Below are positions 1 through 45,857 of a stretch of DNA of 45,857 bases, in pieces. The notes under the pieces were generated by a model that saw only the letters and a list, made by a program, of their open reading frames with translations, was not told the origin of the DNA and did not search any database. Numbering within the stretch: the first letter of the stretch is position 1; each line of letters starts with the position of its first letter. This DNA is from a virus. The stretch covers positions 1-45,857 of the IMG/VR virus record IMGVR_UViG_3300018080_000040, one strand, 5' to 3'. The translations under genes were made by a program, and so were the position numbers.

Positions 1-123
1 GGCGTACTCATTTCTTGCTAAACTCCCCCATTTTGCCCTGTTCTGAGCCCGTATTGCCCTCGCCTGAGCCGTTTCTCTGATCCTGCGGCCATTCGGACCC
101 GTTAGAAGTTAGGGCCTTACAGA
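1..123. repeat. terminal direct repeat (contig closure), left copy
   Basis: Bases 1-123 are identical to bases 45735-45857. An exact end-to-end overlap of this size is what an assembler leaves on a circular or circularly permuted template. The junction is inside the coding run: the peptidase gene ending at base 8 overlaps the start codon of the tail tip gene (ATGA), so the overlap is seamless. A true short direct terminal repeat of the virion DNA is less likely but not excluded. Confidence 0.95.
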
Positions 124-583
124 CGCTCTCAGAGCTTCTGAAAGCCTTCGGCCGATAGACCGCGACCATGCTATTCAGACTGGCCAGACGCTGCCGGCGA
201 ACCCGCTGGCAGCTGACCGCGTGCAGGATGTAGTCCGGATCGAGTGAGTCGACGATCGCGATGTGACTCTCCAGGCCGTTGAACATGAAGGTGATCATGT
301 CTGCCGGCAGCCGATCATCGAACGGGATCACATAGCAGAACTTCAGAATGAAGTCCCGGAAGATGTGCGGGTTCGGCGGAGTCTTGTCCATGATCCAGTC
401 ACGGTGCTGCCTGGGGAGTGTAGTCCTGGGGTCGATGATCCTCTTCACGCGCCAGGGATCGATCACGAACTCAGAACAGTCCACGCCTCGCCCCTTCTGT
501 TTTGCGCCGTACAAATACGGAGTGCCGACCCAGCTGCGGCCCTCTTCGACGATCTCCATTCTCATCTTCATCACCAGGTCCAT
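8..583 (-). CDS. NlpC/P60-family tail peptidase
   Basis: A 191-residue protein with the NlpC/P60 papain-like layout: the nucleophile Cys36 lies in a VDCSEFV motif preceded by a WVGTPYLYGA segment, and His107 lies in ESHIAIVD, with H121 or a nearby polar residue as possible third member. Such proteins, placed between the DUF2163 protein and the tail tip protein, usually cut peptidoglycan cross-links during DNA entry or help assemble the tail tip. I chose the ATG at 583, which has AGGTGA just upstream; a GTG two codons earlier is the alternative. The last 45 residues are Ser/Gly/Glu-rich and look disordered. The stop codon overlaps the next gene's start across the contig junction. Confidence 0.85.
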   Translation of the reverse strand: MDLVMKMRMEIVEEGRSWVGTPYLYGAKQKGRGVDCSEFVIDPWRVKRIIDPRTTLPRQHRDWIMDKTPPNPHIFRDFILKFCYVIPFDDRLPADMITFMFNGLESHIAIVDSLDPDYILHAVSCQRVRRQRLASLNSMVAVYRPKAFRSSESVCKALTSNGSEWPQDQRNGSGEGNTGSEQGKMGEFSKK

Positions 584-585
584 GA

Positions 586-1404
586 TCACCTCATCTGCGC
601 CGGGCGCGGTACATGCTGGAAGCCGAAGAAGTTGTCAGTGTTCGCGTAATTGTTACAGCCGGAATAAACCTTCTGACAATGCGGGAATGCTTCATACTGA
701 TCGCCGGCCGCGATCGCCTGAGCGAACGGAGGCATCAGTCGAAACTGTCCCACAGTATAGCGCTGTATTGTAGCCCGGGCTCCGGCCAGCGGGCCCGTTG
801 TCATAGTAACATATCCACGATCGAAAAAGCCATCGGCCTCCGTCCTGGCCGCGTCAATCAAGAGCTTCGTCGTGCTGCCCGCCTGGGCGGCTCCGGTGAC
901 TTTGATCCCGGACAAGTTGACCGTGCAGATGTTCGAGCCGAATACCAGGTTACAGCTCTCGCCGTATATATCCGGCGGTACATTTTTCATCAGAAGGAAG
1001 AAGATGTCACGGAACTCGATCGTCAGATGCAGCCGGTCGATCTCCACGATCCCGGTGAAACCATTGAAGCGAAGTCGCCAGTTGTTCGGCGGATCATTGA
1101 GTCCGACCTGGTAGAGAAAAAACTCACCGCGATCCAGAGAGCGCTGGTTCCTGATCTGTGACACATCGATCAGGGCCCGGGTGATGTCCCCGAGCCAGAC
1201 GGTGGTCCGGATCGTGCCGACTTTGACTGTCGCCTCTTGCTCCTGAGTGTCGCGAGTGATCGGAACAGCCTGATAAGTATCGCCCAGCCAGCTCACGGAC
1301 TGAGAGAAGGAAGTGAATCGGCTGTATGTGCCGTCCTCATACTTGAAGGCGAACAGCTCCACGACAGTCGGAGCATCTTGATCAACCGCATCCTTCCAGG
1401 CCAT
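586..1404 (-). CDS. DUF2163-like tail assembly protein
   Basis: A 272-residue protein with the look of the DUF2163 / phage BR0599 family of tail tip or baseplate components: an N-terminal beta-rich part (VVELFAFKYEDGTYSRFTSF, then repeated short strands) and a C-terminal part with conserved Cys and aromatic residues ending in HCQKVYSGCNNYANTDNFFGFQHVP. In many siphoviruses and gene transfer agents this family lies between the DUF2460 protein and the NlpC/P60 peptidase, exactly as here. Its start overlaps the stop of the upstream gene (TGATG), indicating translational coupling. It probably forms part of the hub at the distal tail end. Confidence 0.85.
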   Translation of the reverse strand: MAWKDAVDQDAPTVVELFAFKYEDGTYSRFTSFSQSVSWLGDTYQAVPITRDTQEQEATVKVGTIRTTVWLGDITRALIDVSQIRNQRSLDRGEFFLYQVGLNDPPNNWRLRFNGFTGIVEIDRLHLTIEFRDIFFLLMKNVPPDIYGESCNLVFGSNICTVNLSGIKVTGAAQAGSTTKLLIDAARTEADGFFDRGYVTMTTGPLAGARATIQRYTVGQFRLMPPFAQAIAAGDQYEAFPHCQKVYSGCNNYANTDNFFGFQHVPRPAQMR

Positions 1405-2036
1405 CAGTCGACACCCTCCTCAGCGAGTCCGAGGACCATGTCATTCGTGTCATGGGTCCGGAGCATATTCCGAAAGTTTCCATTGAAGCGCACGCGGCGA
1501 AGATAATCGCAGGATACTTCGACTATTTGAGGCGCCGGAGGCGGGACAGCGATGTCGATGCTGCCATCGTCGACCCAGTTCACCGTGAAGTTCGCCGGCG
1601 TGAATATTTCCACACCATTGACCCAGCACCGGATCGTCCCGTTGTCCTCGATGTTCCATATCTCGAACTCCCGGCTATTGGCTCCGACCGTCGGGACCTG
1701 TTTCACCTGGAAATTTGTCTGTGATCCAGTACCGACTCCGATCTGAGTCCGAGGCAGCTGATATCCCCATCCGTATTCATCACGGAAGAGGAAGCTGTCG
1801 ATATTGCCGCCGACGACCTTGACGAAATCCATGACCGCGTCACGCTGTGCTTCTTTCAGCTGTGACATGTTGATCGTGTAGAACATCCAGTCATGCGGAT
1901 CATGAACGAAGGACTGCTTGACGGTCCGGTTCGGGTTCGCCTGGACGGTAGTCAGCGGAATGAATTCGGCCTCGTATGGAAACGACGGGCACCGAACTTC
2001 ATCATTGAAAATTAAATTTGTTTTACCCAATGGCAT
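1404..2036 (-). CDS. DUF2460-like distal tail protein
   Basis: A 210-residue protein resembling the DUF2460 (TIGR02217) family. The hallmarks I see are the early F/Y-rich segment PSFPYEAEF, the VQANPNRTVKQSF stretch, a FVKVVGGNIDSFLFRDEYGW segment, and a beta-rich C terminus with CDYLRRVRF. DUF2460 proteins are taken to be distal tail (Dit-like) proteins joining the tube end to the hub. The start overlaps the end of the tape measure gene by 14 bases, and the end overlaps the DUF2163 gene. Together with its two downstream neighbours it forms the conserved GTA-like tail tip block. Confidence 0.85.
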   Translation of the reverse strand: MPLGKTNLIFNDEVRCPSFPYEAEFIPLTTVQANPNRTVKQSFVHDPHDWMFYTINMSQLKEAQRDAVMDFVKVVGGNIDSFLFRDEYGWGYQLPRTQIGVGTGSQTNFQVKQVPTVGANSREFEIWNIEDNGTIRCWVNGVEIFTPANFTVNWVDDGSIDIAVPPPAPQIVEVSCDYLRRVRFNGNFRNMLRTHDTNDMVLGLAEEGVD

Positions 2037-4677
2037 ATCCTTGTCGATAGGTCTGGTTCATCTGCTGGATCAGCTTCGGGTTCCGGAGCAGACTATCCTC
2101 GACTCCGCGCTTGTCCGGGCTGACGATGTTGAAGGTGATATTCGCATCACCACGGCCGCCGGCACCTGTCGCGATCCCCAGGTTCCCGCGCTCGTCCCTG
2201 GACAGCGGGATCACTGCCTCCGGACCACGCTCTCCAATGAGCGCGCCTGTAGGACCGTTCACGACTCCGCCGGCAGCCATCGCCACCAGGCCCTTCGCTC
2301 CAGTAACCGGCGCGGCCGGATTGCCCCCCACACCTGGCGTGCTGAACGCACTCATGATCGCCATCTGGAGGGCCATTTTGATTATCGCATCCGTCGCGTC
2401 CAGGATCGCGTCCTCGAAAGTTTTCGCTCCCATCGCAAGGTCCACCAGAGAGGCCGTCGCAGCTCCGCCGATGTCCTCCATCGTGACCTTGAACCTCTCG
2501 GCTTTTTTCGTGTTATCTTCCTGAGCATCGCCGACTCGGTTCAGCCAATTCATGGCAGTCTGACCCCACTCCATGACTTTATTCTTTGCGGTTGTCCAGA
2601 TGCTGACCTGATCAGCGGATTCAGAGTTCAGCCCTTCCGCGTTTGCCTTCGCCTGATTGAGCTGCACCTGGAGCTCTTCGATTTGCCTCGTCGACTCTTC
2701 GGACTCTCCGGAGAACATCCCCATCATGTCCACCATCTTTTTCATATCATCCTGGACGAGCTCCTTGAATGTTTTCTTCGGCTTCTGAGCTGCCTGTTCG
2801 ATTTTACCGATCGCGATCCTATGAGTCTGCTCGATCCGAGCGACTGCGGTATCATATGCCGCTTCGATTCCTTTGACATCTTTCTCGAAAGTATCCGCGA
2901 CCGGCTGCGCTCCAGTGAAGCCGCTGGCAGTCAGCGCGACCATCCGATTGAGCTGCTTCTCGATGTCGCCCATGCCCGGGAGTCCTCTGATCAGGTCCCG
3001 CGCTTTTTTCACCATGAAATTGATCGCCTTGAACACGCCATCCATGAGCAGATCGAATACTTTCAGGACCGGGTTGATGAAGTAAGTGACCACCAGGCTC
3101 TTCATGCCGGCCCAGATCACTTTGCTCGTTTTCTTCAGCCACTGGAAGCCCTTCGCGATCCCCTTGATCAGGTCCTGCATCCCCTTCTGGACCGGAGTGA
3201 ACTGCTCGAGCCATTCCCCGAACTTGAAGCCGAGATACGCGGCCGCCAGAACAGCCAGCGCCGGCAGCAGTGTCGCAGTCAGCACGGCTGCAGCCTTCGC
3301 GGCTGCCACGCCGATCGTCCAGAGAGCCGGCACGATCATTCCGACCAAAGAGGCCGCCATCTGCAAGAGTCCGAGGTTCGCCATGATGATCGCCTTCGCC
3401 ATGAGGCTGATCTTCACAGCAGCCAGTGAGGCAGTTGTCGCGAGGCTCCCGAGCATAACCGGAATAGAGAGCGCGACGAGTATCTTCCCGATTTTCCACA
3501 CGCGCCGCAGCGCTTCAGCTACACCCGCCACTGCCGGCGTCACCTTGCCCGCGGCCTGGTCGATGCCGGCCAGCTCCTTCACAAGGGCAGAGGCAAATCC
3601 GATCAGGTCCTTCAGTGCTCCGGTTAGTCCGGACTCGCCGGCCATCAGGATCACCTCCTGGAGAGTCGACAGAAGCTCGAGCCATGCACCTTTCAGTGTG
3701 CCCTCGATGAGGGCCGCGTTTTTCCGAGCAGTACCTTCGACCAATTCATTCGCTTTTGTGAGCTGGAGAGCCTTCTGAGTGGCGTCAGCCATGACCAGGG
3801 CGGCCGTTGCCTGGCGTGATCCGAAAATCTGCGCGGCCTGGCCGAGGTTCATCTGTGCCTCGCCGAGTTTGCGGAAGGCTTCAGTCGCTCCGACTTTCGT
3901 CGGATTGACTTCGTCCAGGGAGAGGCCCATCTCTTTCAATGACTTCACAGCGTCGTCTGTCGGATTGACCAGGCGGATCATCGACTGGCGGAGCGCCATA
4001 CCGGCCCGGCTGGATTTGATGCCGGCATCATGCAGCACGCCCAGGAGGGCGGCGGTTTCTTCAAGTGAGACGCCGGCGGTCTTAGCTGAGGTACCAGCAA
4101 AGCTCAGCGCCTGGGCCAGCGTCTGGATCGTGGAGTTCGTCGAGTTCGCGGTATTGACCAGAACATCGGCAATGTGAGTTGCATCGGAAGCCTCGAGACC
4201 GAACTGGCGCATCGTCGTCGCAGTGATCTCGCTGGCTTCGCCGAGATCGATCACGGCGGCCGTGGCGAGGTCCAGCGTCGCCGCTATCGCCTCGTTACTT
4301 TCGGCGACGGTAAAGCCGGCGCGAGAAAGGTTCAGCAGTCCCTCGGCGGCCTGAGAAGCCGTGAAGCGTGTCGTGGCTCCCAGGCGGCGCGCGGTGTCCT
4401 CGAACAGCTGCATCTCGGCAGTCGTTGCGCTGGTCACACCTTCGAGCATGGCCATCGTCTCCCCGAACTCTGCGATCGTCTGGATCGAAGAGCGGAGCCC
4501 GACATACGCGCCCAGCGTTACAAGCAGCGACGCCGCTGTCGATTTCAAAGCAGCCAGCGCTCCCCCGGTCTTTTTGGTTTGCGCTCTCATGAGCTTGACC
4601 GCTGAGACATATTTCTTCGCCCCAGAGATCGCGCCGCGTGCGCTGATGGCCACAAGTAGCGTCGCCGTGTTTGCCAT
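2023..4677 (-). CDS. tail tape measure protein
   Basis: An 884-residue protein of the TP901-like tape measure family. The N-terminal third is Ala/Thr-rich and helical with the typical ARGAISGAKKYVSAV and TAEMQLFEDTARRLG segments. The middle, roughly residues 390-490, is a string of hydrophobic stretches (VALSIPVMLGSLATTASLAA, ALAVLAAAYLGFKFG) that may reach the host membrane. The C terminus has Gly-rich segments ending in a GERGPEAVIPLSRDERG motif common in these proteins. It sets tail length, is threaded inside the tube and is ejected ahead of the DNA. It follows the frameshifted tail chaperone with a TAATG junction, the classical order in long-tailed phages. Confidence 0.95.
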   Translation of the reverse strand: MANTATLLVAISARGAISGAKKYVSAVKLMRAQTKKTGGALAALKSTAASLLVTLGAYVGLRSSIQTIAEFGETMAMLEGVTSATTAEMQLFEDTARRLGATTRFTASQAAEGLLNLSRAGFTVAESNEAIAATLDLATAAVIDLGEASEITATTMRQFGLEASDATHIADVLVNTANSTNSTIQTLAQALSFAGTSAKTAGVSLEETAALLGVLHDAGIKSSRAGMALRQSMIRLVNPTDDAVKSLKEMGLSLDEVNPTKVGATEAFRKLGEAQMNLGQAAQIFGSRQATAALVMADATQKALQLTKANELVEGTARKNAALIEGTLKGAWLELLSTLQEVILMAGESGLTGALKDLIGFASALVKELAGIDQAAGKVTPAVAGVAEALRRVWKIGKILVALSIPVMLGSLATTASLAAVKISLMAKAIIMANLGLLQMAASLVGMIVPALWTIGVAAAKAAAVLTATLLPALAVLAAAYLGFKFGEWLEQFTPVQKGMQDLIKGIAKGFQWLKKTSKVIWAGMKSLVVTYFINPVLKVFDLLMDGVFKAINFMVKKARDLIRGLPGMGDIEKQLNRMVALTASGFTGAQPVADTFEKDVKGIEAAYDTAVARIEQTHRIAIGKIEQAAQKPKKTFKELVQDDMKKMVDMMGMFSGESEESTRQIEELQVQLNQAKANAEGLNSESADQVSIWTTAKNKVMEWGQTAMNWLNRVGDAQEDNTKKAERFKVTMEDIGGAATASLVDLAMGAKTFEDAILDATDAIIKMALQMAIMSAFSTPGVGGNPAAPVTGAKGLVAMAAGGVVNGPTGALIGERGPEAVIPLSRDERGNLGIATGAGGRGDANITFNIVSPDKRGVEDSLLRNPKLIQQMNQTYRQGYAIG

Positions 4678-5045
4678 TATTTTCCTTTTATCTTGTTAGG
4701 CCCCTTTTCCGCTTTTCGCTTCTTCTTGGGGTCATTGATATACAGGGACATCCAGGTATCATCGAGGAAGGTGATCAGCTGATAGAGCTCGCGCCTCACA
4801 TCCGGATTGTGAAACCCCATGATTTCCATCCAGGCCGTGATCGCGTTCACCGCCAGAGGGTTCGCATCGAACCCGAACTGCCTCCGGTTATGAAGCTCGA
4901 CGAACCCCGACCAGGCCGGCCGAAGATCCAAACGGATCTCCGGCCGCTGATCGAGAGCTTTGACTTCCTGGCCTTGAGCTTTTAGCGCCTCGAGCTTCTT
5001 GATGTACCAGCCCCACTGGTATTCCCACTCGAGGCGCTCGCTCAG
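4677..5045 (-). CDS. tail assembly chaperone, -1 frameshift extension (T-like)
   Basis: This 122-codon segment has no good start of its own; the first in-frame start is a TTG well inside it. It is open all the way back to the G GGA AAC slip site at the end of the upstream gene, so it is best read as the C-terminal part of a fusion of about 264 residues. The extension begins LSERLEWEYQWGWYIKKLEA, is Trp/Tyr-rich, and ends in a Lys-rich tail. This mirrors lambda gpG-gpGT, where the minor frameshift product binds the tape measure protein. The stop codon overlaps the tape measure start (TAATG). The reading is inferred from the slip site and the open frame. Confidence 0.85.
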   Translation of the reverse strand: MSERLEWEYQWGWYIKKLEALKAQGQEVKALDQRPEIRLDLRPAWSGFVELHNRRQFGFDANPLAVNAITAWMEIMGFHNPDVRRELYQLITFLDDTWMSLYINDPKKKRKAEKGPNKIKGK

Positions 5046-5470
5046 TTTCCCTCGGCTGCGATCCGGTCCTCGGTTCGATAGAGTTCGCGCTCCTGGGCGA
5101 GCGCCATGATCTCCTTGTAGAAGTCCTCGATCTCAAGCGCTTCACGGCATGCCTCTTTCGAGTATTCGATCGGCTTGCCATCTTCGCCTATAAGGTTCTT
5201 CCATCCCAGGAGAACGGTCTCAGCGATCGCTTCCTTCATCAGCTCGTCAGCACTCTCGCTGTCGAGGGTTCCGGAAGTGACCCGCCGCATATGCGGCTTG
5301 CCGTTTTTCATCATGAACTCCTTGAACCGCCGGTTCCCGATCCGCGCGATCAGAAACTCGCAGCCGCTCCCGTAAGGGACCCAGACGCCTTCCTCTTCGA
5401 GTTTGTCGTCTGTCTTAAACTTCGAGAGCTTGAAGCCCTTCACCTTCGTCGTCTTTTTGTCGTCGGCCAT
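5042..5470 (-). CDS. tail assembly chaperone (G-like)
   Basis: A 142-residue, charged protein between the tail tube and tape measure genes, the usual place of the tail assembly chaperone. It starts MADDKKTTKVKGFKLSKF and holds the segment VWVPYGSGCEFLIARIGN seen in chaperones of this kind. It ends AAEGN then TGA, and the last codons GGA AAC form a slip heptamer that lets a fraction of ribosomes continue in the -1 frame. The short product is expected in excess and to coat the tape measure protein during tail assembly. It is not part of the virion in lambda. Confidence 0.85.
   Translation of the reverse strand: MADDKKTTKVKGFKLSKFKTDDKLEEEGVWVPYGSGCEFLIARIGNRRFKEFMMKNGKPHMRRVTSGTLDSESADELMKEAIAETVLLGWKNLIGEDGKPIEYSKEACREALEIEDFYKEIMALAQERELYRTEDRIAAEGN
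5045..5051 (-). promoter_or_regulatory. programmed -1 ribosomal frameshift site (GGGAAAC)
   Basis: On the minus strand the heptamer reads G GGA AAC in the zero frame, directly before the TGA stop of the chaperone gene. Slipping back one base changes the reading to GGG AAA CTG AGC and opens a further 122 codons. The heptamer fits X XXY YYZ and differs from lambda's GGGAAAG by only its last base. Confidence 0.85.
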
Positions 5471-5502
5471 TGTATGTCCTTATTACCAAAGAGCCAAAAA
5501 AA

Positions 5503-6672
5503 TCACGGAGCGTCGAAAAGAGCGATCCGCATGGTGATGTCCTCGGTGGCGTTCATGAACGCCTCGAACGAGATGCTCTCCACGAGCTCCGTGTCGACTC
5601 CGCCGGCCACGGTTTCGTCGTCGGACATCTGAAAACTGGGTACCTCGAACACGATCACCGCGCCGTCCGTCGCCTGGATGGCGACAGCGAAACCGGCTTC
5701 AGTGTGCGCGAGGTACCGCGACTTCTGAGTGTGGTCCTGGAACAGCAGCTCCAGGTCGCCGGTCACTGCGAACCGGCCGATCCCGAGATCATGCGGCGAC
5801 AGCTCGCCGGCACACCTGATCTCCCGGAGGTTATTCGTCACCTCGATCGTGCCAGAGAACAGGCACACGGAACCGTGGCTGATATTGATCCAGCGGATAT
5901 TATTCGCTGAGCTCAATATCTCGTTATCGTTCGCAGCGTTCGGGCTGCCGTCTCCGGCAGTGGCCGTGGTGGCCTGTTCGTCTTTCCCCATGAAGGAGAA
6001 GGAGCCGGTGATCCGGCCGTCCACTGGTATTTCCAGAGACATCGAGGCCGGCATGAGCCCGCGATAGAGCTCGAAGATGTTCGTGAGGTCCGTGTGCTCT
6101 CTCTCGATGGAGAAGGACTTCTCAGCGACACCGTTGACTGCCTGCTTCGCGGTCTCGGCGTTGATGGTCACGCCGGCCTCATCGACCAGGCCGTCCTTGT
6201 TCGAGACCGTGATCACGGTCGCGCTCGCGGCGGATACTTTGAACACCCCATTGTTTCCGGCGTTCGTCGGGAAGCCACGGAAGCGGACCCACTCGCCGAC
6301 GCTGGGGGTATTGTCCCAGGTGCCGGCTCCCAGTGTGAAAGTCCCGGCCGCAGCTGCTACTGTCACCGCGACGCCACTTGCCACTGACACGGAGGCACTG
6401 AAGGCCGAGGCCATCAGGACCGCCAGGAAAAACGGGTCATAACTTGCATACGACAGCTCGAAGTTGAGATCACCCTCCGCTCCGATCCCGGTCCGTATGA
6501 TACCGGGAATTTGACGGTCCGATCTGATTTCCTCAGATACCTCCGTCTGCTTTGTGCCCTTCAGCCCTTCGCCCGTCTCCCGCAGATTTGTGAAAGTGGG
6601 CGGTCCGGCCGGCACTTCACCCCACGCTACTTCTTCGACATAGCGGAGGATCGTCCTGTTCGCATCGCTCAT
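5503..6672 (-). CDS. major tail tube protein
   Basis: A 389-residue beta-rich protein placed between the tail terminator and the tail chaperone, the standard place of the tube subunit. The N terminus (SDANRTILRYVEEVAWGEVP) and the TEVSEEIRSDRQIPGIIRTG segment are typical of large phage tail tube proteins. A central insert, about residues 105-170 (AAGTFTLGAGTWDNTPSVGE and on), looks like an Ig-like or carbohydrate-binding surface domain, which would explain a length greater than the usual 150-250 residues. The C terminus returns to tube-like strands (ETVAGGVDTELVESISFEAF). Assignment rests on gene order and fold-like pattern. Confidence 0.85.
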   Translation of the reverse strand: MSDANRTILRYVEEVAWGEVPAGPPTFTNLRETGEGLKGTKQTEVSEEIRSDRQIPGIIRTGIGAEGDLNFELSYASYDPFFLAVLMASAFSASVSVASGVAVTVAAAAGTFTLGAGTWDNTPSVGEWVRFRGFPTNAGNNGVFKVSAASATVITVSNKDGLVDEAGVTINAETAKQAVNGVAEKSFSIEREHTDLTNIFELYRGLMPASMSLEIPVDGRITGSFSFMGKDEQATTATAGDGSPNAANDNEILSSANNIRWINISHGSVCLFSGTIEVTNNLREIRCAGELSPHDLGIGRFAVTGDLELLFQDHTQKSRYLAHTEAGFAVAIQATDGAVIVFEVPSFQMSDDETVAGGVDTELVESISFEAFMNATEDITMRIALFDAP

Positions 6673-6699
6673 TGCGTGCCTCCTACAAAAAAAAGGTTT

Positions 6700-7134
6700 C
6701 TAAGTCTCTTGGAAGTCGGCATCCCACGGCGCGGTCACATTGACCTGATACTGCCCGCCGACCAGCCCTATCACATTCGGGAATGGTGCCAGGTTGAACT
6801 GCACGACAGTTCCCTCTGCATCCCCGACATTGATGTTGATATAATCGAATGACTTCATCGCCAGCTCGACGGCATCATTCACATCCGCCTCACTCGTGCC
6901 GATCGGTCCGAACACCTGGAGGTCCAGGATGCCGCTGATCCTGTAGGTGTTCTTGGCACTGATGCACACGGTATTCCCGGCAGCCGGCCGAACCCAGGCA
7001 TTGATCCAGACCGCGTTGTCCGGCTTCGTGAATCCCGGAGCGTTCGCATGCTGGACAGCATAGCCAGCACCACCAGCGCCGAGAGTGCTGTCCACCTCTG
7101 CCTTGATGGCTTCGACTGCTGCCTTGTATCCCAT
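6700..7134 (-). CDS. tail terminator (DUF4128-like)
   Basis: A 144-residue protein with an N-terminal helix (MGYKAAVEAIKAEVDSTLG) followed by alternating strands, ending in a Val/Asn strand pair (GGQYQVNVTAPWDADF). This pattern matches the minor tail or DUF4128 proteins that cap the tube at the head end and fix the tube's final length. It sits immediately before the tube gene and after the HK97-gp10-like protein, as expected. No catalytic motif is present. Confidence 0.7.
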   Translation of the reverse strand: MGYKAAVEAIKAEVDSTLGAGGAGYAVQHANAPGFTKPDNAVWINAWVRPAAGNTVCISAKNTYRISGILDLQVFGPIGTSEADVNDAVELAMKSFDYININVGDAEGTVVQFNLAPFPNVIGLVGGQYQVNVTAPWDADFQET

Positions 7135-7144
7135 TCTATACCTC

Positions 7145-7582
7145 TCAGCTCAGCGACGCCGTGACCTTCGAGAGCGCGGTCCGGAGCATGGCGAACGGTG
7201 CCATCTTCGGAGTCCCGAACTCGACATACACAGCATAAAAAACATTATTGAAAAAATAGATGGTTTTGCCGATCAGACTCCCAGAAGCCCGTCGCGCTGC
7301 CGTCAGCTTTGACAGCGCATTCGCTTCAGTCGTTCCGCCGTTCTCATCCCGTCGACCGTTCTCTTCAGTGTCGAACCGATCAATATCCAGGTCCCAGCCG
7401 CCACGCAGCCGCCCGGAATTGTCCGGAGTATCAGAGACCGGCGTCAGCGCGATCGTCTCCGTCACGATGTCGGTCACGATCTTCACCATGCCCTGGTCGA
7501 ATTTCCAGGGGACGGTTTTCTTCGCCCATTTCTCGATCGCAGCATCGAACTCCTTCGCGTTTACGAACTTCGCCTCGACCAT
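7145..7582 (-). CDS. HK97 gp10-like head-tail/tail completion protein
   Basis: A 145-residue protein with the features of the HK97 gp10 family: a short N-terminal helix, the segment TPVSDTPDNSGRLRGGWDLD (the conserved 'tG.Lr.sw' region), and near the C terminus NNVFYAVYVEFGTPKMAPFAMLRTAL, which matches the family's 'YA..vEfGt....p.pFl..Al' signature. The family joins the head connector to the tail. Genes on both sides (head closure before, terminator after) agree. Confidence 0.85.
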   Translation of the reverse strand: MVEAKFVNAKEFDAAIEKWAKKTVPWKFDQGMVKIVTDIVTETIALTPVSDTPDNSGRLRGGWDLDIDRFDTEENGRRDENGGTTEANALSKLTAARRASGSLIGKTIYFFNNVFYAVYVEFGTPKMAPFAMLRTALSKVTASLS

Positions 7583-7584
7583 GA

Positions 7585-7920
7585 TCAGCTCCCCATGTTC
7601 AGCCGCCAGGCGGCAGTATTCTCGCCGCTGTCGAGCGGCTGGATGCTGATGATCCGGTACGACTTCGAGTCCTTACCATCCACCACGCGATTGACCAGGT
7701 CCGGCGTGAATTGCAGCTGGTAGCCAGGGATCAAACAGACGAACCGCTCTTCCCTCGCGCTTGACTGCGCGATCTGGTCCTTGCTCTGCCTGGGCGGTGT
7801 GATCCACTCCTCTCCCAGGCTCGCGCCGGCAGCGTCAAAGAACTCGGCCAGGCGACCATACTTCTCGATCTTCGCCCGGACCTTTTTCCCGAACCGCGTC
7901 TCGTTTAATCCTTTGCTCAC
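7585..7920 (-). CDS. head closure / head-tail joining protein
   Basis: A 111-residue protein in the usual slot of the head closure (gp16-like) protein, between the connector and the gp10-like protein. It begins with a Lys/Arg-rich helix (GKKVRAKIEKYGRLAEFFD) and then turns to beta strands, with a C terminus (SYRIISIQPLDSGENTAAWRLNM) that resembles the last strands of head-tail joining proteins. I do not recognise a named family with certainty, so the call leans on position. Confidence 0.6.
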   Translation of the reverse strand: MSKGLNETRFGKKVRAKIEKYGRLAEFFDAAGASLGEEWITPPRQSKDQIAQSSAREERFVCLIPGYQLQFTPDLVNRVVDGKDSKSYRIISIQPLDSGENTAAWRLNMGS

Positions 7921-7922
7921 AG

Positions 7923-8447
7923 CTATCCCCTGGACACTGGAATGTTCGCCCCGCCGCCGGCTTCCTGGAAGGGAGCCATGAGCGCGTCCACTTTGCTCGA
8001 GACTTCGCTGCCGGCGTTCGTGCCGGCATACTCTTCCTCGATCTCCAGGACATCGATCTTGATCCGCTCCATCTTCAGCGCGCCGCCATCGTCCAGGTCT
8101 GGGAAGGCGTTGTCATTGTTCGACATATACACCGCGACCTCGACGACCGCCCGCTTCAGATTTATGTGGATCACATCGCTGTCGATGAACACGCCATCGA
8201 CCTCGACCTCGACGCGCGGAAAGTAAAGCGCCTGATTGTATACGGTCCGCTCGCTCTGGAACGGGTTGTATTTACTGTCGCAGTATTGAGTCGCTGCGTT
8301 CAGCTTCTGCCGTTTACTCTCGGCGTCCTCACCGGCAGCCCATTCCAGGCCATAGTCCTCGACGATCTGATCGGCGTCCGTGTCGGATATGTAGCTCGTG
8401 GCGTCGGATTTTCCGGTTCCATCTTCGACCACAAAAGTGACAGCCAT
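7923..8447 (-). CDS. head-tail connector (DnaT-like/adaptor family)
   Basis: A 174-residue protein starting VTFVVEDGTGKSDATSYIS, the signature opening of the phage family often annotated as putative DnaT-like ssDNA-binding protein (PF20557-like), which structurally is a head-tail adaptor. The middle is helical (SKRQKLNAATQYCDSKYNPF) and includes the typical LYFPR segment. Despite the database name, position after the capsid genes and before head closure argues for a connector on the portal ring and not for a replication role. Confidence 0.75.
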   Translation of the reverse strand: MAVTFVVEDGTGKSDATSYISDTDADQIVEDYGLEWAAGEDAESKRQKLNAATQYCDSKYNPFQSERTVYNQALYFPRVEVEVDGVFIDSDVIHINLKRAVVEVAVYMSNNDNAFPDLDDGGALKMERIKIDVLEIEEEYAGTNAGSEVSSKVDALMAPFQEAGGGANIPVSRG

Positions 8448-8450
8448 GAG

Positions 8451-8663
8451 CTACTCCTTCGGCTCTTCAGCCGGATCTGTCTTGGTTTTCTTTTTCGCCG
8501 GCTTCTTCGGCGCGGCTTCCTTCTTCGGCTCCGGGCGTTTGATGTCCGAACCGTCGGCCATCTTATAGCCCCGGGACTTGTACTGCGCGAGCTGCTCTTC
8601 AGGTATCGCGCGCGGGCCGCCGATCGGCTTCCCGTCTTTTCCGATCTTAGTCACTTCGACCAT
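8451..8663 (-). CDS. small lysine-rich structural-region protein, unknown
   Basis: A 70-residue protein. The ATG at 8663 follows a perfect AGGAGGAG, so I prefer it to an upstream ATG at 8741 that would add a Cys/Gly-rich stretch lying in a hairpin region. The N-terminal half (VEVTKIGKDGKPIGGPRAIP) resembles short phage head-region proteins with a one-domain strand-helix motif; the C-terminal half is a disordered Lys/Pro/Ala/Glu tail. It may be a minor head protein. No function is recognisable. Confidence 0.75.
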   Translation of the reverse strand: MVEVTKIGKDGKPIGGPRAIPEEQLAQYKSRGYKMADGSDIKRPEPKKEAAPKKPAKKKTKTDPAEEPKE

Positions 8664-8692
8664 GATCTCCTCCTCATAATGCGAGGATGGTA

Positions 8693-8721
8693 CAGCGGGC
8701 CCGAGACCTCGGCACCCGCTG
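8693..8721. other. hairpin in the gap between two structural genes
   Basis: A 7-bp stem CAGCGGG/CCCGCTG encloses a further CCGAG/CTCGG stem, giving a compact GC-rich hairpin in the 80-base gap. No U-tract follows on either strand, so it is more likely an mRNA-stabilising or pausing structure than a terminator. Confidence 0.45.
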
Positions 8722-8743
8722 CACCCGTTCCTCTTTGTCATTG

Positions 8744-9253
8744 CTATTCGTCCTCGTCCTCATCGTCACCGCCCAGGACGGCGTCGATGGCTTTCTGCTT
8801 CAGGACTTTCAGACTGTCGCCCTCGTCGAGAGCGTTCCCTTCTGCGTCCACGATGCCGTATTGTTCGGCGAGCTGTATGACCTGTTTCTTCGATTTCAGC
8901 TTGTCAAATTTCGCGGCAAGCTCATCGGGTTCCAGGCCGTCGTCGTCGTCCTCTTCGGCATCGAAATCGGCTTCCTTCTCGAGGACCCACCCGGCCTTTC
9001 GATATTCTCCGACCTCGTCGGCATTTACATCGGCAGTAACGGGACCAGGCTGACCCTTTACTTTTTGGCGTACCATCTTGACGGTCTTATCCGCCAGAGC
9101 ACAGAAGCCGAGGGCTCCCACGCTCACCAGTCCGACGGTCACAGGAGAGAGAGTAGCATCTTCGCCGGTCCCGTCAAAGACCGCAGCGACCGCCACAGGA
9201 GAGAACAATACGCTGACGAAAACCGCCAGCAGGATAATGTGTACGAGCTTCAT
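8744..9253 (-). CDS. membrane/exported protein, unknown, downstream of coat gene
   Basis: A 169-residue protein with a clear N-terminal signal peptide (KLVHIILLAVFVSVLFSP then AVAA) and a second hydrophobic segment around residues 36-53 (LSPVTVGLVSVGALGFCALA). The rest is acidic (EADFDAEEDDDDGLEPDELA) and ends in a poly-Asp/Glu tail; residues about 110-155 (KKQVIQLAEQYGIVDAEGNALDEGDSLKVLKQKAID) resemble a SAP- or LEM-like helix-extended-helix. A signal peptide in the middle of a head gene cluster is unusual. Function not recognised. Confidence 0.8.
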   Translation of the reverse strand: MKLVHIILLAVFVSVLFSPVAVAAVFDGTGEDATLSPVTVGLVSVGALGFCALADKTVKMVRQKVKGQPGPVTADVNADEVGEYRKAGWVLEKEADFDAEEDDDDGLEPDELAAKFDKLKSKKQVIQLAEQYGIVDAEGNALDEGDSLKVLKQKAIDAVLGGDDEDEDE

Positions 9254-9262
9254 GATGTCCCT

Positions 9263-9310
9263 TTATGGACAGAGAAATCGGCGCGAGTGGCTTCCCTTCT
9301 TGTCGGCCAT
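9263..9310 (-). CDS. possible 15-residue leader peptide
   Basis: A 15-codon frame, MADKKGSHSRRFLCP, begins at an ATG preceded by GCGAGG and stops at a TAA directly before the Shine-Dalgarno AGGGA of the next gene. Its closeness suggests translational coupling with the membrane protein gene. The frame is so short that chance cannot be ruled out. Confidence 0.25.
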   Translation of the reverse strand: MADKKGSHSRRFLCP

Positions 9311-9347
9311 TTCGTGCCTCGCTTTTCACAGCGAAAGAAAAGTCGGA

Positions 9348-9366
9348 GGCGGGCACAGCGCCCGCC
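9348..9366 (-). terminator. possible partial terminator after the coat gene
   Basis: A 7-bp perfect GC stem (GGCGGGC/GCCCGCC, 5-base loop) lies about 20 bases after the coat protein stop codon. On the minus strand the sequence after it contains TTTTCTTT, but starting about 6 bases beyond the stem, so it is at best a weak or attenuating terminator that lowers expression of the genes after the coat protein. Confidence 0.45.
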
Positions 9367-9387
9367 CCCTGTCCTTTGCCTTCACAC

Positions 9388-10530
9388 CTACCCCTGCAAG
9401 AGGACGCAGTGCTCAGGCTTGATCATCTGGTAGCCCCAGGCGATCCCGACCTCGAAGGCCACGCGGTGGTACTGCCGGTACAGCGCCACATCGAAAGCCA
9501 GGCCGCTCTTCGGGTCCTGAATGACGGTGCGGTCGTCCGCATCGTCCCCGCCGTCCGGGATGGCCGGCGCGCGGGTCGCCAGGGCGATCGCATTCCGGGA
9601 GAATCCCATGTGAGCGCGATACGCGGCGGACAGCGTGATCGCGTTGTTGTCCGGAATCACCGTTCCGATGATCCCCGGGTCCTGGATATGGGTGACGCCG
9701 GCCGCGAGCGCCGTGTCCACCACATACCCCTTCGCGGTATCCGCCGCGAAGTTCAGGATGTCCCCGACCAGGATGGTCCCGGCCCCGGTGTCGACATCGA
9801 CCTGGGTGTCGCCGAGCGCGAGACCCGCGACATTATTCACCAGGTAGCCCGCACCCGTACCGGGAGTGTGAGCCTGAATGCCGGCGGACTCGCCGACCAT
9901 GATGCCGAACAGATCAAGCAGCAGACCGCGCCGGAGCGTCTCGTCTGAGCCTGCCTGATTGGCATTGGTCAGCTGCGTCAGCGACCGGAGATTGAGGCCC
10001 GCATCCGTCCCGACCACCAGGTGGAGATCGGTCAGCGGCGCGCCGTTATCCTGGAGCTCTTTGAGCACCTTCGCCGCGTCCGAGATGTCCGAGCCGAAGG
10101 GAACAGTCCCGGCCGTTCCTACCGCGCGCGAGGCGAGATAGTACAGGGACGCGATGTCCGTTTCGATCTCATTCACCAGGGAGCGCATCGCCTGGGCGAA
10201 CTGCCCGGCCAGCGTGCTCTCGAACTCACCCCCGGACTTCATGCCCATTTCTTCTTCGCCTTCCCAGTAGAAGCCGTTGGCCTTCGACTTCGTGATGGCG
10301 ATCTGACGATTCGCCACGGTCTGGGCGGACGGGTTCGGACCCGTCGCGGCGGGGGTGATATTGTACGGGGTCTGCGCGGCCGTGATCGGCACACGCACGG
10401 TCTGGCCAATGGCTGCGCGTGCGGCTTTTGAGGACCGCGCTACAGCCGGAACGAACCCGACGAGCTCCCGGGACACTACATCCAGGGCTTCATACATGTC
10501 GGGGAACAGATCGGTCAGTGTGTTACTCAT
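9388..10530 (-). CDS. major capsid protein (P22 coat-like)
   Basis: A 380-residue protein matching the P22 gp5-like coat family (PF11651): MSNTLTDLFPDMYEALDVVS at the start, then AARAAIGQTVRVPITAA and ITKSKANGFYWEGEEEMG, a helix rich segment FAQAMRSLVNEIETDIASLY, and DLHLVVGTDAGLNLRSLT. An inserted beta domain about residues 225-300 (GYLVNNVAGLALGDTQVDVD) corresponds to the I-domain position of P22 coat. Neighbours are a separate scaffold gene upstream and a connector downstream, as in P22-like and many siphoviral heads. No prohead protease is seen, in keeping with the family. Confidence 0.92.
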   Translation of the reverse strand: MSNTLTDLFPDMYEALDVVSRELVGFVPAVARSSKAARAAIGQTVRVPITAAQTPYNITPAATGPNPSAQTVANRQIAITKSKANGFYWEGEEEMGMKSGGEFESTLAGQFAQAMRSLVNEIETDIASLYYLASRAVGTAGTVPFGSDISDAAKVLKELQDNGAPLTDLHLVVGTDAGLNLRSLTQLTNANQAGSDETLRRGLLLDLFGIMVGESAGIQAHTPGTGAGYLVNNVAGLALGDTQVDVDTGAGTILVGDILNFAADTAKGYVVDTALAAGVTHIQDPGIIGTVIPDNNAITLSAAYRAHMGFSRNAIALATRAPAIPDGGDDADDRTVIQDPKSGLAFDVALYRQYHRVAFEVGIAWGYQMIKPEHCVLLQG

Positions 10531-10540
10531 GGTTTTTTCC

Positions 10541-11338
10541 TCAGGTGTTTGTAACCTTGCCGCCGTCCTTCATGAACGCGGCCTTTTCAGCCGGGGACAA
10601 GGCATCAAATTCTGCGCGGGTTTTCGTTTTGCCGCCTCCTGCTCCAGGTGCTCCCGCGCCAGGCGCACCACCTCCGGAGCTTGCGGCCCCTTTGAAGGCC
10701 ATCGGATACTTCTCCTCGAAGCCCTTGATCAGGGCATCGATCCCGATCCCGTTCCCGGCACCGTCGATAGCCGGCTCTCCCGACTCGAGCAGCACCTGAA
10801 CGCCGAAGTCCCCATCCTTCTCGATCACCTTCACACGCTGGCGAACATGGGGGAGCAGCAGCTCGACATTGCCCTTCCGGGCTTCGATCGCTTTGATCGC
10901 TTCATTGTCGATGAGCAGAGTCCGGAGCTTGCTCGAGAGCTTCTCGTTCGTCGAGACCAGCCCGCTCTTTTCAGCTTCATGTTCTGCGACCATCTGCTGC
11001 TTGACGCTGTCGATCCGTCGGACCACTTCAGCCTCGTTGTCGATGTTTCCTTTGTCCCACTCCGCGATCCTCTCGACCGCTTTGAGGGCATCGTCCACAC
11101 CGATCCCGCTCTCTTCAAATCTCTTGAAGGGAGCCAGGGCTTTCTCCAGGCTTTCAACAGTCCCGCGCTCTTTTACCAGCGCGCTCTTCAGGTTCCCGGT
11201 GTCTACCAGCTCGAAGCTCCCGACAGCTTCAGTCGACAGCTCAAAAGCGCCGCCTCCTTCGACTTCGGCATAAGCCCCTCGATAGTTTTCCGGCACAGCG
11301 TCCAAACTCTCCACGCGTGTTTTCAAAATGTCAGGCAT
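10541..11338 (-). CDS. scaffolding protein
   Basis: A 265-residue, highly charged, helical protein directly before the coat gene. The central part (VVRRIDSVKQQMVAEHEAEK, NEKLSSKLRTLLIDNEAIKA) predicts a coiled coil and carries the LLIDNEAIKAIEA and LLLPHVRQRVKVIE segments common in scaffold proteins of P22-coat phages. A Gly/Ala/Pro-rich linker follows (about residues 218-236) and the C terminus is a basic helix-loop (KTKTRAEFDALSPAEKAAFM) like the coat-binding end of scaffolds. It would direct procapsid assembly and leave before packaging. Confidence 0.85.
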   Translation of the reverse strand: MPDILKTRVESLDAVPENYRGAYAEVEGGGAFELSTEAVGSFELVDTGNLKSALVKERGTVESLEKALAPFKRFEESGIGVDDALKAVERIAEWDKGNIDNEAEVVRRIDSVKQQMVAEHEAEKSGLVSTNEKLSSKLRTLLIDNEAIKAIEARKGNVELLLPHVRQRVKVIEKDGDFGVQVLLESGEPAIDGAGNGIGIDALIKGFEEKYPMAFKGAASSGGGAPGAGAPGAGGGKTKTRAEFDALSPAEKAAFMKDGGKVTNT

Positions 11339-11348
11339 CTCGCCTCTC

Positions 11349-11519
11349 CTACAAAAAAAGGTCTATTTCAGAGTCTCTCTGACGGCGCGCCTCTCGCACT
11401 GCCAGACCCTTATCGTCTTTATTGCCGCAGCCGTCGGCGGCCGAGGGGAAAAAGATAAACCCTCGGCCGCTCTCGGCTTTGTCAAGGAGCAGCTCGTCAG
11501 CTGCATCATAAAATTTCAC
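11349..11519 (-). CDS. small protein between head morphogenesis and scaffold genes
   Basis: A 56-codon frame starts with GTG at 11519, overlapping the TGA of the upstream gene (GTGA), and stops 10 bases before the scaffold start. The product is MKFYDAADELLLDKAESGRG, then GFIFFPSAADGCGNK, then a charged tail ending DSEIDLFL. The even composition and coupled start speak for a real gene. A 10-bp perfect hairpin (11438-11469) falls inside it. No family recognised. Confidence 0.6.
   Translation of the reverse strand: MKFYDAADELLLDKAESGRGFIFFPSAADGCGNKDDKGLAVREARRQRDSEIDLFL
11438..11469. other. strong 10-bp hairpin inside a small gene
   Basis: CGGCCGAGGG and CCCTCGGCCG form a perfect 10-bp stem around an A/T-rich 12-base loop. 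No T-run directly follows on the minus strand, so it is not a standard intrinsic terminator. It could be an RNA processing or stability element separating portal-region messages from scaffold and coat messages. Confidence 0.5.
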
Positions 11520-12595
11520 AGTTTCACCCCCGTCCTGGAGTAGCCCAGGTCCTTCAGTGTCGCGAACGATCCGTCAGCTGCTGCGAAGCCGCTGATGTCC
11601 GGGATCGCTCCCGATCGATACAGCTCTGCGCGCACCGGGCCCAGGAGTTTGTTCTGCCGCTCCGGGCTCTGTGTTTTGATCCAGTCGTCGAAGCTCTCCG
11701 GCCGCTCGATCACTCCGTCCATCCGGGTCGATCCTTCTGGACGGAAGGCCTGCTGCTTCACGATCTCGTTCCCTTCCATCTCCAGCTCGTCCCAGGACTT
11801 CGTCACATAGCCCATAGTCGACCGGCAATTATAATGCTGGGGCGGGACTGCGCCGATGTCATTCACCGGGTACACAGTGCCGTGGAGCAGCATACATATC
11901 TCACTCGTCCGATCGTCCAGGACGGCGATGTATTCCACGCCCTTGATCACATCGCTGTTCTCGACAGCGAAGGCCAGGCGCGACTGGTTCGATACATAAT
12001 TGGCTGCGGTCCTGGCCACGGCCTTTGCGTTATTGACGGCCTTGTTCACTCCGCCCGTCGTGAAGGCGTCGTAGTTCTTAGCCAGGAGATCGTTCGCCAT
12101 CTGCGGGATGTTTTTCCCTTCGATCATACCGACGCGGAAAGCCTCGAAGATGTCGGACTGAACAGTCTCGCCGAGCTGGCTGAACCACTCGCTCATAATC
12201 TTCCCGTTGAAGGGCTGCTCGAAGATGATCGCGTTCAGCATGTTCGGCCCGGGCATCGTCAGCCCGAAGTTCACCGGCAGCGCTTCAGTCAGCTCATCGA
12301 ATGCCGCCTGGACAGTGTTCGACGCGATCGCTGTCAGCTGGGCCATCGTCTCGGAGGTGATCTTCTCGATCGACAGGCCGCGCCTGATCTCTTCCTGGAG
12401 CCGCATCAGTCGGATGTCGTTCAGTCTTAGATCGCTCAAGTCGGCCGCCATAAGGTGACGCCCCAAATCGGGCAGCACTTCATCGCGGAGGACTCGAGCG
12501 ATCTCGAGGGCCATCTCTTGAGCCTGGCCGTGAAGGATGAGCTCGTTCACGATCGCAGAGTCAAGCAGCTCCTGATTGACTGATCTCTTCGCCAT
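11516..12595 (-). CDS. head morphogenesis protein (SPP1 gp7 / Mu F-like)
   Basis: A 359-residue protein directly after the portal gene. The C-terminal third holds the Mu F/SPP1 gp7 signature: ARTAANYVSNQSRLAFAVEN, then GVEYIAVLDDRTSEICMLLHG, then VPPQHYNCRSTMGYV, with the D..TC...HG..y and PP.H.NCRs pattern. The N-terminal half is helical. In SPP1 gp7 a few copies bind the portal and the DNA and help start genome delivery. Portal then gp7-like protein then scaffold then coat is a standard order. Confidence 0.92.
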   Translation of the reverse strand: MAKRSVNQELLDSAIVNELILHGQAQEMALEIARVLRDEVLPDLGRHLMAADLSDLRLNDIRLMRLQEEIRRGLSIEKITSETMAQLTAIASNTVQAAFDELTEALPVNFGLTMPGPNMLNAIIFEQPFNGKIMSEWFSQLGETVQSDIFEAFRVGMIEGKNIPQMANDLLAKNYDAFTTGGVNKAVNNAKAVARTAANYVSNQSRLAFAVENSDVIKGVEYIAVLDDRTSEICMLLHGTVYPVNDIGAVPPQHYNCRSTMGYVTKSWDELEMEGNEIVKQQAFRPEGSTRMDGVIERPESFDDWIKTQSPERQNKLLGPVRAELYRSGAIPDISGFAAADGSFATLKDLGYSRTGVKL

Positions 12596-12598
12596 GTC

Positions 12599-14152
12599 TT
12601 ATATTCCCGGTGTTCCGATTGCTTCTGTCTCGCCCGCCTGGTCGATCGCCTGGCCGGCTATAATATCCGCAGCTGCCGACGTGCCGGGCTGCGAGGTTCT
12701 GTCCTCTCCGAACATACCGATCCCGCGACCCTGATCTGTCTGGGCCCGGGCGGCCAGCTCATTCACATCGCCGTCCATGAGGACCGCGTAGCGCTGCATC
12801 TCTTTCAGGAAGTCGACCTGGCTGATGTCGCCCATCTTCCGCATCTCGATCAAGCTCTTGATCTCGTTCGCGATCGCGGTGCCGAATACGAAGTCCTGGT
12901 GAATATTGTACTCGATGTCCTCGAGCCTTACCTCATAGCCCATCCAGCGGAGGTCCCACTGCATGAGCTTCCGCATCCCGAGGGAAAGAACAGAGACCCA
13001 GCTCTCGGCCTCGCTGCGACTCTTGTCCTCGTTCGCGTTGATCCCGGCCGCTTTGACATTCGCCATGCGCTGGATCATCGGATCGGAGCCCTGAATTTCC
13101 AGGCGCTCCATGATGTCGCGGATGTCCTTCCAGCCATTCTCGGCCGGCGCGCCATTCGTCTCGATCCGCTTGCCGTTCGCCTTCTCGTTCGCGGTCGACA
13201 GCGCCTGAGTCGGCGACACCTTCACGCCCTTCTTGATCTCATCCTCATCGAAGCCGGTGAACAGTAGAATCCCCAGGCGGTCGAAGCGGAGGATGTTTTT
13301 CTGATCGCTCGCTGACTGCCAGAGCTCGAGGTTCGTCCAGGCCATGTCCAGGAAGGGAGGCAGCGCCATCAGCTGGGCCCACTTCTCGGCGTAGATCGTG
13401 ACCAGGGGGATGTCCGTCGGTTCTTCGCCGTTCATCTGGATCGTCCCGGACTCTGTCGGCGTGGTACCCCATTCTGAGTTCTCGATCTTCTTGCCGCCCT
13501 TCTCTTTTTCCTTCCGATAGAGCTCCCACTTCGTCGCGGTCACGACTCTGATCTGTTCGTAGACCGTCTGCTCCCAGTTGTCTCCGTCCTCGACATAGAG
13601 CTCCTTCACTCTGATCTCGACGATCTTCTGCGAGCCGTTCGGCTGCTCTTCGGTTTTCCATCCGATGAGCATCGGCGCGCGTATGATTTTATTAATCGGC
13701 TTGATGTCATTATCCTGCTCGTCCTTCTTCGTCGTATTATTCGGGTCGTCGATCTGAGGATAGTCAGCATACGAATGAGCCGGGCCCCACTCGAGCATGG
13801 CCCGCAGCCATTCGCGAGCGTAGTCCTGGTGAGTCTGACCCTCGCCGTCCATGTCGTCCATGACTGGCTCGATCGCTGCCTTCGCCTCCGGGTTGTTCTT
13901 GACATCCCAGGTGGCCGGCCGGCTGAACGGTCTGCTCACATACTTGTCGATCGTGTTCCGGTAAGCATTGAACAGGAACGAGCGCGAGACGCGGACCTCG
14001 TAGTTCTTGTCCTCTTCTTCGCTCTCCTGGGGAAGCCACTTCCGACCGGCTGCGCGCATCGCTTTAGTGCCGCCGAGGAGATCAGAGCAGAGGTCCCAGC
14101 TTCCCGCCTGCTTCATCGCATTGTATTGTGAGCTTTCCGTGTTGACCGCCAT
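12599..14152 (-). CDS. portal protein (DUF4055-like)
   Basis: A 517-residue protein that fits the DUF4055 portal family: SSQYNAMKQAGSWDLCSDLL near the start, KWLPQESEEEDKNYEVRVSR and SFLFNAYRNTIDKYVSRPF early, WLRAMLEWGPAHSYADYP in the clip/wing region, then QLMALPPFLDMAWTNLELWQ, and a long helical C terminus. The dodecameric ring would form the DNA entry vertex, contact the terminase, and hold the tail connectors. It follows large terminase with a 12-base gap and precedes the gp7-like protein. Confidence 0.92.
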   Translation of the reverse strand: MAVNTESSQYNAMKQAGSWDLCSDLLGGTKAMRAAGRKWLPQESEEEDKNYEVRVSRSFLFNAYRNTIDKYVSRPFSRPATWDVKNNPEAKAAIEPVMDDMDGEGQTHQDYAREWLRAMLEWGPAHSYADYPQIDDPNNTTKKDEQDNDIKPINKIIRAPMLIGWKTEEQPNGSQKIVEIRVKELYVEDGDNWEQTVYEQIRVVTATKWELYRKEKEKGGKKIENSEWGTTPTESGTIQMNGEEPTDIPLVTIYAEKWAQLMALPPFLDMAWTNLELWQSASDQKNILRFDRLGILLFTGFDEDEIKKGVKVSPTQALSTANEKANGKRIETNGAPAENGWKDIRDIMERLEIQGSDPMIQRMANVKAAGINANEDKSRSEAESWVSVLSLGMRKLMQWDLRWMGYEVRLEDIEYNIHQDFVFGTAIANEIKSLIEMRKMGDISQVDFLKEMQRYAVLMDGDVNELAARAQTDQGRGIGMFGEDRTSQPGTSAAADIIAGQAIDQAGETEAIGTPGI

Positions 14153-14164
14153 TTCGGCCTCCTG

Positions 14165-15586
14165 TTATATTGCCTTGTTTTCGATTTTCTCGGCGCCAGC
14201 GATCGGGTGACGCTTCCACACATAAGCCCGGAGCGCGTCCGAGTGGTGCGTCCGTTCGCTGTCTGCCTTCTTGTCGATCCCGCCGCTGCCATCTTTGAGG
14301 ACCTGAGTCTCGTCCAGGTCGTCAGCAGTCTCGGCAGCGTTCGCCGGATCGACGAACAGCCTGATATCTCCGTTCGCGCTCATGAGCCGCGAGTTCAAAG
14401 CATTGATGCCGGCACGGACTGAAGGGTTCCGCCTGGGAACTCTGAAGTGAAGCCGGGCCCCGAACACTTTCCGGAGCATGATCTTGATTATGTCCCAGTC
14501 CGATCCCTTTACCTTCGCCGATCCGCGCGCGCCTCCGGAGGCGTCACCGTAACAATACACCGGGCCCCGGTGAGCCTTCCACTGCTTGATGATCATCTGG
14601 CAGATCCGCTGCGTGTTCGAGTTCTTGCGGATCGTATGGTCAGCGATCACCAGAGTCTCGTCGCGCTTCTTCTCGCGGCGCTGCTCGCGTCCCTCCTGAA
14701 CAACCACGGCCACACCCGGCTCGACATTGAAGTCGAAGCAGAGATGAAGGGGAGCGGCCGGATCATAAAGCAGCCGGCGCGCTGCATGGAGGGCCCGATC
14801 GAACTCATAGTAAGCCCGGCCGATGAAGTGAATGAACTCCGCCTCGTATTCCTGGCGGAAGGTGATCTCATCCATCCGCCGGCGCGCACTCTCGAGCTCG
14901 GCCTCAGCTGCTTCGTCTCCCAGGTAGAGCGGCATGACATCGCGAGAGCGCCACCAGTGATAGGCCCATTCGCTCATGTGCTTCTGGACTTTTTCTTCAC
15001 TGATCGCGAACTTCGCGTCCTTGTAGTAGTGATTATGACCTTCGGGCACACCGTACTCATCCATCCCGCCCAGGCGCTCGGACAGTGCCGGGAGGATGTG
15101 CTGGACGATGGCCTCCTTCTTTGTGTTCGGAGCTTCGTCCACGAATACCCAGTTCCAGCTCGGACCCTCGAACCGGTCCGGCTTATCCATGCCGATCATC
15201 CAAATCTCGGAGCCGTTGACCAGCTTGATCATGAGGTCCGTCTTTGACTCGTCGGCTATGATCCCTTTATCATGAGCCTGGAGGATGCGGTGAAGGTCGT
15301 CCCAGTATACGCGCTTGACCTGTGCGTATGTCGGACAGGTGAAGGCGATCCTGAAGTCCGGCCAGTATGTGTTCATCATGGCCATCTTCGAGCCGCGTCT
15401 CTTCGCGATCCAGGTCTTGCCTGAGCGTCGGCCGGCCGGGATCACATTGAACCGGCAGCGGCTCAGCTCATAGCGTGCCTGCTTCGGGTGAAAGTTGAAC
15501 GCCAGGGGGTCCGTCGCGGTGACGGACATCCGGGCAGCTGCTCCGATCGGAGGAGGTGCCGGCATAGCTGCGAGCGCCACGCTCAT
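14165..15586 (-). CDS. terL: terminase large subunit
   Basis: A 473-residue packaging motor. The ATPase half shows an adenine-binding NFHPKQ region, Walker A AGRRSGKT at residues 51-58, and Walker B VFVDEA at 147-152 followed by an N/T coupling segment. The RNase H-like nuclease half shows the first acidic strand CFDFN at 283-287, GDASGG at 347-352, and HHSDALRA at 447-454. All key acidic residues are in place, so the protein looks active. It starts inside the last bases of the small upstream gene. The nuclease motif group resembles terminases of other DUF4055-portal phages; whether packaging is headful or site-specific cannot be read from the sequence. Confidence 0.95.
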   Translation of the reverse strand: MSVALAAMPAPPPIGAAARMSVTATDPLAFNFHPKQARYELSRCRFNVIPAGRRSGKTWIAKRRGSKMAMMNTYWPDFRIAFTCPTYAQVKRVYWDDLHRILQAHDKGIIADESKTDLMIKLVNGSEIWMIGMDKPDRFEGPSWNWVFVDEAPNTKKEAIVQHILPALSERLGGMDEYGVPEGHNHYYKDAKFAISEEKVQKHMSEWAYHWWRSRDVMPLYLGDEAAEAELESARRRMDEITFRQEYEAEFIHFIGRAYYEFDRALHAARRLLYDPAAPLHLCFDFNVEPGVAVVVQEGREQRREKKRDETLVIADHTIRKNSNTQRICQMIIKQWKAHRGPVYCYGDASGGARGSAKVKGSDWDIIKIMLRKVFGARLHFRVPRRNPSVRAGINALNSRLMSANGDIRLFVDPANAAETADDLDETQVLKDGSGGIDKKADSERTHHSDALRAYVWKRHPIAGAEKIENKAI

Positions 15587-15828
15587 CCTGTCGCCCTCTC
15601 GAAGCCGATGGTGTCGATGTCATGCTCGCGCAGCCAGGCCCGGGCCTGCTCCGGAGTGAACCGGCGACGCGGGAAGCGATAGCTCTGCGCCTGGACAGGT
15701 CCAGACGGATCTGATTTAAGTGGACCGCCGTATATCATGATCCCGTTCGGCAGCGTCCGGATCACCCTGATCCGCTCGAAAGCGTCGGGGGTCCGGACCC
15801 TGGCGGCGTGCCAATTAGGAAACGGCAT
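15583..15828 (-). CDS. small conserved phage protein between terminase subunits
   Basis: An 81-residue protein, FPNWHAARVRTPDAFERIRV at the N terminus and FTPEQARAWLREHDIDTIGF at the C terminus. This 'HAAR ... F.pe.ArawL..h' pattern recurs in short phage proteins and in domains attached to capsid or protease genes, but I know of no proven role. It starts at TAAATG after small terminase and overlaps the start of large terminase by 4 bases, so it is probably made together with the packaging proteins. Confidence 0.8.
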   Translation of the reverse strand: MPFPNWHAARVRTPDAFERIRVIRTLPNGIMIYGGPLKSDPSGPVQAQSYRFPRRRFTPEQARAWLREHDIDTIGFERATG

Positions 15829-16530
15829 TTATAGACTCCTCGAGCTGACCGGTCTCAGCTTCTTTTTTTTCTTGATCGGAGGAGGCGAAGAGACCGCTGA
15901 TTTCTTTGAGCGTTTCTTCGCTGAGGCGGATGCCTTCTTCTTTTTCGCTGCGGCTGTCGCTGCTTCCGGGTCCCGGAAATTTCCGTCCTTGTCCAGGAAC
16001 TCCGTGAGTCCGCTGTTCATTTTGTCCACGGTCTCGCGGATCGCCTGAGCCTTGTCCGCCACATCGCCGGTGAGGTCCGGCTTCTCGGTCATGCCGCAGA
16101 GAGCCTTCCCCATAAAGATCAGCAGAACGGTGTCGCCCTTCCCCTCGGTCGCCTTCTCGAACATCTTGTTCATGATGATCTCGCGGGCCTCGGCGAACCC
16201 CTCGTAGTACGCCTTCGACAGTGCCGTGTGTTTCTCGGCCAGGCGCGAGGATAATGTCTTGCGACTGATCCCGAAGTGTGCCGCGATCACCTCCTGGGGG
16301 ACAGCCTTCTCGGCGAGCTCTTTGACCTTCTTGATCTGCGCGGCAGTCGGCCGGCCGCCCTTGAAAAAGCGCTCCGCTTCCGGCTTCTTCGCGCGGCTGC
16401 TGGAGTCGTATTTCCCTTTGCCTTTTCCTCGTGATTTCGGTGGTTTTTTCGGCGGGTTTTTTTGTGTGGGTTTCTTCTTCGGGGACAGCCCAGGCTTCGC
16501 GGTGGTTTTCTTGTTTGCTTGCCTGGCCGT
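15829..16530 (-). CDS. terS: terminase small subunit, apparent ACG start
   Basis: The body holds a helix-turn-helix (TAAQIKKVKELAEKAVPQE, IAAHFGISRKTLSSRLAEKH), a helical oligomerisation part, and a Lys-rich C terminus, which is a TerS layout placed before terL. The frame stays open to a TGA at 16531-16533, yet no ATG, GTG or TTG occurs before an internal GTG at 16290 that would split the HTH. The first codon after that TGA is ACG, with AAGGGA 7 bases upstream; translation from it gives MARQANKKTTAKPG, a natural Lys/Pro-rich N terminus, 233 residues in all. Alternatives: a GTG at 16534 in another frame with a shift at an A7 run, or an ATG-to-ACG variant in the sampled genome. Confidence 0.75.
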   Translation of the reverse strand, partial: TARQANKKTTAKPGLSPKKKPTQKNPPKKPPKSRGKGKGKYDSSSRAKKPEAERFFKGGRPTAAQIKKVKELAEKAVPQEVIAAHFGISRKTLSSRLAEKHTALSKAYYEGFAEAREIIMNKMFEKATEGKGDTVLLIFMGKALCGMTEKPDLTGDVADKAQAIRETVDKMNSGLTEFLDKDGNFRDPEAATAAAKKKKASASAKKRSKKSAVSSPPPIKKKKKLRPVSSRSL

Positions 16531-16575
16531 TCACTCGTCCCTTCAGCTTACATTAAACCCTCTTTTCAAAATACA

Positions 16576-16619
16576 TGCGAGGCGTAGCCTCTGTTTTGAT
16601 CCAAAGGTAACGCCTCGCA
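16576..16619. promoter_or_regulatory. inverted repeat around the late promoter -10 (operator candidate)
   Basis: TGCGAGGCGT at 16576-16585 and ACGCCTCGCA at 16610-16619 are perfect 10-base inverted copies. The right arm lies in the spacer of the proposed promoter and the left arm just after the expected start point, so the pair brackets the -10. That fits a binding site for a dimeric regulator better than an RNA hairpin. The protein with HTH-like segments encoded right before it is an obvious candidate. Confidence 0.55.
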
Positions 16620-16631
16620 GTTATTTGTCAA
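16604..16631 (-). promoter_or_regulatory. late operon promoter (TTGACA-N14-GTTACC)
   Basis: On the minus strand TTGACA (16631-16626) is followed after 14 bases by GTTACC (16611-16606), i.e. -10-like TACCTT with 16-base spacing. It lies in the 126-base gap before terS. The same motif with identical spacing occurs before the early operon at 33.5 kb. A second TTGACT lies 11 bases further upstream. Start of transcription is expected near 16597. Confidence 0.65.
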
Positions 16632-16656
16632 ATACTTTAGTCAATCTTCTATTTGA

Positions 16657-17007
16657 TCAGAGGCTGCACGGAAAATCCGCATTTTTGTTCCGCCCGTCCA
16701 TCTTCGCCAGGTCGTGCCTCTTGAACTCCTTCCGGATCGCGCCGATCGAGCAGCCGAAGTGGTCAGCGATCTGCCTCCAGGAGTAGCCCTTGACGAACCG
16801 CTTCAGCTCGCTCTTCGCGATCTCGACACGCCGCCGGCCGCGTCCCGGGAGCTTGATGTCCAGGTGCTCGCAAATCTTCTGCATCGTGCCATAAGAGCAG
16901 CCGATTATCTTCGCAGCTCCACGCACGCCGCCGGCGTCTTTCAGTGCCTTCATCGCATCCATTCGGGTGACGACATACTCGTCGCCCTTGTATATTCTCT
17001 TGCTCAT
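16657..17007 (-). CDS. DNA-binding protein with two HTH-like segments, late regulator candidate
   Basis: A 116-residue basic protein with two helix-turn-helix-like segments: residues about 18-45 (MKALKDAGGVRGAAKIIGCS, then GTMQKICEHL) and about 72-97 (GYSWRQIADHFGCSIGAIRK). Each resembles the HTH of small phage regulators or terminase-like DNA-binding proteins. It is the last gene of the early operon and ends 26 bases before the proposed late promoter, so it may switch on or repress the late operon. It could alternatively be a second packaging protein, since it neighbours terS. Start overlaps the preceding gene by 4 bases. Confidence 0.8.
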   Translation of the reverse strand: MSKRIYKGDEYVVTRMDAMKALKDAGGVRGAAKIIGCSYGTMQKICEHLDIKLPGRGRRRVEIAKSELKRFVKGYSWRQIADHFGCSIGAIRKEFKRHDLAKMDGRNKNADFPCSL

Positions 17008-17180
17008 TCGTAGTCCTCCCGGCTCTCTTTATCGAGCTCAAAATCTGGCAGCGGATGATCGTCCCCGGCCAGCTGTTCATTCATGGCGGCCACTGTCCTC
17101 CGGATGCACGCCGCGCACCAGTCACACTCGGCACACTTGTCACAGAGTTCATGATGGCCGAAGCAGTTAGGCCTCTTCAT
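17004..17180 (-). CDS. small Cys-rich protein
   Basis: A 58-residue protein, MKRPNCFGHHELCDKCAECD followed by WCAACIRR, with six Cys and two His in the first 26 residues and an acidic tail. The pattern CxxC..CxxC suggests a zinc knuckle. The ATG at 17180 has GGAGGTG upstream and is preferred over a longer start. Its start overlaps the end of the preceding gene. Function unknown. Confidence 0.75.
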   Translation of the reverse strand: MKRPNCFGHHELCDKCAECDWCAACIRRTVAAMNEQLAGDDHPLPDFELDKESREDYE

Positions 17181-17892
17181 CCGGCACCTCCTTCTCCAGA
17201 CCGACGGTGTTGACACCTGGACCATGCCGGCCGGTGAGATCGTCCCACACCGGGCACATCAGGCGACAGCAGCGATAGACCTGGCCGGCCGCGCCGTGGT
17301 GACAGATCGGCCGCTCATACATGGCGTCGACTCTGCTGCTGGCGTGGCGCGTGATCCCTTTGAACTCGCAGATCGTCGCGAGCTGCCGCCAGATGAGCGC
17401 GGTCTGATCATCGGCCAGGCGCCGCTCGCAGCTGCGGCACTTCGACACCATCAGCTGAGCGACCGGGTCCAGGTGATGGCCCTCGCCGATTCGCGGGAGG
17501 GGCCCCTTGACGATCCCGCCCTTCGCCGGCGGCTTTCGCTCCTCGTATTTCCGGAGCGATCCCTCGATCTTGTCGAACTGAGTGACCGCGTCGGCGAGGT
17601 TCATGCCGTCGCCTTCATCACACTGAAACATGTCCGCCTCAGTGGACAGCCGGCGGCCGGCGATCATGAGCGAACGGAATGCCTCGTAGTCAATCGAGAC
17701 GCGGGTCCCGACCTTGCTCAGTGGGATGATCAGCTCGCGGTCGTCGTTCGTGTCGGCCAGGTCGACCCGCGCTCGTGCCAGGACCCGAGGCATCTCTGCC
17801 TTGCGCGGATCGGCACCACGATCGAGCTCGGCACAAGCGTCGGCATACGCCCAGCCGATGGCCTCGATCGCGTCCTTTGATAATTTACTCAT
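17167..17892 (-). CDS. unknown protein with C-terminal Cys/His cluster
   Basis: A 241-residue protein starting MSKLSKDAIEAIGWAYADAC; AGGAGAAG precedes the ATG at 17892, which overlaps the previous gene by 8 bases. The N-terminal two thirds are helical with a Pro/Lys linker (ERKPPAKGGIVKGPLPR). The C-terminal third has CRSCERR, ICHHG and CCRLMC, a likely metal-binding group. I recognise no family. It stands in a row of Cys-rich early proteins. Confidence 0.75.
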   Translation of the reverse strand: MSKLSKDAIEAIGWAYADACAELDRGADPRKAEMPRVLARARVDLADTNDDRELIIPLSKVGTRVSIDYEAFRSLMIAGRRLSTEADMFQCDEGDGMNLADAVTQFDKIEGSLRKYEERKPPAKGGIVKGPLPRIGEGHHLDPVAQLMVSKCRSCERRLADDQTALIWRQLATICEFKGITRHASSRVDAMYERPICHHGAAGQVYRCCRLMCPVWDDLTGRHGPGVNTVGLEKEVPDEEA

Positions 17893-18151
17893 TCGCTTCT
17901 CCTCTCGTTCCTTTGACCAGGCCGAGACCGTGGCAGCTTTTACAGCAGACATACACGGCTCGACGCTGTTCGGTTTTGAAAATCATCCCGCGACCCTCAC
18001 ACGATCGACAGGTGACGGCGACCGGAAAGCGAGACGAAGCCATCGCTCGCCCGAGTGCTTCGGCCGCCTTGTTTACTTTGTCCGCCTGGCGCTGCATCGC
18101 TTCAGCCGCCTTCTGCCAGTTGACATTGATCCGGAAGCTGGCCCGCCTCAT
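17885..18151 (-). CDS. DnaJ-type zinc-finger protein
   Basis: An 88-residue protein with an N-terminal helix (NWQKAAEAMQRQADKVNKAA) and two half-fingers, CRSCEGRG at residues 48-55 and CKSCHGLG at 70-77. These are the CxxCxGxG units of the DnaJ central zinc domain, here only one pair, as in small anti-TRAP-like or DksA-unrelated phage proteins. It may bind zinc as a small adaptor; there is no J domain. Overlaps both neighbours. Confidence 0.8.
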   Translation of the reverse strand: MRRASFRINVNWQKAAEAMQRQADKVNKAAEALGRAMASSRFPVAVTCRSCEGRGMIFKTEQRRAVYVCCKSCHGLGLVKGTRGEANE

Positions 18152-18393
18152 CGCTTCGCCTTCTGGATCGGCGGCGGCGCGAAGATCGATCCCTTCGGCT
18201 TTGCCTGACGGCTGACCAGGTAAGTCCCGGTACCATCGAACACCTCGGCCTCGTCGAATTTGAACTCAGTCCAGGCATCGCCGCCGGTCCGAATCGTGAC
18301 GGTCGATCGGCCGGCCTTGTGCTCGCTGACCTCGGCCTCGATGTCCAGGTCCTCGAGCAGCTCGAGCATCTTCTCGCGGTCACTCTTTGGCAT
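18148..18393 (-). CDS. small unknown protein
   Basis: An 81-residue protein starting MPKSDREKMLELLEDLDIEA at the ATG at 18393, which has GGAGGTGG upstream. A helix is followed by four short strands (SEHKAGRSTVTIRTGGDAWT, EFKFDE, YLVSR) and a basic tail. A longer frame upstream would run through the preceding gene and is rejected. No family recognised. Confidence 0.75.
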   Translation of the reverse strand: MPKSDREKMLELLEDLDIEAEVSEHKAGRSTVTIRTGGDAWTEFKFDEAEVFDGTGTYLVSRQAKPKGSIFAPPPIQKAKR

Positions 18394-19117
18394 CGTCCAC
18401 CTCCTCCGGCTGAACCGGGACGCCGCCGATGTCGAGCTTCTTGACCTCGCCGCCGTTCCACTGGATCGTGAGCAGCACGGACTTGTCGGCCGGATCGTCC
18501 TGGCGCTCGAGGATCGTGAAGCCGCAGCTGTCACTGTTCCGCGCGAGCTGCGAGAGCCAGGTGGCCGCAGCACCGGCGGAAAGACTGACCCCCTGGCGCT
18601 TTAGTCCGAGCTCGTTCGTGAGCCGGTACTTCCTGATCCCGTTCTCATTCTGCTGCGGGACCGGCGGCTTCATCGACGGCTTCATCTCCTTCAGCTCAAT
18701 CCACACGGACGCGACGATCGACAGGACCAGCTTGTGGAAGTGGCTGTTCTCATCGACCAGTTGATCGAGTCCGTCCAGGGCATTGATCCCGCCGGCGACT
18801 TCGGGCGAGAGCTGTCCAGCCAGGAGAGAGTTCTGTAGCGACTCCTCGATCCGGTCCGCGACTTCGATCGTGTTGAAGCCCTTCATCCCCGGCGTGAACA
18901 GATCGATCCCGACAGGCGTCCCGATCCGGATCGTCGCGGTCCCCTGGTCGTCGATGCCCTCGAACTTGAACCAGATCCCCTTGTCACATTCCGGGCAGTG
19001 CTCGCGGGCATAATCTTCGCCCGGTTTGAACCGGACCTCCATGCTGAAACTTGTGCCACAGTGAGGGCAGTGATCCGCGACGCTCGCGGTCCCTCCTGGG
19101 AGTATCTTCTCGGTCAT
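18380..19117 (-). CDS. unknown protein with N-terminal zinc ribbon
   Basis: A 245-residue protein. Residues 17-45 hold CPHCGTSFSMEV and, after a short spacer, CPECDKG, a clear zinc ribbon. The rest is mixed alpha/beta with GGINALDGLDQLVDENSHFH in the middle and a Trp/Leu-rich helix AAATWLSQLARNSDSCGF near the end. AAGGAG precedes the start. Its gene lies just after the AGGCC repeat block, so a DNA-binding or initiator role is conceivable, but only by position. Confidence 0.75.
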   Translation of the reverse strand: MTEKILPGGTASVADHCPHCGTSFSMEVRFKPGEDYAREHCPECDKGIWFKFEGIDDQGTATIRIGTPVGIDLFTPGMKGFNTIEVADRIEESLQNSLLAGQLSPEVAGGINALDGLDQLVDENSHFHKLVLSIVASVWIELKEMKPSMKPPVPQQNENGIRKYRLTNELGLKRQGVSLSAGAAATWLSQLARNSDSCGFTILERQDDPADKSVLLTIQWNGGEVKKLDIGGVPVQPEEVDDAKE

Positions 19118-19575
19118 ATTGTTCTCCTTCTTTTTGACGGTTTGAACAGGCGGAAGTCGGCGGCCGTCGGGTGAAGGCCTCTGCGGCCTCTGAGGCCTGT
19201 TCCTGTTACCTGTAATACTCTTCTTAACTGATCATTAAAAAACGTGAAGAGCTCTTCATGTGACTGGGGAAGGGGTCTAAGGCCTGATAGGCCGCAGAAA
19301 CAGCGGTTTACTATCCGATTTTTTAAGATTTGGGCCTTTTTTATCGTACAAAAATGATCAGGAATGCGGTCCAATATCACTTTTTGGCATAGCCTAAGGC
19401 CCCTAAGGCCTACCTTTTCGGCAAAGTTGCGCCGCTTACAAAACACTAAAATCTCCCAGAATAGGGCCACGGCTCTCTGTGCGCTCGCCTGTGCGAGCTT
19501 CAGGAGGCCTCGGTAGGCCTGGGTCCTCTTTTCGTCCGTGGCCGTGTGCTCGAAACAGTGACCTCTGAGCCCCAT
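19114..19575 (-). CDS. doubtful 153-codon frame over the AGGCC repeat block
   Basis: The frame fits exactly between its neighbours, with ATGA overlaps at both ends, which favours a gene. Against it, the product is Arg/Leu/Cys-rich with none of the acidic bias of the other proteins, and its GLRGL, GLSGLRPL and GLRGRRGL stretches are just the translation of the AGGCC repeats. The DNA is more AT-rich than its surroundings. Lambda O shows that iterons can sit inside a gene, so both readings can be true. No family recognised. Confidence 0.3.
   Translation of the reverse strand: MGLRGHCFEHTATDEKRTQAYRGLLKLAQASAQRAVALFWEILVFCKRRNFAEKVGLRGLRLCQKVILDRIPDHFCTIKKAQILKNRIVNRCFCGLSGLRPLPQSHEELFTFFNDQLRRVLQVTGTGLRGRRGLHPTAADFRLFKPSKRRRTI
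19175..19520. repeat. AGGCC repeat block with palindromes, candidate replication origin
   Basis: AGGCC or TAGGCC-type units cluster at 19175-19198 (three in tandem with 9-base period), 19278-19293 (two), 19393-19412 (CCTAAGGC twice) and 19505-19520 (two). Between clusters lie AT-rich stretches at 19225-19243 and 19317-19355, a perfect 14-base palindrome TGAAGAGCTCTTCA at 19245-19258 and TGATCA sites. Iterons next to AT-rich DNA are typical of replication origins. It lies in the middle of the replication operon. Confidence 0.5.
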
Positions 19576-19814
19576 CAGGAGCCCTCCCTGAGGTCATAGA
19601 TTTCCGGGCATTCAGAGCCCTCGTGAGGTACTGCCAAGAAGGCGGCCGCGACCCTCATCACGCATGCCCGGCATACCCGGACGAGGCCGTTGCCTTTGAC
19701 CCGTCCGAGCGTGGCGTATTGCCGGCCGACATGGTGGCGGAGCCGGTCCCCGCAGCCTGAGCAGAAGCGGTCATCGGGATCGTCGTTTTGGTTGACGGTG
19801 TGGAGTTCGATCAT
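19575..19814 (-). CDS. small zinc-finger-like protein
   Basis: A 79-residue protein with FCSGCGDRL near residue 17 and VCRACVMR near residue 47, a CxxC-x27-CxxC pair suited to zinc. The intervening RHHVGRQYATLGRVKGNG is basic. It begins 5 bases after the membrane protein gene. Function unknown. Confidence 0.7.
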   Translation of the reverse strand: MIELHTVNQNDDPDDRFCSGCGDRLRHHVGRQYATLGRVKGNGLVRVCRACVMRVAAAFLAVPHEGSECPEIYDLREGS

Positions 19815-19818
19815 GGCG

Positions 19819-19959
19819 TCACCTCTTTTTCTGTAACAGTATTCCGATCGTCGCCGCGTCCACCTTGTCCTCGTCCGTCCCGATGTAAATAGAGAAGCCC
19901 TTCGAGATGCGGCCGAGGATGAAGGCGACCAGGCAGAAAAGTATCAGCTTGTAATCCAT
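19819..19959 (-). CDS. 46-residue single-pass membrane protein
   Basis: MDYKLILFCLVAFILGRISK forms a short transmembrane helix, followed by a polar tail ending LLQKKR. The ATG at 19959 has CGGAGGAG just upstream and overlaps the TGA of the preceding gene (TGATG). A longer frame running upstream through the preceding gene is a shadow. Role unknown; small early membrane proteins of phages are often host-takeover or exclusion factors, but nothing here shows that. Confidence 0.65.
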   Translation of the reverse strand: MDYKLILFCLVAFILGRISKGFSIYIGTDEDKVDAATIGILLQKKR

Positions 19960-20213
19960 CAGCTCCTCCGTTTCTTCTTGGCTGCCGGGCGGCGCTTCTT
20001 CTTCGTCACGCCGTCCGGTCCGAGTGAGATATTGCAACCGTTCAGCATACCATGATCTCCGCCGCTCAGCTGAACACCCTGGCGAAGGCATGACAGCGCG
20101 GCCTTCTTCGTGTCCTGGTCGTTCGTCGTGAGCAGGATGGCCATGATCGCCTCCTTGAACTCTTTGATCCCGTCCGCATCGAGCGCCGGGCCCATGACAA
20201 TACAGTTCTCCAT
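19959..20213 (-). CDS. small unknown protein with basic tail
   Basis: An 84-residue protein from the ATG at 20213 (GGAGCTAATT before it). It has a helical body (ALDADGIKEFKEAIMAILLT, DTKKAALSCLRQGVQL) and a Lys/Arg/Pro tail (KKKRRPAAKKKRRS) fit for nucleic-acid contact. No family recognised. Confidence 0.7.
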   Translation of the reverse strand: MENCIVMGPALDADGIKEFKEAIMAILLTTNDQDTKKAALSCLRQGVQLSGGDHGMLNGCNISLGPDGVTKKKRRPAAKKKRRS

Positions 20214-20215
20214 AA

Positions 20216-20572
20216 TTAGCTCCTTGACTTGCAGCATTTTTTATACTTCCGACCGCTGCCACAGTGACAGGAGTCGTTCGATCCGGGTCTCGGCGCTGCT
20301 TGACCGAAGTCCCGGATTGTTTTAGGTCTCGGCGGCGGGCTGGGATTTGTGAGCTCGAAATTGATGCCAGCCATCCGCAGCTTCTCGATTGTGTTGAGGC
20401 CGCCGGGTCCGATGTTCATGATCTTGACGGGTTTCTCGGCCGGCGCCGAATCGGGAGCCGTCACCTGGTCCCAGCGATACCTCCGACAGTCGACATTACA
20501 GGACCCGATGCTGCACTCGTCCGGGATCGGACAGTGCCCGGCATGATAGCATGATCTCTCTCCCCAGCTCAT
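20216..20572 (-). CDS. SEC-C motif protein
   Basis: A 118-residue protein ending in CHCGSGRKYKKCC, the SEC-C zinc motif found at the C terminus of SecA and of many unrelated proteins. The N terminus is also Cys-rich (CYHAGHCPIPDECSIGSCNV plus a later CRRY). The middle is a Pro-rich linker, with NIGPGGLNTIEKLRMAGINF like a small helical unit. Two metal sites are likely. It overlaps the next upstream gene by 4 bases. SEC-C domains usually aid protein-protein contact. Confidence 0.8.
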   Translation of the reverse strand: MSWGERSCYHAGHCPIPDECSIGSCNVDCRRYRWDQVTAPDSAPAEKPVKIMNIGPGGLNTIEKLRMAGINFELTNPSPPPRPKTIRDFGQAAPRPGSNDSCHCGSGRKYKKCCKSRS

Positions 20573-20868
20573 GACTCCCTCCGATCTAAAAAGTCCAGTT
20601 TGTTGTTCCGGATCGTGGCAAAGAGGTTCGAGCAGAGGACCGTCAGAGTCGTGTGCCCGAGCCCCAGATTGTTATCCTTGTCGATCGCCTCGAATATCTC
20701 ATGGAGAAAAGTCTCGGCACGCACCGCCTCGCTGACATCGTCGTCTTTTCTGATCCGGATGAGCTTGTGGTATTGATTGTATTCCCCGGGCCCGTCGATC
20801 TGCCGGCAGTTCACGATTTTCACATCGATCGGGATGGCGTTGATCGTGATCTTCTTCGGAATTTTCAT
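20569..20868 (-). CDS. small putative metalloprotein with HExxE motif
   Basis: A 99-residue protein with a short beta N terminus (KITINAIPIDVKIVNCRQID) and a helix TFLHEIFEAID carrying HEIFE at residues 56-60; a further His at 72 and the end segment LCSNLFATIRNNKLDF match a family of small phage proteins loosely related to ImmA/IrrE-like peptidases. Those use HExxH; the change to HExxE leaves catalysis uncertain. Coupled by ATGA to both neighbours. Confidence 0.7.
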   Translation of the reverse strand: MKIPKKITINAIPIDVKIVNCRQIDGPGEYNQYHKLIRIRKDDDVSEAVRAETFLHEIFEAIDKDNNLGLGHTTLTVLCSNLFATIRNNKLDFLDRRES

Positions 20869-21095
20869 GGCGCCACCTCCTTCTTGATTGTCCTGGACGA
20901 CCTGGTGCCGACCTCGCGCTCTGCGATGATCAGCTGCTTGTTCGTATCGAAGTTCTCCCCCTGGCGCGGCGCGGGTCCGGACCTGATGATCCTGAAGCCG
21001 CGCTCGAATAACCAGTCGTGGACCAGGCGATGGTCCGGGTCATGCTTGTATGTGATCCTGATCTTCTCTATCTGTCGGACATAGCCCTTGATCAT
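20865..21095 (-). CDS. small unknown protein
   Basis: A 76-residue basic protein (IKGYVRQIEKIRITYKHDPD, HRLVHDWLFERGFRIIRSGP) with a beta-alpha-beta look, which could be a small PUA-like or single-fold nucleic-acid binder. ATGA overlaps at both ends put it firmly in the early operon. No family recognised. Confidence 0.7.
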   Translation of the reverse strand: MIKGYVRQIEKIRITYKHDPDHRLVHDWLFERGFRIIRSGPAPRQGENFDTNKQLIIAEREVGTRSSRTIKKEVAP

Positions 21096-21472
21096 AGCAG
21101 CTCCTCCACCTTCATGATCGCGGCCTCTTCCTGTTCGCTCAGGTACCGGAACTCGATCCGGTTGACCATGACATCCGGAGGCGTTCCCATCTCCCGGCAG
21201 AACATATCGATGAAGTCCATGCGGCTCATCTCTGGGAAGCCCTCGCGGACCACTTCTTCCTTCGTGATCTTGTTCAGCTTCTGGGCCCAGGCACTCACGA
21301 TCTCGATCGGTCTGATCTTCTCGATCGTCTCACCCTTCGCCAGGCCCTGGCACTTGACGCATGCCATCACCAGGTCGCCGCCGTGGAGAAACCACCAGCC
21401 GAGCCGACGGGTCACGGTTTTGGTCTTGTTCCGGATCTGTTCTGTCGTCAGCATAAAACTCATATTTCTCAT
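21092..21472 (-). CDS. ASCH/PUA-like domain protein
   Basis: A 126-residue protein of the small phage type with SFMLTTEQIRNKTKTVTRRL at the start, then GDLVMACVKCQGLAKGE, IEIVSAWAQKLNKITKEEVV and REGFPEMSRMDFIDMFCREM, ending VNRIEFRYL. This order (target-binding loop 'K.kTvTRR', then a strand pair, then 'eeGfp.ms..eFi..f') matches ASCH-domain proteins, thought to bind RNA or modified nucleotides. It follows the radical-SAM gene with a 4-base overlap; the two are often neighbours in phages, which hints at a shared task. Confidence 0.75.
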   Translation of the reverse strand: MRNMSFMLTTEQIRNKTKTVTRRLGWWFLHGGDLVMACVKCQGLAKGETIEKIRPIEIVSAWAQKLNKITKEEVVREGFPEMSRMDFIDMFCREMGTPPDVMVNRIEFRYLSEQEEAAIMKVEELL

Positions 21473-22167
21473 GGCTTCCTCCTCGGCTTAAAAACCCGGG
21501 AGAGGTTCGCCTTCATGTGGACCGCGATGTCGATCTTCCGCAGCTCTTCGACGAGTTCCTGGATTTCATGAGCGAATGGCTCGATCAGGTCTGAGCGCTT
21601 GCTGTCTGCTCCGATGCTGACCCAGTTCGGGCCGACCTTCTTGATGTCGCGGATCAGCAGATCAAGATCGAACTGCATGATCGGCTCGATGGTGATGGTC
21701 GTCGTAAATCCCCGGGACTTCATCTCCTTCATCGCGTCAATTCTTTTCCAGGGAACAGGTGCATCAGAGACATCCCGGACCAGGTTCCGGCGGTTCGTTT
21801 CGATCGTGGTGCAGAGCGTGGTCCGTTCAGGAAACCATTCCGTAAAAGCAATGAAGCGCTCCGGATTTTTCGACTGAAAAAGGTACTGATTGTTGAACCG
21901 CTCGCAGTGCTTTAAGACGGCCAGGATGTCGTCGGCATCGATCCAGCTGCCCCACATATCAGTCGATGATCCGACGAAAATGAAACGGCCGCTCCCGAGC
22001 TGGGTCCTTAGCTCGTGCTTGATCAGCTTTGCCTCGTGTTTCCAGCCGAGCTGCCGGCCGTGTTTGATGTAGCAATATTCGCAGTCATGAAGGCAAGTAC
22101 CCCGGATGGCGTTCCAGGTGTGAGTGACCCAGGGGTACATGTTCCCCTTCGATTTATTCATTCCCAT
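21469..22167 (-). CDS. radical-SAM-like protein, phage Gp37/Gp68 (DUF5131) family
   Basis: A 232-residue protein with NMYPWVTHTWNAIRGTC then the cluster motif CLHDCEYC (Cys25, Cys29, Cys32, CxxxCxxC), the classical radical-SAM iron-sulfur site. Later segments GRFIFVGSSTDMWGSW, ERTTLCTTIETNRRN and TITIEPIMQFD fit the DUF5131/Gp37 family, found in phages and plasmids with no settled substrate. I prefer the ATG at 22167, with GGAGA 6 bases before it, to one at 22179. With the ASCH-like protein next to it, a nucleic-acid modification role is plausible. Confidence 0.85.
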   Translation of the reverse strand: MGMNKSKGNMYPWVTHTWNAIRGTCLHDCEYCYIKHGRQLGWKHEAKLIKHELRTQLGSGRFIFVGSSTDMWGSWIDADDILAVLKHCERFNNQYLFQSKNPERFIAFTEWFPERTTLCTTIETNRRNLVRDVSDAPVPWKRIDAMKEMKSRGFTTTITIEPIMQFDLDLLIRDIKKVGPNWVSIGADSKRSDLIEPFAHEIQELVEELRKIDIAVHMKANLSRVFKPRRKP

Positions 22168-22169
22168 AA

Positions 22170-24563
22170 TTATCTCCATTTATCCAGGAAGTAAGTCCGA
22201 TCGGAGCGGCGCCGGATGATAAACTCATCGACGGGCGCGTCCTTGTATTTGCCGAGGATCGACTGGCTGAAGATCGTCAGCCGGCCGTGATTTCCGTATC
22301 CCCTGGCCAGCGCAATCTCGAACAGGTCATTATCCTCCGCGATCCGGAAGAGGTCCTTCGCTGTCAGCGCAGCGTTGCCGGCATCGGCCCACCAGAGCGA
22401 GCAGAACACCTTCAGGTCCTCACCTTCCGGATCGGTCTCGCGAACCCATGCGCGCCAGTTGCTCATCCACTTGTCGGCGTTCGCCAGGTGCATGATCCCG
22501 GACATCGCACTGATCCATCCCTCGAAGCCGCCCATCTTCATCTTCGTGCTCGGCCGGCCGGCCTGTTTCCACTCTTCGACGAGGCCCATCATAACGCTCC
22601 AGACTTTCGGCCGGCGCTTCAGGATGTGCTCGAAGAGGTGCCGGTGCTTGAAGTTGTCCCGCAGCTCCGGAGCGTCGTCCTCGGGCTGGAGAGTGATCGG
22701 GACCACGCGCTTGACGATCTCGCCGGTCGCTCGAGGATTGTTCGCTGTCGCGACGACGGTCAGACTGTTCTCGAGTCGCATCATTTGAGACTGGCCGAGG
22801 ACCCGCCCCTGGTAGAATTTGGAAGTGACCAGGGAGGCGAGTGCCGGGCTGTCCATGTAGGCAGCGACATTGTCCACATGGAGGATCGTGTCGCCCTGCT
22901 TCAGGATCGAGAGGATGCGCTTGTCGCGTTCGTCCTCATTCGATGACCACTGCATGGCCGGCGTCTCCTCGCCGAGGTATATGCCGCCGGTGACTTGCTC
23001 CGCGAGCTTCGTCTTTCCGGTCCGTGGCAGCGACGACTTGATCAGGAACATCGGAACATTCCCCAGGACTGCCGGCCGGATCATCGGAGTGAGGAGTAGG
23101 CTGATGAAGTTCTGCTGATCCGCGTCGTCCTGGAAGGGGAAGTCGACCAGGATGTCGTCCAGGACGCCCCAGTTCCCCCCAGGTGTTACGCCGTGCAGCT
23201 CCGGAGGCTCATCATAGTACACGCCATCATGCCAGCCTGGAAGGGCCAGCTCCCAGCTCGGAGTGTAGACCGGGTAGTTCGTGAGCAGCTTCATGTCCCG
23301 GACCCATGAGCTGTCGCCGGCAGCTGCCAGGACCAGGCTCGCCAGGTTGCGCGTCGTGTTCCTGTAGAGCTGCATGAGCCGCTTGCTCTTCCGGGTTGAA
23401 TGGATCAGCCTCAGGTGTTCGTCCATGATCAGTCGCATCCGATCGGAGCCCAGTATCTGGAGCTTCGCATGGCCCGGCTCTCCGATGATCTCGACCGGGA
23501 TGCCGCCGCGCCGATAGATCACGCCCTCCGGAAGGTTCCGGAGAACATCGTCAGCGAAGTCGTCGTTCCCGACTTCTTGATGTCCGAAGGCCGTGGTGTG
23601 AGTTCCCGGGATCATGATCGGAGCACGCTCACGAGATACGGAAGCGGGACCTGGCGGATCATCCCCGCCATCACCTGGAGGAGGAGGGCAATCCTCTTCA
23701 GGTGAGTCTCCGACAGTCCCCTCTTCCGCATCAGTTTCCTCTTCTTCATCCTCTTCGATCTCGCGCGGCTTCGCTGTGCCGGCATCGAGTCCGGAGCGGA
23801 TCGTCGCCCGGACAGAGCTGGCTCCGTCGTCGTCCACCAGGCCACAGGCCTCAGCTGCTGACTGGAGCTCACTCTCTGCTTCAGCTCTGTCGATCGCGCC
23901 GGCTCCGACGAGCGTGCCGATCGAGAAGGCTGCGCTGTTCAGTGTCTGATTCCGTTCGCCCTCGTCTGCCTGTTCGACACTCTCCAGCTCGTAGGCCATA
24001 GCGGCCGCAGCATACCGGGAGACTTTGCTCGAGCGCTTCTTCTTTTTCTTCTTCGCCGGCGCCTTCTTTTTCGGTTTCGCCAGGCGCTTCACGATCCATG
24101 CCGGCAGCTGCGCGATCTCAATGTCGCCGGGTCCCAGGTCGTGCGCGTATCGGTACACCTTGCCCGTCTTGTCATGGACTGATCCGACAGCGACCACCTG
24201 GCCGCCATCACCTCGGACATCGATGTGTTCGGCGATCTTGCCGGCAGAGTTTCCGAGTTTCCCGGTGTGCTGATAATACAGGTGCATCCCTCCGTTGCCG
24301 GTGATCACTGTCACCGTATCCGGGAGATCGAGCGTGGAGATGTCCGCGCCTTTGTCAATATCGACGACGACCAGGCCGCCGGAATGCTTGCCGGTTCTGA
24401 TCCCGACATTCCCGCGCTCGGCCCATTCCCGGGCCTGGCTGCCGTCCTCTTTCTTGCGAGCTGCCCAGTTCTTTTCGATCGGTCGCTTCCCGTTTAATCG
24501 AACATAGGACCAGCCCATGAGCACACCGCTCTCAGTGGCTGCGATCCTCTTCTTCTTGCTCAT
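22170..24563 (-). CDS. primase-polymerase / helicase replication protein
   Basis: A 797-residue protein. The first 160 residues match the bifunctional prim-pol fold: GLVVVDIDKG with DID at 68-70, then GGMHLYY at 91-97, and IDVRGDGGQVVAVGS at 114-128. A poly-Lys linker (about 170-187) and a helical part follow, with an acidic Glu/Asp/Pro-rich stretch near 280-310. The C-terminal half has a P-loop variant SSLPRTGKTK near residue 513, DTILHVDNVAAYMD as Walker B-like strand, and a sensor segment TVVATANNPRA, an SF3/D5-type helicase. It would prime and unwind at the fork. No family A or B polymerase is present, so host polymerase is probably used. Confidence 0.9.
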   Translation of the reverse strand: MSKKKRIAATESGVLMGWSYVRLNGKRPIEKNWAARKKEDGSQAREWAERGNVGIRTGKHSGGLVVVDIDKGADISTLDLPDTVTVITGNGGMHLYYQHTGKLGNSAGKIAEHIDVRGDGGQVVAVGSVHDKTGKVYRYAHDLGPGDIEIAQLPAWIVKRLAKPKKKAPAKKKKKKRSSKVSRYAAAAMAYELESVEQADEGERNQTLNSAAFSIGTLVGAGAIDRAEAESELQSAAEACGLVDDDGASSVRATIRSGLDAGTAKPREIEEDEEEETDAEEGTVGDSPEEDCPPPPGDGGDDPPGPASVSRERAPIMIPGTHTTAFGHQEVGNDDFADDVLRNLPEGVIYRRGGIPVEIIGEPGHAKLQILGSDRMRLIMDEHLRLIHSTRKSKRLMQLYRNTTRNLASLVLAAAGDSSWVRDMKLLTNYPVYTPSWELALPGWHDGVYYDEPPELHGVTPGGNWGVLDDILVDFPFQDDADQQNFISLLLTPMIRPAVLGNVPMFLIKSSLPRTGKTKLAEQVTGGIYLGEETPAMQWSSNEDERDKRILSILKQGDTILHVDNVAAYMDSPALASLVTSKFYQGRVLGQSQMMRLENSLTVVATANNPRATGEIVKRVVPITLQPEDDAPELRDNFKHRHLFEHILKRRPKVWSVMMGLVEEWKQAGRPSTKMKMGGFEGWISAMSGIMHLANADKWMSNWRAWVRETDPEGEDLKVFCSLWWADAGNAALTAKDLFRIAEDNDLFEIALARGYGNHGRLTIFSQSILGKYKDAPVDEFIIRRRSDRTYFLDKWR

Positions 24564-24574
24564 TCGGTCCTCCG

Positions 24575-25216
24575 TTATTCCCAGCTCATCAGCTGATTGA
24601 CATGTTCGACTGCCTCCGCCAGGCTATGAAACACCACATCCGAATGGTGAACAATCCAGCGGCTCACCTGATCCCGAGGTGTGACGGTAACGACTTTTTT
24701 GTTCATCTGGTTCGCGATAAAAATCTCCATTGATGTCCCGGGACTCGGCTTCCAGCAGTTCGCCAGAACGACCTGGCAGCTCGCGATGTCCGCCTTGTCG
24801 ATATTGACGAAATCCTGCGCCGGCGTCAGCCTGGAGGGGTCGATACATTTCCCCTTGATCACCGGGATCACTTCGTCGCGCCAGTTGTGGACCTCGCTAT
24901 CCGAACACTCCATGATCGGGCCGGCCAGGTAGACAGTCGAGACGACCGGCTCCGCGTCGTACATCTCCGCGATCTTCAGGAACAGAGACGCCGCCTGGAT
25001 GGCTTCAGCTCTGACCTCGAACCTCGAGCCATGCTCGAACTCACAGTTCAGGATCGCCTTCGCGACCTCGCCGACCTCTTCCATTGAGATCGTCGCCCAT
25101 GTCGGCCCGCTGTGAGTTTGAAGTCCCCATTTTTCCAGCTGCCGATCACTTTCTTCTTCCACCATTCGATACAGCTCGTGCCGAATTTTCAGCAGCTGAT
25201 CCGTATACTGTTTCAT
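24575..25216 (-). CDS. MazG-like pyrophosphohydrolase / nucleoside deoxyribosyltransferase fusion
   Basis: A 213-residue two-part protein. Residues 1-88 are helical with SMEEVGEVAKAI (EEVGE at 46-50) and a later E-rich helix RAEAIQAASLFLKI, as in all-alpha NTP pyrophosphohydrolases. Residues 93-213 start VYLAGPI, continue NWRDEVIPVI, DPSRLTPAQ, DKADIASCQVVLANC, and hold GTSMEI at 160-165 with the likely catalytic Glu164, as in nucleoside 2-deoxyribosyltransferase-like proteins (PF05014). It probably trims or recycles nucleotides to tune the dNTP pool or remove unusual ones. Overlaps the nuclease gene by 4 bases. Confidence 0.8.
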   Translation of the reverse strand: MKQYTDQLLKIRHELYRMVEEESDRQLEKWGLQTHSGPTWATISMEEVGEVAKAILNCEFEHGSRFEVRAEAIQAASLFLKIAEMYDAEPVVSTVYLAGPIMECSDSEVHNWRDEVIPVIKGKCIDPSRLTPAQDFVNIDKADIASCQVVLANCWKPSPGTSMEIFIANQMNKKVVTVTPRDQVSRWIVHHSDVVFHSLAEAVEHVNQLMSWE

Positions 25217-25614
25217 GCTTTGCCCTCCTTGATAAAATTGTATATTTCGTCCCCGACATCGTCGACTTCACGCGCCAGGATATAAAGCCCTCCCTTGTTA
25301 TTGATCATTCGCTGGTACCGCTGCTGGTCCTCAGTCTGCCGGCCGCCTTCACCTTTGACTTCGATCTCCAGGCGCGTCCCGCCTGGGAGGATGCCGGTGA
25401 GATCAGCCTGGCCCTTCACGCCGAAGGAAATCACCGGCGCACTCCGGAGCAGAGTGAGAGCCTCTTCCCGGTCGCCCAGGAGGAGGGACTTTTCGATCTG
25501 CTTGACATAGGAAATCGGCACGGCGGTCCCGACATTCGCGCGCCAGAGCCGCAGCTCCGGACGGGTCGCGAACTGTCTCAGGATCGCGTTCTGTAGTTTC
25601 TTTTCTGTCGCCAT
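25213..25614 (-). CDS. VRR-NUC domain nuclease
   Basis: A 133-residue single-domain protein with the VRR-NUC pattern: N-terminal helix EKKLQNAILRQFATRP, then GVKGQADLTGIL with Asp71, then RLEIEVKGEGGRQTEDQQ with Glu85-x-Lys87 and Gln97. All catalytic positions of the PD-(D/E)XK core are present. The family includes FAN1-type and phage Holliday-junction-like nucleases. Setting between the methyltransferase and the nucleotide-pool gene suggests a role in resolving replication or recombination structures. Confidence 0.88.
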   Translation of the reverse strand: MATEKKLQNAILRQFATRPELRLWRANVGTAVPISYVKQIEKSLLLGDREEALTLLRSAPVISFGVKGQADLTGILPGGTRLEIEVKGEGGRQTEDQQRYQRMINNKGGLYILAREVDDVGDEIYNFIKEGKA

Positions 25615-25617
25615 ATT

Positions 25618-26382
25618 CTACTCCTCGAACAGCGTCTGCTGACCTTCTTCCTGTTCGGCTTCAGTCAGTCCGCTCTTGTATGATTCGACTCTCCGGATTG
25701 ACTTCTTCACATATGCCTCATCGATTTCGATCCCGATAAAATTGTGCCCGGTGCTGCATGCCGCCAGGAGCGTTGTCCCTGATCCGATGAACGGGTCCAG
25801 GATGCGCGCCGGCTTCGGCGTGACAGCTCCCAGGATGTACTCCATGAGCTCCAGCGGCTTCTGAGTGGGATGAAGTCCGCCCTGAGGCTTCGGGCCTTGC
25901 CAGGTATTGAAGCAGCTCCTGTGAGCCAGTGGTCGCGGCTTCCCCTTCGTGAAGATCGCCGCCCACTCGTGATTGTTCCGCCAGTATGAACCCATCGCGC
26001 CGCCCTTCGCTTTGTCCCAGACGAACGCGCCCCGGAGTGTCCACCTGGCGGACTCCCAGGTATTGACGAGCGTGGTGTATTGACGCCAGTCAGTGAACAC
26101 GAAAGCCATCGAGCCAGGGGTCACGATCCGGATCGCCTCCTGGGCGATCTCTCTCATCCACCAGACATAAGAATCGACGCCCATATTGTCGCCCATGAAC
26201 CACTCGTCCCGGACGGATTTCTCGATCTGATTCCGAGCTCCCTGCTGTTGCCGACCGCCGGAACAGTATGGCGGATCAGTGACCAGGGCCTCGGCCGAAT
26301 CGTCGGCCATCTCTTTCATGATGTCCAGGCAGTCGCCGTGATAAATTTGGCCGCGCCGGTTCTTGTAATATGGCAGCCTCAC
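25618..26382 (-). CDS. DNA adenine/cytosine-N4 methyltransferase, beta-class
   Basis: A 254-residue amino-methyltransferase. Motif IV DPPY is at residues 36-39, HPTQKPLELM at 171-180, and the SAM-binding DPFIGSGTT at 196-204; the order DPPY, variable target domain, then FxGxG defines the beta class (CcrM-like N6-adenine or N4-cytosine). No cognate restriction enzyme is seen, so it is an orphan, probably guarding phage DNA or altering its regulation. GATC is strikingly common in this genome but whether that is its target is open; beta-class enzymes often see GANTC or other sites. Confidence 0.9.
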   Translation of the reverse strand: MRLPYYKNRRGQIYHGDCLDIMKEMADDSAEALVTDPPYCSGGRQQQGARNQIEKSVRDEWFMGDNMGVDSYVWWMREIAQEAIRIVTPGSMAFVFTDWRQYTTLVNTWESARWTLRGAFVWDKAKGGAMGSYWRNNHEWAAIFTKGKPRPLAHRSCFNTWQGPKPQGGLHPTQKPLELMEYILGAVTPKPARILDPFIGSGTTLLAACSTGHNFIGIEIDEAYVKKSIRRVESYKSGLTEAEQEEGQQTLFEE

Positions 26383-26762
26383 GAGTTCATCTCGTCGATC
26401 TGTCTCCGGATGTCGCTGAGCTTATAGCGGCCGTCGACCATCGCCTCCGCGAGCCACTTCGTCCAGCAGCGCCAGTGTGGATGGATGGCGTCGCCGATCT
26501 CGGGCTTGCTTTCATTCATGCAGCCATCGCACCAGTCCTCCGTGAGCGGCTTGTCGAACTGATGGCCAGGACATCCGCCGTATGCATCTTCCAGCGCGCG
26601 GCCGATCACTTCCCACATCACGCCGGCCGTGTCCTGGGCTCCCTGGATCAGTGCCTGGGCTGCGGCCGCTGCCTTCGGATCGGCAGCTGCTCGGTACCCG
26701 CATTTTTTACAGATCGGCAGCACTGGTTTATCTCCGAATTTTCTTTTTTTTGACATGATCAT
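26379..26762 (-). CDS. unknown protein with CxxC pairs
   Basis: A 127-residue protein with CKKCGYR near residue 18 and a second region WCDGCMNESKPEIGDAIHPH near residue 81, plus CWTKW. Two metal-binding halves flank an Ala-rich helix (ADPKAAAAAQALIQGAQDTA). The start could be the ATG at 26762 or the one two codons later. Coupled to the methyltransferase by a 4-base overlap. No family recognised. Confidence 0.7.
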   Translation of the reverse strand: MIMSKKRKFGDKPVLPICKKCGYRAAADPKAAAAAQALIQGAQDTAGVMWEVIGRALEDAYGGCPGHQFDKPLTEDWCDGCMNESKPEIGDAIHPHWRCWTKWLAEAMVDGRYKLSDIRRQIDEMNS

Positions 26763-26772
26763 CTTCCTCCTC

Positions 26773-26991
26773 TCAGGTGGAAATAAAAGTTTGACAGGCG
26801 AGGCACTCCATGATCGGAGGCTTCTCGGTTTTGTATTCTTTCACGAGCCACATCTTGCACTCCGGACAGCGCAGCACGAGGGTCCCGGTTCCGCAGTGCC
26901 GGCACTCCCAGCTGTCGGCCTCATTCTTGATCTCGATCCGGAGCCCGCAGCCCGGGCACTTCTTGAACTTCATCTTCTTCATGATCTCCAT
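26773..26991 (-). CDS. small double zinc-ribbon protein
   Basis: A 72-residue protein with four CxxC units: KCPGCGL, ECRHCGT, RCPECKM and ECLACQT, i.e. two zinc ribbons back to back. The body is otherwise polar and basic. It overlaps the helicase stop by 13 bases if the first ATG is used; a start three codons in is equally possible. Probably a nucleic-acid or protein adaptor; function unknown. Confidence 0.75.
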   Translation of the reverse strand: MEIMKKMKFKKCPGCGLRIEIKNEADSWECRHCGTGTLVLRCPECKMWLVKEYKTEKPPIMECLACQTFIST

Positions 26992-28424
26992 TTCTTGTTC
27001 AGGAATTTCGTCACCTCATCCTGGAGGCGGGACCCGGGCCAGTGGCCGAAAATCTTCTTGTATATTCCCCGGGCCCAGCCCATCGCATAATCGCGGTCCC
27101 ATGCCTTCTGGACATAGTGAGCGTACACGATCCGCTTGCTCTCGGGTTTTGAGATGTCGATCAGCTCGCCGTCGATCACGACGGGCATCTCTCCGAAGAT
27201 CGCCTTGTATTTTGCGCGGTCCCCGTTGACTTGGTTCCAGACTGCCATCCGATCGCTGAAGAGAACGAGCTCCCCTGCATCGGCTTTTCGGATCGCCCGA
27301 GAGATCGGGCTCATGTCATTCCCGCAGTCCGGACAAATCCAGACGCCGACGCGGACCATGAGCAGGCACTCCGGGCACATCTTCAGGCCGAGCGGCTCGG
27401 GTTTCTGGCGGCCGCCAGGGTCCAGCGTGTACCGGATCTGTCTTGTCGGCGATCCGTGTCTGATCGCGTTGCCGGCATGGTCCAGGATCAGGGCCTCGCC
27501 CTCGTCCCGCATCACGCGGCCGCACATCTGAAGCCAGAGGCAGAGGCTCGCCGTCGCCCGGGCCATGATGGCACAATCGAGCGCTGGGAGGTCGAAGCCT
27601 TCCGTGGCGATCCCTACATTCGACACGAGCGCCGTCTCGCCAGTTCGCAGCCTGGCCAGGATCGCATCCCGTTCCTTTTTTGGCGTCTTGCCGTCGAGGT
27701 GTTCGGCGTCGATCCCTTCCAGGAGGAAAGACGAGACGAGCGCTCGCGAATAGTCTATTGTCGGAGCGAACACGATCGTCTTGAGCCCGAGCGCTTGGCG
27801 CTTCCAGGTCTCGACGATGTCCGCCATGAGTTTCGGCTTTTGAAATCTCCGGCCGAGTTCTTTGAGCGACCAGTCTCCTCCGATTTTCTTCGCGCCGGTC
27901 ATGTCCGGAGCCGGGTGTGAATAGATCACCGGCTCCTGGATATATCCCTGGCTGACGAGCTGCCTCGGAGTAGCAGCGACGACGAGCCGGCCGAACAAGT
28001 CCCCGAGGCCACGGCCATCCAGTCGGAAGGGAGTGGCAGTCGCCCCGACGACCGGCACACCGGCGTCGAATAGCTTCTGGTATTGTGAGTCTTTGATCGC
28101 GTGATGGCACTCGTCCACCACGATCAGGTCGACATCCTCGAGCGGCCGCCTGGCCTGCTTCTGGACGGATGTCGCGATGTAGTTATCGAATCCGATCTTG
28201 TCAAGATGCGCCGCCGCTTGGCTGATGAGCTCGCGACGGTGCGCGACCCAAAGGACGCGAAGGCTCAGACGCCGGCAGAAGCTGGCGAGGATCACCGTCT
28301 TTCCCGATCCCGTCGGCGAGACAAGGATCGGGTTATCGGCCAGGCAGTCCTCGAGTCTCCTGATGGCGCGGCGGCCATAGTCACGCATCAGCGGCGGCGG
28401 CGCGAATCTTGACGAAGCAGGCAT
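26979..28424 (-). CDS. SF2 DEAD/DEAH helicase with C-terminal zinc ribbon
   Basis: A 481-residue helicase. Motif I SPTGSGKT at 36-43, motif II VDECHH at 103-108, motif III GATATPF at 127-133, then a RecA-like C lobe with GIDAEHLDGKTPKKERDAIL, LVSNVGIATEGFDLPALDC and LWLQMCGRVMRDEGEALILD (motifs IV-VI, QxxGRxxR). A zinc ribbon CPEC...CPDC follows. The layout resembles RecG/Res-subunit type phage helicases (UvsW-like in position). With the Sak4-like, Cas4-like and ssDNA-binding-like genes it makes a recombination-replication set. Start overlaps the preceding stop (TAATG). Confidence 0.92.
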   Translation of the reverse strand: MPASSRFAPPPLMRDYGRRAIRRLEDCLADNPILVSPTGSGKTVILASFCRRLSLRVLWVAHRRELISQAAAHLDKIGFDNYIATSVQKQARRPLEDVDLIVVDECHHAIKDSQYQKLFDAGVPVVGATATPFRLDGRGLGDLFGRLVVAATPRQLVSQGYIQEPVIYSHPAPDMTGAKKIGGDWSLKELGRRFQKPKLMADIVETWKRQALGLKTIVFAPTIDYSRALVSSFLLEGIDAEHLDGKTPKKERDAILARLRTGETALVSNVGIATEGFDLPALDCAIMARATASLCLWLQMCGRVMRDEGEALILDHAGNAIRHGSPTRQIRYTLDPGGRQKPEPLGLKMCPECLLMVRVGVWICPDCGNDMSPISRAIRKADAGELVLFSDRMAVWNQVNGDRAKYKAIFGEMPVVIDGELIDISKPESKRIVYAHYVQKAWDRDYAMGWARGIYKKIFGHWPGSRLQDEVTKFLNKKWRS

Positions 28425-29182
28425 TAGAACGGCGTCTCCATATACTGCTGGACAGCTTCCCAGTCAGACGCCTCGAAGTCCTCTTCCTCTTTGTCTGGAA
28501 CGGCTTCAGAGATCAGAGTCGTCCACTCCATCACGGCCTTCGAGCTCTTGCCGTCCTCCAGCATCTCGAGAGCCTTCTCCGTGATCTTGTGTTCGATGAA
28601 GGCATCCCAGGCGAGCTCGCGCGGAGTCTTGCCGGCGTCCTTCTTTGCTGCGGCCTTCTTCTTTTTCTTGGCCGGCGGAGGTGCAGGAGTCTCCTCCTCT
28701 TCAGCTGCGGCTTCAGGCTCTTCCGGTTCCGGATCGTCGTCCTCATCCTCCGGAGGAGGGGGAGGCATCGACTTCTTTTTCTTCGCCGGCGCGCCCATCT
28801 CACGCTTCCATTGAGCGTTCAGGTCCTTGACGGTTTTCTTGTCCGCGTCGTCGATGCCGGCACCGCCCCAGCGCGCCAGGTCCCACTTCTCGCGATCCTC
28901 TTCGTCACCCGTTTCCGGGTCCTCATAGGGCTCGTGTTTGCAGCGGAGCTCAGCGCTCTCCAGGGAGCACTCCGGGTTGTCAAAATCACCATTGAAGCCG
29001 ACGAATTTCAGCTTCTTGAAGGTGTTCTTCTTGGCCTTCTTTGAGAGGTACCAGTAGCTCGTCCGGTATGTGTCCTCTTCTTCGATGTACCATTCGATCG
29101 CCACGCAGGGGGTCTTTTTCTTGCCGGACGCGCCGACCTCGATCCCCTGGAGCGTACCGGTATAGATTCCCGGTTCAATCAT
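28424..29182 (-). CDS. ssDNA-binding-like protein with acidic and Lys/Pro linkers
   Basis: A 252-residue protein. The first 130 residues (IEPGIYTGTLQGIEVGASGK, VAIEWYIEEEDTYRTSYWYL, FVGFNGDFDNPECSLESAEL) look like an OB-fold of the DUF669/phage SSB type. The middle is a disordered tract of Pro, Glu, Asp and Lys. The C terminus is a helical domain (TPRELAWDAFIEHKITEKAL) with an acidic end and terminal Phe (METPF), as in SSB tails that recruit partners. It lies beside the Sak4-like ATPase and helicase, fitting a recombination mediator or SSB role. Confidence 0.75.
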   Translation of the reverse strand: MIEPGIYTGTLQGIEVGASGKKKTPCVAIEWYIEEEDTYRTSYWYLSKKAKKNTFKKLKFVGFNGDFDNPECSLESAELRCKHEPYEDPETGDEEDREKWDLARWGGAGIDDADKKTVKDLNAQWKREMGAPAKKKKSMPPPPPEDEDDDPEPEEPEAAAEEEETPAPPPAKKKKKAAAKKDAGKTPRELAWDAFIEHKITEKALEMLEDGKSSKAVMEWTTLISEAVPDKEEEDFEASDWEAVQQYMETPF

Positions 29183-29208
29183 GTCGTTTCTCCTATTGGA
29201 AAACAGTG

Positions 29209-29237
29209 AAAAAAAGAGAGAGCGGCCAGAGAGCCGC
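29209..29237 (-). terminator. attenuating terminator after the Sak4-like gene
   Basis: In the 69-base gap before the SSB-like gene, the minus strand reads GCGGC, a 6-base loop, GCCGC, then a pyrimidine stretch and seven T (29215-29209). The 5-bp stem is modest, so partial read-through to the downstream genes is expected. Confidence 0.5.
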
Positions 29238-29251
29238 CCTCCGTTGACTTG

Positions 29252-30088
29252 CTACTCTTCATACTCCGGCGGGTTCGTGATGGCGTCCCAGAGGAAGGCC
29301 CAGGTCCCGGCCGGATCGTCGGGGACCTCCAGTTCTGACTCCATGCCGTACCTGTTCTTGGCGTCGTGCGTGTCACGGTGCTCAGTGTAGAGCACGCGCT
29401 CATCGCCGCCGATCCCCTTGCCGCTCTCCTCGTCTACAATGGAGCGGAAGGTTCCGAACAGACAGGCATCAGCCCAGCGCCTGGTCAGCCCCCACATCGT
29501 CTTGTGGAGTGCGCTGACATAGCGGTCATGGTCGTCGCTCATCGGGTCCTTGAAGGTCTCGATGGAGCAGTGGCTCAGGGCGACGATCATGATCCCCAGG
29601 CGTTCGAGCTTGGCCAGGAATTTCAGCCACTCGGGAGTGACCAGCTTATAGCCTCGGCCGTAGCTATCGAACTTCTTCCAGTCGTTGCCGAACTCGTTCC
29701 GGCAGATATACTCGAAGCACTGAGCCTGGAAGCCGCTCAGCTCATCGAGGGCCAGGGCCTTCGCGTCGCCCAGGTTGTCCAGGGCTGCGAGCGACTCCTT
29801 CCACTTTTCAGTGACAAGCGCCGGCACCTCCGGCACGCGGCCGGCTCCGAGGAGCGTGAGGTACCCGGTTTCCACGGACGGCATCAGGATTGCGATGTCC
29901 GGGATATTGGCAGCCAGGGAAGTTTTGCCCCAGCCTTCCACGCCGACGACCACCAGCTTCGGCGGTCTGAATTTGCCCGTCGGCTTTTTGAATTGCAGCT
30001 GCTTCGCTGCGGGCTTTGCCGCTGATTTCTTTCCGCTCTTCTTTTTCGGCGGAGGAGGGGGCGGCGGCCCCGTCTTTTTCGCGTTCAT
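29252..30088 (-). CDS. Sak4-like AAA ATPase (recombinase)
   Basis: A 278-residue protein with an N-terminal Pro/Lys tract, then KLVVVGVEGWGKTSLA (Walker A at 48-56), KALALDEL (Walker B near 107-114), and later LGIMIVALSHCSIE and YTEHRDTHDAKNRYGM, the pattern of the AAA_24/Sak4 group of small RecA-core phage proteins. Sak4 proteins work with SSB in single-strand annealing or strand exchange. The SSB-like gene follows and a RecB/Cas4-like nuclease gene precedes it, a typical phage recombination module. Confidence 0.88.
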   Translation of the reverse strand: MNAKKTGPPPPPPPKKKSGKKSAAKPAAKQLQFKKPTGKFRPPKLVVVGVEGWGKTSLAANIPDIAILMPSVETGYLTLLGAGRVPEVPALVTEKWKESLAALDNLGDAKALALDELSGFQAQCFEYICRNEFGNDWKKFDSYGRGYKLVTPEWLKFLAKLERLGIMIVALSHCSIETFKDPMSDDHDRYVSALHKTMWGLTRRWADACLFGTFRSIVDEESGKGIGGDERVLYTEHRDTHDAKNRYGMESELEVPDDPAGTWAFLWDAITNPPEYEE

Positions 30089-30132
30089 TTCTGTCTCCTT
30101 GACATTATAGAATGAGATACGGTGCGGCCAGC

Positions 30133-31224
30133 TTACTCGTCGTCACCTCCTTCCCTTTCAGCCAGTTCCGCGTGTGCTCTTTTGAACTCAAATCCGAGCG
30201 GCGCGTGATCCTCTTCGGGGTCGACCCCTTGAGTGCAGAGCTCGAAATAATCGCACGGTGAATTGTAGAAGATGCAGGCGCTGGTGTTTCTGAACCAGGC
30301 GCCGAGATTGTAACAGGTCCCGACGATCCGCTGCTGGGCCCAGAGCTCCCAGGCGTATTCATTCAGGTCAGTCTCCAGGCGGGGAACTTCCCGCCGGCAG
30401 AAGTAGCGATCGGGATCGTCGAGCATTGACTCTTTGACACGGGCCTTGAACTCCTCCGGAGTCTCGGGTCTCTTCTGGACAGTCATACCCTTCCCGCCGG
30501 TCTGCCTGGGCTTTGCTTCTTTGCCTTTGGCGGCTTTATTGTATACCCGCTCACCGGTCTCATCGTCCAGGACGATCTTCAGACCGTCCTCGTCCAGGAC
30601 CTCGATCCCCTTCGGCTTCTTGTCGGATCGCCTGGTGACATCATACACGACTGTCTGAACTTCAGGGAGGTCTGAGCTGGCAGCTGCTCCCATCATGTAG
30701 TGACTGATCTGCTGGTCCATCTTCAGGCGCTGCCAGTAAGTCCCTGAGGGGTCCAGCTCGTCCGATGTGGTTTTGTACTCGAGCAGCGCGACGCAGCCGT
30801 CAGGGAAACTCTCAAGCACTCCAGCGGGCACCTGGACGACCTTGTCAATCTTGCCGGCAGCCTGGAAAGTCCTGGAGGACCGTCCGCTCTCCGGATTGAC
30901 GACGGGCACCTGGAACTCGACCTCAGAAGCGAGGACCTCCAGGACATCGCCGTCCCAGTATTCCAGATAAGCCTCGACCATCGCGGCCGCCAGGGCCTGG
31001 TCGCAGTCCCACTTGTACCGATCCTCTTCTTCTTCGCACCAGGCGGGATAATCAAAATGCTCGGCCGGCTGGCCGAGTTCGACGCCCAGGTGGAACAGAG
31101 TCCCGACCCGGCGCGGCGTTGTGTCGCGCTGCTTCACGAGCCCGCGCACATAGCGGAAGTAGAACTTCCGCAGGCATGTTTTCGCACAGGTCATTGACGA
31201 GTGCGTCAGCAATTTCTTGTCCAT
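30133..31224 (-). CDS. Cas4/RecB-like PD-(D/E)XK nuclease, probable Fe-S protein
   Basis: A 363-residue nuclease. Starting from the ATG at 31224 (GGAGGG upstream), it has Cys13 and Cys17 in THSSMTCAKTCLRKFYFRY, His45 in GTLFHLGVE, Asp127 in AAGKIDKVVQ, and Glu149-Tyr-Lys151 in LEYKTT, followed by QQISHYMMGA (motif QhxxY). The C terminus has CYNLGAWF, SACIFYNSPCDYFELC, a Cys group that, with the N-terminal Cys, suggests a 4Fe-4S cluster as in Cas4 and AddB. It would resect DNA ends for the annealing proteins. A start 16 codons upstream is possible but lacks a ribosome site. Confidence 0.88.
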   Translation of the reverse strand: MDKKLLTHSSMTCAKTCLRKFYFRYVRGLVKQRDTTPRRVGTLFHLGVELGQPAEHFDYPAWCEEEEDRYKWDCDQALAAAMVEAYLEYWDGDVLEVLASEVEFQVPVVNPESGRSSRTFQAAGKIDKVVQVPAGVLESFPDGCVALLEYKTTSDELDPSGTYWQRLKMDQQISHYMMGAAASSDLPEVQTVVYDVTRRSDKKPKGIEVLDEDGLKIVLDDETGERVYNKAAKGKEAKPRQTGGKGMTVQKRPETPEEFKARVKESMLDDPDRYFCRREVPRLETDLNEYAWELWAQQRIVGTCYNLGAWFRNTSACIFYNSPCDYFELCTQGVDPEEDHAPLGFEFKRAHAELAEREGGDDE

Positions 31225-31272
31225 TGTTTGCCCTCCATTTTCGGCAGTTCGTAAAAAAGGGAGAGGCGGCAC

Positions 31273-31343
31273 CCCGGGAACGCTCTGTTAGCTGAAGCGC
31301 TCGCCGTGATGCCGACTCCTTCCCCAGTGGCTAAAGCCAGAGG
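31273..31343 (-). other. 71-base gap with possible hairpins
   Basis: Holds no gene. On the minus strand TGGCTTTAGCCA forms a tight stem near its 5' end, and a CCCTTTTTT run follows further down at 31254-31262. The pieces are not arranged as a standard terminator. It may separate two messages, since a fresh Shine-Dalgarno starts the nuclease gene. Confidence 0.3.
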
Positions 31344-31691
31344 CTAATCATCGTCCCCATGGCTCACTTTTTTGGATTTCACTTTCGCGGAAGTGTCGAG
31401 CTCGAACTCATAATCATCACCCTCGAGCTCAATCTGGAAGCGAGTGAATTCCTTCTTTGCCATCATCAGGCAAAGGTCCTCCCGGGCATCCTTCTCGATC
31501 GCGGCGAATTTTTTCCGCTCGATCTCTGCCGCCTTCATCTTGCGCGCCAGTTTCTCGATCGGCTTCGGCACTTTCATCCCGGGGAAAAGGCTGCCGCTGT
31601 CCGGGTCCCGCTCCTTCTTGAGCGGCGGCGGCTGCTTCGCGGTTTTCTTCTTAGCCGGCCGGCCCGGCTTCCGCGTCGTGCTTCTGACCAT
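31344..31691 (-). CDS. small basic protein, unknown
   Basis: A 115-residue protein with a basic Lys/Pro N terminus (RKPGRPAKKKTAKQPPPLKK), a helix (IEKLARKMKAAEIERKKFAA) and a beta-rich end (FTRFQIELEGDDYEFELDTS). The N-terminal 'GRPAKK' recalls AT-hook DNA contacts. AGGAGG lies before the start. No family recognised; early DNA-binding protein is a guess. Confidence 0.7.
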   Translation of the reverse strand: MVRSTTRKPGRPAKKKTAKQPPPLKKERDPDSGSLFPGMKVPKPIEKLARKMKAAEIERKKFAAIEKDAREDLCLMMAKKEFTRFQIELEGDDYEFELDTSAKVKSKKVSHGDDD

Positions 31692-31825
31692 GAATTCCTC
31701 CTATTGTCGGCCAGTTCGAGGGTCTGCCTCATCAGTGCCTGGAGACCATTCCAGACAGTCGCGGAGCGGCGAGCATCTCGCTCGGCTTCATCTCGGGTGG
31801 TGAAGCGCGTCCGATTCCCGAACAC
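31574..31825 (-). CDS. possible small gene with GTG start (doubtful)
   Basis: The 156-base gap between two genes holds a frame starting GTG at 31825, reading VFGNRTRFTTRDEAERDARR then SATVWNGLQALMRQTLELAD. This part looks protein-like (a 'FTTrdEAerdAr' segment is common in small phage proteins). The frame then runs 118 bases into the next gene, where it becomes Arg-rich and looks like shadow. Either the gene is real with an odd overlap or a base is missing. Confidence 0.3.
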   Translation of the reverse strand: MFGNRTRFTTRDEAERDARRSATVWNGLQALMRQTLELADNRRNSWSEARRGSRAGRLRRKPRSSRRRSRRSGTRTAAAFSPG

Positions 31826-31847
31826 GGTACCCGCTCCGCGATTCGGC

Positions 31848-32033
31848 TCAGGAGTGAAGGACTTCTGTGAGCTGGTTAGTCGCTTCGATGAGCGAGTCTC
31901 TCGCCGCCTCGAGCTTCTCCTTCTGCTCTGAAGGGACCTTCTCGTCCTGGGCTTTTTCGTAGACATCATTCGCACAGTGAATGATCTTGTCCTTCGTTTT
32001 CCGCAGTTCTTTCTTGAATGACTTCGGCATCAT
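31848..32033 (-). CDS. 61-residue helical protein
   Basis: A short charged helix protein (MMPKSFKKELRKTKDKIIHC, KVPSEQKEKLEAARDSLIEA) with GGAGGAGCG before the start and a 4-base overlap with the upstream gene. Coiled-coil-like; no family recognised. Confidence 0.65.
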   Translation of the reverse strand: MMPKSFKKELRKTKDKIIHCANDVYEKAQDEKVPSEQKEKLEAARDSLIEATNQLTEVLHS

Positions 32034-32350
32034 TTCGCTCCTCCATTCTGGACCAGGGCACGGCAGCGCGCAGCCTGAGCGCGCAGTCCCCGGGCCGGGT
32101 TATCTGATACACATCTGCCGGCAGCTTTGTCCCAATACTCGGCCGCCTTCTCCAGGTCTCCCTTGACCTCCTCCTCGATCGCTCTGTTCGCCCAGGTGGA
32201 CGGACATTTTTCGTCTGGCATATTGCCCTCCTTCTTTCTCTTGCATCGCTTACAGAGGCCGCTGGCGGTCCTCCGGCCCATCAGGGATGAAGTTGACCGC
32301 CTGGAGATTTCCCTCTTGCAGCTGACGCAGATATATGAAATTATTCCCAT
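32030..32350 (-). CDS. zinc-finger/TPR-like small protein with internal start
   Basis: A 106-residue frame. Its first 43 residues have CVSC and CKRC (one zinc site) in a basic setting. From Met44 on (MPDEKCPSTWANRAIEEEVK, GDLEKAAEYWDKAAGRCVSD) it looks like a helical hairpin repeat. A strong AGGAGGG lies just before Met44 at 32221, so a 63-residue short form may be made too, or be the main product. Confidence 0.65.
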   Translation of the reverse strand: MGIISYICVSCKREISRRSTSSLMGRRTASGLCKRCKRKKEGNMPDEKCPSTWANRAIEEEVKGDLEKAAEYWDKAAGRCVSDNPARGLRAQAARCRALVQNGGAK

Positions 32351-32353
32351 TAC

Positions 32354-32539
32354 TCAGACCTTCGCCTTCTTCTGCTCCACGCCGAGATCATAGCCTCGCG
32401 TGTAGGCCTTCTGGATCGCTTTCGACTTGTCGCTCATGTCGCGTCGGTCCGTCCCGTTGCAGGCGTCCGCATGGCCGCGCATGAAGAAGTGGTGAGCCTT
32501 CGCTCCTCGGTTCCCCGGTAGCCCGAATGCTTTACTCAT
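32354..32539 (-). CDS. 61-residue unknown protein
   Basis: From the ATG at 32539, with GGAGGG before it: MSKAFGLPGNRGAKAHHFFM, then RGHADACNGTDRRDMSDKSK and AIQKAYTRGYDLGVEQ. Basic and His-rich, partly helical. An upstream in-frame start would extend into the preceding gene and lacks a ribosome site. No family recognised. Confidence 0.65.
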   Translation of the reverse strand: MSKAFGLPGNRGAKAHHFFMRGHADACNGTDRRDMSDKSKAIQKAYTRGYDLGVEQKKAKV

Positions 32540-32564
32540 GGATTGCCCTCCGTGAAAAAGTAAT

Positions 32565-33386
32565 TTAATAATCGCCCCAGCTGCACAGCACAGCTTCGGG
32601 TTTGACATTATTCTCTATATCCTCTTCGACTTTAGCCAGGACATCCGCCAGGCTCTCGTCGATCTTGAAGGTGTGGCCGATCTGCTTTTCGACTTCGACA
32701 TACTCGCGAAGAAGCTCCTGATTGTAGTGACCGGCGACGACCAGCGCCTCGAACGGTGCATAGATACAGAAGCAGCAGCTGAGTCTCGGCATGCCGAGAT
32801 CGTAGGCTTTGTGATACCGGACACCGCTCTCTTTGATCGTGTCCCAGACTTCCTGGATCAGCCAGGAGTGGATCGGCAGCCATACATCGACATGTCGCCG
32901 GCTGTTCGTATTCCGCTTATCTTCTTTGAATGGCGCGAGCTTCTCTCGGGCCTTGCTCTCCTGAGCTCTCATTCCCATACAGTTCAGAATCCGGGCCTGA
33001 CGATCAATGCCTTGGTCCCGGAGTTCCTTCGCGAGACGAGTGAATAATTTCGCGACCGGCGCGCGCTTAAATTCTGAAGTACACCAGCGGGCATTGTAGC
33101 CCGGCCACTTGTTCCGGCTGGTCGCATATTCGAGCATGTCGTCCTGAGTCCGTTCGACGATCTCGAAGCGGATGCCATAGTGAGCAGCCTGCTCGGCCGC
33201 GAGGTCTTTCGTGCCTTCCCATTCGACTTTGCCGAGATCGGCATGAACGGCGACGACGCGATCCAGAACTCCCTGGCTTTCGGCCAGATCACACACGAAG
33301 TCCATCATGGTCTGGGAGTCTTTGCCGGCGCTCGTGTTGATCACGATCCAGTCGTAGCTCCTCAGGTCTCTCTTCTCTTTGGCCAT
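32565..33386 (-). CDS. PAPS-reductase-family PP-loop protein
   Basis: A 273-residue protein with the PP-loop WIVINTSAGKDSQTMMDFV (SxGKDS type ATP pyrophosphatase loop), a following VVAVHADLGKVEWEGT, the substrate-side NARWCTSEFKRAPV, and a C-terminal CCFCIYA Cys cluster. This fits phage members of the phosphoadenosine phosphosulfate reductase/DndC-like family, some of which take part in sulfur-based nucleic-acid modification; others are unassigned. It is the first gene of the early operon, after a structured leader. The ATG at 33386 has GGAG 6 bases before it; a longer frame starting in the leader is rejected. Confidence 0.85.
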   Translation of the reverse strand: MAKEKRDLRSYDWIVINTSAGKDSQTMMDFVCDLAESQGVLDRVVAVHADLGKVEWEGTKDLAAEQAAHYGIRFEIVERTQDDMLEYATSRNKWPGYNARWCTSEFKRAPVAKLFTRLAKELRDQGIDRQARILNCMGMRAQESKAREKLAPFKEDKRNTNSRRHVDVWLPIHSWLIQEVWDTIKESGVRYHKAYDLGMPRLSCCFCIYAPFEALVVAGHYNQELLREYVEVEKQIGHTFKIDESLADVLAKVEEDIENNVKPEAVLCSWGDY

Positions 33387-33634
33387 GTTATTCTCCATCA
33401 TAGAATAAAGGCCGGGCCGGCTGGTCCAGGGACGAGGGTGATGATGGCACACGACGCCCCAGAGAGACCAGCGCGGCCCGATATGTTTTCGATTTGTATC
33501 CGTGTGCCATCATGGAGCTAAATGGTAACAGATAACGAAAACCTGTCAAGAACTATTTTCAAAAAAGATCACACAGTATTCATAAAAGGCCAGTATTCGC
33601 CCAAAAGTGCCAGATTTCGGGGTCGATTTTAGGC
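33387..33634 (-). promoter_or_regulatory. early operon leader with interlocked inverted repeats
   Basis: The gap of 340 bases between the operons holds no gene. In minus-strand order it shows ATGATGGCACACG (33513-33501), CGGGCCGCGCTGGTC (33480-33466), CGTGTGCCATCAT (33453-33441) and GACCAGCCGGCCCG (33426-33413): the first pairs with the third over 13 bases, the second with the fourth over 14 pairs with one bulge. That is the order of an H-type pseudoknot. ATGATGG occurs once more at 33401-33395, overlapping the GGAG ribosome site, and is complementary to CCATCAT of the third element. Switching between pairings could hide or free the ribosome site of the PP-loop gene. Confidence 0.65.
33522..33549 (-). 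promoter_or_regulatory. early operon promoter (TTGACA-N14-GTTACC)
   Basis: TTGACA at 33549-33544, then 14 bases, then GTTACC; the -10-like hexamer TACCAT (33527-33522) is at 16-base spacing. It matches the motif at 16.6 kb in every fixed position and in spacing. The start point would be near 33515, at the first base of the leader's inverted repeats. The region is AT-rich compared with the rest of the genome. Confidence 0.7.
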
Positions 33635-33676
33635 AAAAAAAAAGAGGGACAGGATGGCCGACGACCCCTGTCCCTC
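33635..33676 (-). terminator. strong intrinsic terminator ending the late operon
   Basis: On the minus strand GAGGGACAGG, a 13-base loop, CCTGTCCCTC and then nine T in a row (33643-33635). A perfect 10-bp GC-rich stem with a T9 tail is a textbook rho-independent terminator. It lies 50 bases after the last gene of the late operon and directly ahead of the early promoter. Confidence 0.92.
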
Positions 33677-33726
33677 GCAAAGGCGAGCAGCGACGCGCGC
33701 GGCGCCAGGTTCTGCTCACCTCATCT

Positions 33727-34014
33727 TCAGCCTCCGGTGGAGATAGCTCCGCCCGTTGATCCGCTGCCCTTGTTCTTGTCCGAAACACTACCAGCCGAAG
33801 AGCCGACGGCGCTGGACTCCTTGCGCTTGACTTCACTCCAGATGTAAAAGCAGCCGACCACACAGAGGCCGACGAACTTCACACGGTCCAGCTCGCTGAT
33901 CGCGAGCCAGGCCAGGAGCGCGATCACATAGGCCCGCTTCGAGCAGATCGACTGGAGAGCGTTCTCGACGCTTCCGTATATCTGCGTCAGCACGGCGATG
34001 ATCTTCTCCTTCAT
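33727..34014 (-). CDS. membrane protein, holin candidate
   Basis: A 95-residue protein from the ATG at 34014, which has AAGGAG before it. After a helical head (EKIIAVLTQIYGSVENALQS) it has two close hydrophobic segments, about residues 30-42 (YVIALLAWLAI) and 47-61 (KFVGLCVVGCFYIW), then a basic cluster and a Ser/Gly-rich tail. A two-helix hairpin with a basic tail is a class II holin-like layout. Last gene of the late operon, among other membrane proteins. Confidence 0.65.
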   Translation of the reverse strand: MKEKIIAVLTQIYGSVENALQSICSKRAYVIALLAWLAISELDRVKFVGLCVVGCFYIWSEVKRKESSAVGSSAGSVSDKNKGSGSTGGAISTGG

Positions 34015-34025
34015 GCTGTTCTCCT

Positions 34026-34400
34026 TCATGTCTGATGGCTCTGGATTTCCCGCAGAGTGTCGGCCATCTTCTCCTGGGTCTCTGCGAGTCGCGACATGTG
34101 CATCGCTGTCTGTTCTGAACTTTTGGCGATCCGTTCCTGGTTCTTTACAATCGAGCGCGGAGAGTAGACCATCGGCAGCCCGTCCCCGTCCGTTTTGGAA
34201 TGCTGCTCATGCAGGCTCTTCACCTTGTCGTTCGTGTCGATCGTGATGGCCTTGATGTCTTTGACGGTCTCGGTCCCAGGCGTTGACCCGTTCCCGTTTC
34301 CGTTCTTGCCTTTGAGCTTGATCATCAGGTTCACGAACTCCCGGATGATTAACACGGCGAAGATGCCGCCGGCGCTCAGCTGTACGATCCAATTATCCAT
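34026..34400 (-). CDS. single-pass membrane protein, BhlA/UviB holin-like candidate
   Basis: A 124-residue protein with one N-terminal transmembrane segment (WIVQLSAGGIFAVLIIREFV) followed by KLKGK, a Gly/Asn linker and a long coiled-coil-prone part (SEQTAMHMSRLAETQEKMAD). The short N-terminal helix followed by charges recalls BhlA/UviB-like holins. Lies between two other membrane proteins. Confidence 0.65.
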   Translation of the reverse strand: MDNWIVQLSAGGIFAVLIIREFVNLMIKLKGKNGNGNGSTPGTETVKDIKAITIDTNDKVKSLHEQHSKTDGDGLPMVYSPRSIVKNQERIAKSSEQTAMHMSRLAETQEKMADTLREIQSHQT

Positions 34401-34412
34401 GCGTCCCTCCTC

Positions 34413-34895
34413 TTACTGCTTCAGCAGTCTCTTCTCAAGTATCTCCTTCAAAATGCGAGCGCCGAGCCAGAGCACCGCGAGCACAAAGAGGAGGACCGTG
34501 CCGACCAGGCCGATCCCATACAGTGCCGAGTTCATTGACTTGCTCGTTCTTGTCTTAACATCTCCGCCGACCTCCCCGATCTTATTGCTGACGCTGTCCT
34601 GGAAGGTCTCGAACTTCTGGTCGATCTTCGTGATGATAGTGTTCACGATCTCGCTGAAGTTCTGCTGGATTTTAGTCAGCTGACCGTTCAGCTGCTCGAT
34701 ATTCTCCTTCATGGCCTGCTGGTTATCCAGGGAAGTCTTGAGCCGATTGTCCAGCTCCGTGTTCGGCTTCACGCTGGCGCTGTTCCCGTTACAGGAGCAC
34801 TGAGACAGAAGCACCGCCAGGAGAGCCACGAAACAGAGAACTCCCATCACCAGGCGACCTTTCGGTCCGAGGCTGTCGCGGTCGTGCTGACTCAC
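34413..34895 (-). CDS. two-membrane-segment coiled-coil protein, unimolecular spanin-like
   Basis: A 160-residue protein. Residues 15-32 (LVMGVLCFVALLAVLLSQ) are a signal-anchor or lipoprotein-like segment followed by CSCNGN; residues 36-120 are polar and coiled-coil-like; residues 124-146 (ALYGIGLVGTVLLFVLAVLW) are a second membrane segment with a basic end. A lipoprotein-like N terminus plus a C-terminal membrane helix is the layout of unimolecular spanins, but the lipobox (SQC) is poor, so a two-pass inner-membrane protein is the alternative. It is next to the holin-like genes. Confidence 0.65.
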   Translation of the reverse strand: MSQHDRDSLGPKGRLVMGVLCFVALLAVLLSQCSCNGNSASVKPNTELDNRLKTSLDNQQAMKENIEQLNGQLTKIQQNFSEIVNTIITKIDQKFETFQDSVSNKIGEVGGDVKTRTSKSMNSALYGIGLVGTVLLFVLAVLWLGARILKEILEKRLLKQ

Positions 34896-35188
34896 TCCTT
34901 CGCCCGTTCATGAACGACGCTGTGAACGAAGTCCAAGACCGTCAGCTCGGACAGGACCGGAGCCTTGCCGAGATGAGTCTCCAGCTCTCCGAGTGCCGTC
35001 TCGACGGTGAGCTCGGACAGGTCGACGACCACGCCGCCCCGATCCTTCTCCTCGTGTTCGGTTGACGACAGGACCACATCGGCCCGCAGCTGCTCGTCTC
35101 CGATCTTGACGGCGCTCACTGCGCGCCGGTTGAAAGCCACGGACTTCACGGCCTTCACTTCTCTGGTCTCACTGATTTCTCGTGCCAT
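34892..35188 (-). CDS. small unknown protein between fibre and lysis genes
   Basis: A 98-residue soluble protein (AREISETREVKAVKSVAFNR, RRAVSAVKIGDEQLRADVVL, DLSELTVETALGELETHLGK). Mixed strand and helix, no membrane segment or enzyme motif. Its stop overlaps the next gene by 4 bases. It might be a fibre chaperone by position. No family recognised. Confidence 0.7.
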   Translation of the reverse strand: MAREISETREVKAVKSVAFNRRAVSAVKIGDEQLRADVVLSSTEHEEKDRGGVVVDLSELTVETALGELETHLGKAPVLSELTVLDFVHSVVHERAKE

Positions 35189-35205
35189 TGTTTTCTCCTT
35201 TATGG

Positions 35206-37926
35206 CTAAGACTTATGAACATAAAAATTGATATTTCTCGGCGTGACATCTGCCGCGCTGCTAAGGTTCATAACGGCGAGCCAGATCCGATCATTCTCTC
35301 CGAGTCGGACCTTGCCGGAAAGACTTTGCGCTCCGGTGTCATTGATCGCGAACCGGCGCCGGCTGACGACCTTGTCCTGGGCCGTCGCATTTTTGAACAC
35401 CTTGAACTCGAAGTCCTGGTTCGTGCCGGCAGTCGATCCGGAGATCGAGACGATGATCTCGAAGTTCCCGATCGCTCCGTATACATTGTCATTGACAGCC
35501 AGGTATGAGGGCTCGTCCCAGGTGCCGGTCCTGGTGACATTCCAGACGGCCGTCACATTGAAGTCGTTCACATTCACGGAGTTGATCACATAGGCGCCAT
35601 CGTAATCCGTGGTATTGGTCAGCACGACAATGTCGCCGGCACTGAGGCCATGAGCTGCGGATGTCACATCGATCGTTCCACCTCCGCCATCCGCGACGGC
35701 CGTGATCGCTCCGGTCCCTCCAGCTCCGAAGGTCATGAGGTCCAGGAAGCCGCCAGAGGCCAGGCCCCTCACGGCGTGCCAGGCGTTCGCCACATTGATC
35801 GTGAGGGCGGTGGCGTTGTCGTGGTCCTCCATCTCGCCCTCGATATGCTCCTCGACATATATCCGGCCGACCGCAGACCCGGAGATCACGCCGCCGAATT
35901 TGCAGGCGCGGAGGATCACATCCGAATGAGTCGCGGCATGTGTGATCGTACTCTTGAAGTCGCAGCCGGTTCCGTGGAAGTTTCCCTCGTTCAGATTGAC
36001 CGCTCCGTCAATCTGGCAGTTACTCATCAGGATCGTCGTCCCTCTGAAGGTGGCCGTGCTTTTGAAGTGGCAATTACTAAACCACTGATCGCCGGCGCCG
36101 GTGACGCTCCCCACATCGGAATCGAACCGGCAGCCGGTGAAGTGGAAATCGATGGCTGTCGTCGGGATCACGATATTCCCCCGGACCCGACTGTTCGACA
36201 TGCGGAAGCCGCTGATCGGATTGCTCATCGTCAGAGCAGTGAGGTCGCAGTTGTTTACGGTGATGTCGTCGGCGTCCGCGTTCAGCTGCCCCCTGAATGA
36301 TTCGACAACCGCGTCCGGAGCTTCCAAGTTCAATAGCTTCCCGGTGACGCCGTGGCAGTTCGTCAAATATGCCTCGTCGCCGTTGATGTCCACCGTATCG
36401 TCGAAGAAGCAGCCTATGAATTTCGGTTGATCGATTCCGGTGTCCAGGAAAACGATCTCCTCAAAATTGCAGTTTGTAAACATGGGAGAGGTGTGGCCGG
36501 CGCCTGTCATATAAAGCGAATGGTTCGGGCTGCCGCTGTCGAATTCACAGTTCTCGAACCGGCTCTCAGTTCCATATGTGCCGTCAATATAAGCACCGTA
36601 CAGATAGCCACCATACACTCCGCCGAACGAGCAGTCACTCGCGAAGATGGTCTGATCAATAACCCAAAGGCCATGCCTATATCTGTATGTGTTGCTTCCG
36701 TTGATCATCTTGCAGTTTGAGAAAAAACTTTTACCCTGGCCGCTGGCTCCGAACACCCCCCAGAAGCCATCGGTGAGGACATTGTTCAGATACCCATAAG
36801 TCTCGACCGATATATTGCTGAAGTGAGCCTCGGCTCCGAAGTGGACGAACATCGCCTCCGAAGCTGCCGGCGTGGTATGATTGACATCGTGCAGCGTGCA
36901 GTTGAATACATTGATATTATCGACGACCGTATGGTTCGAGTAACTATACAGAATTTCATCGAGGACCCAGTTGAAATGACAGTCCCGAATTGTGACCAGA
37001 GGATCAGCATCCAGCTCGTGCGTGTTGATACTGATCGCCCGACTCCAGGGATGAATCGCCATAGCGTTCTCGCCGCTTTCAGTATCCGATGCGGTGCCAA
37101 CGATCGTTGCGTTCGTGTCGTCCGTGACTGTCGCGATCTCATAGGTCCGGTTGTCGATCTGGATGAAGCTGCCGACGAAGAGCTCCGTGTTGAAAGCTGT
37201 CCCGACACCAGTCAGAGCTGAGAGTCCGGAGGTGATGCTGACGGTCCCGGTCATTTCCTGCATCCCATGAAACTCACACCGCTGGATATTGATCACGCCG
37301 TGTGGGTTCGCCTGGACACCGGCCCCCAGGCCTGTCGGATCGTGCCAGATTGCATCCATGTCCGGCGTACTGTTCGGCTTCCGGACTGGCGAGTTCTTGG
37401 TTCTGAATTCAATGTCGATCAGGTCCCAGGTGGAGGCGTTTGAATTATCGGGTCGGCTATACACCGGCATGATCGCGCAGGCGCTCGTCCGGTCCCCGCT
37501 GTATTGCACCTGGACAGTCATGTCGCGAATAGACCAGCGGCCCTCCCAGCTGGCAGAGGCGACGAGGCCGTAGGTTGTTTGATCAGTATAATCACAATAA
37601 GCGAACGCGATCCTCGGAGCATATTCCGGGTCGCCGGTCGTCGAGGTCCTGATCCAGTAGTTCGTCGCGTCCTCGTTCGTCCGGTCGAAAGTGAGGATCG
37701 TCCGCCCCTTGCCGGCTCCCTGGAAAGATACCGGGACCGTGTTGATGATCAGCGAGCGCTCGATCAGATACTCGCCGGGCCCGAGGAAAATAGTGAACGG
37801 TGCTTCGCTTGGATTTGCCTGAGTATAATCGACCGCCTCGGCTACATCCTCGAAGGCGCGGCCGTTGACCACGGCCAGCCCAGGAGCTCCAGCTGAGACG
37901 CTCGGTATTTGACTAATCTGTGTCAT
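35206..37926 (-). CDS. beta-helix tail fibre / tailspike protein
   Basis: A 906-residue protein. Residues 1-60 form a head that ends with the pectate-lyase-like start (AFEDVAEAVDYTQANPSEAP, FTIFLGPGEYLIERSLIINT). The next 600 residues are a right-handed beta-helix by pattern: short repeats with N/C/F ladders such as FENCEFDSG, FTNCNFEEI, FIGCFFDD, LTNCHGV. A small domain is inserted about residues 225-295 (VSITSGLSALTGVGTAFNTE). The C terminus has two beta modules, the last (NFEIIVSISGSTAGTNQDFE) resembling a receptor-binding jelly roll. No lyase active site is obvious. It probably binds or digests surface polysaccharide. Confidence 0.85.
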   Translation of the reverse strand: MTQISQIPSVSAGAPGLAVVNGRAFEDVAEAVDYTQANPSEAPFTIFLGPGEYLIERSLIINTVPVSFQGAGKGRTILTFDRTNEDATNYWIRTSTTGDPEYAPRIAFAYCDYTDQTTYGLVASASWEGRWSIRDMTVQVQYSGDRTSACAIMPVYSRPDNSNASTWDLIDIEFRTKNSPVRKPNSTPDMDAIWHDPTGLGAGVQANPHGVINIQRCEFHGMQEMTGTVSITSGLSALTGVGTAFNTELFVGSFIQIDNRTYEIATVTDDTNATIVGTASDTESGENAMAIHPWSRAISINTHELDADPLVTIRDCHFNWVLDEILYSYSNHTVVDNINVFNCTLHDVNHTTPAASEAMFVHFGAEAHFSNISVETYGYLNNVLTDGFWGVFGASGQGKSFFSNCKMINGSNTYRYRHGLWVIDQTIFASDCSFGGVYGGYLYGAYIDGTYGTESRFENCEFDSGSPNHSLYMTGAGHTSPMFTNCNFEEIVFLDTGIDQPKFIGCFFDDTVDINGDEAYLTNCHGVTGKLLNLEAPDAVVESFRGQLNADADDITVNNCDLTALTMSNPISGFRMSNSRVRGNIVIPTTAIDFHFTGCRFDSDVGSVTGAGDQWFSNCHFKSTATFRGTTILMSNCQIDGAVNLNEGNFHGTGCDFKSTITHAATHSDVILRACKFGGVISGSAVGRIYVEEHIEGEMEDHDNATALTINVANAWHAVRGLASGGFLDLMTFGAGGTGAITAVADGGGGTIDVTSAAHGLSAGDIVVLTNTTDYDGAYVINSVNVNDFNVTAVWNVTRTGTWDEPSYLAVNDNVYGAIGNFEIIVSISGSTAGTNQDFEFKVFKNATAQDKVVSRRRFAINDTGAQSLSGKVRLGENDRIWLAVMNLSSAADVTPRNINFYVHKS

Positions 37927-37938
37927 TTCAATCTCCTT

Positions 37939-40900
37939 TTATGTGAAGGCCCAGGTCCCGATATTCGCGACCGCGACCCAATCGTCGTTCCCCATATATT
38001 CCAGCTCCAGGATGCTCCACTGTGTGCTCGATTTTACATCGCCGGTTCCGGTCGTCGTGCTGTTCCCGTTGCTGTGAATTGTTTGAGCCGTCACGCAGTT
38101 GATCTTGATCTCCTGGGCGGCCGCCACGATGAACCGGGCCCGGAAGCCGATGCTCACCTGTTCACTGGCCGGGTCCGGAAGATCGAAGCCGATCCCGCCG
38201 ACGGCGCCGGTGTTATCATACTGCCGGCCACCTTTGATCGCGTTCGCCGCTCCAGCGGTCACGGTTTGCGGGAAGTACGGATCGTTCACGGTATCCTGGC
38301 CCGAGTCTGTCGCCCAGGTCCCGACCGGTGTGTGGATCACTCTGGTCTTTTTCGCGCTGCTGCTGTTCGTCAGGGTCCCGGATATTTCACAGCCGCTGAA
38401 TATCGTATCCTCGGCATCCGTCACGATGGCGTTCGTGATCCGGCAAGCGCTGAACATGGTGTGCTGACTCGTGGCTCCGGTTCCGACATTCAAAGAGATC
38501 ATATAGCACGATGAAAACATCGCCTGATCAGCGCCTTCGATGTCGAGATCATTGAAGAAGCAGGAGCTCCACTGGGTCAGACTGCAGGCATCCTCAATGG
38601 CCACGGTCCCGCCGAAGTGGCAGCCCGTAAATTTCGAGTTATTACACTGCCAGTCCAGGTCCATATTGTTCACGGTGCAGCCTTCCATCTCGAGCCGGCT
38701 GTGACCATCGAACAGGACATCGAATTGGCTGGCCGTGATCTTCGCGTTGCCTCCGCCGTCCCATGAGTAGACGCCGCTCGTATTTTCGGTCACGATATTC
38801 GTGAAGATATTATCGTCTCCCTCGTTCAGGATCGCCCGGTTCGTGGAGTTGTTCAGATGGGCCCCGATCACGCTGTTGTGCTCAGCTCCGGACTCAAAAT
38901 AAAAGGGCTGGTATATCGTGTCCGTGTCAATACTCTCGAACCGGTTGTAATCATTCCGGACCCAGAAGAGGCCGGCCGTCGCAAGCTCGGCGACAATATT
39001 CCGATAGGTATCATGCTGCCCTTCGACTCGCCAGAGCCTGGCGGTGACATTCGTCCCGTCGATATACCAGTCCTCGAACAGGTTCCACTTCACGGTCCCG
39101 CCCAGGTCACGGACATATACGACCTCCGAGGAGCTGGCGCTGAGCCCGTCGATCCGGAAGCCTCGGAAAGTATTCCGAAGCGAGTCAGCTGCTACGCTGA
39201 CCAGGTAGTCGCTGCTCGACTGGCCGCCGGTGATATTAAAGCGTTCATATAGCGAGTCGTCACCCTCCACATGGAGCGCCTCCCGCGAGTTCGTATTGTT
39301 CACGATGTCGATGTCGATCCACTTGTTCCGGTTCCCGTAGTCTCTGATCCCTGAGTGCTGAGCGACTCCGCCGAAGGAGAAGATCAGACGCTCGAAGTGG
39401 CAATCATCAGAAGAGGCGTCCAGGTCGATCTTGAACTCATCAGTGACCGGAGTGAAGAGGAACTTCAGCCCCTCCATGTGTACCTCGTCCTTGTTTGCCA
39501 GGAGGACCTGGAAGTCCCCCATCGTGATCTCGATATTATCGTTCACTCCGCCCATGCCGAGGATCGACTGACCGGTCGCCGGCACGATGTCCGCGATCTC
39601 AGTGAAGTCCTCAGCGACGCCAATGATCCCCGGGCCCGCGAGCGCGGTGATCGCCTGGCTGACTGTCGGATAATCAAAAGGCACGACCAGGTCATAACTT
39701 GAATCCCCGCCTTTGAGCGCGAAGGATACCGGCTCCGATCCGGACACGAGCGTCTTGAGGAAAACGCTGGCGCGATCGTAGAACACCGTCACCTTGCCGT
39801 TCGGATCAGTCGGCGATCCTGGAGGCGTTGCATTGTTCCAAATACCATTGACTCCGGTGTCCACGATCCGGGAGTGCTTGACATCCACATAAACAGACGG
39901 CGCGTTGCTGTCCCGATGGACGAGCGGCCCGTCGATGTCGCTGGCGATCACATGAAGATCGACCAGCTGGAGATCAGTGTGTGCCACATTCGAGCTGAAG
40001 CCGACCAGGTAACACGCGGCGGATGCTGTTCCGAATGCCGTATTATCCCAGTCGCACTTCTCCATGAAAACACGACACCGGCCAGGAAAGGCCTGAGCGA
40101 CGAAGCTATAGCCGCCGGTCCTGGTCAGCGTGTCGAATGTGCAGCTCTCGAAGTGGACCTCGAGCGTCGTATTCGGCTCTCCACCTGGGCCGCCGTTCGA
40201 GTAGAATGAGCGGCCGGTTGTCCCGGTCATTTGAAGGTTGACATTGATCACGCGAACGATATGACCGTCCTCGTCCCAGGTGATTTGGAAGCCGTTCCCA
40301 TGCTCCCAGGTGAACTGGCTGCCGGTCGCGCAAATAAAATCGACATCTTTGTTAAGCGCACCAGTCGGATCGTGTGATCCAGTCGTCGCGATGTTCGCCG
40401 TGATGGTGATCACACCTTTGACATAGGCGCTGGCCTGGAGAGCATCGATCGCGGTCTTGAACTCTGCGGCCGTGGCCACTGACCAGAAGCCGACAGAGCC
40501 GCCTCCGTTCGCCATGCTTGTCCAGACAGCAGCGCCACCTGAAGGATCAGAACAGAAAAATATCTCCGGTGTCGCGGTGTTGATCCAGAAGTCTCCGATC
40601 CGGAAGCCATCATTCACATCGTCGTTTACAGTGGGATCGACGGCGGCATAATGTACGCGCGCATTGTATTTCGTGAAGGTCCCGGAGTCCGTGATCGAAA
40701 TCCCCATATTATTCCCGATGATCGTCCGCGCAGCTGTCGCTCCGATTGTGAGCGGCGTGGCTGATCCGTCGTTCTGATCTATGACACAATCATCGCCTTC
40801 GATATTCACGCCGACATCGAGACCGCAGCGCGTTATCACCCAGCGGTTATCATTGAGATTTGTGTCGATGTCCCAGGTGCCCCCGATGTCCTGGAAGTGA

Positions 40901-42336
40901 ACACCATCCACTCGGACATTATTCGATCCGAGTCCCTGGATGCCGGTACCGCAGTTGCTGATCACACCGTCAGAGATGTTTATCCCGATCTTGCCGACCG
41001 TTACCTGGATGCCAAAGCCATCAGTCCCGGAGCCGGTCGCGGTGTTCGCGATTTTGAAGTGAGAGAAAACACAATAATGACCGTTAAGGAAAGCGCCGAG
41101 CACTCCCTCGCCATTGATGCATTCGATGTTCGTGATGAGGTTATTAATTCCGGCGTTTTCAATTCCGGAGATTGCACTCGATCCCATGTCCAGGTTCACA
41201 TTGACGAGCTTGCAATCATTCCCGATTATCTTCAGCAGTCGCTGAGCTGGATCACCGGAGGAAGGTGCTGAAATATAGAGCCCGCTGACGACATTATTCT
41301 CGCCGCCCAGGTACATGATGTCGTCGCTGAAACCGTTGCCTCCTTGTATCCGCACATTATTCACATCACACCCGGAGCCGAGCATATCGAACGGCCGCAG
41401 CGTCAGACCATCGGCGAGGATGTCCAAGTTCACGAAGCGAGTCCAAGCGACGCCACCATCGACATCGATGCCCTGGTGAGCTGAGCCTCCGGTAAAATCG
41501 AAGGTACAGTCACGGATCAGTCCGTTGCTGCCGTCAATGTCCACCTTCACCTCGTTCGCGACAGGTGTGAAATCGAACACGATCCCCTCGATCCGGTAGT
41601 CGTTATTCGGAAGGATCAGCTGGTAGTCGCCCATCAGGACCGTGACACTCGGATCGTCTCCGGGCCCAGGCGTTCCGTCGTTATGATACCCGCCCATCGC
41701 GATTATGCTCTGGCCTTCTTTGACCGTGATGTCTCCGACCTCTGTCAGCGCGTTCTGTTTCACGCCGATGATCGTCCCGGGGTTTTCACCGGTGCATGCC
41801 TGGGAGATCGTCGGGTAGTCGTCGCCGGCATCCGGGCCCACGGTAACATGAGCGATCCCGCCGCCGACAGCCAGCAGCTCGACCTCGCTCGTGATCTGGA
41901 TGTGGAAGGTCTCCGTGTCCTGATCAGCGCGGCCCAGGCGGATGATGTTTCCGCTCGTCGGCCGTGTCGTAGTCCATGCGCCCGGCGTAGTAGGATCGAG
42001 CCAATAATGGGTATTAACTGCGAGGCCCCAGCCGGTTTTTTTCCAGTTTCCTTCCTTGAGGAATTTCCCCTCCAGGCCGGCGCCGGTGTCCTCGGTCAGC
42101 ATGAACACGATCCGGCACTTGTCATTATCCGAGGCATCGGCATAGATGGCCTTCCCTGTATTGTCGAAGGTGTACCACTGCCCCTCGACTCCGCCGTGCC
42201 CGGTCTGTATCTCAGCAGTGACCCATCCGCTGCCTCGGTCCCAGATCTCCTGGTTCAGGTTGTAATCCTCCTGGGGGTTATTGCCTGTTCCCTCCGGAAG
42301 GTTTGCCTGTGCTTGTTCGGTGTAATTGTCAGCCAT
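37939..42336 (-). CDS. giant tail fibre with duplicated beta-helix
   Basis: A 1465-residue protein. Residues 1-155 form an N-terminal domain (tail attachment). Residues 163-305 start a beta-helix with VGPDAGDDYPTISQA and GQSIIAMGG, and residues 883-1012 repeat this unit (VPFDYPTVSQA, GQSILGMGG, then TPVTDEFKIDLD against TPVANEVKVDID), so the gene arose by internal duplication. Between them lies a linker with GDFWINTATPEIFFCSD near 581-597 and another beta-helix. The end, ELEYMGNDDWVAVANIGTW, is the usual phage fibre C-terminal module. Likely the main host-contact protein along with the following fibre gene. Confidence 0.85.
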   Translation of the reverse strand: MADNYTEQAQANLPEGTGNNPQEDYNLNQEIWDRGSGWVTAEIQTGHGGVEGQWYTFDNTGKAIYADASDNDKCRIVFMLTEDTGAGLEGKFLKEGNWKKTGWGLAVNTHYWLDPTTPGAWTTTRPTSGNIIRLGRADQDTETFHIQITSEVELLAVGGGIAHVTVGPDAGDDYPTISQACTGENPGTIIGVKQNALTEVGDITVKEGQSIIAMGGYHNDGTPGPGDDPSVTVLMGDYQLILPNNDYRIEGIVFDFTPVANEVKVDIDGSNGLIRDCTFDFTGGSAHQGIDVDGGVAWTRFVNLDILADGLTLRPFDMLGSGCDVNNVRIQGGNGFSDDIMYLGGENNVVSGLYISAPSSGDPAQRLLKIIGNDCKLVNVNLDMGSSAISGIENAGINNLITNIECINGEGVLGAFLNGHYCVFSHFKIANTATGSGTDGFGIQVTVGKIGINISDGVISNCGTGIQGLGSNNVRVDGVHFQDIGGTWDIDTNLNDNRWVITRCGLDVGVNIEGDDCVIDQNDGSATPLTIGATAARTIIGNNMGISITDSGTFTKYNARVHYAAVDPTVNDDVNDGFRIGDFWINTATPEIFFCSDPSGGAAVWTSMANGGGSVGFWSVATAAEFKTAIDALQASAYVKGVITITANIATTGSHDPTGALNKDVDFICATGSQFTWEHGNGFQITWDEDGHIVRVINVNLQMTGTTGRSFYSNGGPGGEPNTTLEVHFESCTFDTLTRTGGYSFVAQAFPGRCRVFMEKCDWDNTAFGTASAACYLVGFSSNVAHTDLQLVDLHVIASDIDGPLVHRDSNAPSVYVDVKHSRIVDTGVNGIWNNATPPGSPTDPNGKVTVFYDRASVFLKTLVSGSEPVSFALKGGDSSYDLVVPFDYPTVSQAITALAGPGIIGVAEDFTEIADIVPATGQSILGMGGVNDNIEITMGDFQVLLANKDEVHMEGLKFLFTPVTDEFKIDLDASSDDCHFERLIFSFGGVAQHSGIRDYGNRNKWIDIDIVNNTNSREALHVEGDDSLYERFNITGGQSSSDYLVSVAADSLRNTFRGFRIDGLSASSSEVVYVRDLGGTVKWNLFEDWYIDGTNVTARLWRVEGQHDTYRNIVAELATAGLFWVRNDYNRFESIDTDTIYQPFYFESGAEHNSVIGAHLNNSTNRAILNEGDDNIFTNIVTENTSGVYSWDGGGNAKITASQFDVLFDGHSRLEMEGCTVNNMDLDWQCNNSKFTGCHFGGTVAIEDACSLTQWSSCFFNDLDIEGADQAMFSSCYMISLNVGTGATSQHTMFSACRITNAIVTDAEDTIFSGCEISGTLTNSSSAKKTRVIHTPVGTWATDSGQDTVNDPYFPQTVTAGAANAIKGGRQYDNTGAVGGIGFDLPDPASEQVSIGFRARFIVAAAQEIKINCVTAQTIHSNGNSTTTGTGDVKSSTQWSILELEYMGNDDWVAVANIGTWAFT

Positions 42337-42337
42337 A

Positions 42338-45300
42338 TTATACCCTTATTACTCTCTGTTTTCTGATGTCAAAAACGCCGCGACCCGGGCCCCGACCTGT
42401 TACGACCGGGCGAATCCCCAGCCAGAAATCATTTGACGCGACTCCTCCGAAGTCTGCGGCGTTTATCGCATCCGTGTATGTATAATTATCGACGAGTCCG
42501 ATCCCGAGATGTTCAGCCTGGACGGTCACACCGTCGGACTGGTACACGATCACATCATAGTCGTCGACATCTCCAGGCTGCCAGCCATGCCACTCCCAGG
42601 CGTCCAGGGTTGCCTTCCCCATTCCGTCGTTCCTGTTTGTGTATTCCCAGACGACTTCGACATCGAGGTCCGTGGTCTTAGTCCGCCGGCCGAGACCGCC
42701 GCGCACGCTGTCATTGATCTCGAGCCGATCCGTGTGCGTGGCCTTCCTGGTGTAACCTTGAATTTCATACTCAAAATAATCGACCTGATCCAGGGAGAGG
42801 GTCTCGCCTCGAACATTCCCCGGGACAAGTTTCATGTAGACCTTCTTCCCGACCATCATGGAGTTCAGGCCTTCCTCTTCTCCGATGGTGTCGTATGACA
42901 TCCCGACATGCAGCACCAGGACGCCGTCAGCTGGATCGTGATCTTTGCCGAGCGTGTAATCTTTCCCGCGCACGCAGTTCTTGAGCACTAAATCAGATCC
43001 GGATACCTCACTCTCGCGATAGGTCATGAATTCCAGCTCATTCAGTCCCAGGTTATCCGTCAGCGTTCCGATCAAGCAGTAGCTCAGATTGTTCCGCTGG
43101 TTCGTCCTGGTATATGTGACGAAGGTGCTCCCCTCGTATCGATCGGTATTGACGACGATCGTCCGATCATTGTCGTCGATCAGGTTGACCAGGTCCCCGA
43201 CATTCGCGAACTGACTCATCCGGCCGATGAATACGAAATCATCCGGAGCGTCCAGGCTGATATACATGTCACACCATGCGGTGTCGGAGTTCTGCCGGAT
43301 CGCAGTGATGCCGATCCGATAAGTATCATTATTGTATCGCGCATCCTCTTCCCAGATGATCGGCTGCACTTCAAGCGGCGGCCCGACACTGACATCGTCC
43401 GCCAGGCTCGGCTCGTATGCGATCTCCTCGAAGCTCGTGAGATAATCGTCGTCCATCTGGAAGGTGAGCTTCACGGCCGCGCCAGTGTCCAGGGCCGGGT
43501 CGTCGATCGAGAAAATCCGGACGCGCCGGTTGACCAGGTCCTCCTCCGGTATGTTCAGCGTGATCACATCCCCGATCTGAAGCCAGAGCCAGCGGCCGTT
43601 CAGGAGTATCTCGTGCATCTGATTCTGGAAGCGGCCGATCTTCCAACCCTTCCAGGCCAGCTTCGCGATCACTGCCGGATTGCTGAACATCTGGTACTGG
43701 AGGTCCTCCTCCACTGCCTCCGCATCCTGATCGATCGCGAGCATATCGTTCAGCTGCCAGGTGGCGTCCTGCTTGTAGCCATTGAGCCGGTTGATATAGC
43801 TCACATTGAACCAGTTCGGACAGAGGCCGATATCTTTGTTCGTGGTCTGGATGATCGCCATGTCCGGAGCGCCGCCGTTCTGGATCGCGGCGACATCCGC
43901 GAGGGTCACAGTCGCGACCGGCACATCATCCTCGCTCGGCATGTAAAAGGAAAATTTCCCGGTGTTATCACGGAACACCTGGCCCTGAAGATGGCCGAGC
44001 ACATCACGGACTACCGCGCCGACATTTTTCTTCGCGATCAGCGAGAACGACATCCCGATCCGGTTATCGAACGCACGCTTGCCGACCAGCTCGAGCGCGT
44101 CCGTATTGACTCGAGTGATGTCGAAGCCCCGGGCCTGCTGAAAAAGGTCGTATATAATATTCGCCGGGTTCGCGTCCACTATCAGCTGGAGAGTCGCAGA
44201 GTCTCCGCTAAAGTAATTTTTTCCACTGATCAGGATCGTCCCGTCCGGACCTTCTTCCAGGGAGATGTTTGTCATCTGTCCTTCACGGAATGGCGACTCA
44301 TCTCCGTCCCACCAGTCGGCATTGAGCTCAAGATAGTCGACAGCACTCGTTTCGAAGAGAGCAGTGAGCCGGTCGTATGTCACGAAGCTCAGCCAGTCCC
44401 GATATGGAGAGGTCCCGACAGTCGGAACGCCGAAAGCGACAGCGATCACATGCGGGCCTCCATAGAGGGCTTCGATCCGCATGCTATTCCCCCAGCCATT
44501 GAACGCGCTGGTCTTATAGTCTTTCATCACTCCATTGAAGTCGAAGATCGTGAGGATGTTGTTCGGGTTCATCCAGAAACAAAAATCCTCATTGATCGTC
44601 CAGGCATCCGGCGAAGCCATCGAGCCATGTGCGAGCGTTACATCATACCGTGCGACGGAGACGAACGGGTTCCCGACCGCGAGCTTCTGAATCCAATACG
44701 GTGAAGTCCCGCCGCGATAGGCGAGCATGATGTACTGGCTGTTACTGTCGGCAAAAAGGTCATTGATGAATTCATCATCGACAAGTCGGCGCTTCGTCGT
44801 GTTCGGCCGAACGACAGAAGGGTCATCGATCCGGACCTCCGTGATCCCCTTCGCGAATCGATAGACATCGATCGCCTGCTTCGTGGTTCCGGTATGGATC
44901 ACGAAAAAATTCAGGTATGTCGTGCCGTTCAGGTATGAGATGCACATGTCCCACTCTTGCTGGGCCCCGGGACCGTTGTCCGTGATGTTCAGCGCTGAGA
45001 TGTCGATGGTCCGCTTCAGCTGCCAGTCGTTATCGAACACCTTGACCTCTTGATGATTCGCGACGATCGTCTCGTCGTATTTATCCTTCTTTATGACACC
45101 GCCGTAATCGTTTTCATTGACCCGGTTGTAAACATACGGACTGACCTCTTCCATTGTAGTCGTCCAGGGGAAGCGATGAGTCTCATGGCTGATCGTCGGG
45201 AAGCTGTTGTTATCCTTGCCGAGATAAAAATTATTGTAAAAGGTATAGGCCAGATTTTTCAGCGGGACGACATTGTCCGCGAGGGCATCCCAGTCCGGGT

Positions 45301-45745
45301 CGATAGTCTGCTCCGGAGTTCCCCGGTGAACTGTTACCGCCGCGCTATTTTCATGGACGAAGATATTGTCATTTTTCCACATTCGAGTGACATCGACGAT
45401 GCCCTTGCAGATACCGATCGCGGCGTCCGTCCAATACTTGTACCCGGTCGTCACTTCGCCGCCGGTGCCTTTGCCTCCGGACTTCACGGCCTTCGATCGG
45501 AGGGTCCCCTTGAACATGAAGTTCCCCTTCGATTTCGCGACGCCGTAAGTCAGCGGGACCGGCACGCGCTCGGAAGATGTGTTGAGATTGAGCTCGCTGT
45601 ACGGGTCCGGCGGTTCCGGAGCTTCCGGAGGGAAGAGGACCGTCCCGAGGACGCCCCCGATGATATACCCAGGAGCTCCGAACGCAGCCCCCAGGCCGAG
45701 GGTCAGACCGGTTTTTGCGAGTGCTTTTCCTGTCGGCGTACTCAT
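42338..45745 (-). CDS. tail tip / receptor-side hub protein (J-like)
   Basis: An 1135-residue protein. It starts with a hydrophobic hairpin (GLTLGLGAAFGAPGYIIGGV) and PEPPDPYSELNLNTSSERVPVPLTYG, which is the opening of many 'putative phage tail protein' hub genes of the DUF2163-NlpC-tip block. A beta-propeller-like region (about 150-500) with many W/Y strands follows, then a phage-tail_3-like central region (about 535-700: ANIIYDLFQQARGFDITRVN and on), and fibronectin-like C-terminal strands. It would close the tail and hold the fibres. The start codon lies at the contig junction and overlaps the peptidase stop. Confidence 0.88.
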   Translation of the reverse strand: MSTPTGKALAKTGLTLGLGAAFGAPGYIIGGVLGTVLFPPEAPEPPDPYSELNLNTSSERVPVPLTYGVAKSKGNFMFKGTLRSKAVKSGGKGTGGEVTTGYKYWTDAAIGICKGIVDVTRMWKNDNIFVHENSAAVTVHRGTPEQTIDPDWDALADNVVPLKNLAYTFYNNFYLGKDNNSFPTISHETHRFPWTTTMEEVSPYVYNRVNENDYGGVIKKDKYDETIVANHQEVKVFDNDWQLKRTIDISALNITDNGPGAQQEWDMCISYLNGTTYLNFFVIHTGTTKQAIDVYRFAKGITEVRIDDPSVVRPNTTKRRLVDDEFINDLFADSNSQYIMLAYRGGTSPYWIQKLAVGNPFVSVARYDVTLAHGSMASPDAWTINEDFCFWMNPNNILTIFDFNGVMKDYKTSAFNGWGNSMRIEALYGGPHVIAVAFGVPTVGTSPYRDWLSFVTYDRLTALFETSAVDYLELNADWWDGDESPFREGQMTNISLEEGPDGTILISGKNYFSGDSATLQLIVDANPANIIYDLFQQARGFDITRVNTDALELVGKRAFDNRIGMSFSLIAKKNVGAVVRDVLGHLQGQVFRDNTGKFSFYMPSEDDVPVATVTLADVAAIQNGGAPDMAIIQTTNKDIGLCPNWFNVSYINRLNGYKQDATWQLNDMLAIDQDAEAVEEDLQYQMFSNPAVIAKLAWKGWKIGRFQNQMHEILLNGRWLWLQIGDVITLNIPEEDLVNRRVRIFSIDDPALDTGAAVKLTFQMDDDYLTSFEEIAYEPSLADDVSVGPPLEVQPIIWEEDARYNNDTYRIGITAIRQNSDTAWCDMYISLDAPDDFVFIGRMSQFANVGDLVNLIDDNDRTIVVNTDRYEGSTFVTYTRTNQRNNLSYCLIGTLTDNLGLNELEFMTYRESEVSGSDLVLKNCVRGKDYTLGKDHDPADGVLVLHVGMSYDTIGEEEGLNSMMVGKKVYMKLVPGNVRGETLSLDQVDYFEYEIQGYTRKATHTDRLEINDSVRGGLGRRTKTTDLDVEVVWEYTNRNDGMGKATLDAWEWHGWQPGDVDDYDVIVYQSDGVTVQAEHLGIGLVDNYTYTDAINAADFGGVASNDFWLGIRPVVTGRGPGRGVFDIRKQRVIRV

Positions 45746-45857
45746 TTCTTGCTAAACTCCCCCATTTTGCCCTGTTCTGAGCCCGTATTGCCCTCGCCTG
45801 AGCCGTTTCTCTGATCCTGCGGCCATTCGGACCCGTTAGAAGTTAGGGCCTTACAGA
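45735..45857. repeat. terminal direct repeat (contig closure), right copy
   Basis: Second copy of the 123-base end overlap. It holds the first codons of the tail tip gene and the last codons of the NlpC/P60 gene, which are intact only when the circle is closed. The non-redundant genome is therefore about 45,734 bp. Confidence 0.95.

Follow-up and report, generated by a model that had tools for sequence, protein, structure and literature searches.

Two long inverted repeats lie interlocked between the promoter and the first gene of an early phage operon, and the question is whether this arrangement arose by chance, acts at the level of DNA or belongs to an RNA that controls the operon. The window analysed is the whole IMG/VR virus record IMGVR_UViG_3300018080_000040 with a length of 45,857 bases. 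On its minus strand the leader contains two long helices whose arms alternate in the order a-b-a'-b', which is the order of an H-type pseudoknot, with a promoter on the 5' side and a PAPS-reductase-like gene on the 3' side (Table 1). An earlier reading based on the letters alone (the sequence-only reading) had described two such repeats of 13 and 14 pairs. Both were found, the first being perfect and the second containing one bulge, with duplex energies of -21.9 kcal/mol for a-a' and -29.0 kcal/mol for b-b'. Promoters were called by consensus match and transcript starts are predictions; the start previously placed on the first base of arm a agrees with our predicted +1 to within 1-2 nt.

Table 1. 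Features at the head of the early operon in the window.
Feature	Positions	Strand	Basis or remark
Sigma-70-like promoter TTGACA-16-TACCAT, extended TG before -10	33522-33549	-	10/12 match; 0.3 expected per shuffle
Predicted +1	about 33515-33513	-	1-2 nt or less from arm a
Arm a, ATGATGGCACACG, AUG first, at or adjoining predicted +1	33501-33513	-	sequence, inverted-repeat search
Arm b, CGGGCCGCGCTGGTC, one bulged C after CGGGCCG	33466-33480	-	pairs with b'
Arm a', CGTGTGCCATCAT	33441-33453	-	13/13 complementary to a
Arm b', GACCAGCCGGCCCG	33413-33426	-	14 pairs with b
Candidate leader ORF, 41 codons, ATG in arm a to TAA	33388-33513	-	ends 4 nt 5' of the gene start codon
Third ATGATGG (a''), overlapping the GGAG ribosome site	33395-33401	-	repeat of the arm motif
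Possible RBS hairpin GGCC-TTATTCT-[ATGATGG]-AGAATAA-GGCC, start codon inside	33381-33413	-	-11.7 kcal/mol, P 0.018
First gene of the operon, PAPS-reductase-like, 273 aa	32565-33386	-	phrog_424, 2e-34
Likely intrinsic terminator of the upstream tail-gene operon, GAGGGACAGG...CCTGTCCCTC plus T-run	33633-33675	-	by eye; terminator absent from scan list

The leader had been tied to PAPS-reductase-like genes. This tie did not hold: among 21 relatives of that gene (33-50% identity), whose upstream regions were read by eye, none is preceded by such a leader and most lie mid-operon. The gene is therefore unsuited as bait, and proteins of the early operon are suited. Baits that worked were the early-operon helicase and a Sak4-like gene, which led to phages sharing the early operon of the window. 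L023 and L027 are the only relatives holding the orthologous operon-head site, and both carry the a-b-a'-b' arrangement there, in L023 with GCAAAGGGCAAGTT as arm a and GGCCAGCaaGGGGG as arm b, in L027 with TGAGGGTGCGAGC and CGGCAaGCAGGtAGCGGGAG, respectively. Their early proteins share about 34-72% identity with those of the window; the letters of the leaders are unrelated to it and the first gene is a different one. The more distant relative L113 contains an interlocked leader twice (at 6010 and 11859, L113-1 and L113-2), the second preceding a DUF1376-like gene (by eye), and L115 contains one 5' of dnaB (a DnaB-like gene). The six leaders thus stand before six different first genes, and all of them head an operon (early or replication). 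Arm lengths range from 11 to 27 nt. Loop L3 comprises just 0-2 nt in L023, L027, L113 and L115, so that forming both full helices at once may be strained. A nested fold accommodates one helix only, and RNAfold chose b-b' in the window and L027 and a-a' in L023.

Further searches covered several other routes. A whole-leader DNA search of phages and plasmids and a search for the exact arm pattern in viral contigs gave no match, and searches with the exonuclease and the portal found no relatives. About 15 further viral genomes with a Sak4-like gene, scanned largely or whole, contained no convincing member, and helicase-linked loci from viral contigs and bacterial genomes gave mainly noise. The leader is missing in relatives of the first gene after L113-1. 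One candidate in a Planctomycetales MAG (L126, score 20.1) was doubtful and was left out.

The repeats are far longer than expected by chance, as had been claimed. Among 1186 gene-upstream regions scanned at 205 or more loci the window leader reached the top score (26.2), and no shuffle reached 26. When each leader's own region was shuffled (first-order Markov resamples), the real interlocking score was matched in 0/4000 cases for the window, 7/4000 for L023 and 0/4000 for each of the other four leaders. The L113 and L115 leaders emerged from the scan and so bear a multiple-testing cost, from which L023 and L027 are free because gene order fixed them. Looking for kept pairing in relatives had been proposed as a check on the sequence-only reading, and pairing is indeed kept in L023 and L027, where the operon head is orthologous, and also in L113 and L115. 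The interlocked a-b-a'-b' complementarity of an H-type pseudoknot leader is therefore conserved in the leader RNA of relatives. The six leaders keep the pairing while their sequence changes, which amounts to covariation in the plain sense, although they are not alignable by sequence as R-scape would require.

DNA-level elements such as operator pairs, an origin or an invertible site would be another way to explain inverted repeats close to promoters and ahead of replication genes, for instance the dnaB gene of L115 and the DUF1376-like gene behind L113-2 (by eye). The 12 helices pooled comprise 179 Watson-Crick pairs, 20 G.U and 1 A.C. Re-extending the helices with a strand-neutral score, in which G.U and A.C count the same, gave 17 G.U versus 2 A.C (p=0.0007). 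This asymmetry means that the transcribed strand is selected, as RNA; a DNA-level element would show none. Together with the location of the site between promoter and RBS it makes the DNA-level explanation extremely improbable.

Few bases are shared among the leaders. Across the four leaders of 127-128 nt (window, L115, L113-1 and L027) only 5-6 columns are invariant, and an ATG accounts for three of these in the left-aligned count. Arms and loops are unrelated across the leaders compared. That neither conserved bases nor a shared downstream gene is present speaks against a metabolite aptamer and against a specific protein site; a metabolite riboswitch in particular is unsupported, given the lack of conserved aptamer nucleotides and the six different first genes. 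None of the Rfam 15 families matched the leader at gathering score or at E<=10. Of the proposed new metabolite-, protein- or DNA-sensing regulatory RNA, the selected RNA element stands (pairing kept, G.U bias) and metabolite sensing is unsupported. The leader is probably an undescribed gene-control RNA.

The same data bear on a possible protein ligand of the pseudoknot, for instance an early gene product acting as repressor of its own operon in the manner of T4 gp32 or the ribosomal proteins S15 or S4. Pseudoknots are common autoregulatory sites, and the leaders of T4 gene 32 and of S15/S4 use an H-type pseudoknot in the 5' leader for translation control. The position at the operon head would suit such a role. 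However, the first gene is different behind every leader, and there are no conserved loop or helix nucleotides for a specific protein to read, which leaves this explanation quite unlikely. In the known examples the bases recognised by the protein are kept and the stems are short, in contrast to the stems of 11-27 nt before varied genes found here. Autoregulation by the T4 pseudoknot is covered in PMC3014915.

The ATG lies at a defined place. In five of the six leaders (window, L027, L113-1, L113-2 and L115) arm a has it at offset 0 or -1, and only L023 lacks an AUG there. Among 110 control interlocked pairs an ATG was expected 1.7 times per offset (about 3% expected per leader), and its occurrence in five of six leaders is far from chance. 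The AUG is at the predicted +1 or no more than about 2 bases from it in the window, L115 and L113-2, and in L113-1 it has AGGAG upstream. For L023 no promoter was recognised. Neither this AUG nor the 41-codon frame of the window had been mentioned in the sequence-only reading. The frames opened by the arm-a AUGs stop 4 nt (window), 8 nt (L113-1) and 11 nt (L115) 5' of the gene start, where L115 uses the second of two arm-a AUGs, 5 nt inside the arm; each of these frame-end positions by itself has a 9-28% chance. Such frame ends beside the gene start are suggestive of translational coupling. The frame of L027 stops after 5 codons. Since L023 has no AUG in arm a and the L027 frame is this short, leader translation is not universal even among the closest relatives, and the example of L023 means that a leader can do without the AUG. 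From the arm-a AUG to the gene start we counted 127 nt in the window and L115, 128 nt in L113-1 and L027 and 115 nt in L113-2; the spacing of 127-128 nt is kept in four leaders despite differing loop and helix lengths. Searches for homologues of the leader-frame peptides, including an Icd-like identity, gave no match. A leader-ORF match to a Pseudomonas phage (E=3) was dismissed as chance.

Because the AUG lies inside arm a, a-a' pairing and initiation there are mutually exclusive. We tentatively favour a cis-acting leader that works by pairing only and gates translation of the early operon, perhaps via translation of the leader frame, at early (or replication) operon heads in a small set of uncultured phages; we regard this as possible, short of probable. 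Nascent arm a with its AUG (about +1 in the window) would emerge first and could load a ribosome. Arms a' and b' would be made some 60-100 nt later, upon which closure of both helices would make the AUG and the leader frame inaccessible. Any ribosome that had entered in time would translate through both helices and terminate beside the start codon of the gene, and the terminating ribosome or a follower could initiate at the first gene. Translation of the early genes would in this way be tied to fresh transcription or leader translation and be off on finished, closed leaders. That the leaders form a class of phage RNA switch conserving base pairing only, in which a start codon in the first interlocked arm admits ribosomes only before the partner arm is made and gating is by co-transcriptional folding and leader translation with no ligand or protein, seems somewhat unlikely.

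Alternatively, the leader may shield or shape the mRNA, either as a paired 5' end that blocks 5'-end-dependent decay or as an HK022 put-like antiterminator binding RNA polymerase. Arm a starting at or beside the predicted +1 in the window, L115 and L113-2 would fit this, as would the constant position at the operon head, and end protection requires no conserved sequence. In L027 and L113-1, however, arm a starts about 25-50 nt 3' of the likely transcript start. A simple hairpin would be sufficient for protection, leaving the interlocking and the AUG at the foot unexplained, and a put-like RNA would be expected to have conserved bases. We consider shielding unlikely.

In addition, the sequence-only reading had proposed a switch between two states, in which a' would have as alternative partners a and a third ATGATGG over the ribosome site. 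The third copy is present over GGAG; its pairing with a' is unexceptional. Pairing of a' with the RBS comprises 7 bp in the window (-9.0 kcal/mol, P 0.03 against shuffled a'), 10 bp including 2 G.U in L023 (-16.3 kcal/mol, P 0.007) and 6 bp in L027 (-10.7 kcal/mol, P 0.17). Ranked for a' pairing among the RBSs of the same phage, the gene's own RBS came 7/44 in the window and 1/46, 11/50, 3/47 and 39/46 in the others, and the five ranks combined give a p of about 0.03; many pyrimidine-rich segments offer pairing to a purine-rich RBS. Outside L023 this pairing is weak, and support for the switch is marginal. Furthermore, the 13 bp of a-a' would always win unless arm a were removed or occupied. 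Such a switch is distinctly unlikely. For the RBS hairpin, whose loop contains ATGATGG, the window gives a suggestive value, and the hairpins of the relatives L023 and L027 (P 0.17 and 0.08) are not stronger than typical.

A segment complementary to two flanking targets is also known from phage antisense RNAs, and the leader could be the source of a trans-acting RNA of the P4 CI (seqA-seqB-seqC) or P1 C4 type, serving immunity or late shut-off of early genes. P1 c4 and P4 sequences were fetched as yardsticks. Like P1/P7 c4 (RF01695; c4-a1b1 motif), the leader stands at the head of a phage operon and contains a segment able to pair with two targets on either side, one of them near the RBS. P1 c4, in contrast, has the nested order a1-b1-b'-a'-a2-b2, sites of 7-8 nt and a folded 77-nt C4, whereas the window leader is interlocked over 13-14 bp, is without a C4 fold and has no Rfam match. 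The C4 covariance model (RF01695) gave no gathering-score match in the window or its relatives and none on the leader at E<=10, and with P1 pairing nested the P1 C4 family was rejected. The P4 CI RNA is similar in that an antisense segment lies between upstream and downstream complementary copies (PMC4825925), and the complementarity of a' to upstream a and partly to the RBS copy resembles the seqA-seqB-seqC topology. In the corresponding test of the middle segment a-a' was clear and a'-a'' marginal. For P4 no interlocked second helix is known, and the immunity role of its CI RNA, a processed small RNA that terminates transcription in trans, depends on lysogeny. P4 is temperate; no integrase was detected in the present records, phage records G000-G004 (possibly fragments) containing no Pfam tyrosine or serine recombinase. 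In L113, 9 nt from arm a of the second leader recur at the gene start behind the first, which would suit a trans-acting RNA, but no internal promoter or processing site is known in the leader. We consider an antisense source very unlikely.

Closest in mechanism to the favoured gating leader would be plasmid leaders of the repY-repZ type. As Asano and Mizobuchi reportedly described in 1998, the IncI-alpha (ColIb-P9) repY-repZ leader combines a pseudoknot, a leader frame, a downstream RBS and a replication gene. A long-range pseudoknot, a downstream RBS and, for part of the phage leaders, a candidate leader frame are common to this leader, those of IncB and IncL/M plasmids and the ones described here. 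A frame end of this type at the next start was found in the window, L113-1 and L115 (-4, -8 and -11 nt) and not in L023 or L027, the frame being absent in the former and short in the latter. Unlike repY-repZ, the phage leaders have two interlocking arms of 11-27 nt, an AUG in the first arm and no known antisense RNA, and no sequence is shared. The proposed principle also resembles the leader of the MS2 maturation gene, which is translated on nascent RNA only, its start being open until the distal arm is made. This is an analogy only: MS2 is an RNA phage with a nested cloverleaf and without pseudoknot-ordered arms.

Absent from Rfam 15, the leader recurs in several uncultured phages, at operon heads and with a start codon in the first arm. 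An element conserving pairing topology without sequence is invisible to ordinary RNA-family searches. If the inferred mechanism is true, early phage genes would be timed by a switch that needs no ligand, and searching for interlocked inverted repeats from promoter to RBS could uncover regulatory RNAs that are missed now.

Several minor observations were made in these operons. In L113, GGCAAGATG of arm a of the second leader (11859-11880) recurs at 6127-6139, the gene start behind the first leader; trans cross-talk or chance are possible. Directly 3' of the first early gene of L023 (5830-5865) a strong terminator-like hairpin GGGGCGG...CCGCCCC TTTTT was noticed by eye, so expression of the remaining genes would depend on readthrough or antitermination. 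L027 carries an ATPase-like gene (GIPGCGKS by eye) and a companion of about 290 aa at 4084-5579 (plus), partially present in L024; the window is without both and has the PAPS reductase in their place. Finally, type II hammerhead ribozymes (RF02276) occur in the same early operon in the window (31718-31776, minus), L024 and L027. The window copy scores 30.8 (cut-off 37), aligns without the GAAAC core and looks decayed. At the equivalent site L024 reaches 59.1 bits and L027 50.5 bits (6805-6874), and two more L024 copies lie near threshold (L024 coordinates 1081-1150, 1487-1563 and 2028-2103).
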